Source of the DNA: Bacteroidota bacterium
Lineage (GTDB): Bacteria > Bacteroidota > Bacteroidia > Cytophagales > Cyclobacteriaceae
DNA length: 56,127 nucleotides
Direction of reading: 5' to 3'
Assembly: GCA_013285945.1 (NCBI GenBank)
Contig: JABDGP010000013.1
Location: forward strand, 1 to 56,127
Shown here: positions 1 through 56,127 of the stretch, one piece after another
Numbering within the stretch: the first letter of the stretch is position 1
How the letters are laid out: each line of letters opens with the position of its first letter
Notes under the pieces: model-generated
What the model saw: the letters and a program-made list of their open reading frames with translations, nothing else
Told to the model about the DNA's origin: nothing
Databases searched by the model: none
Program-made: the position numbers and the translations under genes

Positions 1-157
1 CAATTAAAGTAATCAAAGAAATAGGTGTCTGACAGATTTCAGAAGCAATTCTTGTTATATCCTCAAAATCTTGCTCTGGCAGGGAGTCAAGAATAGAGTA
101 TTCCTTTAAAGCTTTAAGGCGTTCACTTTCGTTATCCGGTACCTTGCCAATCTTCAT
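1..157 (-). CDS. GAF-domain sensor protein, N-terminal fragment (runs off left edge)
   Basis: The reverse strand from an ATG at 157 stays open to the window edge for 52 codons. The protein begins MKIGKVPDNESERLKALKEY and continues with a short ILDSLPEQDFEDI segment and an ICQTPISLITLI segment. This is the usual start of GAF domains at the N-terminus of sensor histidine kinases, diguanylate cyclases or PP2C-type phosphatases, in which the protein opens with NEaeRLaaLrrY-ILDT-pE and ends its first strand pair with aaqiCgtPialIsl. The effector domain lies outside the window, so the output activity is unknown. It is transcribed away from the cytochrome P460 gene, and the 260 bp between them would hold both promoters. 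Confidence 0.8.
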   Translation of the reverse strand, partial: MKIGKVPDNESERLKALKEYSILDSLPEQDFEDITRIASEICQTPISLITLI

Positions 158-417
158 CTGCTATTTTTTAATGTGTAAAAGCGAAATGTACCTACAAATA
201 TTTGGCGCAGTTAATCGAATAAGCATACAAGCCTGATCAGTTAGTGAATGGTCGAATTCATTTATTAAGCGAGTAGAACCTTTCGCGAATGCGCTTCTCT
301 GTTTGACATGATCATTCTATAGAAACCAGTCTTTATCCATTGCAGATACTCAATGATCGAATATCAAGAACCAGGCCCAAACGAAGTCGTATACTTGAAT
401 CACCAAAAGAATCCTGT

Positions 418-912
418 ATGAATAAGCTCAGATTCCTTACAATGTTTGCGGTCATTCTGACTTCCCTTGCATCCTTTACGAACATTGAAATTGTAACTCC
501 TCCGGTAGAATATCCCGAAGGGTATAGAAATTGGACTCATGTCAAGACCGCTATTGTTGGACCAAAGAGCCCAGCTTATCCACATTTTGGCGGATTCCAT
601 CATATTTATGCCAATGAAAAAGCGATGAAAGGATATTCAACAGGCATCTTTCCCAACGGATCCATTCTTGTCTTCGATGTGTTGGAGGCAACCGAAAAAG
701 ATACCGATGTATTGGAAGGGAAAAGAAGAATTGTTGATGTAATGGTCAAGGACAGCCAGAAATATTCGGATACGGGAGGCTGGGGTTTTGAGGAGTTTGA
801 AGGCGACAGCAAAACTCAGCGTAATATTAAAGAGCAAGCAAACTCACAGTGTTTTAGCTGTCATAAACTGAAGAAGGAAAAGGATTTTGTCTTCAGTGAA
901 TTCAGACCTTGA
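418..912 (+). CDS. Cytochrome P460 family protein, exported
   Basis: Cytochrome P460 proteins are periplasmic c-type haem proteins; characterised members oxidise hydroxylamine or detoxify nitric oxide, but many Bacteroidota members have no tested role. The frame is open from 340, but the ATG at 418 is chosen because it directly precedes a signal peptide (MNKLRFLTMFAVILTSLASF). That gives 164 residues, normal for the family. The body has the family segment HFGGFHHIYANEKAMKGY, in which a lysine makes the P460 cross-link in studied enzymes, and a CFSCH (CxxCH) haem-binding motif near the C-terminus (about residues 145-149). No cytochrome partner or nitrification gene is adjacent, so a stress or NO-handling role is only inferred. 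Confidence 0.85.
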   Translation: MNKLRFLTMFAVILTSLASFTNIEIVTPPVEYPEGYRNWTHVKTAIVGPKSPAYPHFGGFHHIYANEKAMKGYSTGIFPNGSILVFDVLEATEKDTDVLEGKRRIVDVMVKDSQKYSDTGGWGFEEFEGDSKTQRNIKEQANSQCFSCHKLKKEKDFVFSEFRP

Positions 913-943
913 AAGCTGATCTGATTAAAACAGAGGCACTCTC

Positions 944-1351
944 CTACTTCTTTATATCAAAACGGGTGATCTTTCCCTCTCGCAATTTGAAAATATGAGT
1001 AACAATTTCGTCTGCCAGTAATTTTCCATCGAGGTCATGAACTACCTGATGCACCTTAACTGTCACTTCATCATTTTCCTCCTTCACTTCCAACGGAGTA
1101 ACATTTGAGCTGACCAATTTAAATTGCCGTGTCCAATACTCTCGTACTCCCTCGTGTCCATAAACAAATCCTCCGTCCATGCCATTGGCCCACATTACGT
1201 CAGGAGTCATGTTATCAATAACCAAGTCGATATTCCTTTTATTGAAATTGTCGTAAATATCTTCAAAATGCTTACGCACATCTTTCATATCATTAGTTTT
1301 TGATTTTGAACATCCTGCGATTAATATCACAAGGCAAATTATAACTCTCAT
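944..1351 (-). CDS. Small SnoaL/NTF2-like lipoprotein
   Basis: A 135-residue protein with a short lipoprotein signal ending in LIAGC (Cys14), so it is probably lipid-anchored in the envelope. The rest resembles the SnoaL-like/NTF2 fold: an N-terminal helix region (HFEDIYDNFNKRNID), an aromatic MWANGMDGG segment, a GHEGVREYW segment and a final strand ITRFDIKK. Such domains bind small ligands or act as minor enzymes; no catalytic set can be assigned here. Its ATG overlaps the stop of the upstream MutS-like gene by 4 bp (ATGA, 1348-1351), so the two are probably translationally coupled. It ends convergently with the P460 gene. Confidence 0.65.
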   Translation of the reverse strand: MRVIICLVILIAGCSKSKTNDMKDVRKHFEDIYDNFNKRNIDLVIDNMTPDVMWANGMDGGFVYGHEGVREYWTRQFKLVSSNVTPLEVKEENDEVTVKVHQVVHDLDGKLLADEIVTHIFKLREGKITRFDIKK

Positions 1352-3000
1352 TGCTTTGCAGTTGTTAAAGTTGCACTAATCTGTCGTGCTTCGTTGATTA
1401 TATCGATCGGGTAATTTGATAGCTCCAATATCTTAATTGCATTCCTAGTCCTGACTTGTCCTGATTTAATCGTGTGGTCAAAATGAAGCTTATTGTTTTC
1501 GATTGTCTCCGTAAAATGATACAGATCATATTCACTCGTAAGCATACCCGCCAACTCAATGTCGTGCGTGGAAACAATCACAATGTTATTATTACTATTC
1601 AAATAAGACAGTATTGCTTTTGCAGAAGCTATCCGCTCTATCGTATTAGTGCCCTTAAATACCTCATCCAAGACAAACAGATTTTGATGAGGAGATTTTA
1701 TTTCGGCCAGCAATGAAGCCATAACATTAACCTCTTGAAAATAATAGCTTTTGCCTTCAAAAAGGTTATCATCAATTCGAATAGATGAAAACTGCTTTAC
1801 TAACGGTGAAATATATTCGTCTGCAAAGCAAGTATAAATGGTTTGAGCTAGTATAGAATTAATCATCAGTGTTCTTAGAAATGTCGACTTACCTGACATA
1901 TTTGAGCCAGTGATTAAAATACTTCGATTGTTGATTGACAAGTTGTTCTTTACGCAATTCTCAATCAGCGGATGGTAAATGTTCTTAACAACTAATTCTT
2001 TTTTAACAGGCACAAATGCAGGTTGACAAGTTTTCAACTTGCCAGCTCTGAGAGAAGCAACAGCAATTGCAGTATCAATTGTACCAACATAATTAAAGAG
2101 CGTAATGATGGATGACTGTTTGTCTCTCAATTCCTTCATTACTTTAAAAAAAACTATGATCTCAATCAAAAAGAAAGCCTTTACAATATCCAAAAAATAG
2201 TTTCCTATTTGACTTAATTCGTCCTGAAAGCCCCGCTGAACATCAAACTTGATTAAACTTGCTTTTCGTTGGAATGACCGGAGTTTAGAGATACTTTCTT
2301 TCACTGACACATCATGAAGCAAATCCCCCTTCTTTAGTAATTCACTTGCTACCTGAATTAATAAGTTCAGTTGAGGAATTGACCTGGTGAATTGAAACAT
2401 GTTGCTCTTATTCCAATAGTGCACAAACATATTTAGCGTAGTGGTGAAAATAAGAAACACTAAGAGCACTGGAAATTTAACGGCGAGAGCAAGTAAGCTC
2501 ACAACAATGGCAATGTCAAGGGTGAGTAGCTTCAGCCATGTTGGCTCTTCAATCAGAAAACGGTCTTGCAATAGGGTTGAAATGTAATACGCATCATTCT
2601 CATTTAGCTTGTAGAGCTCTAATTGCATCGTTTCTCTCAAATCAGCGTTCTTTATAAATGCATTGGTAAGTTCTTCTGATGAGTCTTTGGTGCTGTTGGT
2701 CGGCTCTATTAATTTCTTATACAGGAACTGTTGCCCTACTCTGCTTGTAGTTCTGTCAATAAATACAAAGAGCTGATTGAAGTCGATGTCCTCAAGCGTT
2801 TGATCTGTCAGTCGGTGAAATTGTGCGTTCACCGAATCAGCATACTTTCTAATACTCACGAAATGAAACGATTCCGATTTCGGCCTCCCCCACGATGATC
2901 GTATTTCCTCGATTCTTCTTTTCCGCTTTTGTTTACTTAGCTGGTGAGAAACAAGAAATATCAGAATAAGTATGATTGACCCTATAATCAGGTACTCCAT
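1348..3000 (-). CDS. Membrane-anchored MutS-like ATPase
   Basis: A 550-residue protein whose C-terminal third is a MutS-type ABC ATPase: Walker A GSNMSGKS at 365-372, an EGKSYYFQEV segment near 415-424, Walker B LFVLDE at 441-446 and STHD at 477-480. Unlike MutS1 or MutS2 it has no recognisable mismatch-binding domain or Smr nuclease domain. It starts with a hydrophobic segment (about residues 1-20) followed by a basic stretch KQKRKRR, and has more hydrophobic segments near 158-195 and 268-288. This matches a poorly characterised group of membrane MutS-related proteins in Bacteroidota. A role in mismatch repair should not be assumed. The downstream lipoprotein gene overlaps its stop by 4 bp. 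Confidence 0.8.
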   Translation of the reverse strand: MEYLIIGSIILILIFLVSHQLSKQKRKRRIEEIRSSWGRPKSESFHFVSIRKYADSVNAQFHRLTDQTLEDIDFNQLFVFIDRTTSRVGQQFLYKKLIEPTNSTKDSSEELTNAFIKNADLRETMQLELYKLNENDAYYISTLLQDRFLIEEPTWLKLLTLDIAIVVSLLALAVKFPVLLVFLIFTTTLNMFVHYWNKSNMFQFTRSIPQLNLLIQVASELLKKGDLLHDVSVKESISKLRSFQRKASLIKFDVQRGFQDELSQIGNYFLDIVKAFFLIEIIVFFKVMKELRDKQSSIITLFNYVGTIDTAIAVASLRAGKLKTCQPAFVPVKKELVVKNIYHPLIENCVKNNLSINNRSILITGSNMSGKSTFLRTLMINSILAQTIYTCFADEYISPLVKQFSSIRIDDNLFEGKSYYFQEVNVMASLLAEIKSPHQNLFVLDEVFKGTNTIERIASAKAILSYLNSNNNIVIVSTHDIELAGMLTSEYDLYHFTETIENNKLHFDHTIKSGQVRTRNAIKILELSNYPIDIINEARQISATLTTAKQ

Positions 3001-3112
3001 TTATGCGGAAGGGTTAGTCCATTAGTAAACAGCATTTTGTCAGTCATTCATTTGTAATCACAACCGCTTGCCTACGCATATCTAGTTAATTAAAGTTTAA
3101 ATAGTCTTTTCC

Positions 3113-3637
3113 TCACCACCGTCTATCGTTCAACTTGTACTCCAAAAGCGTCAACTCAAGATTTCTGTTATGAACAGGCAGTGCTTCAGTATTTGGTGTG
3201 GTGTAGTTCTCAATAAAAGTAAACCCAAAATTCTTATAGTAATTAATAATTGTAGGATTAGCGGCCCAAGTGTCCATTCGAATAGTAGTAAGTCCTTTTT
3301 GTTTTGAATGCTCAATAGCCCATTCCAAAATAGTGCCAAACAGTTTCTGTCCTTTGAAGTCAGGATTCACCACAATTCGATGAAGGTAAATAGAGTCTCC
3401 CTTATCCAACTCTCGCCATATTACTTTGTCAGTATAGCAAACACTAAAAACGATTGCCGTCTTTGCGTCAACAATTATCTTATACTGGTTTTTATTTTCA
3501 ACGTCTCTGCGTATCGCACCCTTGTCGTAGTTCTTCCAAACCGGATAACCATTCCTTTCCTGATAAGCTATAGAAAGGTCAAACAGAGCAAATACTTGTT
3601 CAAGGTCGCCGGTCTCTGTGTTTCTAACCTCAATCAT
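3113..3637 (-). CDS. GNAT family N-acetyltransferase
   Basis: A 174-residue single-domain GNAT protein. The acetyl-CoA-binding region is visible as HRIVVNPDFKGQKLFG (about residues 86-101), the QxxG-type loop that follows beta-strand 4, with the later helix and the NYYKNFGF motif typical of the C-terminal half. The family transfers an acetyl group from acetyl-CoA to an amine, and the substrate cannot be predicted. The start is at the ATG that gives MIEVRNTETGDLEQVFALFD, where the first strand of the fold begins. It stands alone, 112 bp from the MutS-like gene and divergent from the DNA glycosylase gene. Confidence 0.85.
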   Translation of the reverse strand: MIEVRNTETGDLEQVFALFDLSIAYQERNGYPVWKNYDKGAIRRDVENKNQYKIIVDAKTAIVFSVCYTDKVIWRELDKGDSIYLHRIVVNPDFKGQKLFGTILEWAIEHSKQKGLTTIRMDTWAANPTIINYYKNFGFTFIENYTTPNTEALPVHNRNLELTLLEYKLNDRRW

Positions 3638-3792
3638 ATTCTGATCATTAAGTACAACATAAACTGTTCTTCAATTCTGTGAGTCATTTGACAACAACAT
3701 AACGTCAATTTGTCAGTGAAGGATGCTGTTTTCACTTTCGAAATCTCTCAAATTTTAGGCTTATTTTTAATATTTACTGATCTGATATTGCC

Positions 3793-4989
3793 ATGGATCA
3801 ACTCATTCTTACAAAAGCACAAGCCCGAAAGATCATCCTCCATGCTGTGGGACTATCAAAGCCCGCACAGTATGGCAAAGGCAAAGAGGCAGTTTATAAA
3901 CTCATAGATCATCTCGGCTTTGTTCAAATTGATACTAATTATGTAGTAGAGCGAGCACATCATCACACCATCGCGGCACGTGTGCCCAACTACCAACCAG
4001 AGTGGCTCGAACAGCTGCAGGCAGAAGGAAGAATCTTTGAGTTCTGGACTTTTGCCACAGGGTATATTCCCATGCATGACTTCCGTTTTTCACTACCGAT
4101 GAAAGAGGGCATTTTGTTGCGGGGTAAGCCATTGATACAGGCTGACTTAAATCAGATGATGAAGGTTCTCAACAGAATTTCAAGAGAAGGCCCGCTAATG
4201 GCGAATGATTTTGAAAACGATCGTGTAACGAAAAGTTCGGGCTGGTGGGATTGGCGACCATCGAAGATTGCACTCGAGCGATTGCACCTTAGCGGAAAGT
4301 TGATGACGTTTAGAAAGAAAGACTTTCGGAAAGTATATGACCTGTCAGAGAATTTAATCCCTAGCGATACTGATATGACAATGCCAACTGCAGAGGAATT
4401 TGCACAGCACGTAATCCGACGTTCACTGAAAGCGCTTGGCATTGCCTACGCTAAAGAGATTTGCTACAGCGCGCGCTACGTAAAACACACAATCAAACCA
4501 GAATTGAAAAATATGGTCAATTCCGGAGAAGTATTACAAATAGAGATTACAGGATTGAAAGGTTCTCCTATCTATATGCTTTCCGAACATAAAAACAAGA
4601 GGATCAACTTGTCTGGCGATGCATTCGTTCTTTCTCCATTTGATATCTTGAATGTCTTCCGCCATCGGCTACGCGATTTCTTTGACTTCGATTATCAGGT
4701 TGAGTGCTTTGTACCCCAAGCAAAGCGGAAGTATGGATATTTTTCGTTGCCCATATTAATTGGTGATACTTTCGTTGCCCGAATGGATTGCAAGGCTGAT
4801 CGCAAGCAACTAATATTAACAATTAATAATCTTCATTTTGAGCCGGTCAAACTAACCAAGCCAATGGTTACTAAGATTATTGATGCCATCAAAACTTACG
4901 CTAAATTCAATCAATGCCTGGCAATCGATATTAAAAAATCAAACGATAAGGCAGTCATGAAAACGATTCAGAAAGGATTAGCTAAGTGA
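3793..4989 (+). CDS. Winged-helix DNA glycosylase, YcaQ/AlkX type (HTH_42 family)
   Basis: A 398-residue protein of the winged helix-turn-helix glycosylase family (HTH_42), which includes AlkZ and YcaQ/AlkX. These enzymes unhook interstrand crosslinks or remove bulky alkylated bases. The catalytic signature is visible as VQIDTN, with Gln45-Ile46-Asp47: a QxD pattern as in AlkX/YcaQ rather than the QxQ of AlkZ (from family knowledge). It is followed by VVERAHHHTIAARV and the FEFWTFATGYIPM segment conserved in the family. The start is the ATG at 3793 because the HTH begins soon after with LTKAQARKIIL. No natural-product cluster is adjacent, so a housekeeping role is more likely than self-resistance. 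Confidence 0.85.
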   Translation: MDQLILTKAQARKIILHAVGLSKPAQYGKGKEAVYKLIDHLGFVQIDTNYVVERAHHHTIAARVPNYQPEWLEQLQAEGRIFEFWTFATGYIPMHDFRFSLPMKEGILLRGKPLIQADLNQMMKVLNRISREGPLMANDFENDRVTKSSGWWDWRPSKIALERLHLSGKLMTFRKKDFRKVYDLSENLIPSDTDMTMPTAEEFAQHVIRRSLKALGIAYAKEICYSARYVKHTIKPELKNMVNSGEVLQIEITGLKGSPIYMLSEHKNKRINLSGDAFVLSPFDILNVFRHRLRDFFDFDYQVECFVPQAKRKYGYFSLPILIGDTFVARMDCKADRKQLILTINNLHFEPVKLTKPMVTKIIDAIKTYAKFNQCLAIDIKKSNDKAVMKTIQKGLAK

Positions 4990-5039
4990 TTCAATTATTT
5001 GATAATGTTCGTCCCGGAACCGAATCTTACCAAACACCA

Positions 5040-5342
5040 TCACAGCTTTACTCCCTGAACCATGACCGATGCCTTTATTGATTGCTCTTTCAAGTGAAGG
5101 AACTTCTTCCGCTCTTCATCATGTGCGAAGTTTTTAAAGTCCTGTTCTGTATCAAACTCTACAAGATGTATTTCGTAAGGTTTGTCGATATGATGTTCAA
5201 TAAACGAATTCTCATCTGGCCTTACTCTAAATAAAAGCCTGCCATTGTATTTTGAAATAAGTGGAATTGCGACATCCTCAAATTGATTAAAGATGCTTTC
5301 TTGTCCTTTAATGATGTAAATGAGTTGTGTTATGTAAATCAT
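5040..5342 (-). CDS. DUF1330-like small protein
   Basis: A 100-residue protein when started at the ATG at 5342 (MIYITQLIYIIKGQE); the longer reading from 5366 adds an uncharacteristic MIIIIHEL. The body resembles the DUF1330 or monooxygenase-like ferredoxin fold: a first strand, the helix ESIFNQFEDVAIPLISKY, the strand NGRLLFRVRP, then a helix in EFDTEQDFKNFAHDEERKKF. The biochemical role of the family is unknown. The gene converges with the DNA glycosylase gene 50 bp away and lies 100 bp downstream of a methyltransferase gene on the same strand. Confidence 0.65.
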   Translation of the reverse strand: MIYITQLIYIIKGQESIFNQFEDVAIPLISKYNGRLLFRVRPDENSFIEHHIDKPYEIHLVEFDTEQDFKNFAHDEERKKFLHLKEQSIKASVMVQGVKL

Positions 5343-5442
5343 TAGTTCATGGATTATTATTATCAAGGATTATAACTGACTGTAGCTTCTCGAAACGGGC
5401 ATTAATCTCAAATCTCAATCTTAATTCTCAAATCCTAATCAA

Positions 5443-6066
5443 TTATCTCTTTCTCCCTACAAATCTTATAACCGAACCTTTTCCATTGTGAAAGAGGCCT
5501 TCATTCAATTCAACTTCTGTTTCTATTAATTCTATAACCTCGTAATTAATAAAGTCCGATTTTATTTCTTCAATAGAGAATAACATTTCTACCTCCTTTG
5601 GGCCGCCAACTTTTTCATTCTTGGCGATATAGTCAAGGTGACGTTTACTAAATGCTTCAAAAATGATCATTCCTCCCGCGCGCAAATAGGTGCTTACAGT
5701 CTTGTGGTATAATGATTTAATGTCTGCAGGAAAGTGCGCGTAGATCAGGGCAACTGCATCAAATTGCCCGATGCTATATTTCAATGACTGCAACTCTCCC
5801 ACCTGATAGTCGAGCGTCACTTTATTAATCTCTGCAAGTCGAATAGCCTTGTTTCTCCCTTCCGTACTTATATCAAACGCCGAAACATTCCAGCCACGTT
5901 TAGCAGCAAAGACAGCATTGCGTCCTTCGCCTTCGGCCGGAAACAATATTGCACCAGGCTCCAGCTTTTGTAGTTGTTGTTGCAAATAGTCGTTAGGCTG
6001 TTCGCCATAGGCGTACTCTTCTTTGCTATATCTGTCATTCCAACGGTCAGTCCAAATGTCACTCAT
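5443..6066 (-). CDS. Class I SAM-dependent methyltransferase (TehB-like)
   Basis: A 207-residue protein with the small TehB/thiopurine-like methyltransferase layout. The N-terminal WTDRWNDRY segment is followed by the SAM-binding motif [14 protein letters not shown] (from residue 43), and the acidic strand end FDIS (about 64-67). Motif VALIYAHFP lies in the middle and the C-terminal strands are [13 protein letters not shown] and [12 protein letters not shown]. Proteins of this set methylate small molecules; the substrate is not identifiable. The ATG at 6066 gives the typical start [10 protein letters not shown]. Upstream lies a 241-bp spacer holding the nested inverted repeat at 6139-6186. 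Confidence 0.8.
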
Positions 6067-6138
6067 ATTATCCCCTTCAAATTGTTATATACTTTAAAAA
6101 AATATTAATTCTTAATTCATCATTCATAAACGATTTTG

Positions 6139-6186
6139 ATTAGGGCTTGTATCAGTTTGTTACTGATCATCAAGCGCAACCCTAAT
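6139..6186. other. Nested inverted repeat (stacked hairpin) in spacer
   Basis: Three sets of complementary arms are nested: ATTAGGG (6139-6145) with CCCTAAT (6180-6186), CTTG (6146-6149) with CAAG (6171-6174), and ATCAGT (6151-6156) with ACTGAT (6162-6167) around a 5-nt loop. The complete element spans 48 bp. No run of T follows on either strand, so it does not look like a standard intrinsic terminator. It lies downstream of the desaturase gene and 73 bp upstream of the methyltransferase start, so it could be an RNA structure in a leader or a protein-binding site. Confidence 0.55.
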
Positions 6187-6307
6187 ATCGCTTTTGGTCA
6201 GTTGCAAAATTAGATGAAATAGAATAACATTATTTCTAAAGCTGCGAATGAGCTATGAATTTATTTGCAATCGCGGATTCTAAACATAAGAATCACCATC
6301 GCGCTGG

Positions 6308-7414
6308 TTAAATCTCGGCAATCGGCTGACGCCCCAATTGTTTTAACAACCTGGCGTGCCCGCGCAACGCCCCCATAAAAGTCTTAACGCTTTTGTAAGG
6401 CAATCCAAACTCGCGTGTTGTTTCTTTAACGATGCTCGCAATCTTACGGTAGTGCACATGGCAGACGTTGGGAAACAAGTGGTGTTCAATCTGAAAGTTC
6501 AAACCTCCTACATACCATGAGAACCACCGGCTCCCATTTCCAAAGTTAGTTGTCGTCAATAATTGATGAACCGCCCAGTTGTTCTCCAGACTACGGTTTT
6601 CGTTGAGTTCAGGATATGATGTTCCTTCGATCACGTGTGCCGGTTGAAAGATGATGGCGAGGATAAATCCGGCCAGGTAATGCATCATGAAAAAGCCAGT
6701 AAGTATTTGCCACCAGGCAAGTGAAGTGACCAGCAAGGGTATTACGAAAATATATCCGGCATAGAAGATTTTAGTAGCAATCAATATAACCCACTCTCTG
6801 TTAATGTTAGCTTCCTGTTTCTTAGATAACCCGTTTTTTTGATAACGCACTATTCGCATAAAATCTTTCACAACCATCCACACAATTGTCATCAAGCCAT
6901 ATAAAAACCATGCATAAATAAATTGATATCGGTGAATCCATTTCCACTTGGAAGAAGGAGACAGTCGAAGGATTCCCCTGGGGCTTATATCTTCGTCTTC
7001 TTCATGAACATTGGTGTAGGAATGATGAAGCACATTGTGTTGAATCTTCCAGTTAAAAACATTAGCACCAACCAGATTGAGCGAATAACCAACCAATGTG
7101 TTGACCCATGCCTTCTTTGAATATGCACCGTGATTGGCATCATGCATTACCGATAAACCAATCCCTGCCAATCCAAAGCCCATCACTAATACAAGTCCGA
7201 TGAGGAGGCCAGTGCTAGTCACCGTACTCGTTACGATAAGGAAATAGGGAATTAAATACAGGCCAAACATAAAAACCGTCTTAATTTTCATTTCCCTGTT
7301 GCCCTGCTTGCTAATGTTATTCGTCTTGAAGTAGTTACCAACACGCTTGTTTAGCGTGGCAACAAAATCTCTGTACGATGTGCCAAATGTTATGGCTTTA
7401 CTAATTGCTTCCAT
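6308..7414 (-). CDS. Membrane fatty acid desaturase (front-end/linoleoyl-CoA desaturase type)
   Basis: A 368-residue integral membrane di-iron desaturase that would insert a cis double bond into fatty acyl chains. The three histidine boxes are present in order: HDANHG (91-96), HNVLHH (126-131) and QIEHH (308-312). A glutamine in the third box is typical of front-end (delta-5/delta-6-like) desaturases, although bacterial members act on various positions. Four or more hydrophobic segments flank the boxes (about 45-90, 155-182, 208-260). No cytochrome b5 domain is fused, so an external electron donor is needed. It is monocistronic, with about 380 bp in front and 241 bp behind. Confidence 0.88.
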   Translation of the reverse strand: MEAISKAITFGTSYRDFVATLNKRVGNYFKTNNISKQGNREMKIKTVFMFGLYLIPYFLIVTSTVTSTGLLIGLVLVMGFGLAGIGLSVMHDANHGAYSKKAWVNTLVGYSLNLVGANVFNWKIQHNVLHHSYTNVHEEDEDISPRGILRLSPSSKWKWIHRYQFIYAWFLYGLMTIVWMVVKDFMRIVRYQKNGLSKKQEANINREWVILIATKIFYAGYIFVIPLLVTSLAWWQILTGFFMMHYLAGFILAIIFQPAHVIEGTSYPELNENRSLENNWAVHQLLTTTNFGNGSRWFSWYVGGLNFQIEHHLFPNVCHVHYRKIASIVKETTREFGLPYKSVKTFMGALRGHARLLKQLGRQPIAEI

Positions 7415-7797
7415 AATGATAATATTAGAAGTTGAAAGACCGAAATTTATAAGACTTGTGCTATTCGGTAAACAAAACTGAAGAAAGGAAGAAGGGATTT
7501 AGTGGCTTCCTTGCCATGGTGGAATAGTAGACCAGAGACTTTGATACGTAAAGGTACGCAAATCCGAAACATTGTCACAGTAAAAATTCAGTTTCACGCA
7601 CATTGGGTTAGGGTTGCAAAGCTTCGTTTAAATTTCAAAAATCTTGTCGATCAGGCGACTAACTACAACAACAAAATAGATTTTTAAATTTTGTTTATGC
7701 TTTAAACTTCGAAAATCTTAATTCTATATTCTTGAGTCTTAAATCAGATGTCATGTAAAAGATTGGTAGGCAGATGAGCGACACTATATCAGGACTG
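7415..7797. other. Intergenic region, no supported gene
   Basis: This 383-bp spacer separates the desaturase from the secreted protein gene. A 61-codon frame on the plus strand (7502-7687) has no recognisable domain, signal peptide or ribosome-binding context. The stretch next to 7414 would carry the desaturase promoter. I see no clear hairpin or repeat. Confidence 0.5.
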
Positions 7798-8475
7798 TCA
7801 GTTGCTATTAATCTTAAGGTCAGTGAAGAATCCTTCTGTTCCATTGTCAACCCACAAACCAATTGCGCCCACGAGGCTGTCGCCGTGTTTCAAATCGTTC
7901 ACAATCAATGATGGTTGTTTGCTGTCATTAATAAAAAGCTTTGCCTGCTTACCCTTCACTTCAATCTTCATATTTATCCATTCATTCAAACCCATATCGG
8001 CATACGATTCATATATGCCGGCTGCTTCATTTCTAAGTCTGTCAAACTTGTAGTCGGGAAAAGAAAAATATTGAATGGAATGGTTTCGTCGAAGTTGGTC
8101 GTCTGCTCTTCCATTTGTAGGCCGAAGATAGATACTCTCAAACTTTGAATTATTATCATTAACCCTAAAAGCAATTCCAATAAATCCTCTTGCCGATTCC
8201 GGCGCATTCTTAAGAAGTCTGCTCAACACCTTTACTTCAATAGTTCCGTTCTTAAATTCAATCCCTTTAATCTTTACAAAGGTGGCTTCATCCGCCATTT
8301 TCACGGTAGAGTCCTTTATTACTTTCACTACATCTTTCCCGTTCAGTTTTTCGAGTGACATAGACACGTTAACTGCCTCAAGTTGCCTCTTCTCAAACTT
8401 GATTACTTGCGAATACGTATTCGTTGCACCGGCCACGAAGCAACTTAGTATCAGGTATCTAATGCTTTTCATCAT
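7798..8475 (-). CDS. Secreted LamG/DUF1080-like jelly-roll protein
   Basis: A 225-residue protein with a signal peptide (MMKSIRYLILSCFVAGATNTYSQ). The mature part resembles the concanavalin-like fold of DUF1080/family-16-like secreted proteins: a strand GIEFKNGTIEVKV, the ARGFIGIAFRVND segment, SIYLRPTNGRADD, NEWINMKIEVKGKQAKLFIND and the closing GAIGLWVDNGTEGFFTDLKI. DUF1080 proteins are carbohydrate-binding or 3-keto-glycoside hydrolases; catalytic residues cannot be identified here, so a binding role is equally possible. It stands alone. The upstream side is a gene-poor stretch with repeats (8476-9193). Confidence 0.7.
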   Translation of the reverse strand: MMKSIRYLILSCFVAGATNTYSQVIKFEKRQLEAVNVSMSLEKLNGKDVVKVIKDSTVKMADEATFVKIKGIEFKNGTIEVKVLSRLLKNAPESARGFIGIAFRVNDNNSKFESIYLRPTNGRADDQLRRNHSIQYFSFPDYKFDRLRNEAAGIYESYADMGLNEWINMKIEVKGKQAKLFINDSKQPSLIVNDLKHGDSLVGAIGLWVDNGTEGFFTDLKINSN

Positions 8476-8587
8476 TCTAATTTCTTTTGCAGTACTTTTG
8501 CCAACAATTCCTTGTTCTTCATCAACGAAATTAATTTATTTTATGAAAAGTTTGACCGGCGAAGTCATGGTTTTTATTCGCCGTGAA

Positions 8588-8713
8588 GTCAGGTCTTTCG
8601 ACCTGACAGTCCAGTTTGCTTAGCCAGTATCCTTTTCCGCAAATTTATGAACCAAAATCAAGAAGCTATTCAAGTGAGGAAGAGGGTTCGAGCGTCAGGC
8701 CGAAAGACCTGAC
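8588..8713. repeat. Inverted pair of REP-like palindromes
   Basis: The palindrome GTCAGGTCTTTCGACCTGAC occupies 8588-8607. A second copy, GTCAGGCCGAAAGACCTGAC, lies at 8694-8713 in the opposite orientation: its reverse complement differs from the first at one position. Each copy can fold as an 8-bp (copy 2: 7-bp) hairpin. Two hairpins facing each other over 86 bp of AT-rich DNA look like a bacterial REP or BIME unit or a small palindromic repeat. No transposase is nearby and no target duplication is evident. Confidence 0.7.
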
Positions 8714-8877
8714 GTCACAAAACCGATAGTAAGGCTGAGTTATAGTTTTTATTATTTAACCAAATCGTAATAGGAGAATCACACGGTAATCACTGCCAAC
8801 AATTAATTTTAACAGATGCATTTCTTACGGGAAAAGCCAGCAAGTCAGGAGGATTTGTATGGCATATCGTCAAAGAG

Positions 8878-8905
8878 GGCTGGTTTCGTACCAGCCTTTT
8901 TATTT
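8878..8905 (+). terminator. Intrinsic terminator 1 of cluster
   Basis: GGCTGGT (8878-8884) pairs with ACCAGCC (8890-8896) around a 5-nt loop and is followed by TTTTTATTT. The U-tract is on the plus strand, although no plus-strand gene lies within the preceding 3 kb. Confidence 0.75.
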
Positions 8906-8996
8906 AACCAAACCATAACAGAAACAGCAACATTAGTCTATTACTATCTGCTAATTTTGATTCAGAGTTTGTATCAGGTATTGCTTAAAGAGAAAA

Positions 8997-9033
8997 AGCC
9001 AGCTAGTCAGACGGATTTGCTGGCTTTCTTTTT
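8997..9033 (+). terminator. Intrinsic terminator 2 of cluster
   Basis: AGCCAGC (8997-9003) pairs with GCTGGCT (9019-9025) around a 15-nt loop. The A-rich left flank and TTTCTTTTT right flank extend the stem and provide the U-tract on the plus strand. Confidence 0.7.
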
Positions 9034-9071
9034 AATGGTCTTCTTTCACACAATCGTTTAGTTTGCACAAA

Positions 9072-9104
9072 GGGTCGGCGTGGTTGCCGGCCCTTTTTAT
9101 TTTC
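9072..9104 (+). terminator. Intrinsic terminator 3 of cluster
   Basis: GGGTCGGC (9072-9079) pairs with GCCGGCCC (9086-9093), with one G-T pair and a 6-nt loop, followed by TTTTTATTTT. It is GC-rich and strong, reading rightward toward the convergent NTF2-like gene that ends at 9194. Confidence 0.75.
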
Positions 9105-9193
9105 GGGGAGTCTATGGCTAGTACCTCGCCTAACGCTGATCTGCACAGTGACATTAAGTCGATGTGGCGTTACTAAAAAATAAAGTGAAATTA

Positions 9194-9634
9194 TTATTTG
9201 CCTTCGTAGGATATCCAGCGAATAATCTTCCACTTATTGTCATCGTGCTTTTTCCAGACTTCAAAGCTCTTAATCAGGATAACTTTAAGTACAGCTCCTT
9301 CTTTTGTTATGGTTTGTTCCCACGTGTCTCTTACCACAGCCAGTTTCCCATCCATAAGAACCTCATTGATGGTTAGTTTGTAAGTACTCTTAACAGCGCT
9401 TTTTGATGGAACTTTAGTCGACATTTCATAGGTAATCTCAGGCGACCCTGGATACCAGCCAATCAGTTCGGGGCTCCACACTTCAAAAGTCTTTTCAAAA
9501 TTCTCCGCATTGTAGTTAGTCACCCAATTTTGCAGTGCTGCCCTGATGCTTTTTTCATCTTCGGATTGAGCTTGAGCTGTGTAGGTAAAAAATGCGCAGA
9601 GTAAAACGATGAATTGTTGTATACTTTTTTTCAT
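9194..9634 (-). CDS. Exported SnoaL/DUF4440-like NTF2-fold protein
   Basis: A 146-residue protein with a clear signal peptide (MKKSIQQFIVLLCAFFTYTAQAQ). The mature domain has an NTF2/DUF4440 pattern: helix EDEKSIRAALQNWVTNYNAENF, the segment FEVWSPELIGWYPGSPEITY, a strand INEVLMDGKLAVVRDTWEQT and a C-terminal FEVWKKHDDNKWKIIRWISY. The pattern helix-WxxxYNaeDf...GrAavrdtw is common to DUF4440 proteins with unknown ligand. The window carries a second such protein (944-1351), but the two differ in length and in their export signals. It is monocistronic. Confidence 0.75.
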   Translation of the reverse strand: MKKSIQQFIVLLCAFFTYTAQAQSEDEKSIRAALQNWVTNYNAENFEKTFEVWSPELIGWYPGSPEITYEMSTKVPSKSAVKSTYKLTINEVLMDGKLAVVRDTWEQTITKEGAVLKVILIKSFEVWKKHDDNKWKIIRWISYEGK

Positions 9635-9846
9635 GGAATTTTTTCGAGGTTAAACGCACAGAACTTGGTCGCGTTTAAGTTTTAACAAATCATTAACTAG
9701 TGTGCTTTCACATCTACCTAATGGTATTTATTCACTGGCAGAGTTAGGGTTTCAGGACTGCTGGCTACTATAAATGAAAATATTAACTTTAACACGTAAC
9801 CCCCGAAGTGGGTGAATTTGTGAAGAATGATGTACGAAGAAGATTA

Positions 9847-10803
9847 TTAATGCGTCTGAGTTCCTGAAGGAATTAGCTGCGAGAATAACTGGGGTGCCAA
9901 TCCTATAGCGAAATACGTCTTCCCCTCTGAAGCACTATATAAACTTCCTATTTGCAATATTCCTCCGATATCAATAGCTGCTCCGTAGGTAATTGCATAC
10001 TGATAGTTAGTTATTGTTGTATTGGGAGTTGTAGGTACCGTGGTAGTAGAAGCATAATTGGTAATTGACCCCACTAAGTTTAAGCTGACATAAGGGAATG
10101 TTGATGAGGTAGTATTAATACTTATAATCTTCCAGCCTACAGCAGGTGCTACACTGCTATAACTAAATCCTGAGGCTGTACCCGAAAGCCTTAACAATAC
10201 AGGAGTATAAATAATGTCACTCCACTTCATTACCCAAAATGGCGAAATGCTCTTCCTATATTTAAGAGTAAAGGACATTAATTTATTGGCTGTTGCGTCA
10301 GATACATTAAACTTATCGTAAACTGTAAACCTAATGTATCGGTTATTCGATAATTCTTGAGTGAAGAGCTGACGATAGTTCTGACGACCAGTCGAGTTTG
10401 ACCTATCAATTGTAAAATTGAATAATTGATTTGGCTCATCATAAAATTGTCTCCAATTATTGCCACTTTGAACCGGTGTATATGTGCCGATATCTGTTAT
10501 ACCAGGACTCATCTCTACCTTAATTCCTATTTGATTTACAGTTGGTAGTTTTTTTATTATTATTGAAGATTTTTTATCAGTATATACCGCATCTATAGGG
10601 CTCCAGTCGGAATCTATTAAATGATTATCTGCATCCGAATTACTTAGGACACTGCTCAGTTTAACATCTGGTTTATAGTCAATTTCCACCTTAGAAGTTG
10701 CTGGCGGCGAGTACGCTACAAGCGCTCTATTAGTAGTAGCGCACGATGTGAACAGCAATTGCGCGATCAAAAATCCGAACAATAGAATTTTTAAGTTTCT
10801 CAT
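9847..10803 (-). CDS. Hypothetical lipoprotein
   Basis: I do not recognise this 318-residue protein. It begins with a lipoprotein signal MRNLKILLFGFLIAQLLFTS ending before Cys21, so it is probably anchored to the outer membrane. The mature part is rich in Ser, Thr, Tyr and Asn. It contains likely beta-strands (IGIKVEMSPGITDIGTY, NRYIRFTVYDKFN) and a threonine-rich loop TTTVPTTPNTTITN. The C-terminal half (GSITNYAS, AITYGAAIDIGGILQIGSLY, YFAIGLAPQLF) resembles paired transmembrane beta-strands, so a small barrel or barrel-associated protein is possible. It has its own transcription unit; the 601-bp upstream region holds a tandem repeat array. Confidence 0.6.
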   Translation of the reverse strand: MRNLKILLFGFLIAQLLFTSCATTNRALVAYSPPATSKVEIDYKPDVKLSSVLSNSDADNHLIDSDWSPIDAVYTDKKSSIIIKKLPTVNQIGIKVEMSPGITDIGTYTPVQSGNNWRQFYDEPNQLFNFTIDRSNSTGRQNYRQLFTQELSNNRYIRFTVYDKFNVSDATANKLMSFTLKYRKSISPFWVMKWSDIIYTPVLLRLSGTASGFSYSSVAPAVGWKIISINTTSSTFPYVSLNLVGSITNYASTTTVPTTPNTTITNYQYAITYGAAIDIGGILQIGSLYSASEGKTYFAIGLAPQLFSQLIPSGTQTH

Positions 10804-11005
10804 ATCACTTTTTGGTTTGATTTAAGCCTACTATCTAAGTACTTTATTTGACATGAAATAGATCAAAAGGCATAGGTGAAAATCCTATTCTAAATTAATT
10901 TGGTTCCGATTTGACACTCCTCATCATCAAAACAAAGCTTCACTCTATATATAGAGACCAAAAAGCGGGTTACTGATTCAGTTTGTGCCGTTAGGCTTAT
11001 GATGT
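10804..11005. other. Spacer before the tandem repeat array
   Basis: This part of the 601-bp gene-free region (10804-11404) carries the presumed promoter of the lipoprotein gene next to 10803 and the AT palindrome TCTATATATAGA near 10943. No gene is seen. The 21-bp array occupies the middle, and about 147 bp on the right side would hold the promoter of the gene starting at 11405. Confidence 0.4.
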
Positions 11006-11257
11006 CATCAATCTGAGACCTGACGTGTTACATCAGACACTCGATGCAATCAATCAGAGACCTAACGTAACACATCACGTCTAATATGTGACAAATCAGT
11101 GATCTGACGTAACGCATCATGTCTAATATGTGACAAATCAGTGATCTGACGTAACACATCATGTCTAATATGTAGCACATCACGTGTCTGATGTAACACA
11201 TCATATCTAATATGTGGCACACCACGTGTCTGATGTGGCACGTCTGGCATCTGATGT
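11006..11257. repeat. Tandem array of about twelve 21-bp units
   Basis: The stretch divides into 12 contiguous 21-bp units with no spacers. The best-preserved part (11069-11236) alternates two unit types, giving a 42-bp higher-order period repeated four times (units at 11069, 11111, 11153 and 11195). A typical unit is AACACATCATGTCTAATATG followed by T, alternating with units such as GACAAATCAGTGATCTGACG followed by T. Many units contain the dyad CACATCA/TGATGTG. Because 21 is a multiple of 3, the minus strand stays open in two frames with heptads such as CHILDMM and CYVRSLI. That openness is explained by the repeat and not by coding. Confidence 0.85.
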
Positions 11258-11404
11258 TCTGAACTCTATCTAACATCGATTTAATAATACTTTTTGGTTG
11301 CCGGATAACTAAATACTGGTGTTTAATAATTGCTCACATTTCAGGAATACAAAACACCGTAGCATTGCAACTCCAAACGGAAATTAAACCAAATTCAAAA
11401 AAAT

Positions 11405-12022
11405 ATGAAAGCGACTGTTGTTTTATACTTGAGCAGTAGAAATAATGCTGAGCTGCTCGCAGATGCAGCCCACTACACCACAAGCATGACGGGCAATGCC
11501 ATCTTTGCAGCCACAGATATAGTAGCTCAGATTACATCGACAGTCAATGCAACCACCACCCTGCACACAGCAATGGCGGCACCTACTTCTGATACAAAGA
11601 AGGATGCAATAAAAACTGCCCGAGAAATGCTGGACAGGAACGTAAGTATTTTGGGTGGCAAAGTAGAGGCTTTAGCCAACAGTCCTTCGCTGGCAGATGA
11701 TCAGCGCGTAAGTATAGTGCATTCAGCTGGCATGGAAGTAAAGGGAAAAACATCACCAAGGAAGCATGTGTTTGCTGTAGTCAGTGGTGATGAACCCGGT
11801 AGCGTTTACCTGACTGCCCAAGGAAAGGCCAAGGCACACGAGTGGCAATACACTACCGATGTGATGACCTTCGCCGGCCGCACCGCTGCCCCTACTACTA
11901 CCACGGCCAGCACTACCATCAGCGGTCTCACCAGCGGAAACAAGTATGCCTTTTTTCACAAAGCGATCACGGCCGGCGCAACTACCAATTGGGAAGGACC
12001 ATTGTTTCTTATTGTTATGTAA
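11405..12022 (+). CDS. Hypothetical protein with C-terminal fibronectin type III-like domain
   Basis: A 205-residue protein without a signal peptide or membrane segment. The first half is helical and alanine-rich (ELLADAAHYTTSM, KKDAIKTAREMLDRNVSILG), followed by a basic KTSPRKHVFAVVSG segment. The C-terminal 80 residues look like one FN3 domain: EWQYTTDVMTFAGRTAAP, then the SGLTSGNKYAFFHKAI strand-loop typical of FN3 (GLTPGTkYafrh), ending in NWEGPLFLIVM. Similar proteins of unknown function occur in Bacteroidota. It is followed by a strong intrinsic terminator and preceded by the 21-bp repeat array. Confidence 0.65.
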   Translation: MKATVVLYLSSRNNAELLADAAHYTTSMTGNAIFAATDIVAQITSTVNATTTLHTAMAAPTSDTKKDAIKTAREMLDRNVSILGGKVEALANSPSLADDQRVSIVHSAGMEVKGKTSPRKHVFAVVSGDEPGSVYLTAQGKAKAHEWQYTTDVMTFAGRTAAPTTTTASTTISGLTSGNKYAFFHKAITAGATTNWEGPLFLIVM

Positions 12023-12051
12023 ATCTTTTGTTGTTTGTCTATTAAATTGGG

Positions 12052-12078
12052 AAAAGGAGCACGTGCTCCTTTTTTTAT
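12052..12078 (+). terminator. Intrinsic terminator after FN3-like gene
   Basis: AAAAGGAGCAC and GTGCTCCTTTT form a perfect palindrome and are followed by more T residues, giving a U-tract on the plus strand about 30 bp after the stop at 12022. On the minus strand the A-rich side also gives a short U-run, so it may serve the convergent araC-type gene as well. Confidence 0.85.
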
Positions 12079-12141
12079 TTCCAGTGTGTGAAATTTATTT
12101 TAATACATCACTTCCCAGTCACCTTGTGATACAGGGGAAAG

Positions 12142-13113
12142 TTAATTGAAAGAGTTTCTGAATTCCAGTGGTGAGAGACTAGTCTTTGTTTTGAATAACT
12201 TACTGAATGACTGCGGATGTTCAAACCCCAGCCCATAAGCAATTTCGCTTACCGACAGACTCGTTGTTGTCAATTTCTCCTTTGCTTTTTCAATCAGTTT
12301 ATCATGTATATGTTGCTGTGTACTCTGCCCTGTTAATGATTTAAGTAATCCGCTTAAATAATTAGGAGAAACGTTCAATGCCTCAGCTATGTATTGAACC
12401 GTTGGCAATCCGGTATTCTCTAAAGCAATACTGCTGAAGTATTCCGTTAGAACATCTTCCAGTCGGCTAAGTATTTTATGATTAGTTATCTTTCTGGTAA
12501 TAAACTGACGATGATAAAACCTTTCGGAATACGTAAGCAATAACTCCAATTGCGCAATGATTACATTCTGGCTGAATTTATCAATGTTCGAATGATATTC
12601 ATGTTCAATGTTTTTAATGATGTTGGTAATCGTTACCTCCTCTTTTTCGGAAAGAAACAGGGCTTCATTCACCGAATAGTCAAAGTATTCATATTGCTTT
12701 ATCGTTTTAGCCAGAGGTGTATTCCACAGGAAGTCGGGATGAACAAGTAATATCCACCCCGAATGTTTTGCTGGCGAAGTTGCACCAACCTCAATACTGA
12801 ATACCTGACCCGGAGCCATGAAGAACATCACACCCTCATCAAAATCATATTCCTGCTGACCATATTTCATTTTAGCATTGGAAGTCCTTTTAAGAGAGAT
12901 AGAATAAAAGTCAAGGACCCAGCTTAATTGATTGTTTTCGGGCGAATGCCTGACAGAGGCATAATCTATTACACTGATTAGCGGATGTTCTGGTTTCGAC
13001 AATCCTCTAAACTGATGAAATTCATTTATTGTCTTAATCCTGTAAGGTTGTTTGTTTGCCACGTTGCTAAGATAATTGTTACTTGTTATAAGCAGTCGCA
13101 AATTCTTTTGCAA
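12142..13113 (-). CDS. AraC family transcriptional regulator
   Basis: A 323-residue regulator. The N-terminal part has the cupin-like sensor layout (about residues 25-180, with FDEGVMFFMAPGQVFSIEVG). The C-terminal 100 residues hold the two HTH motifs: VQYIAEALNVSPNYLSGLLK and LSVSEIAYGLGFEHPQSFSK, then FKTKTSLSPLEFR. The ATG at 13113 lies inside the 3' end of the upstream NmrA-like gene (35-bp overlap); a GTG at 13062 would remove the overlap, so the start is uncertain. Its position behind the reductase gene suggests that it controls that gene or its own operon. No effector can be named. Confidence 0.85.
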   Translation of the reverse strand: MQKNLRLLITSNNYLSNVANKQPYRIKTINEFHQFRGLSKPEHPLISVIDYASVRHSPENNQLSWVLDFYSISLKRTSNAKMKYGQQEYDFDEGVMFFMAPGQVFSIEVGATSPAKHSGWILLVHPDFLWNTPLAKTIKQYEYFDYSVNEALFLSEKEEVTITNIIKNIEHEYHSNIDKFSQNVIIAQLELLLTYSERFYHRQFITRKITNHKILSRLEDVLTEYFSSIALENTGLPTVQYIAEALNVSPNYLSGLLKSLTGQSTQQHIHDKLIEKAKEKLTTTSLSVSEIAYGLGFEHPQSFSKLFKTKTSLSPLEFRNSFN

Positions 13114-13978
13114 AATCAGTTAGCTTCACTTTGCCCAACACTGGTTTACTGTGATAATAATCTTCATACAACACACCGCCACGTCTGCTCGCATTCATTT
13201 CCGTAAAACCTTTTGCTGCTTGTGGATTCATTCCCGCTGATAATAAACCATTCAATAGTTGCTCATCAGGAATTACCAACCATTTCAAATCTGGCTTTCC
13301 GATTGCTGCACCCAGGATATTAGCCACTTCATTTGGTGAAACTTCATCGCTTGCTATGTAACGGATTTCTCTGCCTTCAAAAGGCCTTTCAATCTCTTCA
13401 GCAATAACAGCCGCAATATCCAACGGCGAAACCCACGGTTCTCTGTCGTCACCACCGTAGTTTGAAACGATTGCGTTCTGTGTCTTTATGGTTTGGATAA
13501 AAGCAAACATATTGTAATAAAAACCAACAGGCCGCATGAATTTAATAGAAACATCGCCTGGCAGTTGCTTCAAAATGTTCTCAACATTATAATGGAAAGC
13601 AAGAATGCCATTGCCTTTATAGGTATGGGCGCCAATGCTGCTGAGATGTACCACCCGCTTCACTCCCGATTGTTGAATAGCCTGTTTGTAATTATTGCCA
13701 ATCGTACTAATGGCAGCCATCACATCAAGATTATGATCAAAGAAACTCTCATAGCCCAGAGCCTCCATAATATAGACCACATCTGCACCTTTGAAAGTCG
13801 CTGTAAGAAAATCAGCATCCTGCATAGAGCCGATAGCCGCTTTTGCACCCAATGCTTCAATGTCTTTTTGCCTTTCTGGCCTACTGCTGATAACAGTAAC
13901 CGCATGTCTTTTTTGCACCAACTCCTTTGTGAGTGGCTTGCTGATGTTCCCTAAAGAACCTGTAACGATGATTTTCAT
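13079..13978 (-). CDS. NmrA-like NAD(P)-binding protein (atypical SDR)
   Basis: Started at the ATG at 13978 this is a 299-residue atypical short-chain dehydrogenase/NmrA-type protein. The dinucleotide-binding motif is right at the N-terminus: MKIIVTGSLGNISKPL (GxxGxxG variant). It continues with VISSRPERQ, the GADVVYIMEA strand, RVVHLSSIGAHT and the PxxFYYN segment KFMRPVGFYYNMF. NmrA-like proteins either reduce quinones or enones, or sense NAD(P). The longer reading from 14035 adds 19 residues without homology. It is co-directional with the downstream AraC regulator gene, with which it overlaps. Confidence 0.82.
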   Translation of the reverse strand: MKIIVTGSLGNISKPLTKELVQKRHAVTVISSRPERQKDIEALGAKAAIGSMQDADFLTATFKGADVVYIMEALGYESFFDHNLDVMAAISTIGNNYKQAIQQSGVKRVVHLSSIGAHTYKGNGILAFHYNVENILKQLPGDVSIKFMRPVGFYYNMFAFIQTIKTQNAIVSNYGGDDREPWVSPLDIAAVIAEEIERPFEGREIRYIASDEVSPNEVANILGAAIGKPDLKWLVIPDEQLLNGLLSAGMNPQAAKGFTEMNASRRGGVLYEDYYHSKPVLGKVKLTDFAKEFATAYNK

Positions 13979-14241
13979 TTTTTCTGTCTTTGATAATGCA
14001 AAGTTGCGCAGCGGCAAAGAAACGGATGTAGTCAAATCTACTATTGTTGTAGCCGAAACAAGGTTTAATTAAGAAGCAATTTAGAAAGTTGTTGAATAAC
14101 AGAATCAGCCAGATCGGCTAATGCTAAGAGATGAGTACGCGTTACATGCGCGCGTTAACATAGTAATGTAAGTCGAGTCGGTTGGTTAAGGCCAAAACAA
14201 TGGCACTAGAAAGTCACCAACTACAAATAAGTTATGATATA

Positions 14242-14448
14242 TTACCTTCGGTCATGCCCATAGTAGTCCCCACGGTGGGCGAATCCTCCATGTCCGTTAT
14301 CATGATAGCGCGGGCCACTTACCCACACTGCACAAGACGTTAAAAATGAAGCCGAGAAAAGAACTATCAAAACCATGATTGCTCTTGTCTTTACAGAAGG
14401 TTTATTCACCAGGATCGTATCACCTTGAAGGATATTTTGTGGTTGCAT
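14242..14448 (-). CDS. Small His/Gly-rich lipoprotein
   Basis: A 68-codon frame with a convincing lipoprotein signal in its middle (MVLIVLFSASFLTSC) and a short mature part rich in His, Gly and Tyr (HDNGHGGFAHRGDYYGHDRR). If translation starts at the internal ATG at 14376 the protein has 44 residues and a canonical signal. The longer start at 14448 leaves 24 residues in front, which is unusual for export. No function can be assigned, and metal binding through the His-rich tail is only a guess. It lies alone between the NmrA-like gene and the oxidoreductase gene. Confidence 0.5.
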   Translation of the reverse strand: MQPQNILQGDTILVNKPSVKTRAIMVLIVLFSASFLTSCAVWVSGPRYHDNGHGGFAHRGDYYGHDRR

Positions 14449-14644
14449 TATATTATCGGTTAAAAGGATTCTAATAAGACTATGATCAAAGGTGCATCAT
14501 TAGCCTTCTGTTGATGTTACACATCTTCCAGATTATGTTGCAGTATTCACGTAACGGATATGCCTCTACTCACAAACCTCCTTGGAATAGTTATGTAAAT
14601 TCTTGAACTTATGATGACAGTTAAACTGAATATCTGACCAACCA

Positions 14645-15730
14645 ATGCTGAGACGTAATTTTATAGAGCAATCGATACTGAGTATGGCCGGAGCAGCCCT
14701 TAGTACTCATTCATTCGCTAACATTCTGATTCCTAAACCAAAGAAAAGGCTTGGCGTGGCACTGATGGGTTTAGGCTACTATAGTACAGACCTCCTCGCT
14801 CCTGCCCTTCAACTAACGGAACAATGTTATCTCGCAGGTGTGACAACAGGTACTCCTGCCAAAGCCGAACGATGGAAGAAACAATTCGGACTCGCAGATA
14901 AAAACATTTATGATTATAATGACTTTGATCGTATCGCCAACAACCCCGATATCGACGTTGTCTATGTAGTACTTCCTCCTTCAATGCATGCCGAGTTCAG
15001 CATCCGCGCTGCCAACGCCGGAAAGCATGTGTGGTGTGAGAAGCCCATGGCGATGACGGCTACTGAATGTCAGCAGATGATCAATGCCTGTAATAAGAAT
15101 AAAGTGAAGCTCAGCATCGGTTACCGTATGCATCATGAACCGAACACAAAGAAAATAATACAGTTTGCCCGTGACCTTACTTATGGCAAGGTGATGAAGG
15201 TACAAGCTGCAGCCGGATATTTTGAAAGTCGCACGGATCATTGGAAGCAAAAGAAGAAGTTGGGCGGTGGCGCTATGTATGATATGGGAGTTTATCCGTT
15301 GAACGCTGCACGTTATAGTACTCAGTTGGAGCCGATTGCAGTTACAGCCAGAGCCTCAACCACACGACCCGACATATATAAAGAAGTAGAAGAGACAATC
15401 TCTTTTGATCTTGAGTTTCCCGAAGGTGTTATGGCGTCATGCGAAACAAGCTTTGGAAAAAACATGAACGACCTTAAGGCAACTTGTACAAAAGGATGGT
15501 ATCAGCTTTCACCATTTCAATCGTACTCAGGTGTGCAGGGTATAACAAGCAATGGCACAAAACTGAATGCAACGATTCCCAATGAGCAAGCCCGCCAGAT
15601 GGATGATGATGCGATCTCCATTATGAACAACACATCAATGCTTGTGCCTGGTGAAGAAGGCTTGAAAGACATTCGTATAGTAGAAGCAATACACCGCTCA
15701 GCCGATGAAAAGAAGCGTGTAGTTATTTAG
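14645..15730 (+). CDS. Tat-exported Gfo/Idh/MocA family oxidoreductase
   Basis: A 361-residue NAD(P)-dependent sugar oxidoreductase-like protein. The N-terminus MLRRNFIEQSILSMAGAALS has a twin-arginine (RRxFI) pattern and a hydrophobic stretch, so export to the periplasm with bound cofactor is likely, as for glucose-fructose oxidoreductase. The Rossmann strand reads GVALMGLGYY (residues 37-46), and the catalytic-region motif CEKPM has EKP at 132-134. The C-terminal domain includes GGGAMYDMGVYPLNAARY, typical of the family. Substrates may be sugars or their derivatives. It stands alone, convergent with the DUF4241 gene 39 bp away. Confidence 0.87.
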   Translation: MLRRNFIEQSILSMAGAALSTHSFANILIPKPKKRLGVALMGLGYYSTDLLAPALQLTEQCYLAGVTTGTPAKAERWKKQFGLADKNIYDYNDFDRIANNPDIDVVYVVLPPSMHAEFSIRAANAGKHVWCEKPMAMTATECQQMINACNKNKVKLSIGYRMHHEPNTKKIIQFARDLTYGKVMKVQAAAGYFESRTDHWKQKKKLGGGAMYDMGVYPLNAARYSTQLEPIAVTARASTTRPDIYKEVEETISFDLEFPEGVMASCETSFGKNMNDLKATCTKGWYQLSPFQSYSGVQGITSNGTKLNATIPNEQARQMDDDAISIMNNTSMLVPGEEGLKDIRIVEAIHRSADEKKRVVI

Positions 15731-15769
15731 TAATAACAATATGCCATAAACACAATGCTGACATCCGAC

Positions 15770-16885
15770 TCAGGAAATTATCTTAAACTCAGCTAAGCTT
15801 CCCTTGAAGAAGCCAAACTCTGTCACGAGCCGACAAATCACTCCATTCTTATCCCGACCTATATAATAAGGATAAAACCCATCTCCGTAGCCCGTACCAA
15901 AAACCGCAATGTTATTTTCTTTAACAGCGTGAATTTTCCCTTGTCCGATTGCAAATCCTTCGTCCCAATATTCATCATCCGCTGCCATTTTCTGCAGCGT
16001 CTTCAAAGCGTCGATATCAGCGAAGCAGCCAGAACCAGAATCTACGGTGTAACCAAATGCTTTGCCTTCCTTCAATTCAGTCATATCTCCACCCATGGGA
16101 ATAGCTAGTTCCCATGAAGAAATGGAGTTATTATTAAATTTCAATATCACTGCGGTTACATAATTATTTGCGATGATAAGTTCTACAGGGAATTTGCCAA
16201 CTGGGAACTGATAGGCTAACGGCTTCTGCAAATGTCCGCCTAAACTGAATAAATCGGCAACAACTATAAGGCCCGAAGTGATCTTAAGATTACCCAGTTG
16301 TTTAACAGACAATTGAATCCTGCGATAAGTGGCGCCAATCGCAATTTTCTCGCGCCAAAACAATCTAGGTAGCTTAACAGACCTGCTTTCCTTAATCTCA
16401 TTTTTTTCACTCTCCCATCGTTGCATTATCGATTCATATTCCTTATCTATCCTGCTTTTCTTTTTGCTAATAGGATCAAAACCTAATTTTTTAAATGCGC
16501 TACCTCTTTTCCAGATATAGTCATTGTCGATGGGTGGAAATCTAATACTCATCTCTTTGAGAACCCGAGCAGCAAACTCAATCAGTTTTTCTTCCAGCTT
16601 TAGTCGCTTTTGGATATGACTGTCAGAGTAAATATCCTCCGGATAAAATCTCTTTTCAGGAATACCATTTTCCTCCTCTTTAACAATCCCTGTACATACC
16701 GCATAAATTCGTTTCCCGATGGGATAAACAAACGTATGAGCATCTTTATTCGAAATAAGGGCTTCAAAATATTCCTTTGCAACACTACCCGGAGGAGAGC
16801 TGACACGGTTGAGGCTGTAAGTTCCTATTAAAAGTCTTACGCATTCATTAAAGTCACTTGGAGAATACTTACGCGGTTGGCTCAT
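15770..16885 (-). CDS. DUF4241-domain protein with acetyltransferase-like N-terminal part
   Basis: A 371-residue protein without signal peptide. The C-terminal half (about 190-371) matches DUF4241: a strand ITSGLIVVADLFSL, the motif GSGCFAD at 284-290, FGTGYGDG at 329-336, YYIGRD at 340-345 and CRLVTEFGFF near the end. The function of DUF4241 is unknown. The N-terminal half (1-140) contains a GNAT-like run (RKYSPSDFNECVRLLIGTY, LEEKLIEFAARVLKEM, GSAFKKLGFDPI), but the acetyl-CoA loop is not clear, so this is tentative. A charged linker (150-170) joins the halves. It is convergent with the oxidoreductase gene and divergent from the GH97 gene. Confidence 0.65.
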   Translation of the reverse strand: MSQPRKYSPSDFNECVRLLIGTYSLNRVSSPPGSVAKEYFEALISNKDAHTFVYPIGKRIYAVCTGIVKEEENGIPEKRFYPEDIYSDSHIQKRLKLEEKLIEFAARVLKEMSIRFPPIDNDYIWKRGSAFKKLGFDPISKKKSRIDKEYESIMQRWESEKNEIKESRSVKLPRLFWREKIAIGATYRRIQLSVKQLGNLKITSGLIVVADLFSLGGHLQKPLAYQFPVGKFPVELIIANNYVTAVILKFNNNSISSWELAIPMGGDMTELKEGKAFGYTVDSGSGCFADIDALKTLQKMAADDEYWDEGFAIGQGKIHAVKENNIAVFGTGYGDGFYPYYIGRDKNGVICRLVTEFGFFKGSLAEFKIIS

Positions 16886-17056
16886 ATAAATTTTTGATCT
16901 GCCACAAACTTATTACGATTGATGTACCGCTGCGTGGCCAAATTACCCCGGCAAGTCATCGACTTATTATAAAAACGATTTGCGTTATCTAAAAAGTAAA
17001 GAGATCATTATCTTGTACAGGGATTTATTATTTTTCTAACCTAACCACTCCTTTCA

Positions 17057-19210
17057 ATGAGATTAAAAGAAAGTCTTTTGTGCTTCTTCATCACGAGCAT
17101 TTGCTTTAGCACTGCCCTATCACAACAATCAGCCGAGACAGCCATTTCGCTGAATACCATAAAATTGAGATTAAAAGTAGATCAAGATGGCCGTCCCTTT
17201 TATTCAGTCTATTATAAAGGCAAGACTGTTATTCAGCCTTCGCGGCTGGGCTTTATAATTGATAGCTCCATTCGACTGGATAGCAACTTTCAGGTTATGA
17301 AAACGGACTCTATGACAATAGATGAAACATGGAAGCCAGTGTGGGGCGAAGTAAGCCAGATTCGTAATCACTATAAGCAGCTCGCAGTGTACCTGCAGCA
17401 AAAAAGTGCACCCAATCTTTCACTCGCTCTTCTCTTCAGGGTATTTGAAGACGGAATCGCGTTCCGGTATGAATTCTCCGTTCAACCCAAACTGAAATAC
17501 TTTATAGTTAGCAATGAGGAGACAGAGTTTAACCTCACCGGCGATCACAAGGCGTTTTGGATTCCGGGCGACTTTGACTCTAACGAATACTTGTACACTA
17601 CTTCTAAGTTAAGTGAAGTAGATGCATGGAAATTGCCGATGCTTTCCTTTGGGAATAAAGCAGAAAACATCCCCGACCAAAATGCAGTACAAACTCCGCT
17701 GATGATGAAGACGGCCGAAGGTTTATACATAAATATCCACGAGGCGGCCTTAGTCAACTATACTTCCATGCAGCTTCACGTAAATAAAGCTAAGCACGGA
17801 CTAATAGCTAGTCTGGTGCCCGATACTTATGGGAACAAAGCCTATTTGCACGCTCCGGCAAAAACTCCATGGCGTACTATTATTATAAGTGATAAAGCAA
17901 CAGACATTCTGGCTTCCAAAATGATTCTAAATCTTAATGAGCCTTCAGCAATTCAAAACACATCATGGATAAAGCCAATGAAATTTGTGGGTGTATGGTG
18001 GGAGATGCAAACCGGTATCAGCAGTTGGAATTATACCGACAATCCGGATATAGTAACACGCGATGGTAAAATGATACCCAACGGACGCCACGGTGCAAAT
18101 ACTACCAATGTGAAACGGTATATCGATTTTGCGGCAAAGAATGGCATCAAAGGTGTGCTCGTAGAAGGCTGGAATACCGGCTGGGAGTCTTGGTTTGGCA
18201 ACTGGTATGGTCAGCATTTTGATTTCGTAACGCCTTATCCCGACTTTGATATATCGGAGATTGAGAAATATTCAAAGCAAAGAGGTGTGCAGATGATCAT
18301 GCACAATGAGACGAGTGCCGATGCCGGAACTTATTACAAGCAAATGGATACTGCCTTTAAAGTAATGAATAAATATGGCTACAATTCAGTAAAGACAGGT
18401 TATGTAGGAAGAATCATTCCACGCGGTGAGCACCACGACGGACAATGGATGATTAACCACTATGTAGCATCTGCGCAAAAGGCTGCAGACCATAAGGTAA
18501 TGATTGATATGCATGAACCTGTACGGCCTACAGGATTGCATCGCACTTGGCCCAATTTTTTGGCAAGTGAAGCGTCGCGAGGAAACGAATGGAATGCATT
18601 TAGTGAAGGTAGCCCTCCTGAGCACGAAGTGATTCTTCCGTTTACCCGCTTAATGGGCGGACCGATGGATTATACTCCCGGCATATTTAAAATGAAGAAC
18701 TATGCCAAAGATGCACCCCAACGACAAATGCATACTACGCTCGCAAAGCAACTTGCTCTCTATATAACTATATATAGCCCACTGCAAATGGTCGCTGACC
18801 TTCCGGAAAATTATGAGCCACACATCGATGCCTTTCAGTTTATAAAAGATGTAGCTGTAGACTGGGACGATACAAAAGTAATCGAGGCCGAGCCCGGTGA
18901 TTATATTACCCTAGCCCGAAAGGAGAAGGGAGCCGGCAACTGGTTCATCGGTGCAATCACTGACGAAAACAGCCGAGTAGCATCGGTGCCCCTCGCCTTC
19001 TTAGACAAAGAGAAAAAGTACATCGCTACAATATATGCCGATGAAGATAATGCAGATTGGAAATCTAATCCGGAGGCTTACAAGATTGATAAATTCGTGG
19101 TAGACGGCAAATCGGTATTGAAATTGAAACTCGCCAATGGTGGTGGTGCCGCCGTAAGCATTATGCCAGCTACCGGCGAACAGCTAAAAGGAGTTAAAGC
19201 TTATAAATAA
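17057..19210 (+). CDS. Glycoside hydrolase family 97, SusB-like alpha-glucosidase
   Basis: A 717-residue exported enzyme with a signal peptide (MRLKESLLCFFITSICFSTA). The layout is that of GH97: an N-terminal beta-sandwich (to about 290), a (beta/alpha)8 barrel starting near KFVGVWWEM, and a C-terminal beta domain. Glutamates sit at HNETS (E418), DMHEP (E487) and GNEW (E511). Their spacings of 69 and 24 residues equal those recalled for SusB E439, E508 and E532. That favours the calcium-dependent inverting subgroup over the retaining Asp-nucleophile subgroup. The likely role is periplasmic hydrolysis of alpha-glucans or related oligosaccharides. There is no SusC/D pair next to it; it is transcribed alone and ends at a strong terminator. 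Confidence 0.9.
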   Translation: MRLKESLLCFFITSICFSTALSQQSAETAISLNTIKLRLKVDQDGRPFYSVYYKGKTVIQPSRLGFIIDSSIRLDSNFQVMKTDSMTIDETWKPVWGEVSQIRNHYKQLAVYLQQKSAPNLSLALLFRVFEDGIAFRYEFSVQPKLKYFIVSNEETEFNLTGDHKAFWIPGDFDSNEYLYTTSKLSEVDAWKLPMLSFGNKAENIPDQNAVQTPLMMKTAEGLYINIHEAALVNYTSMQLHVNKAKHGLIASLVPDTYGNKAYLHAPAKTPWRTIIISDKATDILASKMILNLNEPSAIQNTSWIKPMKFVGVWWEMQTGISSWNYTDNPDIVTRDGKMIPNGRHGANTTNVKRYIDFAAKNGIKGVLVEGWNTGWESWFGNWYGQHFDFVTPYPDFDISEIEKYSKQRGVQMIMHNETSADAGTYYKQMDTAFKVMNKYGYNSVKTGYVGRIIPRGEHHDGQWMINHYVASAQKAADHKVMIDMHEPVRPTGLHRTWPNFLASEASRGNEWNAFSEGSPPEHEVILPFTRLMGGPMDYTPGIFKMKNYAKDAPQRQMHTTLAKQLALYITIYSPLQMVADLPENYEPHIDAFQFIKDVAVDWDDTKVIEAEPGDYITLARKEKGAGNWFIGAITDENSRVASVPLAFLDKEKKYIATIYADEDNADWKSNPEAYKIDKFVVDGKSVLKLKLANGGGAAVSIMPATGEQLKGVKAYK

Positions 19211-19224
19211 GGATAATAAAAAAT

Positions 19225-19275
19225 ATAGCTCCTCAGAACTTCTACGCGACAATTCTGAGGAGCTATTTGTTTTCA
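19225..19275. terminator. Intrinsic terminator after GH97 gene, probably bidirectional
   Basis: ATAGCTCCTCAGAA (19225-19238) pairs with TTCTGAGGAGCTAT (19253-19266): a perfect 14-bp stem with a 14-nt loop. TTTGTTTTC follows on the plus strand, and an A-rich stretch on the left gives T residues for the minus strand. It lies 15 bp after the GH97 stop and 48 bp from the end of the convergent DUF4097 gene. Confidence 0.88.
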
Positions 19276-19313
19276 GACATGCCACCTCCAGCGGAGATCG
19301 CACTGCCGATCTG

Positions 19314-20276
19314 TTATTTTTTAATCTCGGCTGTTCCAGAGCCTGATCCTATCTTTATATCAATATCCTTTGTGCCAAGTTGAGCCGTTTTGCGGATGCT
19401 GACATGGTCATCTCCGCCTTCTTGTATTTCTTCGGTCTTATCAAATGGAAATGGAGCAACGATCTTTCCATTTCTCTTACTTACAGTCATCGTTACCTTA
19501 CCATCAATTTTATTACCGCCAAAATCCAATGTTGCATCGCCCGATCCGCTATTGACTGAGATGGAATAAGCCGGAGCAGATGCCAGTTTTATCGATACGT
19601 CTCCCGACCCAGAATTGAAAGAGCCCTTACCTGTCAATACCAAGTCTTTACAAACAATGTTACCACTACCCACATTTGCCGAGATTTTTCCTTTCACATC
19701 CGACAATCGGATCTTGCCAGACCCTGAGTTGGCATGTACATCCCCTTCAGCCTTTGTAATGTCAACATTACCTGAGCCCGTATTCAAATCGATCTCACCC
19801 TTATAATCTTCCAATGAAATATCTCCTGAGCCCGTGTTGATCCTTGAGTCTCCTGTAACTTTCGTCCACCGGTAATCTCCCGAGCCGGTATTTCCCGAGA
19901 TTTTTACGGCCATATCACTCGCTTCGAAGTTGCCTGAGCCCGATGAAAAGCGGATCTCCAGATTTTCAGGTATCGTAAGCTCCCAAGACGAATTTCCAGA
20001 GTAAGATCCTTTCTTGTTAAAATCTTCTTTCAATACTAGTGTGCTTCCGTCTTGTTCCAATACCGGTTGGTAGTCGCCGGGAGAAAATGTGTATGATACA
20101 TTTACCAGAACATCATTGGTGGTTCCTTTAATCAGTTTGCAACTGCCCGAAGACGTTGAAAGATTGATTTTCTTAATGCCAGAGAAAGTCTTACTTACTT
20201 TCTGACCGTGGGCAGTAAAAATACCGATGGCCAGAAGGAAGAGTAGACAAACTGATCGTTGAGTTAATGTTTTCAT
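19314..20276 (-). CDS. Exported DUF4097/GIN-type beta-solenoid protein
   Basis: A 320-residue protein with a signal peptide (MKTLTQRSVCLLFLLAIGIFTAHG). From about residue 110 it consists of short repeats of roughly 18-21 residues, each carrying the turn GSGD, GSGN or GSGK (NTGSGDISLEDYKGEIDL is one example). This is the pattern of the DUF4097/DUF2807 (head GIN) superfamily, which folds as a right-handed beta-solenoid. The function is unknown and may be an adhesive or envelope-stress role. At least seven turns are visible, with a final IKIGSGSGTAEIKK cap. The gene stands alone, convergent with the GH97 gene across the terminator. Confidence 0.82.
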   Translation of the reverse strand: MKTLTQRSVCLLFLLAIGIFTAHGQKVSKTFSGIKKINLSTSSGSCKLIKGTTNDVLVNVSYTFSPGDYQPVLEQDGSTLVLKEDFNKKGSYSGNSSWELTIPENLEIRFSSGSGNFEASDMAVKISGNTGSGDYRWTKVTGDSRINTGSGDISLEDYKGEIDLNTGSGNVDITKAEGDVHANSGSGKIRLSDVKGKISANVGSGNIVCKDLVLTGKGSFNSGSGDVSIKLASAPAYSISVNSGSGDATLDFGGNKIDGKVTMTVSKRNGKIVAPFPFDKTEEIQEGGDDHVSIRKTAQLGTKDIDIKIGSGSGTAEIKK

Positions 20277-20404
20277 GATTAATGATTTGATTGGTTGAGG
20301 AACTATTTGCTATAGTACCTGCCGATGACCAAAAGGTTGCACATCGTCTGGTAATATTTCGTAGCTTCTCAGCCAGCGAACTAATTAGCAGTACTTAGTC
20401 AATC

Positions 20405-21061
20405 TTAATCCTTAATACAGCGAACCGAGAATCCACAACCTTTTACGCTGCTGCTTCTGTGATCTGCCGGGTCTTCATTATAAAGAAAATGAGTCCATGC
20501 TACTGTATAACCCTCTTGTGTTGAGCTCCACCAGCCACCAATTTTGCCCAGAAGAGTAAAGTTGCCATTGTTGACACGGTTGCCCGCAGGAATGCCTGAA
20601 AATCCGCTGTTGTTATAGCCATTTCCATTGCCACCATCTTTAGTATTGTCCCAACCAAATGTATTTTTGAGAGCGACACCAGCGATTGTCTCTCCGCCCA
20701 GATAATTGATTATTAAGCTCCACTCCAAGTCGGTAGGTACGTGCCATCCTTTTGGCGCCAGGCCCCGAGTGTCATGTACAGCCCACCAGTTGTAAAGTTT
20801 ACCACACTTTTCTCCATTGGATAGATTATTATTATAATAGCACCAAGCTGGGCTTCCTTCATCAGATGCCTTTTTCCATTCTGCAGCTGTTCTCATCTGA
20901 GGAATAGGATCACCGTTGGCGAAATGATCAACATTTAGATTCTTCACCATCCAAACCTGCCAGCCAATTTTAACAGAAGGAATACTGTCTTGCGTTTGGG
21001 CATTTATTATTGTTGCCTGTAGAGTTAGTATAAAAACTAATGATTGAACTGAAAAGCGCAT
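20405..21061 (-). CDS. Exported FISUMP-domain protein
   Basis: A 218-residue protein with signal peptide (MRFSVQSLVFILTLQATIINAQ) followed by one complete Fibrobacter-succinogenes-major-paralogous (FISUMP, TIGR02145) domain. Visible motifs are QVWMVKNLNVDHFANGDPI, CYYNNN, GKLYNWWAV, APKGWHVPTDLEWS, GGWWSSTQ and a final GFSVRCIKD. The domain has a C-type-lectin-like fold and occurs in surface proteins of Bacteroidota and Fibrobacteres; ligands are not known. The four cysteines (two at CYYNNN/EKCGK, two near the end) could form disulphides. It is transcribed alone. Confidence 0.88.
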   Translation of the reverse strand: MRFSVQSLVFILTLQATIINAQTQDSIPSVKIGWQVWMVKNLNVDHFANGDPIPQMRTAAEWKKASDEGSPAWCYYNNNLSNGEKCGKLYNWWAVHDTRGLAPKGWHVPTDLEWSLIINYLGGETIAGVALKNTFGWDNTKDGGNGNGYNNSGFSGIPAGNRVNNGNFTLLGKIGGWWSSTQEGYTVAWTHFLYNEDPADHRSSSVKGCGFSVRCIKD

Positions 21062-21453
21062 GAGTTAAATGAAATTATACTTTAACGATAACCACACTAC
21101 TTTCGATTTACGAAGTCTAAGTTAGTGTCTTGCATCATCAATTATAACCTAAACCGTTGAACTTATGCGATAATTAGTCACGCTATGACCTACTTGGTCA
21201 TAATTATGACGAAAGTACAGGTCATGAGAACGAATATATCTTCCACCTCAACGAAGTTAATTATGGTGAGATCTAATCTAGCCGTCGTTGCACATAATTG
21301 GTATGATTATGAAGAACGTACCACTAAGTACGACATAGAATTGGAGCTTACTCAGTAATTAATGCATTTTACTAAGTAATCCTGCCATATAATAGATAAG
21401 CCGGTGAGCAGGGAATCCACTGTCCTACTTTCGCTGCCATAATAAACAACATT
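21062..21453. other. Intergenic region between two divergent genes
   Basis: This 392-bp AT-rich spacer holds the promoters of the FISUMP gene (leftward) and of the small helical protein (rightward). TACTTTCG at 21426-21433, 21 bp before the ATG at 21454, is one mismatch from the Bacteroidota -7 element TAnnTTTG, but no TTTG -33 element is visible at the proper distance. No gene or repeat is seen. Confidence 0.4.
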
Positions 21454-21825
21454 ATGGCAAAAGATCAAACCAAACGAATCAGTTCCAAAGATTTGAACCA
21501 CGACATCAGCAGCAATGATGCCTTGAAAAGTATTGACGGCTACTCGCCGATAAATGCGCAATGTAGTGTCGCTAATGTGAAGTCACTCTATGACTCTATG
21601 GTGACAGCCCGCGCAAATGAGACTCAGGCAGAAGCTGCTCTTAGTACCGCCCGCGACAAGGCCTTAAACGCCGAGTGGAGTTTTCATAATATTATTCTGG
21701 CGAGCAAAGATCAGGTGAAAGCGCAGTTTGGCAAAGACAGTAATGAACTGCATTCGATGGGTATCAAAAAGTCTTCAGAGTATAAAAAACGCGCCTCAAA
21801 AAAGAAGGCATCTGCAGTAAGATAA
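21454..21825 (+). CDS. Small helical hypothetical protein
   Basis: A 123-residue soluble protein without signal peptide. The middle is predicted to be a long helix (ANVKSLYDSMVTARANETQA continuing to about residue 75). The C-terminal part has the segment VKAQFGKDSNELHSMGIKKS followed by a lysine-rich tail (KKRASKKKAS). Proteins with this AQFG-DS-ELhslGlKkkSEykk pattern recur in environmental bacteria without a known function. The basic tail could bind nucleic acid, but that is only a guess. It is monocistronic, with its own terminator. Confidence 0.6.
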   Translation: MAKDQTKRISSKDLNHDISSNDALKSIDGYSPINAQCSVANVKSLYDSMVTARANETQAEAALSTARDKALNAEWSFHNIILASKDQVKAQFGKDSNELHSMGIKKSSEYKKRASKKKASAVR

Positions 21826-21858
21826 TCTCAGAGCCTAGCTGAATGAACTTCTCTGCAA

Positions 21859-21900
21859 AAAGAATAAGTCAAGCTCTCTCGGGTTGGCTTATTCTTTCAA
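21859..21900 (+). terminator. Intrinsic terminator after small helical protein
   Basis: AAAGAATAAG (21859-21868) pairs with CTTATTCTTT (21888-21897). Inside the stem TCAAGC can partly pair with GGTTGG. The hairpin begins 34 bp after the stop codon, and its 3' arm supplies a short U-rich end. Confidence 0.65.
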
Positions 21901-22254
21901 ATATATCTAATACTACTTATGGCCAAGCGCATCAAAGTTTACCGGAGTAGAATATTATAGGATATGGAAAAAGAGTCAACCCACCAGTTGGTAATGGGAT
22001 AAATACTTAAAGGCTGCATCTATACTATGGAATTAAGCTCCTTCCGATTTTCTCCCAATTGATTTATACCTGATAAATTCCTTAAGAAGCTAGTTCGGGG
22101 AGACACCAGTCTGGTTGACCGAACCAGAATATTTGATCCGTTGATCAGTTTACCTAAATTGCCTTAGTGTTCTGGCAAACTGGTTATTGATAAATACTAA
22201 GTTGCTCACATTATACGTTGGTAATTAAGTCTACGGGCAAGGTATTGAGCCACT
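21901..22254. other. Intergenic region with a small hairpin
   Basis: The gene-free region between the small helical protein and the FtsX permease contains the dyad TCTGGTT-gaccg-AACCAGA (22110-22128), a 7-bp stem without a following U-tract, and the short dyad GATC-cgtt-GATC just after it. No coding frame with recognisable features is present. The operator-like array at 22255-22302 follows. Confidence 0.45.
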
Positions 22255-22302
22255 TGTTCGCAGCGTTGCATTTCCGAACACATTCGTAACCTTTTGTTCG
22301 GA
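22255..22302 (+). promoter_or_regulatory. Operator-like array TGTTCG / CGAACA / TGTTCG overlapping a promoter
   Basis: Exact half-sites lie at 22255-22260 (TGTTCG), 22275-22280 (CGAACA) and 22295-22300 (TGTTCG), each 20 bp from the next and alternating in orientation; the last pair extends to TCCGAACA/TGTTCGGA. A TTG (22266-22268) and TAACCTTTTG (22287-22296) spaced by 18 bp resemble the Bacteroidota -33/-7 elements and would be covered by the sites. The array ends 40 bp before the FtsX-type permease ATG at 22343. Repression by a dimeric regulator is the simplest reading. Confidence 0.6.
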
Positions 22303-22342
22303 GTTGAGTAGAGTATTAATATAGACACCCAACAACCCACCT

Positions 22343-24841
22343 ATGTTCTTCAATTACATTCTCATTACACTACGGAACCTCAAGAAGCAACGCCGGTATG
22401 CTTTGGTCAATGTAATTGGCCTTGCCATCGGGCTCGCCTCTGCCCTGTTCATTCTTTTGTATGTACAAGACGAACTTACCTTCGACCGCGCCCATCCGTA
22501 CTCCAACAAAACGTACCGTATAGGCTACCGGCTCGAATTTCCTAACGGCGACATCGAAACCTATCCCGCTTCGCCTGCAGGATGGGATAATTATATCAAA
22601 GACAATTATGCCGGTGTAACAAACATCACCAGCTTTACTTCTACGGGCATGCCAACGAGCATTACCTATCAGCCCAAGGATAAGATAATACTTACCGAAG
22701 ATATAGTCTGGGCAGAAGCCGATTTCAATAAAATCATTTACCTACCGTTGACGAAAGGAAATCCAAGCTTTCCGCTAAAGGAAGTCAACAGCATGATTCT
22801 TTCTGAAAGCGCCGCGCGTGTGCTATTCGGTGATGAAGACCCAATCAACAAGCAAGTGACATTGTCTCACGCCTATATGACCAACGGGAAAAAGGTAGAG
22901 CTTACAATTTCTGGTGTCTACAAGGATTTGCCTTCCAATGTTCATGTCAGGCCTAAGTATATAGTCAACATCCTCTCGTTAAAACCATTTATCAAAGATC
23001 TTGAGCACCTGCTCGTTTCTTCCATGGGCGATGGCAATAACAATTTCTGGACAGAGAGTTTTTTTGTGATTAACGATGACCATCAGATACCAACGATACA
23101 GAAGGACTTACAGAAGCGCGCTAACGCCATTATTGCGAAATTCAACTTGCAGTTTAAATTCAAGCCGATCATTCGCAAAATTACCGATGTTCATTTCGAT
23201 CAGGATATTGATTGGGCTATCCGTCACAAAGCCTCCGACAAAAGTTATATCTATGTCTTCATCACGATCGCCATCTTGATCTTAATTGTAGCGTGTATCA
23301 ACTACGTGAACCTCTCTACGGCGAAATCAGCATCGCGTGCGAAAGAAATAGGACTGCGTAAGACGTTCGGAGGCATCCGTATGCAGTTGTTCAATCAGTT
23401 TATGACGGAGTCTTTCATTCTTGTCCTTATCGCTACACTGATAGCCGTATTTCTCGTGGTAATCCTTACACCACAGTTCAATACCCTCACAGGAAAAACA
23501 TTTTCGTTCTCCAGTCTTTTCAATCCTACGATGCTAGAGATCATTGCAGGCACGGTAGTCGTCGTTACGGTATTAGCCGGAAGCTATCCGTCATTCTTTG
23601 TTTCAGGATTCCAGCCCGCAACCGTATTAAAAGGGAAATTTGCATTCCGAAAGGGTTCTAATCTTTTCCGTCAGTCTCTTACAACAGTGCAGTTTATAGT
23701 TGCGGTCACACTGCTCACCGGAACAGTAATTGTAGTGAGGCAGATGAACCTGATGAGGAACTCTAAGCTTAATGCAGCAGGAAAGCAGATTCTATCGATC
23801 AGGTATGGAGGATTTACCGGGCCGGCAACGGACGGGAAATATCTGGCGTATAAAAATCTCGTAACACAAGATCCGGAGATCGAATCGATGACGCTGGCCA
23901 ACCACCTGCCTCGTCTTGACTTCTTCGGGTCAATTAATATGCGCATGCAGTTTCCCGATATCAGCGATGAGCAACACGAATGGTTTCAGCTTAACGGAGA
24001 TTATGATTTCCCTAAAACATTTAAACTTAATATCATCGCCGGCCGCGACTTCGATACTAAAAGCGTAGCAGACTCTAGCGCCGTCTTACTTAATGAATCT
24101 GCTGTGAAGGCGCTTCATCTTACTGCAGCAGAAATGGTGGGAAAAACGATTATCCGGCCAGCCTATGTTATGGGTTACAACCAGCGAGACTCAACTCGCA
24201 AACCTGTGACCGGCCGTGTCATTGGCGTTGTCGAAGATTTCCCATACAAGTCGATGCATAAAAAGATAGATCCTCTCGCCATATCACCGAAGCCTCACAG
24301 CGAAGACCGGATTATTCACGTGCGGCTGCCGGCAGGAAAGATGGGTGAAAAGATAGCGATGCTTGAGAAGCAATGGAAGACAGTTTACCCAGGCTTTGGC
24401 TTTGATTATTGGTTTATTGATCAGGAGTTTGGAAGGATGTATGAAAACGAGACCAAGATTGCAGAGCTGACAGAGAAGTTCTCGGCACTGGCAATACTTA
24501 TAACCTGTGTGGGGCTTTATGGTCTTGCAGCCTTCATCTCAGAGCAACGCACAAAGGAAATAGGGATTCGCAAGTCATTAGGCGCAAGCAATGTTCAAAT
24601 CTTGAAGCTACTGCTGAGTGTTTTCGCTAAGTTGCTGGTGATCGCCTGCGTAATTGGCATTCCGATCGCTTACTATGTCTCGAGCCAGTGGCTGCAGAGC
24701 TTTGTCTACAGAACAAGTACTTCAGTGTTTGTCTTTGCGGGTGCTGTTGGGCTTATCGCTGCGATAACGATCATTACCGTTGGGTACGAGTCATTAAAAG
24801 CATCGCTGGCGAATCCAGTTGATTCGCTGCGGCGAGAATAG
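22343..24841 (+). CDS. FtsX/MacB-type ABC transporter permease, two-FtsX-domain form
   Basis: An 832-residue permease of the large-ectodomain type abundant in Cytophagales. The N-terminus MFFNYILITLRNLKKQRRYA leads into the first membrane helix (ALVNVIGLAIGLASALFILLY), followed by a MacB-like periplasmic domain. The first FtsX core has helices near 310-430 (NYVNLSTAKSASRAKEIGLR is the cytoplasmic motif). The second half repeats the plan, with EQRTKEIGIRKSLGAS near 730 and the last helices at the C-terminus. Such permeases transmit ATPase movement to the periplasm rather than moving substrate across the inner membrane. No ATPase, HlyD or TolC gene is adjacent, so it must pair with a remote ATPase. 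It is controlled by the operator-like array upstream. Confidence 0.9.
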   Translation: MFFNYILITLRNLKKQRRYALVNVIGLAIGLASALFILLYVQDELTFDRAHPYSNKTYRIGYRLEFPNGDIETYPASPAGWDNYIKDNYAGVTNITSFTSTGMPTSITYQPKDKIILTEDIVWAEADFNKIIYLPLTKGNPSFPLKEVNSMILSESAARVLFGDEDPINKQVTLSHAYMTNGKKVELTISGVYKDLPSNVHVRPKYIVNILSLKPFIKDLEHLLVSSMGDGNNNFWTESFFVINDDHQIPTIQKDLQKRANAIIAKFNLQFKFKPIIRKITDVHFDQDIDWAIRHKASDKSYIYVFITIAILILIVACINYVNLSTAKSASRAKEIGLRKTFGGIRMQLFNQFMTESFILVLIATLIAVFLVVILTPQFNTLTGKTFSFSSLFNPTMLEIIAGTVVVVTVLAGSYPSFFVSGFQPATVLKGKFAFRKGSNLFRQSLTTVQFIVAVTLLTGTVIVVRQMNLMRNSKLNAAGKQILSIRYGGFTGPATDGKYLAYKNLVTQDPEIESMTLANHLPRLDFFGSINMRMQFPDISDEQHEWFQLNGDYDFPKTFKLNIIAGRDFDTKSVADSSAVLLNESAVKALHLTAAEMVGKTIIRPAYVMGYNQRDSTRKPVTGRVIGVVEDFPYKSMHKKIDPLAISPKPHSEDRIIHVRLPAGKMGEKIAMLEKQWKTVYPGFGFDYWFIDQEFGRMYENETKIAELTEKFSALAILITCVGLYGLAAFISEQRTKEIGIRKSLGASNVQILKLLLSVFAKLLVIACVIGIPIAYYVSSQWLQSFVYRTSTSVFVFAGAVGLIAAITIITVGYESLKASLANPVDSLRRE

Positions 24842-24868
24842 ATTCATTAGTAGCGACTGATTCGCTGA

Positions 24869-26449
24869 TCAGGCCTGTTCCAGAATCAATCGGGTCTCTT
24901 CCAGATCGAGCTCGTATTCAATCTTCCGCACGGCTTCTTCGCTGATTGCGCCTTCTTTGTGCATATCGTTAAGCACGGAGCGCTCCACTTGAATGATTTC
25001 CTTCTGAACACGATGAAAATCAGTCACCTGGTCTGCGCTTATCTTTCCAGCCGTCTCCCCTTTCCGTATCCGCTGAATCCGGATTTCATATTTTGTTTTG
25101 ACTTGGTTAAGGACCTCATCGCTTAGCCCTATCGAGTAATTCTCTTCGATATGCTCGATTACTTTGGTGACAATCTTTAATCGTGCTTGCTGCTCTTCTT
25201 GAAGTTCTTCTTCGCTCGGTTTAATACCTAACCATTTTACAAGGTGAGGAAGTGTAATTCCCTGAATAACAAGAGTAGCAAAGATTACAGAGAAAGTGAG
25301 GAAAATAATCATATCCCGGTTAGGGAAAGGAAGGTTGTTTAAGGTGATTGGCAGAGCCAAAGCTGCCGCCAGCGAAACCACTCCGCGCATACCACTCCAC
25401 GCGACAATTGTAACTGTCCGTGGATTCGGGCGCGGCTCGCGCTCTCGTATGCTTTTACTGAGCCATCGCGGCAAGTATGTTCCGGGATAAACCCAGATAA
25501 TCCTTAAAACTATCGTAGCTATGCTGATGATGGCCGCGTAGAATAAAAGCGTGAGAAATGAATGATCCTGAATGTGTCGTAAAATGACTGGCAACTGCAA
25601 GCCTATTAATATAAAGATCAATCCATTCAGAATAAAGATTACAGTCTCCCACACAGAGAATGCATTGAGCCTCGACTGATGCTTGAAAATGGCGGAGGAG
25701 TTCCAGCTCAAAAGCAATCCGCACGAAACCACCGACAATACACCGGAGACATGAATTTGCTCGGCGAGAAGGTAAGCTGTGTATGGCGCTATGAATGTAA
25801 GCGTAGTGTCGTTGATAGGGTTATCCGGAGTGATTTGGTGAATCCATTTAAACAACTGTCCGAGAACAAGTCCGCAAAGTATGCCAACAATAGCTACATA
25901 AAAGAAATTGAGACTTGCCAGCCAGAAGATAAACGTTCCGGACGCCGCAGCCGCAATTCCGTACCGATAAGCAATCAGGCCTGTGGCATCGTTCACCAAA
26001 CTTTCGCCTTCCAAAATTGTGATAACTCTTCGTGGTATCCCCAGTCCTTTGGTAGCAGCTGTTGCCGCAACGGCATCCGGCGGAGAAATAATAGCACCCA
26101 GCACAAAAGACTCGGGCCAGCCAAACCCGGGAATAAAATAATGAGCCACTACAGCGACTAACGTAGTGGTAAACAATACACAACCGATAGCCAACAAACT
26201 TATAGCTCTACTCGATGCTTTAAAGTCGGGCCATGAGGTACTCCATGCTGCAGAGTAAAGTACCGGTGGAAGAAAAAGCAAGAAGATTACATCAGGATCA
26301 AGTGTTATCGCTGGAAGCCCTGGGACAAGACTCACTGCTATTCCTACCAGCACCAACAATATCGGGTAAGGGATTTTGACACGATCGGCAACTTCTGCCA
26401 ATGCAGTGATGATGGCTAATAATATAATGACAACGGTAATGTTCTGCAT
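24869..26449 (-). CDS. CPA1 family Na+/H+ antiporter
   Basis: Started at the ATG at 26449 (MQNITVVIILLAIITALAEV), this is a 526-residue monovalent cation/proton antiporter with about 12 membrane helices. The ion-binding signature is visible in SPPDAVAATAA and in ESLVNDATGLIAYRYG; the ND pair carries the transported ions in this family. A motif AWSGMRGVVSLAAALALP follows, as in NhaP/Nhe proteins. The C-terminal ~110 residues form a cytoplasmic charged helical domain (GIKPSEEELQEEQQARLKIV onward) that often regulates activity. The longer start at 26485 adds 12 residues of no clear value. It is transcribed alone, divergent from the PTPS gene. Confidence 0.9.
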   Translation of the reverse strand: MQNITVVIILLAIITALAEVADRVKIPYPILLVLVGIAVSLVPGLPAITLDPDVIFLLFLPPVLYSAAWSTSWPDFKASSRAISLLAIGCVLFTTTLVAVVAHYFIPGFGWPESFVLGAIISPPDAVAATAATKGLGIPRRVITILEGESLVNDATGLIAYRYGIAAAASGTFIFWLASLNFFYVAIVGILCGLVLGQLFKWIHQITPDNPINDTTLTFIAPYTAYLLAEQIHVSGVLSVVSCGLLLSWNSSAIFKHQSRLNAFSVWETVIFILNGLIFILIGLQLPVILRHIQDHSFLTLLFYAAIISIATIVLRIIWVYPGTYLPRWLSKSIREREPRPNPRTVTIVAWSGMRGVVSLAAALALPITLNNLPFPNRDMIIFLTFSVIFATLVIQGITLPHLVKWLGIKPSEEELQEEQQARLKIVTKVIEHIEENYSIGLSDEVLNQVKTKYEIRIQRIRKGETAGKISADQVTDFHRVQKEIIQVERSVLNDMHKEGAISEEAVRKIEYELDLEETRLILEQA

Positions 26450-26564
26450 AACTAAATCCCTAAACTCCAATTTGTAAAAAAACATTCAAACCCTAGCAAT
26501 CTGCTATTTCAAAGAATAAGACTTTGATTGAACTTTTTTGATACTTTCATGGTACTAAGTGCTA

Positions 26565-26975
26565 ATGAAAGTTGCCCTCTCGCGAAAGGAACATTTTAAT
26601 GCTGCCCACCGGCTGCATAATCCCGCCTGGAGCGATGAAAAGAACAAGGAGGTCTTTGGCAAATGTAATAACCCGCACTATCACGGCCACAACTATGCGT
26701 TTATCGTAACGCTTATTGGCGACCCTGATCCAGACACGGGCTACGTCTTCGATCTGAAGTTGCTTAGCGATCTGATCAACGAGAATGTTATCAAACACTT
26801 TGACCATAAAAACCTTAACTTAGATACTGTTTACTTTAAAACTCTCAACCCAACAGCCGAAAACATTGCCATGGTGATATGGCGGATATTAAGGCAGCAC
26901 ATCGACAACAAATACGAACTGAAAATCAAATTATATGAGACAGAAAGAAATAGCGTTGAATATCCAGCCCATTAA
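26565..26975 (+). CDS. 6-pyruvoyl-tetrahydropterin synthase / QueD family enzyme
   Basis: A 136-residue enzyme from the ATG at 26565. Zinc ligands are visible: His15 in FNAAHRLH and His40/His42 in NNPHYHGHNY. The catalytic Cys34 is in FGKCNNP. The later motifs GYVFDLKLL, HFDHKNLNL and NPTAENIA match the family. The run GKCNNP-xx-HGHNY is closer to eukaryotic-type PTPS (tetrahydrobiopterin route) than to Escherichia coli QueD, so conversion of dihydroneopterin triphosphate to 6-pyruvoyl-tetrahydropterin is favoured but not certain. Its 3' end overlaps folE by 41 bp, which supports a shared GTP-to-pterin pathway. Confidence 0.85.
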   Translation: MKVALSRKEHFNAAHRLHNPAWSDEKNKEVFGKCNNPHYHGHNYAFIVTLIGDPDPDTGYVFDLKLLSDLINENVIKHFDHKNLNLDTVYFKTLNPTAENIAMVIWRILRQHIDNKYELKIKLYETERNSVEYPAH

Positions 26976-27624
26976 GCCACTGGGTTTTGATGAAGACGAA
27001 GATCATCCGATCACTTCGTATGATACGCCTTTGCGGGAAGACGCATTCCTTCTATCAGACGACGAGAAAATCGAAAAGATAGAAAGTCATTTTCGGGAGA
27101 TTATGACCACACTTGGTCTTGACCTCACCGACGACAGCCTGAACGGCACACCAAAAAGGGTTGCCAAGATGTTTGTGAAAGAAGCTTTTAGCGGACTGAA
27201 CCCTGCCAACCGACCTAACACCAGACTCTTTGAAAATAAATACAAGTATGACCAGATGCTTGTAGAAAAAGACATCACCTTTTACTCTCATTGCGAGCAT
27301 CACTTCGTTCCCATTTATGGCAAGGCTCATGTTGCCTACTTCTCCTCGGGCAAAGTTATCGGTCTAAGTAAGATCAACCGGTTTGTTCAGTTCTTTGCCA
27401 AAAGACCTCAAGTACAGGAACGACTGACTGTGCAGATAGGAAAAGAGCTGGAGCGCGTACTCAATACAACTGATGTCGCCGTAGTCATCGATGCTAACCA
27501 CATGTGCGTTGCTTCACGGGGCGTTGGCGACACCAACAGTAAAACAGGCACAGCTTACTTCTCGGGGAAATTCAGGGATGAAAATGTGAAGCGCGAGTTT
27601 TTGAATTACATCAACACCAAATAG
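26935..27624 (+). CDS. folE: GTP cyclohydrolase I
   Basis: A 229-residue FolE. The enzyme opens the imidazole ring of GTP and forms 7,8-dihydroneopterin triphosphate for folate, biopterin or queuosine synthesis. Zinc-site residues are Cys120, His123 (in SHCEHHFVPI) and Cys191 (in HMCVASRG). The motifs GLSKINR and RPQVQERLT, which bind substrate, follow in normal order. The start overlaps the upstream PTPS gene by 41 bp; the N-terminal 40 residues are variable, but no later ATG comes before the conserved core. Coupled translation with the PTPS gene is likely. Confidence 0.95.
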   Translation: MRQKEIALNIQPIKPLGFDEDEDHPITSYDTPLREDAFLLSDDEKIEKIESHFREIMTTLGLDLTDDSLNGTPKRVAKMFVKEAFSGLNPANRPNTRLFENKYKYDQMLVEKDITFYSHCEHHFVPIYGKAHVAYFSSGKVIGLSKINRFVQFFAKRPQVQERLTVQIGKELERVLNTTDVAVVIDANHMCVASRGVGDTNSKTGTAYFSGKFRDENVKREFLNYINTK

Positions 27625-27625
27625 G

Positions 27626-27656
27626 TTTTTCAAATAGCAGGTTCTCAGTACCTTTG
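27626..27656 (+). promoter_or_regulatory. Candidate promoter of mtaB
   Basis: TACCTTTG at 27649-27656 matches the Bacteroidota -7 consensus TAnnTTTG exactly. A T-run with TTTTTC at 27626-27631, 17 bp upstream, could act as a degenerate -33 element. The site lies 10 bp before the mtaB ATG, giving a very short leader, as is common in this phylum. Confidence 0.5.
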
Positions 27657-27666
27657 TGGCCTGCCC

Positions 27667-28986
27667 ATGAAAAAAGTCGCTTTTTATACGCTAGGCTGTA
27701 AGCTGAACTATTCAGAAACATCTACCATTGCCCGTAAATTTGAAGAAAAAGGCTATCGCAGAGTTGAATTCACAGACAGTCCCGATATTTTCATAATCAA
27801 TACGTGTTCCGTTACTGAAAATGCAGACAAGAAATGCAGTAAGGTTGTTCGCGAAGCCCGCGCTATTTCCCCGAATGGGTACGTTGCCATTATTGGCTGT
27901 TATGCTCAGTTGAAACCGAAAGAAATTGCAGAAATACCCGGAGTAGATGCTGTGCTTGGTGCATCTGAGAAATTCAGGCTCATGGAGTTGCTCGATGGCT
28001 TTGAGCGACCGGAACAGACCAAAGTATTTAGTTCAGAGATCGGTGAAGTAAAAAACTTCAATACCTCGTATTCCTTATTTGATCGCACACGCACCTTCTT
28101 GAAAGTACAGGATGGCTGTGATTACTCCTGCACGTTTTGCACAATTCCATTGGCCCGCGGTAGTAGCCGCAGCGACAGCATACAAAACATTGTAAAAACA
28201 GCTAATGAAGTAGCCAAAACCGAAGTAAAGGAAATTGTACTCACGGGAGTGAATACCGGTGATTTTGGCTTGCAAAGTGGAGAACGCAAAGAACGCTTTC
28301 TTGACCTAGTCAAAGCATTAGACAAGGTAGATGGAATTGAGCGTTTCAGGATCTCATCTATTGAACCAAACCTGCTGCATGACGAAATCATCGAATTCGT
28401 GTCAGAATCAAAACGATTTGTCCCTCATTTCCATATCCCGCTCCAGTCAGGATCTAATAAGATATTGAAACTCATGCGAAGGCGCTACCAGCGTGAGCTA
28501 TACACGGCCAGAGTTGAAAAAATAAAGTTGGTGATGCCGCACGCCTGCATTGGTGTAGATGTCATTGTAGGCTTTCCAGGTGAAACTCATGAGGATTTTC
28601 TTGAGACATATCAATTTCTCAACGAACTGCCAATTTCCTATCTGCATGTTTTCACTTATTCGGAAAGGGAAAACACGATTGCAGCAGATATGCCTGATTC
28701 TGTCCCTCAAAAAGAGCGAAATGAGCGCTCCAGAATGCTCCATATACTTTCCGATAAGAAAAGAAGGGCGTTTTATGAGTCGAATTTGGGTAGGGAGTCC
28801 ACAGTCCTGTTCGAAAACGACATTGAAGACGGCCGGATGCATGGCTTTACCGAAAATTATGTACGTGTGGCGGCAAAATACGACCCTATCCTTATCAACG
28901 AACTGAAAAAAGTGCACCTTGCTTCCCTATCTGAAAAGGGGTTTGTCAATGTAGACGAAGTAGAAACCTCGGTTTTTGCGCATTAA
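27667..28986 (+). CDS. mtaB: tRNA t6A37 methylthiotransferase MtaB
   Basis: A 439-residue radical-SAM methylthiotransferase that converts t6A37 to ms2t6A in tRNAs decoding ANN codons. The N-terminal MTTase domain starts with MKKVAFYTLGCKLNYSET (Cys11), with further cluster cysteines in INTCSVTENA (Cys48) and IIGCYAQ. The radical-SAM cluster motif CDYSCTFC has Cys151, Cys155 and Cys158. PLQSGSNKILKLMRR and the GVDVIVGFPGE segment are characteristic. The spelling LGCKLNYSET distinguishes MtaB from MiaB (LGCqMN). A TRAM-like C-terminal part follows. It lies 42 bp after folE. Confidence 0.93.
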   Translation: MKKVAFYTLGCKLNYSETSTIARKFEEKGYRRVEFTDSPDIFIINTCSVTENADKKCSKVVREARAISPNGYVAIIGCYAQLKPKEIAEIPGVDAVLGASEKFRLMELLDGFERPEQTKVFSSEIGEVKNFNTSYSLFDRTRTFLKVQDGCDYSCTFCTIPLARGSSRSDSIQNIVKTANEVAKTEVKEIVLTGVNTGDFGLQSGERKERFLDLVKALDKVDGIERFRISSIEPNLLHDEIIEFVSESKRFVPHFHIPLQSGSNKILKLMRRRYQRELYTARVEKIKLVMPHACIGVDVIVGFPGETHEDFLETYQFLNELPISYLHVFTYSERENTIAADMPDSVPQKERNERSRMLHILSDKKRRAFYESNLGRESTVLFENDIEDGRMHGFTENYVRVAAKYDPILINELKKVHLASLSEKGFVNVDEVETSVFAH

Positions 28987-29188
28987 TCCCTTAAAGTATT
29001 TCTTGAAGAGGTAATCTGACGTTGGGTTTGTGTAAGATTTGCCAGCTCATTTAAAAGAAACTCGCTGATTTTCGCTTTTTCTTCTTTTTTCATCTTCTGC
29101 TTACACAACTTTTATCTGAGGCCACTCAGCCAAATGCTCCCTTGGGGCCTGCTATACATTTGTATCACCAAACACAAACAGAAACAAA

Positions 29189-29350
29189 ATGAAAGCAGTT
29201 ATCACATTCTTCTTCGCAGTTTGCCTCCTCGCTTCTTGCACTACCGAATATCAGTGTCATTCTTATGGCCAGACGAACCAGTCTACAGGTCACGGAACAA
29301 AAGCTCAGGCAAAATACGCTAAGCACAACAAGCATAAGAGCCTGTTCTAA
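29189..29350 (+). CDS. 53-residue lipoprotein
   Basis: A short gene starting at the ATG at 29189. The product begins MKAVITFFFAVCLLASC with a typical Bacteroidota lipobox (LLASC, Cys17). The mature part has 37 residues: TTEYQCHSYGQTNQ, then a basic tail rich in Lys, His and Gln (AKYAKHNKHKSLF). It stops 2 bp before the convergent end of the LolD-like gene. Similar tiny lipoproteins with such tails are frequent and unstudied. No function is assigned; the reading is supported by the signal, an A-rich leader (AACAAAATG) and an in-frame stop. Confidence 0.6.
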   Translation: MKAVITFFFAVCLLASCTTEYQCHSYGQTNQSTGHGTKAQAKYAKHNKHKSLF

Positions 29351-29352
29351 GA

Positions 29353-30006
29353 TCAGGACAGAATCACTCCGTCCTTAATCTCGACTTTGCGGTCGGCCAT
29401 GGAAGCAAATTCCTGATTGTGCGTAACAATCACGAAAGTCTGGCCAAAATCCTTTCGCAATTGAAAGAAAAGTTGATGGAGTTCCGAGGCGTTCTTTGAA
29501 TCCAGGTTTCCACTGGGTTCGTCAGCAAAAATCAATAAAGGAGAATTTATCAAAGCTCGCGCAACGGCTACCCTTTGTTGCTCTCCTCCCGAAAGTTCGG
29601 ATGGCTTATGATCAGATCGGCTGTCCACATTCAAAGACTTTAATAACTCTTTCGCGCGAAGCTTGATCTTCTTCGAATCTGTTTTAGCAATCATACCGGG
29701 AATCATCACGTTTTCCAGAGCGGTAAATTCGGGCAAGAGATTATGGAATTGAAAGACAAATCCAAGGTTCTTGTTTCTGAATTCCGCCAATGATTTGGCG
29801 GGCTGTGAAAACAGATTAGTGTCATTGATTGTCACTTCTCCTTCATCAGGCGCATCCAGTGAGCCTAGAATATGCAATAATGTACTTTTACCAGCTCCCG
29901 AAGCACCCACAATTGCTACAACCTCTCCTTTCTGAATTTCGAGATGAACTCCTTTCAATACAGGGAGAGATCGGTATGATTTTTTGAGGCCGTTGGCTTT
30001 GAGCAT
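29353..30006 (-). CDS. ABC transporter ATP-binding protein, LolD/MacB type
   Basis: A 217-residue ATPase from the ATG at 30006 ([13 protein letters not shown]; a start at 30024 would add six residues). Motifs in order: Walker [11 protein letters not shown]-loop [16 protein letters not shown], signature LSGGEQQR, Walker [14 protein letters not shown] and H-loop [16 protein letters not shown] is typical of LolD, which powers lipoprotein extraction from the inner membrane, and of related ATPases that partner with FtsX-type permeases. No permease is adjacent. The orphan permease at 22343-24841 is a possible but unproven partner. It is divergent from sucC. Confidence 0.88.
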
Positions 30007-30054
30007 AGTATTATTTAAGGGCAAAAGAATTTAGAAAGCTGACAAACTTTACAA

Positions 30055-30086
30055 TTTGAAATAAAGGTTTAAAAAAAGTAGCTTGC
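30055..30086 (+). promoter_or_regulatory. Candidate promoter of sucC
   Basis: TTTG at 30055-30058 and TAGCTTGC at 30079-30086 are separated by 20 bp, matching the Bacteroidota -33/-7 arrangement TTTG-N19-21-TAnnTTTG with one mismatch. The leader to the sucC ATG at 30105 would be about 12 nt. Confidence 0.5.
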
Positions 30087-30104
30087 TTCCAAAACTAAAT
30101 TCAA

Positions 30105-31316
30105 ATGAACATTCACGAATACCAGGCTAAGGAGCTTTTGAAAAAATATGGTGTAGCTGTTCAACGTGGCATTGTGGCCGATACCCCCGATAAAGCGGTA
30201 GCAGCTGCCAAGGGTATTAATGCAGAAACAGGTTCCAAATGGTTTGTTGTGAAATCTCAGATCCATGCCGGTGGGCGCGGCAAAGGAACGGTTAAAGAAA
30301 CCGGTTCAAGAGGTGTTGTTTTAGCCAAAAGCATCGACGAAGTTTTTGAAAAGTCTAAGGCGATTTTGGGTGGTACTTTGGTAACTATCCAAACTGGCGC
30401 TGCTGGGAAAAAAGTAAACAAAGTACTTGTAGCAGAGGATGTTTATTATCCAGGCGAAAGTGAACCTAAGGAATATTATATGAGCATCTTGCTCGACCGG
30501 TCAAAAAGCCAGCCTGTAATTATGGCCAGTACTGAGGGCGGAATGAACATCGAGGAAGTAGCTGCTACTCATCCCGAAAAAATAGTGAAGGAATGGGTTG
30601 ATCCATCCATTGGCCTTCAGCCATTTCAGGCCAGAAAAGTAGCATTCTCGCTGGGTCTTGAAGGGAATGCTTTCAAGGAGATGGTGAAGTTCGTGAATGC
30701 GTTGTACACGGCCTACATGGCATTGGATGCATCCATGTTTGAAATCAATCCTGTTTTAAAAACATCAGATAACAAAATACTGGCTGTTGATGGAAAAGTA
30801 AACCTGGATGACAACGCACTTTTCCGTCACAAAGACCTTGAAGAACTACGCGATATTACTGAAGAAGACCCACTCGAGGTTGAAGCCGGGAAGTCGGGTT
30901 TAAATTATGTAAAACTTGATGGGAATGTTGGTTGCATGGTGAATGGTGCCGGACTTGCTATGGCAACGATGGATATTATAAAAATATCGGGTGGCGAGCC
31001 AGCCAATTTTCTTGATGTGGGTGGTGGCGCCAATGCAGAAACCGTTGAGGCTGGGTTTAGGATCATTCTAAAAGACCCTAATGTTAAAGCAATATTAATC
31101 AACATTTTTGGAGGTATCGTACGGTGTGATCGCGTTGCCAATGGTGTGGTTGAGGCATACAAGAAAGTAGGGAATATCCCAGTACCGATTATCGTGCGCT
31201 TGCAAGGCACAAATGCTGAAGAAGGCGCCAAGATTATCCGTGAATCTGGATTGAAGGTATTCTCTGCCATTTTGTTGAAAGATGCTGCCGAACGAATCAA
31301 GGAAGTTTTGGCGTAA
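30105..31316 (+). CDS. sucC: Succinate-CoA ligase (ADP-forming) subunit beta
   Basis: A 403-residue SucC, the ATP-grasp subunit of succinyl-CoA synthetase in the TCA cycle. It starts [17 protein letters not shown], the highly conserved family start. The nucleotide-binding lysine region [16 protein letters not shown] and the FEINPV metal-binding segment are present. The C-terminal CoA-ligase domain has [31 protein letters not shown] and [10 protein letters not shown]. The family length is 385-405. The partner sucD is not within the window, as is usual for separated sucC/sucD in Bacteroidota. The outer-membrane protein gene follows after 60 bp. Confidence 0.95.
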
Positions 31317-31376
31317 ATGGCTGGTTTCCTTATTGCTGTTATTTGCATAAATTAGCTGTGAATTTTACCTGAGGTA

Positions 31377-32273
31377 ATGAAAAGGATTCTACTCGTCTTG
31401 TTTGCTTGTCTCATTCTTTGGCCTGAGTTATCTCAATCACAGAGTTTTTTTGCTATCCGGAGAGAAAGATCATTAATTCTGACGGCAGGCACGGGCTCAT
31501 CTACTTATTATGGTGAGCTATCAAACCCAGGTTCGGTTATAAAATTCCAGCCAAATTTCAATGTTGGGCTTCAGGCCTACGTCAGCCCGATCATTAGTAT
31601 TAGAACTGAAGTAAACTGGTTCGTTTTAAAAGGTTCGGATACCCAAGCTAATGAGGAAGGGAGAAAAGCCCGAGGTTTGTCCTTTACTTCAAGCTGTTTT
31701 GAACTAAGTGCAACCGGTGCAGTAAGCCTATATGCAAACGGTAATCGGTATTATCGAAGACCAGCTATAAACATTTATGCGTTTACCGGGATTGGCATTT
31801 TGTATTTTAACCCCAAGGCTGACTACAAAGGTAAAAGTTACGCGCTGGAGCCACTGCATACCGAGGGCGTCAGTTATAGTAGAGTTGTGCCGGTTATACC
31901 AATTGGGCTTGGCATTCGATTAAAAGTAGGGCCGAATACCAATCTAGTTTTTGAAGGGGGATATAGGAAGACGTTTACTGATTACCTGGACGATGTAAGC
32001 AATAAATATACAGCTCCAAGTTCTAACCCCATAACGGCTTATTTCCAAAACCCGAATAATCCCCTATATAATCCTAGCGCGACCGGTACTACAAATAATT
32101 TCACAGCTGGTTTTAAACGGGGCAATCCAAATTCAGCAGATAGCTATTTTTTACTGAATGCAAAGATTGAATACTATCTGCCGTTTTCTTCGTCAAAAAG
32201 AGGTAGTGGGCTGATCAGCAAGCGTAAGTCTAACTACCGATATAATAAGCGAGGTGGGATGAAACGGAGATAG
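31377..32273 (+). CDS. Outer-membrane beta-barrel protein (DUF6089-like)
   Basis: A 298-residue exported protein with signal peptide (MKRILLVLFACLILWPELSQ) and short beta-strands ending in aromatic residues. The early motif GTGSSTYYGELSNP resembles the STYYGDLN start of DUF6089-type outer-membrane barrels. Later strands include VGLQAYVSPIISIRTEVNWF, PAINIYAFTGIGILYFNP and LVFEGGYRKTFTDYLDDVSN. After the last strand (YFLLNAKIEYYLPF) comes a basic tail (SSKRGSGLISKRKSNYRYN with KRGGMKRR), which is odd because most barrels end at the aromatic strand. It follows sucC and converges with the polysaccharide locus 12 bp away. Its role is unknown. Confidence 0.75.
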   Translation: MKRILLVLFACLILWPELSQSQSFFAIRRERSLILTAGTGSSTYYGELSNPGSVIKFQPNFNVGLQAYVSPIISIRTEVNWFVLKGSDTQANEEGRKARGLSFTSSCFELSATGAVSLYANGNRYYRRPAINIYAFTGIGILYFNPKADYKGKSYALEPLHTEGVSYSRVVPVIPIGLGIRLKVGPNTNLVFEGGYRKTFTDYLDDVSNKYTAPSSNPITAYFQNPNNPLYNPSATGTTNNFTAGFKRGNPNSADSYFLLNAKIEYYLPFSSSKRGSGLISKRKSNYRYNKRGGMKRR

Positions 32274-32284
32274 GCAGGGAAGAG

Positions 32285-34192
32285 TTATTGCTTATCTAAT
32301 ATTTCGTAGCGCGAGTAGTTGCTTTTGTATTCTGGCACTAATTCTTTCATTAAGGCTACACTCTTAAGTTCATTACGGTCATTGACCAAGTCATTAAATA
32401 GCTCAACATACCTGTTGATTTCTTCGTAGGAGTACTTGGGAACCCTAGCAATCATGATTTTTTGATGGTGCGTACGAATTGTGTCTTCAGTGTTATTCAG
32501 CAATTCTTCATATAGTTTTTCACCCTCCCTCAAGCCTGTGAATACGATGTCAATATCCTTCCTTGGTTCTAGCCCTGACAGCCAGATCATTTTCTCGGCC
32601 AAATCAAGTATCCTGACAGATTTTCCCATATCAAAAATGAAAATTTCGCCGCCTTTCCCCATGGTGCCGGCCTCTAGTACGAGTTGGCATGCTTCTGGGA
32701 TGGTCATGAAATAACGTGTAATCTCAGGATGTGTGACAGTAATCGGGCCGCCTTCCTTTATCTGTTTTTTGAAGAATGGAATCACCGAACCATTAGATCC
32801 TAACACATTGCCAAAGCGCGTTGTGACAAAAGCCGTACGAGCCTTCCCAGTCACAAGTAAATAATCGTTTAGCGATTGCACATAAATTTCGGCGATTCGC
32901 TTGGAGCACCCCATGACATTTGTTGGATTTACAGCCTTATCGGTTGAAATCATTACAAATTTCGAGACATTGAATTCCGCTGCGAGATCGGCGAGTATCT
33001 TGGTCCCTAAAACATTGCAAGTAATCGCCTCCGATGCATTGCTCTCCATCATAGGCACATGTTTGTAAGCAGCTGCATGATAAACTATCTCAGGCTTGTG
33101 TTCCTCAAATAAGAACCTGATTCTTTCCTGGTTATTAATGTCTGCCAGATAAAAATAGAATCTAACCCCCGTTTCCAATGAGGAAGCTTCTCTTTCCAAC
33201 TCATATAGGGCAGATTCTGATTGATCAATAAGAATGATTGAGCCGGGTTTATTTAAGGCGACCTGTCTGAAAAGTTCTGACCCGATAGAACCCGCAGCAC
33301 CGGTAATTAATACTCGTTTGCCTCGCAGATCAGATTCTATATTAGCATTTTGGATTTTAATAGACTCTCTTCCGAGTAAGTCCTCAATATTGATTTCTTT
33401 AATTTGATTTAAACTTAACTCACCCCGCACCCATTTTTCTACCGGAGGTACCGACCTCACTTTTATCTGGTTTCGGATACACTCATCTACAACTTCATTT
33501 TTCCGTTCAAGTGTGATATCCTTAGCTGTGAAGATTAGCTCATCCACTGACTGGTCTGCAAATACACGATGAAGTTCTGAAGTTCTGGCACTAAAGATTG
33601 TAGTACCATCTATGATTTTACCGGCTTTATTTGGGTCATCCTCTAAAAAACCAACAACTTTCATCCGTGGAGTCGATTCCAATACATGGCGTGTAATAAT
33701 TCCCGTCTGCCCGGCTCCAAAGATCATCACCCGGGACCTATTGATCATTAAATTCCTGTAATAAGAGAAAATGTACTTTACAAGAAGGCGATAGTTGAAT
33801 AATAAAAGAAAGGAGGACAAAAGACTGATAAAAACAACTGAGTAAGGAATGATGTTTCCCCGATTGTTATAATAAAAGATCATGTTTGAAGCTGCAACCA
33901 GCGCTCCGTTTAAAGTCGTCATGGCAAAAATCCTGGCACCATCCTGTATTCCCGTGTATCGTATAATTCCCTTATAGCTATTGGTAATCGTGATGGAGAT
34001 GAGTCCGCAGGTGGCATATAGCAAAATTCCGGCACCGAAATTATTGTGCTCAAGGTCTGGCGCAGAAAAATTGAATCGCAGAAGGTAACCCAGTAACGAC
34101 GAGAAAGAAATGAGCGTAATATCAATAAAGATGATTACCCAGCGAGGTAATATCCGCAGGTTGCGAATGAACTTGACAAAAAAACGGACCAA
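32285..34192 (-). CDS. PglF/WbpM-like nucleoside-diphosphate-sugar 4,6-dehydratase
   Basis: A 635-residue membrane protein. The first ~140 residues hold four membrane helices, followed by a nucleotide-binding CoA-like domain (GAGQTGIITRHVL near 155) and a C-terminal short-chain-dehydrogenase domain. The latter has the Rossmann motif GAAGSIGSELFRQV, ISTDKAVNPTNVMG (a TDK-type active-site variant, as in PglF/WbpM) and FGNVLGSNGSVIP. This family converts UDP-GlcNAc to the 4-keto-6-deoxy sugar at the membrane, the first step to bacillosamine or QuiNAc. The gene is the last of the unit 40153-32285, 3 bp after the small exosortase-signal protein gene. Its partners (PglE-, PglD-, PglC-like) are in the same direction 6-11 kb upstream. 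Confidence 0.9.
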   Translation of the reverse strand: MVRFFVKFIRNLRILPRWVIIFIDITLISFSSLLGYLLRFNFSAPDLEHNNFGAGILLYATCGLISITITNSYKGIIRYTGIQDGARIFAMTTLNGALVAASNMIFYYNNRGNIIPYSVVFISLLSSFLLLFNYRLLVKYIFSYYRNLMINRSRVMIFGAGQTGIITRHVLESTPRMKVVGFLEDDPNKAGKIIDGTTIFSARTSELHRVFADQSVDELIFTAKDITLERKNEVVDECIRNQIKVRSVPPVEKWVRGELSLNQIKEINIEDLLGRESIKIQNANIESDLRGKRVLITGAAGSIGSELFRQVALNKPGSIILIDQSESALYELEREASSLETGVRFYFYLADINNQERIRFLFEEHKPEIVYHAAAYKHVPMMESNASEAITCNVLGTKILADLAAEFNVSKFVMISTDKAVNPTNVMGCSKRIAEIYVQSLNDYLLVTGKARTAFVTTRFGNVLGSNGSVIPFFKKQIKEGGPITVTHPEITRYFMTIPEACQLVLEAGTMGKGGEIFIFDMGKSVRILDLAEKMIWLSGLEPRKDIDIVFTGLREGEKLYEELLNNTEDTIRTHHQKIMIARVPKYSYEEINRYVELFNDLVNDRNELKSVALMKELVPEYKSNYSRYEILDKQ

Positions 34193-34195
34193 TTA

Positions 34196-34399
34196 TTATT
34201 TTGTTTTTTTTAATGACTTCATAATTTTTCTTGCCCCAAATAACCCTCCCAACCCGATCAAGTATTCAATTCCTGAAATTGGGGCAGGTATACAAGGTGG
34301 TTTGGGGCATGGGTGGTGTCCTCCTCCAGGTTGCGCTAATATATTTTCGCTTGCGAGAATTAAAACCGTAAAAAGTATAGCCCGATAGAATTTAGTCAT
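34196..34399 (-). CDS. 67-residue protein with exosortase-type C-terminal sorting signal (PID/PIS-CTERM-like)
   Basis: The protein has three parts: a signal peptide (MTKFYRAILFTVLILASENI, cleaved after LAQ), a short body of about 18 residues rich in Gly, His, Pro and two Cys (PGGGHHPCPKPPCIPA), and a C-terminal sorting module. The module has a PISG motif, a hydrophobic stretch (EYLIGLGGLFGA) and a basic tail (RKIMKSLKKTK). This tripartite plan matches the short Bacteroidota PID-CTERM proteins, with Ser in place of Asp, and is the expected kind of substrate for exosortase XrtF encoded at 41907-42452. It is squeezed between the T9SS cargo and the PglF-like gene with 3 bp on each side, so all three should share one mRNA. 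Processing and anchoring are inference. Confidence 0.8.
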   Translation of the reverse strand: MTKFYRAILFTVLILASENILAQPGGGHHPCPKPPCIPAPISGIEYLIGLGGLFGARKIMKSLKKTK

Positions 34400-34402
34400 G
34401 TC

Positions 34403-37400
34403 TTAGTCTTTAACTATTCGTATAACTGTAACCTTATCGCCCTGACCTACTCTCACCAGGTAAATCCCTGCACTTTCTCTGCTGAAATTATAAGTCGCGC
34501 TTTGCTGCTGGCCGTCAAAACTAAAGTTGAGTGTTGTAATATGTTCACCCAAGGCATTGTATAAATCGCCGGATGCGTTTTCATTTCCCGAGGCTTCTAT
34601 TGTCAATTTTCCCTTCACCGGATTCGGATATGCATTAATATCTGTAGATTTTTCATCAATTCCTGTAACCACCATTTCCTTGTCTGTTGAAACCGAACAT
34701 CCTTGAGAGCTAACTGTCAATTTATAATCACCGGACTGGTTTATCTGCAATGTTTTGTTTGTTGCTCCAACAATGACTGTACCATCTAAATACCATTGAT
34801 TTCCAGTGTCATAGTTTGATTGCAGTGTTGACGATCCAGTGACGATAATAACTGCAGGATCCAGATTAACAACATTAGCCTGCGCTGGCGCCCAAGCACC
34901 TTCGCAGCCCAGACTATTAACTGCTGAAACATAATAAGTCCTTTGCCTGGTTATGGTGTCTGTAACGAAGGTTGCTGTTTGATTTGTATATGGCGTGGTT
35001 GCATTCAATGAATCATACCAATTGTAATAACCGCCTGAAGGCGCGCCGGAGGCTGTCAATGTTACCAATCCTTTGCCACACGAAATGCCTGCAGAAACTG
35101 AGGGGGCGACTGGCGGCGGCAGGTAACTAAGAACAACTGTATCGGAGGATGCTCCCAAACTCGCACAGAATTTATTCATTTCCTGAACTAAAAACTTGTT
35201 TGGTCCTGCAACCAATGCATTTGCTGCAACTTGAAAGTTAAGATCACTACCTGTGCCTGAAATTGAGGCGCCGACTACCGAACCATCTTTGGCTGATAAG
35301 AGTGAGTAATTAAAGTCAACAGAACTGCTTTTAACAATTACTTGCGCCAGGGTTGTATCACAAATGCTCGGGCTTTGGGTAGTAATTGGAATGTTGGTGC
35401 CTGTGTACGTAAACGTCAGACTAAATCGATTTGAGCCAAAAGTAGAAGCATTGTTCTGATCTACCGTAAATGGATAGTTTTGGTTTTGCCGAACGTCTGT
35501 GGTTGAGTTGGAGTAATTATCTTTAAGTTGGATATTCATTGCAGAAGGCATTGACTCAAAGTCACTAAAAGACAAAGAGTACGTGCCAGAAGTTACATCA
35601 CTTACATCCAGCGGAACAACCTGAGCACAGTTCTTAAAGGGCATTGCATTAATTGCATATTTTTCCTGCACAGGAGACATTGAAGATAAATTCAAATACC
35701 AATACTGGTTTCTCAATTTTCGAGCATCATATCTCGTATCAAATCCGATGGTAGCTGAATCTAAAAAGTAAATTACACTTTCGTCGGTAAGGTTGTCGCT
35801 GGAAGTCAGCGTAATCCTAATCAAATTATTCGGAGTGGCCTCGCGGAAAAGAGTTGTCTGAGTTCCTGGCACTTTAACATTCTCAGTTATCGTGATCACA
35901 GGAGAAGTGGTGTTTGCTTTTACCCAAAAGCCCTGACCGGTTGCAATGTATCGAGTTCCGCCGTTTGTGCCTACTCCGTTTACGAAAGTAGCAAAGACGG
36001 GATTTGCAGTACTGTAGTCATCAATATAGATCGCATCATCGACATTGGTTTTAGTCCAACCAGAAGCAGCCTTCCAATCTATCGTAGAAGGATAAGGATT
36101 ACCTACTAGGTTCCATCCGTCATTCGCAATAACAGGCGTATTACCTGGCCCAGAATTAGTAAAATGAATGGGAAAATTAATACTACCACTCCAAATAGTA
36201 CCTCTCAGACTCCATTTAGCGTTTCCATTCGTGGTTACAGGAACATCGCTTCCAAAAATAAACATCTGGTATCCCTGGGCTTTAGTAAAGGTGGTAGTTG
36301 CGCTATTACTAAGATCAACAGGGAAATCGGTCCATCCGTCATTTAAATCATTTGAGCCGCTTCCATCAGTATCGGTTATTACGGTCTCATCATAACTATA
36401 CATTGAAGGAGAGCCGGTCTCGCCAGGTACTGAACTTTGTCCGGTGAAATTTCCCGTTACCGGAAGTGAGTTTTGAAGATCAGAAACAGTTGTGTTTACA
36501 GGTGATGTAATATCTCTCCAAACTTGATAATTGTAAGTCGAAACCCCTGTTTTGCTCATGTAGCGCTGAACCGTAATTTTTCCTGGTAATTGCGTACTGC
36601 CTGCAGAAAGTACTGCAATACTGGCATCTATTGTCGGTTTATCAGCAGTTGATAACAATGTAAAGATTCTATTACCGCCAGCCCCGTCTGTATCAAATAC
36701 TACTGCACTGGGTGAAGCGGATACAGTTAAAATACCCGAAAGATCTGCGCCCACCGTATTCTCTAATGTTAAATCAGCTGCGTTGGTTCCGCCATTAACA
36801 GTGAGGTTATTAAACACAATTTTTGTGTTGCCCGAAATTTGCTTAGCCGTATTTCCAGAAAATGTAATAGTGCCGCTTCCTGCTGCAAAAGTCCCACCGT
36901 TATTTATCAGATTACCTTGAATTGTTAAGGCAGCAGGAGCAGTAAAAGTACCTGAGCTTATGGTCAGATTATTTAATACTGGCACTGTTCCCGAAATCGT
37001 TACCGTTCCAGCTGATACAATTGTCCCCGTTTGATTATTGAATGTACCATTGTTTGTCAAGGTCCCGTTCAATGTCAGGCCGGTTGTTGCTGCGGCAGTT
37101 GGTGCATTGAATGTGCCGGCGCTGGTGAAAGATCCTGCAGTGAGATTGTTGGCTCCACAAGTAAAGGTTCTTCCAGTAGTTGAAATTGTAAAAGCATTGG
37201 TGACAGTTAATGCCTGATTTAACGTAACCGTTGATGCATTATTAGTATTAATTGTTACACTTGAAACATTGCCTGAGACTGGTACTTCCAAGCCCGTTGT
37301 TTTTGTAGCTCCGGTATAAATTAAACTCCAACCTGAGCCTGAGGGATTGGACGTAGAGATAACTCCGGCAGCTCTCGTAAGCGTTGCGCCGCTGGCGATT

Positions 37401-40153
37401 GTCAAAAGATTGGAAGTAATAGCCATAGTACCAGCGGTTAATGTTATCTGGCTTGAAGCACTTGATACAGAGACTGCGGCCGTAATATTGAGGGTTCCCG
37501 CAGTTAGTGTCAGGTTATTTGTAATTGTTTCCGCTGAATTAACACTTAAGCTACCTCCAGTTTTATTTACAGTAAAATTATTGAACTGGGTATTAGATGA
37601 TCCTGAAATAGTTTGAACGTTAGTCCCACTAAAATTAACTGTGTTCGAGCCGGCTGTAAGCGTCCCATTATTTACAAAGTTGCCTTGTATGTTAAGTGTA
37701 GTTGGCGCTGTCAACGTTGCTCCGTTATTGATGGTAACAGAATTAAAGCTGGTAGTTGATGCATTGGTACCTAATATCGATTGTGCCGAAGAGCCACCAA
37801 AAATCACTGTCCCGGCATTATTTGTAAAAGTGCCACTGATAGACAGATTTCCAGTCAGCGTGAGTGTAGTACTAGGCGCTGTAAAAGTGCCTGCACTAAC
37901 TGTAAAGAATGATGACGAAATAGCGTTAGCTCCACTTGTAAATGTGCCGGAGCTAATTGTTGCACCTCCCGAGCCAATGTTAAGAGCTTTATTTAGCGTG
38001 ATAGTTCCCGAATTGGTCGATGTGAGGCTGGTGAGCACTCCTGAGGCTGGTATCTCGAAGCCTGTAGTAACGCTTGCAGAACTTGAGTAACTTAAGTTCC
38101 ATGGGCCACCAGAAGGACTGCTCGTAGTAATTGTGCTTGGGGAAGTACCCGTCACCGCAAAATTTATAGTAGATCCGCCTCCCATGTTTAAAGCGCTCCC
38201 TACTATGTCGAGAGTTCCATCGGTCATAGTCAGGGTATTGGTCACATTAAGGGCGGTTGCAACTTGCACTGATGTCCCGCTGGCATTTGTTTTATTAATG
38301 GTTAATGTTTGCAGGGTGTTATTTGCAGGTAAAAATCCGATAGCTGAAGTCAGGCCTGTAGCACCTGTTAAACTTAATGTCGATGCTCCGCTTGCAGAAA
38401 GTAAACCGGGAGATGTAAAGTTGCCGGCCATTGACAAGGACTGGCCGTCAAACGCAAGTACTGTCCCTGAAGCCAGTGAAACGGCTCCTGTTAGGGTAGT
38501 TGTACCTCCAAATGTGACAGTTCCGCTGGTCAGGGTGGTAGTTCCTGTAATAGCAAGCACATTAGCGAAAGTCACCGAGCCAGAGCTTGTGCGTGCCAAC
38601 GTAAAGTTTCGGAAAGTCTGATTTCCGCTTGGAAATGGGAAAGTTCCCAGCGCTCCTGTGCCATTAATTACCAAGTCTGTTGTTGCTCCGGTAATCGTAA
38701 TATTATTCGTATTTGGTGTGATGTTCCCATTCAAAGTCAACGAAGCTGCTCCAGCACTGCTATCGATATTAAAATTCCCGTTGGTAAGTATCAGATTCCC
38801 CGGAATAGTGATAATGCTGCCATTGGGGTTACCAGTGGCTCCGGCATTAAAAGTTACACCACTTACGTTATCTATTTCGGTTGTAACTCCTGCTGTTGTT
38901 GGATGGCCTGAACCTATTACCTGTGCAGCGAGGCCGGCATATACGATTCTGCTTCCTGAATTGTAAGCTCTATTAGCTACAGTGTTACGAATGTTTCCCT
39001 GAGTTGTCAGTGCCATCAATGCTCCCACAGAATTAAGTGAGCCGAGACGGATGGTTCCGTTTACAATAAGGTTGCCACTTCCAACAATTGCAGATTCATT
39101 TTGCATGTCCAGCACTGTTGACGCACCAATAGTAACATCGATGGTATTAGACATAGTGCCAGTGTTTGTAAATGACTGTGTGCCTGCAGTATTGAAGATA
39201 ATTGCACCTCTCCCGGTACTTGCTTCCGTTAGCGTGCCAGCTATTAAGTTAAAATCACCAGTCAAATTCATAGTCCCTGTGTTCGCTCCATTGGAAAGTT
39301 CCAAAGTACCGGTGGTATTCATATTAAAATTGCCCGATACATTTAGCGTGTATGGCCCTGATGTTTTCAATGCTGACGTTGCAGTAGAATTATAATTAAA
39401 ATCACTTCCAACATTAATTACACCACCACTTCCGGTTGTAACAAATGCCAGTTTTGAATTTCCATCAACCTCCAGAATTCCACCAATTGTAATGGTTGGG
39501 GCTGTTGTTGTAGCAAGTTCAAGTTGTTGTCCATTGGTCGTACTGACAATAAAATCAGTGTTTATGAGTTTCAGGTTTCCAGCCATATTAATTGCTGCCG
39601 ACTGACCCGCACAATTCCATGTGAAGGTGTCGAAGCCACCGGAGGGGCTAAGACCACCAGGTACTGTATTAGTGATACCTGTAATGGTACAAAATGAACC
39701 TGTATTCCATGTTGCTGTTGGTATCGTACCGCCGTTACGCCCGTGTGTGTATGTTCCATTAAAAACAAGTGCCAATACCGAAGGACTTGTAAGTGCTCCG
39801 GTTCCAGTAATGGTCAAAGTGCCATTAACATCTAAGGCATCAGAAGTATTTGTGAGTGTTAAAGTATTGCTCGAAATAGTAAGTGTGGCGCCAGGATCCA
39901 CTGTTGCCTGATCAATGGTCAAGTTTGAGGAAATCGTGACAATGTCATTGGCTTGAATCTCTATTGTACCACTGGCCGATGTTGGTGTGCTTGATGCCGC
40001 AATCCAATTACCAGATCCGTCGGGGCTTTCTACTTGCCAAGTACCAATCACGGTCCAGGAGCCTCCACCTGTACCATTGGAGCGAAAATTGGTCTGGCTT
40101 TTTGCTATTGAAGCCACTGCAAGGAAACCAAATAAGACAAAAATTTTCTTCAT
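34403..40153 (-). CDS. Giant T9SS-secreted beta-repeat surface protein (1916 residues)
   Basis: The protein begins with a signal peptide (MKKIFVLFGFLAVASIAKSQ). Residues 20 to about 1170 are low-complexity beta-repeats rich in Thr, Ser, Gly, Asn and Ala (TLTSGTVTFGGTTTLTG is typical), likely a solenoid or stack of short beta-strands, as in adhesins. A cysteine-poor globular middle follows (SKTGVSTYNYQVWRD near 1205, DGWNLVGNPYPSTIDW near 1345), then Ig-like modules (APSVSAGISCGKGLVTLTAS, QSNYDTGNQWYLDG). The last 78 residues are a type A T9SS sorting domain (YPNPVKGKLTIEAS ... ESAGIYLVRVGQ). T9SS would export it and PorU-type sortase would fix it to the cell surface. It heads the unit with the micro-protein and the PglF-like enzyme. 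Confidence 0.92.
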   Translation of the reverse strand: MKKIFVLFGFLAVASIAKSQTNFRSNGTGGGSWTVIGTWQVESPDGSGNWIAASSTPTSASGTIEIQANDIVTISSNLTIDQATVDPGATLTISSNTLTLTNTSDALDVNGTLTITGTGALTSPSVLALVFNGTYTHGRNGGTIPTATWNTGSFCTITGITNTVPGGLSPSGGFDTFTWNCAGQSAAINMAGNLKLINTDFIVSTTNGQQLELATTTAPTITIGGILEVDGNSKLAFVTTGSGGVINVGSDFNYNSTATSALKTSGPYTLNVSGNFNMNTTGTLELSNGANTGTMNLTGDFNLIAGTLTEASTGRGAIIFNTAGTQSFTNTGTMSNTIDVTIGASTVLDMQNESAIVGSGNLIVNGTIRLGSLNSVGALMALTTQGNIRNTVANRAYNSGSRIVYAGLAAQVIGSGHPTTAGVTTEIDNVSGVTFNAGATGNPNGSIITIPGNLILTNGNFNIDSSAGAASLTLNGNITPNTNNITITGATTDLVINGTGALGTFPFPSGNQTFRNFTLARTSSGSVTFANVLAITGTTTLTSGTVTFGGTTTLTGAVSLASGTVLAFDGQSLSMAGNFTSPGLLSASGASTLSLTGATGLTSAIGFLPANNTLQTLTINKTNASGTSVQVATALNVTNTLTMTDGTLDIVGSALNMGGGSTINFAVTGTSPSTITTSSPSGGPWNLSYSSSASVTTGFEIPASGVLTSLTSTNSGTITLNKALNIGSGGATISSGTFTSGANAISSSFFTVSAGTFTAPSTTLTLTGNLSISGTFTNNAGTVIFGGSSAQSILGTNASTTSFNSVTINNGATLTAPTTLNIQGNFVNNGTLTAGSNTVNFSGTNVQTISGSSNTQFNNFTVNKTGGSLSVNSAETITNNLTLTAGTLNITAAVSVSSASSQITLTAGTMAITSNLLTIASGATLTRAAGVISTSNPSGSGWSLIYTGATKTTGLEVPVSGNVSSVTINTNNASTVTLNQALTVTNAFTISTTGRTFTCGANNLTAGSFTSAGTFNAPTAAATTGLTLNGTLTNNGTFNNQTGTIVSAGTVTISGTVPVLNNLTISSGTFTAPAALTIQGNLINNGGTFAAGSGTITFSGNTAKQISGNTKIVFNNLTVNGGTNAADLTLENTVGADLSGILTVSASPSAVVFDTDGAGGNRIFTLLSTADKPTIDASIAVLSAGSTQLPGKITVQRYMSKTGVSTYNYQVWRDITSPVNTTVSDLQNSLPVTGNFTGQSSVPGETGSPSMYSYDETVITDTDGSGSNDLNDGWTDFPVDLSNSATTTFTKAQGYQMFIFGSDVPVTTNGNAKWSLRGTIWSGSINFPIHFTNSGPGNTPVIANDGWNLVGNPYPSTIDWKAASGWTKTNVDDAIYIDDYSTANPVFATFVNGVGTNGGTRYIATGQGFWVKANTTSPVITITENVKVPGTQTTLFREATPNNLIRITLTSSDNLTDESVIYFLDSATIGFDTRYDARKLRNQYWYLNLSSMSPVQEKYAINAMPFKNCAQVVPLDVSDVTSGTYSLSFSDFESMPSAMNIQLKDNYSNSTTDVRQNQNYPFTVDQNNASTFGSNRFSLTFTYTGTNIPITTQSPSICDTTLAQVIVKSSSVDFNYSLLSAKDGSVVGASISGTGSDLNFQVAANALVAGPNKFLVQEMNKFCASLGASSDTVVLSYLPPPVAPSVSAGISCGKGLVTLTASGAPSGGYYNWYDSLNATTPYTNQTATFVTDTITRQRTYYVSAVNSLGCEGAWAPAQANVVNLDPAVIIVTGSSTLQSNYDTGNQWYLDGTVIVGATNKTLQINQSGDYKLTVSSQGCSVSTDKEMVVTGIDEKSTDINAYPNPVKGKLTIEASGNENASGDLYNALGEHITTLNFSFDGQQQSATYNFSRESAGIYLVRVGQGDKVTVIRIVKD

Positions 40154-40258
40154 ACTATGTTGTTCTAAATGTGATACGGCCTACCCTAGTCTAATAATCA
40201 TACCATCAATCCTGATACGATGAACTTGAGTAACTATTCACCTATTGCTTCAATCTGG

Positions 40259-40266
40259 CAAAAGTA
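40259..40266 (-). promoter_or_regulatory. Candidate -7 element for the T9SS cargo unit
   Basis: On the minus strand TACTTTTG matches TAnnTTTG exactly, 105 bp upstream of the ATG at 40153. No clear TTTG lies at the right distance upstream. A separate promoter in the 214-bp gap between the PglE-like gene and the cargo gene would allow this unit to be expressed independently of the polysaccharide operon. Confidence 0.35.
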
Positions 40267-40367
40267 ATCAAAATAATGCTTTTAATCAGGTTTAATGCCC
40301 TCACAAAGCCCAAGTGTAACCCTAAAAACCTAATATTTTGCATCACTAACATGGTTATGTTATCAAA

Positions 40368-41489
40368 CTATGAAGGAAAGACCTTAGTAATCTGAGAAAC
40401 AATAAAATTCAAGTCGTTTTCTTCAAGACCAGACCCTGAAGGAAGGCATAGACCCTTCTCAAATAGAGACTCCGAAGTCCCATTTAGGTAGGCTGGAGCA
40501 TCTTTAAAAACTGGCTGTAAGTGCATTGGTTTCCAAAGCGGCCTTGTTTCAATATTTTCTGCTTCCAAAGCTATTCTTATGTGATCATTCCTATTCTTTT
40601 CACCAGCAATCAACATTGTTGTCAACCATCGATTTGAGAAACAGCCTTCCATTTCCGGCTGAAACGAAAAACCACAATTGCTTAGATTTTTCTTATAGAA
40701 TTCAAATATTCTTCTTCGTTGTAATATCCTCGCAGTCAATACCGTCATTTGCCCTAGGCCTATACTGGCTGAGATGTTGCTCAGTTGATAGTTATAACCG
40801 ATTTCTTCGTGCTGATAATATGGCACTGGGCTTCTCGATTGATTTGAGAGGAATCTGGCCTTTTCAATCAACTCCTTACTGGAAGAAATGATTGCGCCAC
40901 CGCCTGAGGTTGTAATGATTTTGTTGCCATTAAATGAATAGATTCCAATGTCGCCGATTGATCCCATCCTCTTTTCAAAGTAGGTTGATCCTAATGCCTC
41001 TGCAGCATCCTCAATTACGGGGATCTCGTACCTGCGGGCAATGTCCATGATCGGATTCATTTGCGCAGGCATTCCAAAAAGATGAACAACGATAATCGCC
41101 TTTGGTTTTCTGCCTAATAGGATTCTACTTTGGATGGCTTGCTCAAGTAATGCAGGGTCCATATTCCAACTATCCAACTCCGAATCCACAAATACAGGTG
41201 TGGCCGATTGGTATATTATCGGGTTACATGAGCCTGAAAACGTAAACGTAGAACAAATAACTTCATCACCGCGACTAACTCCTAAAGCAATCAATGCCAA
41301 ATGAATTGCAGCCGTGCCCGAGCTTACTACAAGGCAGTGATCTACACCATTATCGCTTGCAATCTGCTTTTCGAAAGCAACAAGTGCAGGCCCTGCGGGC
41401 GCAATCCAGTTTGATTCGAAAGCCTGCCCTATAAATTTCAGTTCCTCGCCACACATATGAGGAGGCGAAAGAAAAATCCGTTTCTTCAT
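40368..41489 (-). CDS. DegT/DnrJ/EryC1 aminotransferase, PglE-like
   Basis: A 373-residue PLP-dependent sugar aminotransferase. It begins KKRIFLSPPHMCGEELKFIG, typical of PglE and related UDP-4-keto-sugar aminotransferases. VSSGTAAIHLALIALGVS is the PLP phosphate region, IEDAAEALGSTYFEK holds the cofactor-ring Asp, and the Schiff-base lysine is in SFNGNKIITTSGGGA. With the PglF-like, PglD-like and PglC-like genes nearby, conversion of UDP-4-keto-6-deoxy-GlcNAc to UDP-4-amino-4,6-dideoxy-GlcNAc is the likely reaction. It follows the exosortase-associated gene with a 4-bp overlap and ends the upstream operon. Confidence 0.9.
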   Translation of the reverse strand: MKKRIFLSPPHMCGEELKFIGQAFESNWIAPAGPALVAFEKQIASDNGVDHCLVVSSGTAAIHLALIALGVSRGDEVICSTFTFSGSCNPIIYQSATPVFVDSELDSWNMDPALLEQAIQSRILLGRKPKAIIVVHLFGMPAQMNPIMDIARRYEIPVIEDAAEALGSTYFEKRMGSIGDIGIYSFNGNKIITTSGGGAIISSSKELIEKARFLSNQSRSPVPYYQHEEIGYNYQLSNISASIGLGQMTVLTARILQRRRIFEFYKKNLSNCGFSFQPEMEGCFSNRWLTTMLIAGEKNRNDHIRIALEAENIETRPLWKPMHLQPVFKDAPAYLNGTSESLFEKGLCLPSGSGLEENDLNFIVSQITKVFPS

Positions 41490-41926
41490 TTTCGTCCGGA
41501 GATTTTCTGAAAATAGACTGCCGGAATCAGCAATATCATCAAGGTAGGATTAATAATCAATCGATGAAGTTGTGAAAGTAAAGGCGAAGAAATTTCCGAG
41601 TCCCCCTCCCATTTCAATTTTATAAAGAGATAGACCGGAAACAGGATAAACAAATCAACCAACTGAACACCAAGTGCCAAACGAGTGATGGAGGCATTAC
41701 GAAACCACGCAGAAATGATCATCAGCATGAAAATGTCATTTAAAAAAAGTCGGACAAATTTTCGCAGAGCAAATAGAAAATTGGCTGATGGTAAGTCGTC
41801 TGAGAAAGCAGTAATAAACGAAAGATCCTGGAAAAGGTAAATGAACAAAATACCCGACACACCAATCATTAGGAGTAAAATCCTGCTCCATTCTATTTTC
41901 AGAATATCATCTAACCTCCTTACCAT
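41486..41926 (-). CDS. Exosortase F-associated membrane protein
   Basis: A 146-residue protein with four predicted membrane helices. The sequence (MVRRLDDILKIEWSRILLLM, then LFIYLFQDLSFI, PSANFLFALRKFVRLFLND and HRLIINPTLMILLIPAVYFQ) matches the small protein that accompanies XrtF (exosortase F system-associated, TIGR04127 as recalled). Its job is unknown; it may help the exosortase to bind substrate or lipid. The gene overlaps xrtF by 20 bp and the PglE-like gene by 4 bp, so the three are coupled in one operon. No catalytic residues are evident. Confidence 0.82.
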   Translation of the reverse strand: MVRRLDDILKIEWSRILLLMIGVSGILFIYLFQDLSFITAFSDDLPSANFLFALRKFVRLFLNDIFMLMIISAWFRNASITRLALGVQLVDLFILFPVYLFIKLKWEGDSEISSPLLSQLHRLIINPTLMILLIPAVYFQKISGRK

Positions 41927-42452
41927 CTTTTATTTTTTTTGTCCAGAAAAACCACAAGACAAATACCATCGCATAGATAATACCTGTGAAAAGATATTTA
42001 TGAAAAAAATATAAATATTCAGGAAAGTAAAAGGCCGCTGCATAGAGAAGTGTAAGACGCAACAGGTTTAGAAGATGAATTCCAATTGATCCTAAAGTTA
42101 AGAAAGCAAAGAACAGTCGCACAGGGCCTTTATAGGCAACCAAAAAGCTCAAGTAAACAATGATCACATTTATACCATTACATCCCTCGAAAACGCTGAT
42201 TACATTTTCCCTATCGTTGCTGATCGGTATATACTCTACAAAGATTGATGGGTAATCGGTAATTGTAGGGTCAAAAAAAGACAGAATCCATACAGTTTGA
42301 TTGGCAACAGATTTTGTAACAGGGTCAGCCGTAGGGCTATAATAATTAATATACAAGCCATAGAATGTATTCAGCACCAGGTAAATGGAAACAAATACAA
42401 TTAGAAATCGAAGTGCCGGTTTGTTTTCCTTAATGACAGAACTCGCACTCAT
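41907..42452 (-). CDS. xrtF: Exosortase family protein XrtF
   Basis: A 181-residue integral membrane protein with five or six helices. The exosortase catalytic pattern is complete: Cys91 in VFEGCNGINV, Arg132 in LLNLLRLTLLY and His151 in YFFHKYLFTG. These Cys-Arg-His residues are the proposed triad of transpeptidases that cleave C-terminal sorting signals of the PEP-CTERM kind. Its short length and Bacteroidota context fit XrtF (TIGR04128 as recalled). The start overlaps the stop of the PglD-like gene by one base, and the associated protein follows with an overlap, so it is embedded within the glycan operon. The substrate candidate is the 67-residue protein at 34196-34399. Confidence 0.9.
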   Translation of the reverse strand: MSASSVIKENKPALRFLIVFVSIYLVLNTFYGLYINYYSPTADPVTKSVANQTVWILSFFDPTITDYPSIFVEYIPISNDRENVISVFEGCNGINVIIVYLSFLVAYKGPVRLFFAFLTLGSIGIHLLNLLRLTLLYAAAFYFPEYLYFFHKYLFTGIIYAMVFVLWFFWTKKIKDGKEVR

Positions 42453-43096
42453 TATTTCTTAAGTTTTCGTGCAGGGACACCAAGCAATTTCAGATCAGAA
42501 TCAAAGCTTTTTGTCACTACAGAACCTGCTCCAACAAGGCAGTTCTCTCCAATTGTAATTCCCTGAATTATTCTGGAGCCTGTTCCCAATAAGCATCTTG
42601 AACCAATTGAAACATTTCCTGAAATACTGCAAGCGGGCATTACCGTGCAAAAATTTCCCAACTTAACATCATGACCTATAGTGCTTGCCAAATTTATAAT
42701 GCAAAACTCTCCGGTTTCGATTCCAGTCGTAAGGATCACTCCCGCTGTTACGATCGACCCCCTTCCAAATTTATTCCTGTTTCTGTCACCAAGATTGGCA
42801 CCCGGATGGGCAAGTACCGGAAAATTGATTTTATCATTAGTCGTCGTCTCAACTAAAACACGCCGAATGTTTGGATCTGCAACGGCAACAACAACAGACA
42901 AGTGGAATGTAACCAAATTTAATTCATTAATTCCACCTAAAATTTCTAGATCGTCAACTGTTGAATTCTTTTCTTTACCGTCATCGAAAAAGCCAATGAC
43001 TTCCCATGTTGGTTTAAAATCGTTGATCTGTGCGATCATTGCCGCCACCTCCCGACCAAAACCACCTGCGCCAAAAATAGCCAGCTTATTTTTCAA
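42452..43096 (-). CDS. PglD-like sugar O/N-acetyltransferase (left-handed beta-helix)
   Basis: A 214-residue enzyme with an N-terminal Rossmann-like domain (IFGAGGFGREVAAMIAQIND) and a C-terminal left-handed beta-helix of hexapeptide repeats (IGHDVKLGNFCTVMPACSIS, GSRCLLGTGSRIIQG). The catalytic His in the IGHD turn is present. PglD acetylates the 4-amino group of UDP-4-amino-sugar using acetyl-CoA. The preceding gene (PglC-like) overlaps by 4 bp and xrtF follows with a one-base overlap. With PglF-, PglE- and PglC-like enzymes this completes the bacillosamine-type pathway. NeuD-type activity cannot be ruled out. Confidence 0.9.
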   Translation of the reverse strand: MKNKLAIFGAGGFGREVAAMIAQINDFKPTWEVIGFFDDGKEKNSTVDDLEILGGINELNLVTFHLSVVVAVADPNIRRVLVETTTNDKINFPVLAHPGANLGDRNRNKFGRGSIVTAGVILTTGIETGEFCIINLASTIGHDVKLGNFCTVMPACSISGNVSIGSRCLLGTGSRIIQGITIGENCLVGAGSVVTKSFDSDLKLLGVPARKLKK

Positions 43097-43695
43097 TTAC
43101 CTGAAAATTTTTCTTCGTTCAAAGATACGTCCTTCCTGAAAGAAAGTAGCAACAAAAAAGTTTTGACCAGAATAAGAAGGTCAAGTTTGAAAGAAATGTT
43201 TTCTAAATAATACAAATCCAATTCAAATTTCCGAGGCCACGGAATAGAATTTCTACCGTTGACTTGCACCCAACCTGTAATTCCAGGCTTAAGTTCATGT
43301 CTTTTCTTTTGAGATTCATTGTACAATGGGAGATATTCCATTAACAATGGTCGAGGTCCAATCAGCGACATATCGCCTTTCAGTACATTCCAAAGTTGCG
43401 GCAGTTCGTCCAAAGAAAACTTTCTAAGCCATTTGCCAACATAAGTCAATCGTGCCTCGTCCGTTAATGACCTGCCGTCATCGGTTTTTCCGCCCTCCAT
43501 CATAGTTCTAAATTTAATAAGAGTAAATGGCTTACAATAAAGACCGGGTCGCTGCTGCTTAAACCATATCTTTCCGCTACTCACAAAAAGTAGCGCTATA
43601 ATGATCACTAAAAGCGGTAACAAAATAATCAACAGGAAAAGACTGATGATGAAGTCAATAAGCGGCTTACTATATCGGGGGTAGAAATGCATCAA
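43093..43695 (-). CDS. PglC-like monotopic sugar-1-phosphate transferase
   Basis: A 200-residue phosphoglycosyl transferase of the small monotopic family. A re-entrant membrane helix lies at about 12-38 (IDFIISLFLLIILLPLLVII). Motifs are FKQQRPGLYCKPFTLIKFRT, the catalytic Asp-Glu pair in SLDELPQLWNVLKGDMS, GPRPLLMEYLPLY and KPGITGWVQVNGRN. It attaches the first sugar phosphate (N,N'-diacetylbacillosamine in the PglC case) to undecaprenyl phosphate. The length equals PglC and is shorter than the WbaP type. It overlaps the PglD-like gene by 4 bp. A second initiating transferase lies directly upstream (43716-44675). Confidence 0.92.
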   Translation of the reverse strand: MMHFYPRYSKPLIDFIISLFLLIILLPLLVIIIALLFVSSGKIWFKQQRPGLYCKPFTLIKFRTMMEGGKTDDGRSLTDEARLTYVGKWLRKFSLDELPQLWNVLKGDMSLIGPRPLLMEYLPLYNESQKKRHELKPGITGWVQVNGRNSIPWPRKFELDLYYLENISFKLDLLILVKTFLLLLSFRKDVSLNEEKFSGN

Positions 43696-43715
43696 TTAAA
43701 TTAACTTTTACCAGG

Positions 43716-44675
43716 TCAGAGTTTTAAAAAATAAAATTTTAGCCCTACATATAAAAGAGCAAGACCAAGAATCAGAAGTAAGCCAAGCCTATACTGATTA
43801 GCATATAATTCACTTGCAAAATGAATGACAAAAAAACTAAACAATACCTGAACGGTCATATAGATAGCGGTCATCTGTAAATGCGAGATCTTTGTACGGG
43901 CAACAATCACCTGATACAAATGCCAACGATGTGGCTTGAATATGTTCTCCCTTAAAATCAGTCGATGAACTATCGTCAAAACACTATCGACCCCATAAAC
44001 ACCCAGCAATAAAATGAAACCAAAATTATGAGAAGAATAGATCAGTTTCATCACCAGGTAAATAACAATAAAGCCCATTGATAGGCTTCCTGCATCGCCA
44101 GCAAAGCATACTGCCTTATTTCGAAAATTAAAAAAATTAAAAACCAACAAAGATATAATCACGACAAGCAACAGCCCATTATCTACAAACAAAAACATCT
44201 CTCTATTGATGTAAAACAAACTAGTCATCACAACTAAACTATAACCACCAGTAATACCATTGATTCCGTCCATGAAATTATAAGCGTTTATGGTACCCGT
44301 AACAATAATAAATACTATGAAAATTGCCCAGATCGGAAGTAAAAAGAAATTCAGTTGATAAAACAGTAAAAGAACAGAAATCCCCTGTACGCTAAATCTT
44401 AACAAGCGACTAAGGCCTTTGATGTCATCCGCAAGCCCAATAAATCCTATCAAAGTTAAACCCGTAATAAACAAGTAGCCCGGCTGCCCTGTAAATACAA
44501 AATAAATAAGAGGCGCCACACAAAAAATGAATCCGCCTCCGCGAATCGTGAGTTTTTCGTGCATACTCCGATCATTAGGCTTATCCAGGATTTTATACTT
44601 ACGAGCAATTCTAAAGTACAACAACTCTAAAACTATGAGAGTCGGCAGCATTAATAAAAGATAATAATCATTCAT
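43716..44675 (-). CDS. WecA/MraY-family polyprenyl-phosphate sugar-1-phosphate transferase
   Basis: A 319-residue membrane protein with about ten helices. The conserved cytoplasmic motifs are RGGGFIFC, GLADDIKGLSRLLRFSVQG (Mg-binding DD), NAYNFMDGINGITGG and CFAGDAGSLSMGF, plus a HRLILRENIFKPHRWHLYQV region typical of the WecA/WbpL set. It initiates glycan chains by transferring GlcNAc-, FucNAc- or QuiNAc-1-phosphate to undecaprenyl phosphate. The partner epimerase/reductase gene overlaps by 8 bp (44668-44675), as in WbpV-WbpL pairs. With the PglC-like gene next to it the locus has two initiating enzymes. Confidence 0.92.
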   Translation of the reverse strand: MNDYYLLLMLPTLIVLELLYFRIARKYKILDKPNDRSMHEKLTIRGGGFIFCVAPLIYFVFTGQPGYLFITGLTLIGFIGLADDIKGLSRLLRFSVQGISVLLLFYQLNFFLLPIWAIFIVFIIVTGTINAYNFMDGINGITGGYSLVVMTSLFYINREMFLFVDNGLLLVVIISLLVFNFFNFRNKAVCFAGDAGSLSMGFIVIYLVMKLIYSSHNFGFILLLGVYGVDSVLTIVHRLILRENIFKPHRWHLYQVIVARTKISHLQMTAIYMTVQVLFSFFVIHFASELYANQYRLGLLLILGLALLYVGLKFYFLKL

Positions 44676-45603
44676 GAAATGATCGAATCGTTTTAAGTAA
44701 TCCCTCTTTAATACTGACTGGCAACGGCTTCTGAATACTTATTAAAAGTTTCTTGTTTGAAACAACAAAATCTTCCGTCAATTTCTGAAGTGACTTCGAT
44801 TGACCTGTTATCTTACTCATCAATTTAATCCATCCCTCGGGCAAGTTCCAAACCCGCGGTTGTTTGCTCAGCGCACTAACGATCAACTGATAGAGTTCCG
44901 TTGTAGATAGAAATCCTTCATCAGCTACGTGAAAAATGCCTGATCCGATATCATCTCGTATAAACTCTTCAACAACAAAACTAAAATTATCAATACTCAA
45001 AAAAGATCGTTGATTATGAAAAGCTCCTAATGGGAATGGCAATCCGGTTTTTACATATCGATAAAGCAGATTCAAATTCCCCTTATTACCGGGGCCGTGG
45101 ATCATGCAAGGTCTGAAAATATAAAATCGTTTGCCCTCACCCAGCCTCATCGATTGAATATATGCCTCTGCTTTTAGTTTTGATTTTCCGTAGTCAGTTA
45201 CAGGTTGCACTTGCACCGACTCTTCCAAGGGCTCGACCGATACATCTGCCACAGCTTTCACTGAGCTGATAAAAAAAAATTTCTCTGCTTTAGATTTTAG
45301 GAATTCATTATATATAAACTGCGTCCCTTCAAAATTCACTCTAAAATAATCCTCTGGTCTGTAGTTACCACTTAAATCATGAGCAATTCCAGCTGTATGG
45401 ATAACGGTATCAATTTGAAAAGCATCCAATTGCGTCGCCGAAAGCGTTTCAATAAATGTAACCTCCAGTTTTTCCGCAAAATTCTTCAGCTTTTCAGGGT
45501 GACGACTATGACCAAAAACTTTAAATTGATCCTGTCTCCTGAAGTGGCTTGCCAAATTGGAGCCAACAAAACCCGAAACGCCAGTGATTAATATTCTTTT
45601 CAT
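44668..45603 (-). CDS. NAD-dependent epimerase/dehydratase (WbpV/4-ketoreductase-like)
   Basis: A 311-residue extended SDR. The Rossmann motif ITGVSGFVGSNLASHF is at the N-terminus. The active-site Ser-Tyr-Lys set is represented by FISSVKAV and TDYGKSKLKAEAYIQ (YxxxK with Tyr, Lys). It is closest in plan to 4-keto-reductases or epimerases that make the sugar used by the following WecA-like enzyme (UDP-QuiNAc or UDP-FucNAc-type); the exact substrate cannot be read. The gene overlaps WecA-like by 8 bp and the GT2 gene by 4 bp. Confidence 0.85.
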   Translation of the reverse strand: MKRILITGVSGFVGSNLASHFRRQDQFKVFGHSRHPEKLKNFAEKLEVTFIETLSATQLDAFQIDTVIHTAGIAHDLSGNYRPEDYFRVNFEGTQFIYNEFLKSKAEKFFFISSVKAVADVSVEPLEESVQVQPVTDYGKSKLKAEAYIQSMRLGEGKRFYIFRPCMIHGPGNKGNLNLLYRYVKTGLPFPLGAFHNQRSFLSIDNFSFVVEEFIRDDIGSGIFHVADEGFLSTTELYQLIVSALSKQPRVWNLPEGWIKLMSKITGQSKSLQKLTEDFVVSNKKLLISIQKPLPVSIKEGLLKTIRSFHE

Positions 45604-46352
45604 TTGGCATTGAAAAGTTCGAAGAACTTGGTGAAATATTTTGGGTAAATTTTAAAGACGCTGGTCCTGATCCCGTTCTCACGACAACCTCGAATGATTT
45701 CGTTATTAAGCACAATATTACTCATCAGGTTTCTGGAGCTCACTCCACCTTTTCTCATAGTAACCATATTGATGGGTAAGAATTTGTATCTCAACTTGTT
45801 TACATATAAAAACCGAATCAGTAATTCATAATCGGCTGCAATTCTATAGTCTGTTTTAAAAAGCCCGAATTGCTGGTAATATTTCCTCCGTACAAAGAAA
45901 GTGGGATGCGCAGGCATAAATCCCCGGGCAAATTTGTCCGGATTCCAATTGGCAGAGGAATATTTACGAACCACCTTTTTAAGATTAGCCGGGTCAACAA
46001 AGACCAAGTTACCAAAGACAGCGTCTACCATTTCATTGGCAAAAGATGCAGCAACCTGCGTTATAATATCGTTGGATGAGTAGAAATCATCAGAGTTCAG
46101 GATTCCTACAACATCTCCTGTTGCCATTGCCACAGCTTTATTCATCGCATCATAAATTCCCTTATCGGGTTCACTTACCCACTTGCTCACACTGGTTTCA
46201 TAAGATCGAATTATCTCCAGTGTACCATCTTTTGAATTACCATCAACAATAATGTATTCAATGTCTTTGTAGTTCTGTGAGCGAATAGATTCAATAGTAT
46301 CTTTTATCGTTGCCGCTGAATTGAATGAAACTGTAAGTATTGAGATTTTCAT
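45600..46352 (-). CDS. Glycosyltransferase family 2
   Basis: A 250-residue GT-A fold transferase. It starts MKISILTVSFNSAATIKDTI and has YIIVDGNSKDGTLEII, EPDKGIYDAMNKAVAMATGD and the metal-binding acidic motif ILNSDDFYS (DxD variant). Such enzymes add one sugar to a lipid-linked glycan in the cytoplasm, similar to colanic-acid and O-antigen transferases. The C-terminal FKIYPKYFTKFFELF part is short and may touch the membrane. It overlaps the carbamoyltransferase gene by 4 bp and the epimerase gene by 4 bp. Confidence 0.92.
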   Translation of the reverse strand: MKISILTVSFNSAATIKDTIESIRSQNYKDIEYIIVDGNSKDGTLEIIRSYETSVSKWVSEPDKGIYDAMNKAVAMATGDVVGILNSDDFYSSNDIITQVAASFANEMVDAVFGNLVFVDPANLKKVVRKYSSANWNPDKFARGFMPAHPTFFVRRKYYQQFGLFKTDYRIAADYELLIRFLYVNKLRYKFLPINMVTMRKGGVSSRNLMSNIVLNNEIIRGCRENGIRTSVFKIYPKYFTKFFELFNAK

Positions 46353-48073
46353 CGTTCAATAACACAGTTTTCCAGGACGAGCATATCCATTTGAGTTCGC
46401 AAAAAACAATCCAGTGCTTCTGCCGGTGTATTTACGATGGGTTCATTTTCATTGAACGAAGTATTAAGCAAAATAGGAACGCCTGTTCTCTCTCTAAACT
46501 TATCAATGAGCGCGTGATATTTTGGCGATACTTCCTTCATGACAGTTTGCAAACGGCCAGTGCCATCCACGTGAGTCACAGCTGGAATGATTTCACGTTT
46601 CTCTTTGCGGATCGGAAATACTTTCTCCATGAAAGGCACGTCCTCTATCCTTTCAAAATAGTCACCAGTGTATTCCTTTAGAATTGATGGAGCAAAAGGT
46701 CGAAAACTTTCTCTTCTTTTTATTTTTGAATTCAATAGCTCTTTTGCCTTCGGGTTTCGTGGATCTGCCAGAATTGACCTTGCACCCAATGCCCGCGGTC
46801 CAAATTCTGCCCTGCCGCTAAACCAGCCAACTACTCCAGGCTCGATCAACTTATTCACCACTTTTTCATACAACTGTTCATCCTCAAAACGCACATATTT
46901 TATGTTACGTTTCTGCAGAAAAACTTCTATCTCTTCATTAGAGAACTTACTCCCCGTATAAGCACTATATACCGCTGGTGTCCTTTTCTGTTTCAATAAA
47001 TGATTATACACATACAATGCACTTCCCATGCTAATGCCAGCATCGTGACCCGCAGAGGGGATGTATAAATTTTCAAAGGCTGTATTCTCTAAAATTTTCC
47101 CGTTGGCAACCGAGTTCTGTGCCACCCCACCGGCAATACAAATATTCTTCAACCCCGTACGTTTTTGCAAATGGTTCAAAATATGTAAAATCAATTCTTC
47201 ACAAACCTTCTGCACACTCGCTGCCAGGTCTTTGTGTTTTTGTGCAAGTTCTTCACCATGATCTCGTGGCTTACCAAATACTTCTAAAATCTTTTTTCCA
47301 TATAGTGCTGATATCTCAGGCACGTTTGTTGAATAATCAAGTTTGATTTCAGTCGTGTTAGCAAAATAATCGGCATCCCAGCCAAAGAGTCCATTCGGCT
47401 TAAATTGCAAAACCTTCCTCACCTGTTCTACATATATAGGATTGCCATAGGGTGCAAGCCCCATCACCTTGTACTCATCTCCATAATGAGGAAAGCCAAG
47501 ATATTGCGTAAACGCTGTATAGAACAATCCAGCGGATACAGGAAAATCTATCGAGTCGAGAACCTCAATTTGATTTCCCTTCCCTACTGCAATCATTGTC
47601 GTTGTAAAATCACCTGAACCATCGATTGACAGAATCGCAGCTTCATCAAACGGGCTTGCAAAAAAAGCCGAGGCCAAGTGACTGCGGTGATGTTCAACGT
47701 TTTTGATTTTGAGTCTAATGTCCGCCTCATGCAATCCGCTGAGAGCAGAGAGTTCCTTTTCAATGCTGGTTATTTTCTTCCTGTTCTTAAATCGATCGAA
47801 AATGACTGTGTTTTTTTTTGTTATATTTTTCAAAACAAATAACGCCTTTCTAAAAAACTTAGCTTTAGTGTCACGCCCGATACATATATAGTCTACATCG
47901 GCGAGTGTAACCCTCGCTTCTTTCAAACAGAATTGTATTGCCTGCGACGGGAAGCCGGCCCAGTGCTTGATTCTTCGAAAACGCTCTTCCTCGGTTGCTA
48001 CTATTAAAACTCCATCTTTAAAAATTGCAGCTGAGGAATCAGCATGATATGCGTTGAGGCCAAGAATGATCAT
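46349..48073 (-). CDS. Carbamoyltransferase, NodU/TobZ family
   Basis: A 574-residue two-domain O-carbamoyltransferase. The N-terminal Kae1-like domain starts MIILGLNAYHADSSAAIFKD and has the metal-binding region VEHHRSHLASAFFASPFDE and LSIDGSGDFTT. The C-terminal YrdC-like domain has FGPRALGARSILADPRNP and ILLNTSFNENEPIVNTPAEA. These enzymes make carbamoyl-adenylate from carbamoyl phosphate and ATP and transfer the carbamoyl to a hydroxyl group. In a polysaccharide locus the acceptor would be a sugar. It overlaps the GT2 gene by 4 bp and lies 89 bp after the GT4 gene. Confidence 0.93.
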   Translation of the reverse strand: MIILGLNAYHADSSAAIFKDGVLIVATEEERFRRIKHWAGFPSQAIQFCLKEARVTLADVDYICIGRDTKAKFFRKALFVLKNITKKNTVIFDRFKNRKKITSIEKELSALSGLHEADIRLKIKNVEHHRSHLASAFFASPFDEAAILSIDGSGDFTTTMIAVGKGNQIEVLDSIDFPVSAGLFYTAFTQYLGFPHYGDEYKVMGLAPYGNPIYVEQVRKVLQFKPNGLFGWDADYFANTTEIKLDYSTNVPEISALYGKKILEVFGKPRDHGEELAQKHKDLAASVQKVCEELILHILNHLQKRTGLKNICIAGGVAQNSVANGKILENTAFENLYIPSAGHDAGISMGSALYVYNHLLKQKRTPAVYSAYTGSKFSNEEIEVFLQKRNIKYVRFEDEQLYEKVVNKLIEPGVVGWFSGRAEFGPRALGARSILADPRNPKAKELLNSKIKRRESFRPFAPSILKEYTGDYFERIEDVPFMEKVFPIRKEKREIIPAVTHVDGTGRLQTVMKEVSPKYHALIDKFRERTGVPILLNTSFNENEPIVNTPAEALDCFLRTQMDMLVLENCVIER

Positions 48074-48162
48074 TTCTAAATTTTATAAAACCCAAAGCTA
48101 AATAAAAGTTGACTGCTGAATGTGTGGCTTTTTAGTTATCATCATTAATAATTCTCGGAGAG

Positions 48163-49296
48163 TTACGTAGGCAGGTGATCCGAAAAAAGACTTTGGTATT
48201 GAGCCTTAAAATCATTTATTGAAAAATAACGTTTAGCCAACCCATGAGCGCCATTTGAAAACATTGAATATTCCTCCTGATTAAGATTAACAAATTCTTG
48301 AATTTCATCAGCCCAGTCTTTAGCAGAAAATGTATTAATCGTAATACCGGCAGTTGATTCGCGCACATCTCCCCATGGAGTATGCTGGCTTACAAGTACT
48401 GGAACCCCCACACTCAGTGACTCATAAATGGCATGCCCGAAGTTTTCACCTTTAGTAGGTAGAATAAAGGCATGATATCCTGACAATATCACTTGCACAT
48501 TTTCGGGGCTAACCACACCACGATACCGAATGCTATGTATTTGCCCATTCAGAAGCCGCTGGCAGCGTACCCAGTAAGGTTCGTCTTTTATCGGGCCATA
48601 GATATCGAATTCAATCGGGGTTTTCAAAAGCAAAAGAGCCTCAAGGACCAAGTGCAGGTTCTTTTTTTCCGCAATCAGCGATAAGTAAATCAATTTTAAG
48701 TTGCCTGATAATTTTTTAATTGGAGTTATCGAATCGCCATATCTCTTAGACACATTTGTTGCCAGCCTTACTGTAGTCTTTGAGCCAGCAATCTTTTTAA
48801 TGTCCGCAGCCTCCTGATTGTCTGTGGCATGCCAGATAACCCCTTTGAATAATCCTGCTGTTTTGAGTAGAGACAAAAACACTTTCTTCTTGAGTGGCTT
48901 TATTTTTAGAGCTCCTTCCTGCAACATTCCGCGTGGAGCTATTATTACTTTTTTATTATAGTTTCTCGCAACCCAAAGCGGAAGAGAATTGTAAAGCGGC
49001 TGAAAGATTCCGTTGACGTAAATAAAATCAGGATTAGTCTTTTTAATGGCAGACGTTACTTTCCTGGCAACTCCGTTTGAGGCATAGTACACCTGTACGT
49101 TTGAAGTATAGGCATTCCACTCATCGGGTTTAATTCCAGGCAGAAGAGATGTTTCTCCAATTTCGCGGGCGCCACAAAAAATATAAAATTCAAAGCACCC
49201 ATTAAGTTCGTTTACCATGTTTGCCAATGATTGTACCGGCCCACCTGCTTTAAACGCAGGGCTGAAATGAGAATAAAAAATCAAAATGCGTTTCAA
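48163..49296 (-). CDS. Glycosyltransferase family 4 (GT-B)
   Basis: A 377-residue GT-B transferase. The N-terminal region has HFSPAFKAGGPVQSLANMVN, a glycine-rich start typical of GT4. The nucleotide-sugar-binding half contains LIYLSLIAEKKNLHLVLEAL and the ExxxxxxxE motif GENFGHAIYESLSVGVPVLV. It probably adds a sugar to the repeat unit. No signal or membrane segment is evident. The gene overlaps the Wzy-like gene by 4 bp (49293-49296). Confidence 0.9.
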   Translation of the reverse strand: MKRILIFYSHFSPAFKAGGPVQSLANMVNELNGCFEFYIFCGAREIGETSLLPGIKPDEWNAYTSNVQVYYASNGVARKVTSAIKKTNPDFIYVNGIFQPLYNSLPLWVARNYNKKVIIAPRGMLQEGALKIKPLKKKVFLSLLKTAGLFKGVIWHATDNQEAADIKKIAGSKTTVRLATNVSKRYGDSITPIKKLSGNLKLIYLSLIAEKKNLHLVLEALLLLKTPIEFDIYGPIKDEPYWVRCQRLLNGQIHSIRYRGVVSPENVQVILSGYHAFILPTKGENFGHAIYESLSVGVPVLVSQHTPWGDVRESTAGITINTFSAKDWADEIQEFVNLNQEEYSMFSNGAHGLAKRYFSINDFKAQYQSLFSDHLPT

Positions 49297-50591
49297 GAAT
49301 GAATTGACTTAGGCAGAACTCCTGACTCTGCCTTATGGTTCCAGAACCGGTGACGAATATAGTTTACAACCAGAAAAAGAACGAATCCCTTAATCATACC
49401 ATTAAAGAAAATATAGAAATCGTTGTTGCCTCGAATCAAGTAGGTTAATATCAGTGGAATCCAAATGATATTGAGCGGATCCGGAAGAACATATTTTGTC
49501 ATAAAGTAATACAGCAGTCTGGCTATAATAGCACCAAAAATAAAAAGCGCGATGAATGAGCCCGTCTTTCCAAAATTGATGTAGAAGTCGCCCAGGATCC
49601 CAATTGACATCGAGGTGTTCCCTCTCAATTTGTGACCGGTATATTTATAAAATTTATCCTTTGAGTTAACTGATTTCTTATCTGAAAAAAAAACTCTTGG
49701 CAGAATCGATGCAGTGATATCACTTATTATCTCTCCGCCATTTGAAAAAGGCTCTTTAGATGGAACATGTCGCAAAGTTAATCCTAGATGCCATCCCTGG
49801 GTAAGTCTCCCAACTGTACTAAGAACTCCTTTTGATTGAGAATAAGATTCATCCTTACCCTCTTGCCTCTCATTCTCAACCAGGTCAGTTAACAATTGTA
49901 TACCACCCTCTCTTTTGCCCGACCATGTTTCGTTGCGATATTCTTGCTTCACAGCCTGAATGGAGACTATAATTGGAACTAAAAAAAGAATGAAAGTGAA
50001 GCGGACCCAAAAAGGCAAACTGAATCTCAAAGAAATAAAAAACAGCAAATACATCAACCAGATATAAAAAAGCACAAATACGCCACCCGTCAACACTGCA
50101 GCGGCCAATTGCAGGTATACTACAGCTATGAAAATGTAATTGGTCTTTGATTTCGAAAATAAAAAGCAAAACGATGCCAGGTATTTCAGATACCCCGTAA
50201 AAGAAACAACTGAACCCAGCCAGGTAAAACCAGCCCAATAGACAAAATCGAAGGCATAGGATATTATTAAAAGATAAAAGCCCAGCTGACTAGCTTGAAC
50301 TGGGTCAATCTTCTTTATAGACTCTCTAATGTCTACGTCTTTATTAAACAATACAACACCGGCAAAAAGTGAAAGGAACGCCGGGATAGCGTAGTCAAAG
50401 TACCTGTCGGCCTTAATAGTCATTTGATATCTCAGTTCATGGTATTCGAAGTAAATCAAATGTGTGGAGAAGATGTATTGAACAAAATAAATTAATATGA
50501 ATAGATATAAGACCGGAAACACCCTGTTAGCCTTCCAGATAAGGAACAGGTACATTAATAAAACAACAACAATTTGAAATGAGGTATTCAC
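49293..50591 (-). CDS. Wzy-like O-antigen/EPS polymerase
   Basis: An integral membrane protein with about ten helices (VVVLLMYLFLIWKANRVFPV is the first, LIYFVQYIF next) and a long hydrophilic loop between residues ~190-300 of the longer reading (NETWSGKREGGIQLLTDLV, SYSQSKGVLSTVGRLTQGWH). This is the plan of Wzy-type polymerases, which join lipid-linked repeat units in the periplasm. The frame is open to an ATG at 50684, with another ATG at 50660, but both lie inside the FkbM gene that ends at 50614. I prefer the GTG at 50591, which gives a 22-bp gap and starts just before helix one. Sequence conservation among Wzy proteins is low, so the call rests on topology and context. Confidence 0.78.
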   Translation of the reverse strand: MNTSFQIVVVLLMYLFLIWKANRVFPVLYLFILIYFVQYIFSTHLIYFEYHELRYQMTIKADRYFDYAIPAFLSLFAGVVLFNKDVDIRESIKKIDPVQASQLGFYLLIISYAFDFVYWAGFTWLGSVVSFTGYLKYLASFCFLFSKSKTNYIFIAVVYLQLAAAVLTGGVFVLFYIWLMYLLFFISLRFSLPFWVRFTFILFLVPIIVSIQAVKQEYRNETWSGKREGGIQLLTDLVENERQEGKDESYSQSKGVLSTVGRLTQGWHLGLTLRHVPSKEPFSNGGEIISDITASILPRVFFSDKKSVNSKDKFYKYTGHKLRGNTSMSIGILGDFYINFGKTGSFIALFIFGAIIARLLYYFMTKYVLPDPLNIIWIPLILTYLIRGNNDFYIFFNGMIKGFVLFLVVNYIRHRFWNHKAESGVLPKSIHS

Positions 50592-50613
50592 AATTTCTGT
50601 TATAAATTCATGG

Positions 50614-51540
50614 TCAGCCAGGTAAGCTTCTTCTCGATATCTCAATTTTATCGATACCATAAAAATACGGTGCTCTGGCCACAATTAATCCATCCTCCGA
50701 ATAAGTATCATTCAGGTCAGCATTGGCGATTATAACAAATTTCCTATCGAGCAGAAAGTTAAGGCATCTTAGATGTACTTCGCCAGAATGGGTGGAGATA
50801 AAGACATACCCGACTTTATGTTCAGAAAATGTTTTAACGGAACCGAGAAGCATTTCATATTCAAATCCCTGGATATCGCTGTGCAAGAGGTGAATGAAAT
50901 CAATCGACTTCTGATGAACCAAGTCATCAATAGAAATGCTATCGCCAGTAATCGCCTTCTCAGAATTCTTCTCAACAAACGCTTTAATGAAAGTCCCTCT
51001 GAACTTGTTTAGCTTAAAATTCCGTATCCCCTGTCCAATATTAAATTCGTCGGGCTCGATCATATAATTAGTCGCATTCGTAATTTCCTTTTGAAACCAC
51101 ATGGAGTAAAAACTCCAGAAGGCACCCATTTCTATCATCACAGCGTTTTCAGGTAACGTTTTTAATACTTCCATAAAAACACGTTCCTCCTGAGGCTCGT
51201 GCACACCCTTGCTTAGCAAGAGCATTTTTGAATATTCGGGGCCATAGTAACTTCCTAAATAAATTTTTAACCCATTGTGCATAATTTGTTTTCCCCTAAT
51301 GATTTTACCTGCGTCTTTCACTTTGGGAATGTATTCATTATCGGGGCTTTTAAGTACATTTTGTATTCGCATATCCCATTGACTCGAGGTCTTATAATTC
51401 CTGAAATAGGAATCGAATAATCCAGAGGATGATAAGTGATATCCTATAATTTTTCTGATAAATAAATTCCTACGCGCAAAGACCCTTATTGAGGAAAACA
51501 TGAAATAAAAACAATTTACGTGTTGCTCTTTGAAATTCAT
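50614..51540 (-). CDS. FkbM family methyltransferase
   Basis: A 308-residue protein of the FkbM O-methyltransferase family. The core is visible as VMIEMGAFWSFYSMWFQKEI (SAM motif), YMIEPDEFNIGQGIRNFKLN, SISIDDLVHQ, the LHSDIQGFEYEML segment and FISTHSGEVH. These enzymes methylate hydroxyl groups on sugars or polyketides; in this operon a glycan sugar is the likely acceptor. The N-terminal ~100 residues (FSSIRVFARRNLFIRKIIG) are variable. It begins 3 bp after the acyltransferase gene stop. Confidence 0.85.
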   Translation of the reverse strand: MNFKEQHVNCFYFMFSSIRVFARRNLFIRKIIGYHLSSSGLFDSYFRNYKTSSQWDMRIQNVLKSPDNEYIPKVKDAGKIIRGKQIMHNGLKIYLGSYYGPEYSKMLLLSKGVHEPQEERVFMEVLKTLPENAVMIEMGAFWSFYSMWFQKEITNATNYMIEPDEFNIGQGIRNFKLNKFRGTFIKAFVEKNSEKAITGDSISIDDLVHQKSIDFIHLLHSDIQGFEYEMLLGSVKTFSEHKVGYVFISTHSGEVHLRCLNFLLDRKFVIIANADLNDTYSEDGLIVARAPYFYGIDKIEISRRSLPG

Positions 51541-51543
51541 AAA

Positions 51544-52632
51544 TCACCCTAATCTTCTTTGCCTAAATTTTTCGATCGGTTTAACGATATATAAATTTAA
51601 TAGGATAGAAAATCCAATAGACAAAACTGCTAGAAGATTGCCAACATATTCAACTTTTTGTAATCCTAGGGGTATCAATAAATAATAAATTAGCATGTGA
51701 GAAATATAAACTGGGTAAGAAAGCTCGCCTAAAAAATAATCCCACTTCCAACTCCGGGTCGCGTTAAAGATTATAGGAATCGTGCCTGCAAAAAGGGGGT
51801 AATAAATCAAAGTTTTATAAGGCAACCGAATGTTTTCATAAAAGACCACAAGAGAAGTAACAATTATTAAACTTAGTATCGGCATCCATTCCGCTGTTGT
51901 TTTTCCTTTTAAAGGAACATAAATTTTATATGCTAAGGCACCGACTATGAAAAACAAAATTTCATTGGGAAAAAATCGGTACGACCACGGGTCAAATTCT
52001 AACCCAATTGATGTTAAAAAAAGCCTGAGACTTAATGATAGAAAAGCAATAGTCAAAAGCACCCATAAATTTTTCCGTACGATGAAGGGGGCAATCAAAT
52101 AAAAGGCTATTTCTATTCCTAAAGTCCAGGCCTGCGGAACCAAAAGGAATGAACTTAGCTGAGGATTTGTAGTCGCAAAATTTTGAGTAAAAAAAAGGTG
52201 CCCTGTTGCTGTATCTATTCCCAAGAACATAACTACATCTTGACCAACCAGGAACAAATTTGTGAATACCATAAAAATGAACGCGGGAAGAATTTCATGG
52301 TAGCCATATTGCTGCCCGTACTCAAAATAAGAATGAAGCTTACCGGCAAAAGAGCCATGACTTAAGAAAAAAGAGCCAATGGATAAAGTAATAGTTATGA
52401 ATACTATTGTCCAATAAATTGGATAAAGCTTAAGCAACCTGTTAGAAATAAAAAGATAGTAAGAGTTGTTTTGGTCTACATATTTCTCATTCAAAACCAG
52501 TGACATATAAAAACCAGAAATAATATAGAACGATTCAACCGCAACTTGTCCGCCAACGAGATGAGCTCCCAAAATATTTCCGGAGTGAACTGCGACCACG
52601 GAAAGCGCTAATAATAGCCGAAGAATGCCCAT
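51544..52632 (-). CDS. Acyltransferase 3 family (OafA/YrhL-type) membrane O-acyltransferase
   Basis: A 362-residue membrane protein with about ten helices. The start MGILRLLLALSVVAVHSGNI carries the family His (VVAVHSG), followed by GGQVAVESFYIISGFYMSL, the conserved VxxFFxlSGF-type segment. The family transfers acetyl or other acyl groups from the cytosol to sugars in the periplasm. No SGNH domain is fused. A second member follows upstream (52697-53776), so two acyl decorations or two sites are possible. Confidence 0.88.
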   Translation of the reverse strand: MGILRLLLALSVVAVHSGNILGAHLVGGQVAVESFYIISGFYMSLVLNEKYVDQNNSYYLFISNRLLKLYPIYWTIVFITITLSIGSFFLSHGSFAGKLHSYFEYGQQYGYHEILPAFIFMVFTNLFLVGQDVVMFLGIDTATGHLFFTQNFATTNPQLSSFLLVPQAWTLGIEIAFYLIAPFIVRKNLWVLLTIAFLSLSLRLFLTSIGLEFDPWSYRFFPNEILFFIVGALAYKIYVPLKGKTTAEWMPILSLIIVTSLVVFYENIRLPYKTLIYYPLFAGTIPIIFNATRSWKWDYFLGELSYPVYISHMLIYYLLIPLGLQKVEYVGNLLAVLSIGFSILLNLYIVKPIEKFRQRRLG

Positions 52633-52696
52633 GTTCTTACTTACATTTTTAAATTACTCATTTGAAAGCACCAGGGGTTAAATGAACTCAATTTTT

Positions 52697-53776
52697 TCAA
52701 TTTTTGGTAAGAAAGTAAAAGCCTTCAAACAAGATGTATGAAATGAATGATACTAGAAGTAAAACAATCACAGATAGCACAAAAAGGGCATTTACATTAA
52801 TAAACGGCGAAATAGTTAGTAAATCTCTCAACTGATTGACAACTATGCCAGAAATGATCCAATGCCACAAATACATACTATATGAGTATTTACCAATCAA
52901 ACTCATGAACTTAGTTTCTAAAAAGGATTTAACAATGGATGGATGACTTAATGTGTTTACAATAAGCAATGCGTACCCCATGGTGAGCAATGGGAGATCA
53001 AAAACCCGGGCAGCTATTCCCAGGCTATCTTCCCTGTAATGAAAGCCAACAGTCATCAGTACTCTGCCAACACCTGCCAATAATATCCCGACTACTATTC
53101 CCCAGTAGCTTCGGCAATACCATCCGCTGGAATTGTTTAAATAAAGGCGTGCTGCTATTACACCCATCATGAATTCGATAAGGCGATTGAAAATGGAATA
53201 GTTGATAATACTAAATGCATCGTTGGGATGGATCCAGAAAATGAAACGAATCGCAAGACACAAAAGTAAAATAATTGTTGCTGAAGCTTTAAACGATCTA
53301 CTAAGGAAAGCAATAATAAATGGTAATAGAAGGTAAAAATGCCATTCCGTACCCAAAGACCAAAAGTGAGGGCCGTACTCTGTCTTCTCATCAAATAGGT
53401 TTCTGACAAACAGGATCAGTTTGAACCAATAATTCCAACTAAACTTTGATAGCGAGAAGTTCACTTCATAGAGTCCATAAATAAAAGCGGCAAAATAAAA
53501 GGTTGGCGCAATTCTTAGCCATCGTTTTTTAAGGTATTGGAAATAAGAACCAATAGTAAACGCCTTGTTTTTTGTGACATACATCAGATACATACAAAAT
53601 CCGCTGATCACAAAAAATAAGTCTACTCCTGTTCCAAAAAAAGATATTCCAGCCGCGACATTTAGTTTAAAGATGATAAGGGAGGGATTGCCAAGAAACA
53701 TCCAGATATGCGCCCATAAAACGCCAAGCACTGCTACAGCTCTAAAGCCATCCAGTGCATCAATTCGTTGGGTCAT
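52697..53776 (-). CDS. Acyltransferase 3 family membrane O-acyltransferase, second copy
   Basis: A 359-residue membrane acyltransferase. The family start is plain: MTQRIDALDGFRAVAVLGVL with the catalytic-type His in WAHIWMF, then GTGVDLFFVISGFCMYLMYV and LGTEWHFYLLLPFIIAFLS. About ten helices are present and no SGNH domain is fused. It is not a recent duplicate of its neighbour, because identity by eye is low outside the motifs. The 4-bp overlap with the fucosyltransferase gene ties it to the operon. Confidence 0.9.
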   Translation of the reverse strand: MTQRIDALDGFRAVAVLGVLWAHIWMFLGNPSLIIFKLNVAAGISFFGTGVDLFFVISGFCMYLMYVTKNKAFTIGSYFQYLKKRWLRIAPTFYFAAFIYGLYEVNFSLSKFSWNYWFKLILFVRNLFDEKTEYGPHFWSLGTEWHFYLLLPFIIAFLSRSFKASATIILLLCLAIRFIFWIHPNDAFSIINYSIFNRLIEFMMGVIAARLYLNNSSGWYCRSYWGIVVGILLAGVGRVLMTVGFHYREDSLGIAARVFDLPLLTMGYALLIVNTLSHPSIVKSFLETKFMSLIGKYSYSMYLWHWIISGIVVNQLRDLLTISPFINVNALFVLSVIVLLLVSFISYILFEGFYFLTKN

Positions 53777-54669
53777 TGAGCTATATTTTGTATTTGGGAG
53801 ATCAACGAGGCATTATTTACATCAAAAGGTCCTTCAAAGAGGGTTCGGGTTTGATCATCGCGCAAAGGTTTATGGATATGATCTGGATGCATAATGATCG
53901 GTGAATCTGATAAAAATCCTGACCAATAACTAAATGTGCTGCCAGCCGAAGGCACGATAATTTTACTCTTGCTGAGCAATAGCATATCAACTATATCACT
54001 ATTTCCTTCGGCTATCGAAATAGCCTGAAGATCAAGTAGGTTCTTAAACTCAGAAGGGTTTCCATCGGTAAAAATGGTCACAGGAAGATTCTTACCTGCC
54101 ACATGACGTATTGATTTGATCACATTAATAAAATACTCTTCCGGTGTACGGGTAGCTCCCACCTTTTTAAAGTCCTGGCCCTGTTGAAGCTTTTTAAAAT
54201 CACCCATCCTTATGTGAACCCCAATTACCGGTGTTTTCTGACTGGCTAATTTGTCTTTTATCGACTCGGAAATATTTTGCAAAAAAAGTTTGATTACCAA
54301 ACTTCGATAATCTTTCAACTCGAAGAAATAATCGCTCCAATGAGGTATTTTAGTAAACTGGTAGACCGCATTTTGGGGGAGAGCATCCAGTTTGCTGAGA
54401 TTTGGCTCGTTCACAATCTCATTTTTATTTATTCTCGAGACTTTAATTCGATCAAGTAATTCGCCGGGCAGGGTTTTTTGAAACGTGAAGTAGTTAATAT
54501 AATTCCTCTTCGATCTTTCCCCTCTCAAATAAGTCCCGACATTTAGTTTATAATACCCTACAACAGTAAAAGGTAAATTGTTCAACTCGGCAAAGACCAA
54601 AGTTTTCATCATCGAAAACAACTGATTTCCAAGACCTGCCTTGGGCAACCTGCAAAGCACCATATTCAT
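53773..54669 (-). CDS. Alpha-1,2-fucosyltransferase-like glycosyltransferase (GT11)
   Basis: A 298-residue GT11-type enzyme. The N-terminal LPKAGLGNQLFSMMKTLVFA corresponds to the GRLGNQmFqyA motif, and VIGVHIRMGDFKKLQ contains the HxRxGD motif that binds GDP-fucose. VTIFTDGNPSEFKNL and the ISIAEGNSDIVDMLLLSKSK segment follow, with SAGSTFSYWSGFLS near the end, as in the family. Fucose or another 6-deoxy-hexose would be added to the glycan. GDP-fucose synthesis genes are not in the window. Confidence 0.85.
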   Translation of the reverse strand: MNMVLCRLPKAGLGNQLFSMMKTLVFAELNNLPFTVVGYYKLNVGTYLRGERSKRNYINYFTFQKTLPGELLDRIKVSRINKNEIVNEPNLSKLDALPQNAVYQFTKIPHWSDYFFELKDYRSLVIKLFLQNISESIKDKLASQKTPVIGVHIRMGDFKKLQQGQDFKKVGATRTPEEYFINVIKSIRHVAGKNLPVTIFTDGNPSEFKNLLDLQAISIAEGNSDIVDMLLLSKSKIIVPSAGSTFSYWSGFLSDSPIIMHPDHIHKPLRDDQTRTLFEGPFDVNNASLISQIQNIAQ

Positions 54670-54722
54670 CTATAGATTTTTTTTATTCAAGCATAAACTA
54701 CAGCTCCTCATTTACGATTCAC

Positions 54723-55892
54723 TTATCCCGATTTTTCGTTTACTAAACTGACCAATAAATCCTTTATTATGCCAGACTGAATTTCTGTAGTTAATTGTTG
54801 AGCAGCACGATTTTCTAAAAACATACTAACTTCAATTCGTTTGTCTTTATCTACAATCAAATTTTGAATGATATTTTTCAACGCCTCTGCGTCACCTTCT
54901 TTAAAAACAAGCGAATTCACATCGACCAAATCTTTGAGATGTCCGGAATCTGAAACTACTGTTACGCAACCACACGCCATTGCTTCCTGAACCGCCCTAC
55001 CATATTGCTCCTTAAAATTGGGTGTGGTGATTGAAGGCGCCACCATAACATCAGCTGCCCGCATATAATTGGCAATTTCAAAATGATCGGCTTCGAAATA
55101 TAAAACCCGATCACTCATTCCAAGCTGTTTTACCATTTCAAGTATATAAGTCGTATAGACATTTTCATTATCGTGATGGCTATCCAACAAAAGTTTCCAA
55201 TTTAGATTCTTGATACTATTTAGGGCCTGCAGAAGAATATGAACCCCTTTTTGCTTTACAAGCCTGCCAAAATAGGCAACCAATACTACATTTTCGTCCA
55301 AACCAAGCTTAGCACGATATCTTTGACGAGAATTCGCCTCCCTACGAAAAATTTCTTTATCAAATCCCAAAGGAATGCGTTTTACATTTCGGTAGCCATA
55401 CGAGTTAAATATTTTCTCGCCATCCTTGTTTATCACCAACAAACCGTTCACACATTTTGTCATTAAGTAATTCAATGTTGTGATTATTAAATTCACCGGT
55501 ACAGCACGCAGCCCCCTTGATTTCGCTGTTGTTATAAAGCCACGCCCAAGGTTTTCATAGGATTGGGCAATAAAAATCGCATTGTTTTTTCTGCACCAGT
55601 TTGCAACCCCAATCGCTATCCTTGAAACAGGATCATTCTCCAATAAAATTATATCCGGTTTACTCGTCTCTAACCAAGGAAATAATTGTGGGTAATGATA
55701 TGTACGAGGGTTTTTGCCAACAAGCGTCATGGGAACAATTTCTGGATCCTCAGGTACTTTTGGTTCAACCCTTAAGCCAGAAATTGCCTCAGGAACAACC
55801 AAATGAATATCCGGATACGCATTTTTAAGCAACCGATAAACTGATCGATTGACACTTCGAATACCGGCGTGAGAAATAGCCAATATTCTCAC
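54723..55892 (-). CDS. Glycosyltransferase family 4
   Basis: A 389-residue GT-B transferase starting with GTG at 55892 (MRILAISHAGIRSVNRSVYR). The 4-bp GTGA overlap with the end of the preceding transferase supports this start. The C-terminal half shows LVAYFGRLVKQKGVHILLQA and the catalytic ExxxxxxxE segment EQYGRAVQEAMACGCVTVVS. Substrates cannot be predicted. A 53-bp gap separates it from the fucosyltransferase gene. Confidence 0.9.
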   Translation of the reverse strand: MRILAISHAGIRSVNRSVYRLLKNAYPDIHLVVPEAISGLRVEPKVPEDPEIVPMTLVGKNPRTYHYPQLFPWLETSKPDIILLENDPVSRIAIGVANWCRKNNAIFIAQSYENLGRGFITTAKSRGLRAVPVNLIITTLNYLMTKCVNGLLVINKDGEKIFNSYGYRNVKRIPLGFDKEIFRREANSRQRYRAKLGLDENVVLVAYFGRLVKQKGVHILLQALNSIKNLNWKLLLDSHHDNENVYTTYILEMVKQLGMSDRVLYFEADHFEIANYMRAADVMVAPSITTPNFKEQYGRAVQEAMACGCVTVVSDSGHLKDLVDVNSLVFKEGDAEALKNIIQNLIVDKDKRIEVSMFLENRAAQQLTTEIQSGIIKDLLVSLVNEKSG

Positions 55893-56127
55893 CTTTCAGA
55901 AACCAATCCTAACTCCTTCATTAAAATACCGTGTTTATTCTTGAATTCTTCAAAGTAAAAATACTTATGAACCATCACTACTGCATTCTTCGCTTTTTCA
56001 CAGCGAAGCTCTTGGTCAGTCAATAACAGAGCTAATTTGGCCGCATGATTTTCAATATTCATGGGATCAATAGCAAAACCGTTCCGCCCATCGATTACTG
56101 CTTCCTGAGAGCCATCCTGATTACCTA
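55889..56127 (-). CDS. Glycosyltransferase, C-terminal fragment (runs off right edge)
   Basis: The reverse strand entering from the window edge encodes 78 residues: GNQDGSQEAVIDGRNGFAID, then NIENHAAKLALLLTDQELRC and a C-terminal helix ending KELGLVSER before TGA at 55889-55891. The GSQEAVIDGxNGF segment is typical of the C-terminal region of GT-B glycosyltransferases (GT1/GT4). The N-terminal acceptor domain is outside the window. The stop overlaps the GTG start of the next gene by 4 bp, so the operon extends to the right. Confidence 0.82.
   Translation of the reverse strand, partial: GNQDGSQEAVIDGRNGFAIDPMNIENHAAKLALLLTDQELRCEKAKNAVVMVHKYFYFEEFKNKHGILMKELGLVSER

Follow-up and report, generated by a model that had tools for sequence, protein, structure and literature searches.

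The small gene at positions 34196..34399 (minus strand) of the window, the whole 56,127-nucleotide stretch of Cyclobacteriaceae DNA analysed here, encodes a 67-residue micro-protein (P0001) that is probably a dedicated substrate of the exosortase XrtF encoded at the same locus, the predicted product being a peptide that works with the RemA-type giant encoded directly upstream (probability about 0.65). The parts of this reading differ in strength: that the micro-protein is an XrtF substrate, with a predicted cleavage, is highly probable; that it is a putative functional partner of the RemA-type cargo is moderately likely; and the putative C-terminal ligation of the peptide to a glycan or lipid falls just short of even odds. 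P0001 belongs, as a PITGIE form, to a class of putative micro-substrates that extends across the phylum, often encoded behind RemA-type T9SS cargos. The gene family has a conserved place and a conserved tail, and is statistically tied both to exosortases and to cargos with the RemA-type domain; cleavage, ligation and contact between the peptide and the giant are what we infer.

The open reading frame picked out by an earlier, sequence-only reading is real, running from 34399 to 34196 with its stop codon included, as judged from the ORF list, its translation and its orthologues; the sequence-only reading named no strand, and the plus strand of this interval is interrupted by stop codons in the matching register. 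Reading by eye also bore out the anatomy described earlier, of a signal peptide, a Pro/Gly/His body with two Cys, and a PISG-hydrophobic-basic tail, and this Cys pair is confined to part of the genus. Residues 1-22 (34334..34399) are the predicted signal peptide, with cleavage expected by eye at ..LA/QP, in which AQP is conserved; residues 23-39 (34283..34333) are the predicted mature peptide core of 17 aa, QPGGGHHPCPKPPCIPA, delimited from the sequence, with signs of purifying selection; and residues 40-67 (34199..34282) are the PISGIE-helix-basic tail, a predicted XrtF sorting signal on the basis of alignment and profile comparison. The family shares this layout of signal peptide, 11-19 residues, PI[ST]GxE, helix and basic tail, the distance from ..AQ/P to PI[ST]G being 11-19 residues with the Gln counted, and 17 here (22 sequences). 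Exosortase/CTERM substrates are defined by a tripartite C-terminal signal in the available excerpt of PMC11980579, and the micro-protein family has such a motif, hydrophobic helix and basic cluster, as well as, on sequence reading and from the conserved ..AQP, an N-terminal Sec signal peptide. The motif PI[ST]G[ILV]E is present in 22/22 micro-protein sequences, and across 21 aligned sequences the tail’s PI[ST]GxE, one Leu and two Gly are invariant, with the codons of these residues varying freely. Pooled pN/pS over 29 sequences is 0.75 for the signal peptide, 0.35 for the mature core and 0.45 for the tail; hence, as the ratio is lower in the core and tail than in the signal peptide, the tiny mature core itself seems to be under selection. 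Three side searches were unproductive: a shadow ORF at 34110-34388 (plus strand) has its frame broken across the micro-gene in 19/25 relatives, which is a weak test; a Pfam ‘Fungus-induced’ match of the micro-protein (E 0.13) is a chance match; and the PDB held no relatives of value for micro-proteins (best E 0.12 and 0.23).

Within the genus, a single-sequence search of 58 genomes found the micro-gene in 26 of the 36 congeneric ones (own included), and at all 26 loci examined a homologue of the T9SS giant precedes it and a PglF homologue follows. A profile of 21 micro-protein sequences (A1) raised this to 48/62 genus genomes, own included, at E < 1e-12, with one copy per genome. The 17 loci from a scan of named genomes come from metagenome assemblies labelled Bacteroidetes, Cytophagales, Cyclobacteriaceae or Flammeovirgaceae, plus two cultured Cytophagales isolates that carry the PITGIE form, Chryseosolibacter indicus and Shiella aurantiaca; a search for plasmid-borne relatives, with the relative from L005 as the only query, found none. 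The recurrent order is neuD, xrtF, its associated gene, the aminotransferase, the giant, the micro-gene and pglF, the exceptions being two loci in which the aminotransferase has moved (L067, L080) and others that are cut by contig ends. Of the 41 genus genomes with both XrtF and the micro-gene, 31 carry them on a single contig, invariably on the same strand, with XrtF 4.2-10.1 kb upstream. The micro-gene alone was found in seven genomes, XrtF alone in five and neither in nine (p 6e-4; descent not corrected for), and the discordance of the four drafts opened among these 12 (L081, L083, L084, L085) arises because contig ends separate the two places. The notion that the ORF is spurious or decaying draws on its mere 67 codons and on its failure to match any model; against this stand the orthologues in 48/62 genus genomes, the purifying selection and the fixed place, leaving it a negligible probability. 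The ORF is therefore not a product of chance, given its presence across the genus, the tail that stays invariant despite codon variation, and the pN/pS values.

At the locus itself, all on the minus strand, the micro-gene directly follows the giant T9SS cargo (1916 aa; 34403..40153), recognised from the ORF list, NCBIfam/Pfam matches and synteny, which carries a T9SS type A sorting domain (34409..34630; 35.8 bits, cut-off 23). Directly downstream is a PglF-like nucleotide-sugar 4,6-dehydratase (32285..34192; Polysacc_synt_2, PF02719, E 1.3e-118), an ORF listed from a TTG start. The 3-bp gaps to both neighbours are as the sequence-only reading claimed, as is the position of XrtF, about 7.5 kb upstream on the same strand. 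This spacing suggests that the micro-gene may be cotranscribed with the giant and pglF; a scan around it for promoters and terminators gave no more signals than shuffled sequences did, and no terminator. The exosortase (41907..42452) scores 126 bits against TIGR04128, for which the XrtF threshold is at least 90, and 100.6 bits against the XrtX model, for which the cut-off is 170, and so is XrtF by NCBI cut-offs. Its Cys91, Arg132 and His151, which we take to be the exosortase active-site set, are intact and are invariant in 41/41 sequences compared; the PDB offered no XrtF relatives of value. Next to it lies the exosortase F system-associated membrane protein (41486..41926), at 34.4 bits against TIGR04127, for which the cut-off of 35 is, at a guess, perhaps tight for this lineage. 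A DegT-type sugar aminotransferase (40368..41489) and a NeuD/PglB-type sugar acetyltransferase (42452..43096), both assigned from domain model matches, flank this pair. Beyond NeuD, nine of ten ORFs matched Pfam: a PglC-like bacterial sugar transferase (43093..43695; PF02397), glycosyltransferases, an epimerase, a carbamoyltransferase, a methyltransferase and two acyltransferases. On the other side, a PorG/DUF6089-like gene (31377-32273, plus strand; 90 bits, cut-off 130) is convergent to pglF, and of the 17 named loci 13 show both porG and sucC near pglF, several of the remaining loci being cut.

Across the phylum, genomes were called exosortase-positive by a TIGR04128 match at E <= 1e-5, which covers XrtF/XrtX-type enzymes and identified 102 of 345. 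All 55 genomes with a PID_CTERM match have an exosortase (Fisher 9e-36; descent not corrected for), as do 56/58 genomes matched by A1 (Fisher 2e-33; descent not corrected for). One of the two A1 exceptions (G404, L170) proved on opening to hold no micro-protein, and the other (G291) is an unopened 336-aa frame at E 6.7e-4; a further A1 match, in the XrtF genome G423 (L165), was likewise no micro-protein, the real one lying elsewhere in that genome (L218). Homologues are thus not equally common in genomes without an exosortase, either over these A1 genomes or within the genus; equal frequency was the outcome that the sequence-only reading had named as counting against it. Genome-level presence and co-occurrence of the enzyme accordingly fit what is expected of exosortase/CTERM substrates. 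In some genomes the micro-gene directly adjoins the exosortase gene (L130-L133, and G116 by coordinates), and in many a single exosortase accompanies several micro-genes, up to nine in G370, as would be expected if one enzyme served several substrates. The proposal of an exosortase-substrate-like protein tied to XrtF therefore stands in its core, on sequence relationship, synteny and co-occurrence, and needs widening from a single protein to a class.

P0001 passes none of the NCBIfam and Pfam models, and has no match to PID-CTERM (NF046080). It is the family around it that comes close: one congener scores 15.8 and one family relative 18.5 bits against PID_CTERM (cut-off 26), and hhalign of the A1 profile against a profile of PIDGG micro-proteins gives 98.9% probability and E 1.9e-17, to which the signal peptide contributes. 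The A1 profile also matches, at 97.7% probability, a profile built on the micro-proteins of family f25 genomes with XrtF. In other lineages four PIDGG micro-proteins score 38.9-50.4 bits, a PLGG form 31.3 and a PIQG form 24.0, and elsewhere in the window’s own genome no PID-CTERM match exceeds the cut-off (E 0.14-1.1). Hence, from the sub-cut-off scores and the profile matches, which establish homology to PIDGG micro-proteins at the profile level, the micro-protein is placed with the PID-CTERM kind, as a PITGIE variant, and outside NCBI family NF046080; its motif is PI[ST]GxE in place of PIDGG. The absence of a sorting-signal match, the other finding that the sequence-only reading had named as counting against its proposal, consequently applies to P0001 and does not extend to its family. 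Apart from two at 200 and 995 aa, the PID_CTERM matches listed all sit in frames shorter than 200 aa, and therefore micro size is the rule for this kind and not a trait of this gene, which removes the distinction of being one of the smallest sorted proteins. In one genome (G055) two near-identical PIDGG micro-genes (L029 and L030) are separated by 0.4 Mb, and a T9SS-giant homologue precedes each.

There were 37 exosortase-positive genomes that had neither A1 nor PID_CTERM matches. In the families f24 and f25, presumed to be Flavobacteriales, Pro-rich PID-tailed micro-genes lie beside a ribE-like gene (starting MFTGIIE) in XrtF-positive genomes (L158, L160, L161, L163, L167, L168), and such a ribE-adjacent micro-protein is a candidate XrtF substrate. 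A profile of seven of these proteins, six ribE-linked and one not (A3), was run on 27 further XrtF-positive genomes, namely 23 of the 37 (14 were left out) plus four more. All 27 matched at E <= 0.011, and 26 of the matches were real on opening, including that at E 0.011 in G357; the exception was a match in G388 (E 3e-4). None of 15 XrtF-negative genomes had a match below E 0.009 (p 2e-10; descent not corrected for), four of them having weak matches (E 0.009-0.048) in unopened frames of 213-1038 aa. The start of ribE was seen near the micro-gene at 14 of the 26 opened loci, and in 7/8 f24 genomes the gene directly ahead of the micro-gene encodes about 490 aa and has, by eye, a T9SS-like end. 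Unlike at the window’s locus, no micro-gene was found beside a high-scoring xrtF in the f24 and f25 loci opened, the candidates lying elsewhere; in G423 the micro-gene is about 165 kb from a cluster of RemA-type domains. These other XrtF genomes mostly have one to three PIxG-tailed micro-proteins, each about 60-90 residues long.

The link to T9SS cargos extends well beyond the genus. For the best PID_CTERM match in each of the 55 genomes, the nearest ORF of at least 100 aa within 700 bp upstream is on the same strand in 46, and has a T9SS type A sorting domain in 37, where genomes contain 11-117 genes with such a domain (eight genomes counted). These 37 cargos (the total being the hmmscan count, and the family split a per-genome reading) are spread over 9/12 families, with 26/37 in f41. 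Common to the cargos is a domain that precedes the sorting domain and is about 319 aa long; in the giant it lies at 35408..36406, and it was delimited by profile (A4) and has no Pfam match. It is present in 12/12 exosortase-positive genomes, as against 1/21 exosortase-negative ones (33 searched), although all 21 of the latter have T9SS cargos, from 1 to 125 each. Sequences from six of the 12 positives contributed to the A4 model (G000, G047, G354, G271, G298, G194), and all six outside it also have the domain (p 2e-5 against 1/21; descent not corrected for). In seven genomes, 28/31 PID micro-genes have a RemA-type domain no more than 1.4 kb upstream of them, and 28/61 domain matches have a PID micro-gene downstream, with 61 of 62 matches used after exclusion of an overlapping piece in G376, and some matches being pieces of one gene. 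Five more domain ORFs from exosortase-positive genomes comprise one followed by a PID micro-gene (L283) and four with none directly after (L284-L287).

The A4 profile finds F. johnsoniae RemA and RemZ in the PDB (8gl6 and 8gl8; E 3.8e-43 and 9.2e-40), neither of which was found by a single-sequence search with the giant. The giant hence resembles these proteins in having the domain of about 300 aa before a type A sorting domain, and differs from them in having no lectin domain by Pfam. An AlphaFold2 model of the domain consists of nearly all strands at a mean pLDDT of 66, and a Foldseek search with it gave no match below E 0.28; the domain deserves its own family model. As far as the available excerpts go, the sorting domain alone is well resolved in the RemA/RemZ structure (PMC10994853), and RemA is a mobile surface adhesin or lectin in gliding (PMC8481357, PMC5445135), the overproduction of which causes cell clumping via galactose-containing EPS, and the mutation of which leads to misshapen microcolonies (PMC8481357).

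These cargo data bear on whether the peptide, though released by an exosortase, serves the sugar locus solely by carrying a glycan or lipid, with the T9SS giant an operon bystander. PglF, the aminotransferase, NeuD, the PglC-like enzyme and glycosyltransferases do surround XrtF and the micro-gene, in an order largely kept in the genus, and many RemA-type cargos have no adjoining micro-gene. Nevertheless, a T9SS cargo is still upstream in 37/55 genomes outside the genus, and the RemA-type domain tracks the exosortase, making this reading improbable. The role of a glycan-carrying anchor, suggested at the outset, is putative, and the strongest new link is to RemA-type T9SS cargos.

The one exosortase-negative genome with the RemA-type domain, G170, has no exosortase match. 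Of six domain ORFs in the stretches fetched from it (L278-L281), five are followed by a small gene that starts 16-119 bp on, and encodes a Tat-like signal peptide (by eye), about ten residues of the form (A/S)SPE(P/V/A)PG(S/G/E)GF, and then a stop, such that the peptides end in GSGF, GGGF or GEGF; three forms scanned against NCBIfam had no match. In this one genome, these small genes would represent the same delivery of a peptide, without a tail to be cut, which suggests that C-terminal joining is perhaps not needed everywhere. Rather below even odds, and correspondingly tentative, is a broader three-part surface system of the Bacteroidota, in which RemA-type cargos would need a Pro/Gly-rich peptide of about 10-20 residues that is exported on its own, the XrtF and XrtX enzymes of this phylum would serve chiefly to release or tag it, and G170 would have the same system with a ready-made C-terminus.

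The same genome helps to weigh the alternative of an uncut, two-helix membrane micro-protein that helps to export or assemble the T9SS giant or PglF, in which PISG would merely be part of a helix. Such a helper would suit the very short periplasmic part, the 3-bp spacing to both neighbours and the upstream cargo kept across families. It is nonetheless unlikely, as it sits poorly with the near-perfect co-occurrence with exosortases, with several micro-genes per single exosortase, with a tripartite tail that is the same as that of known sorting signals (PMC11980579, in excerpt), and with the different post-cargo micro-gene of exosortase-free G170, which encodes a short peptide without a tail helix.

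Under the favoured reading, of a dedicated XrtF substrate working with the giant, Sec would export the precursor and signal peptidase would cut after Ala22, leaving a short Pro/Gly-rich peptide tethered by its C-terminal helix. XrtF would then cut at or near PISG, yielding a peptide of about 17-20 residues, the new C-terminus of which may be joined to a moiety made by the surrounding sugar genes. For exosortases, attachment of another moiety at the newly made C-terminus is supposed (PMC11980579, in excerpt), and it would fit the sugar genes around XrtF. The peptide and the upstream RemA-type T9SS giant might act together in building or anchoring an adhesin or matrix at the cell surface. Counting against this reading are the lack of a model match for P0001 itself, the many RemA-type domains with no micro-gene behind them, the micro-genes that lie near ribE or, in G423, far from the domain cluster, the domain in exosortase-negative G170, and the genus genomes with just one of XrtF and the micro-gene.

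Several known systems share parts of this arrangement. Like PID-CTERM (NF046080) and exosortase X (NF046081), two models which we take to belong together, and which the distribution of PID_CTERM matches and exosortases here fits, it combines a short secreted protein, a PIxG-helix-basic tail and co-occurrence with an exosortase; it differs in having PI[ST]GxE and not PIDGG, in scoring below the model cut-off, and in its enzyme being XrtF and not XrtX. The mature proteins of the PEP-CTERM, PGF-CTERM, GlyGly-CTERM and MYXO-CTERM kinds are usually domain-sized, unlike the mature part of 11-19 residues here. The tripartite signal and the membrane endopeptidase are features common to PEP-CTERM/EpsH, PGF-CTERM/ArtA, GlyGly-CTERM/rhombosortase and MYXO-CTERM/myxosortase (PMC11980579, in excerpt). 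The Wbp/Vim linkage of T9SS cargo in P. gingivalis similarly joins surface sorting to a nucleotide-sugar pathway (PMC7468200, in excerpt), although it acts on the C-termini of T9SS cargo, whereas here it would be an exosortase peptide instead. The closest comparison for the enzyme is F. johnsoniae XrtF (the Fjoh_1448 type, TIGR04128), which is of the same exosortase family and also has the associated membrane protein. In the excerpted text of PMC10936215, XrtF-system genes of this species are needed for biofilm and zorbs, and XrtF for surface colonisation, the xrtF deletion forming no zorbs and strongly reduced biofilm; deletions of xrtF and Fjoh_1449 are available in the laboratory strain UW101.

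The targets of XrtF ‘are not yet known’ according to an excerpt of a 2025 paper (PMC12188702), and among the open-access literature matches listed there was no earlier report of the pairing of micro-gene and cargo, or of XrtF targets. Micro-proteins that end in a PIxG tail and span about 60-90 residues are hence a concrete candidate class for these targets. A peptide of fewer than 20 residues produced by a dedicated sorting enzyme would, if true, be unusual. The tie of these micro-proteins to the RemA/RemZ family joins the exosortase and T9SS export routes, which seldom meet in one paper (4 in the literature searched).
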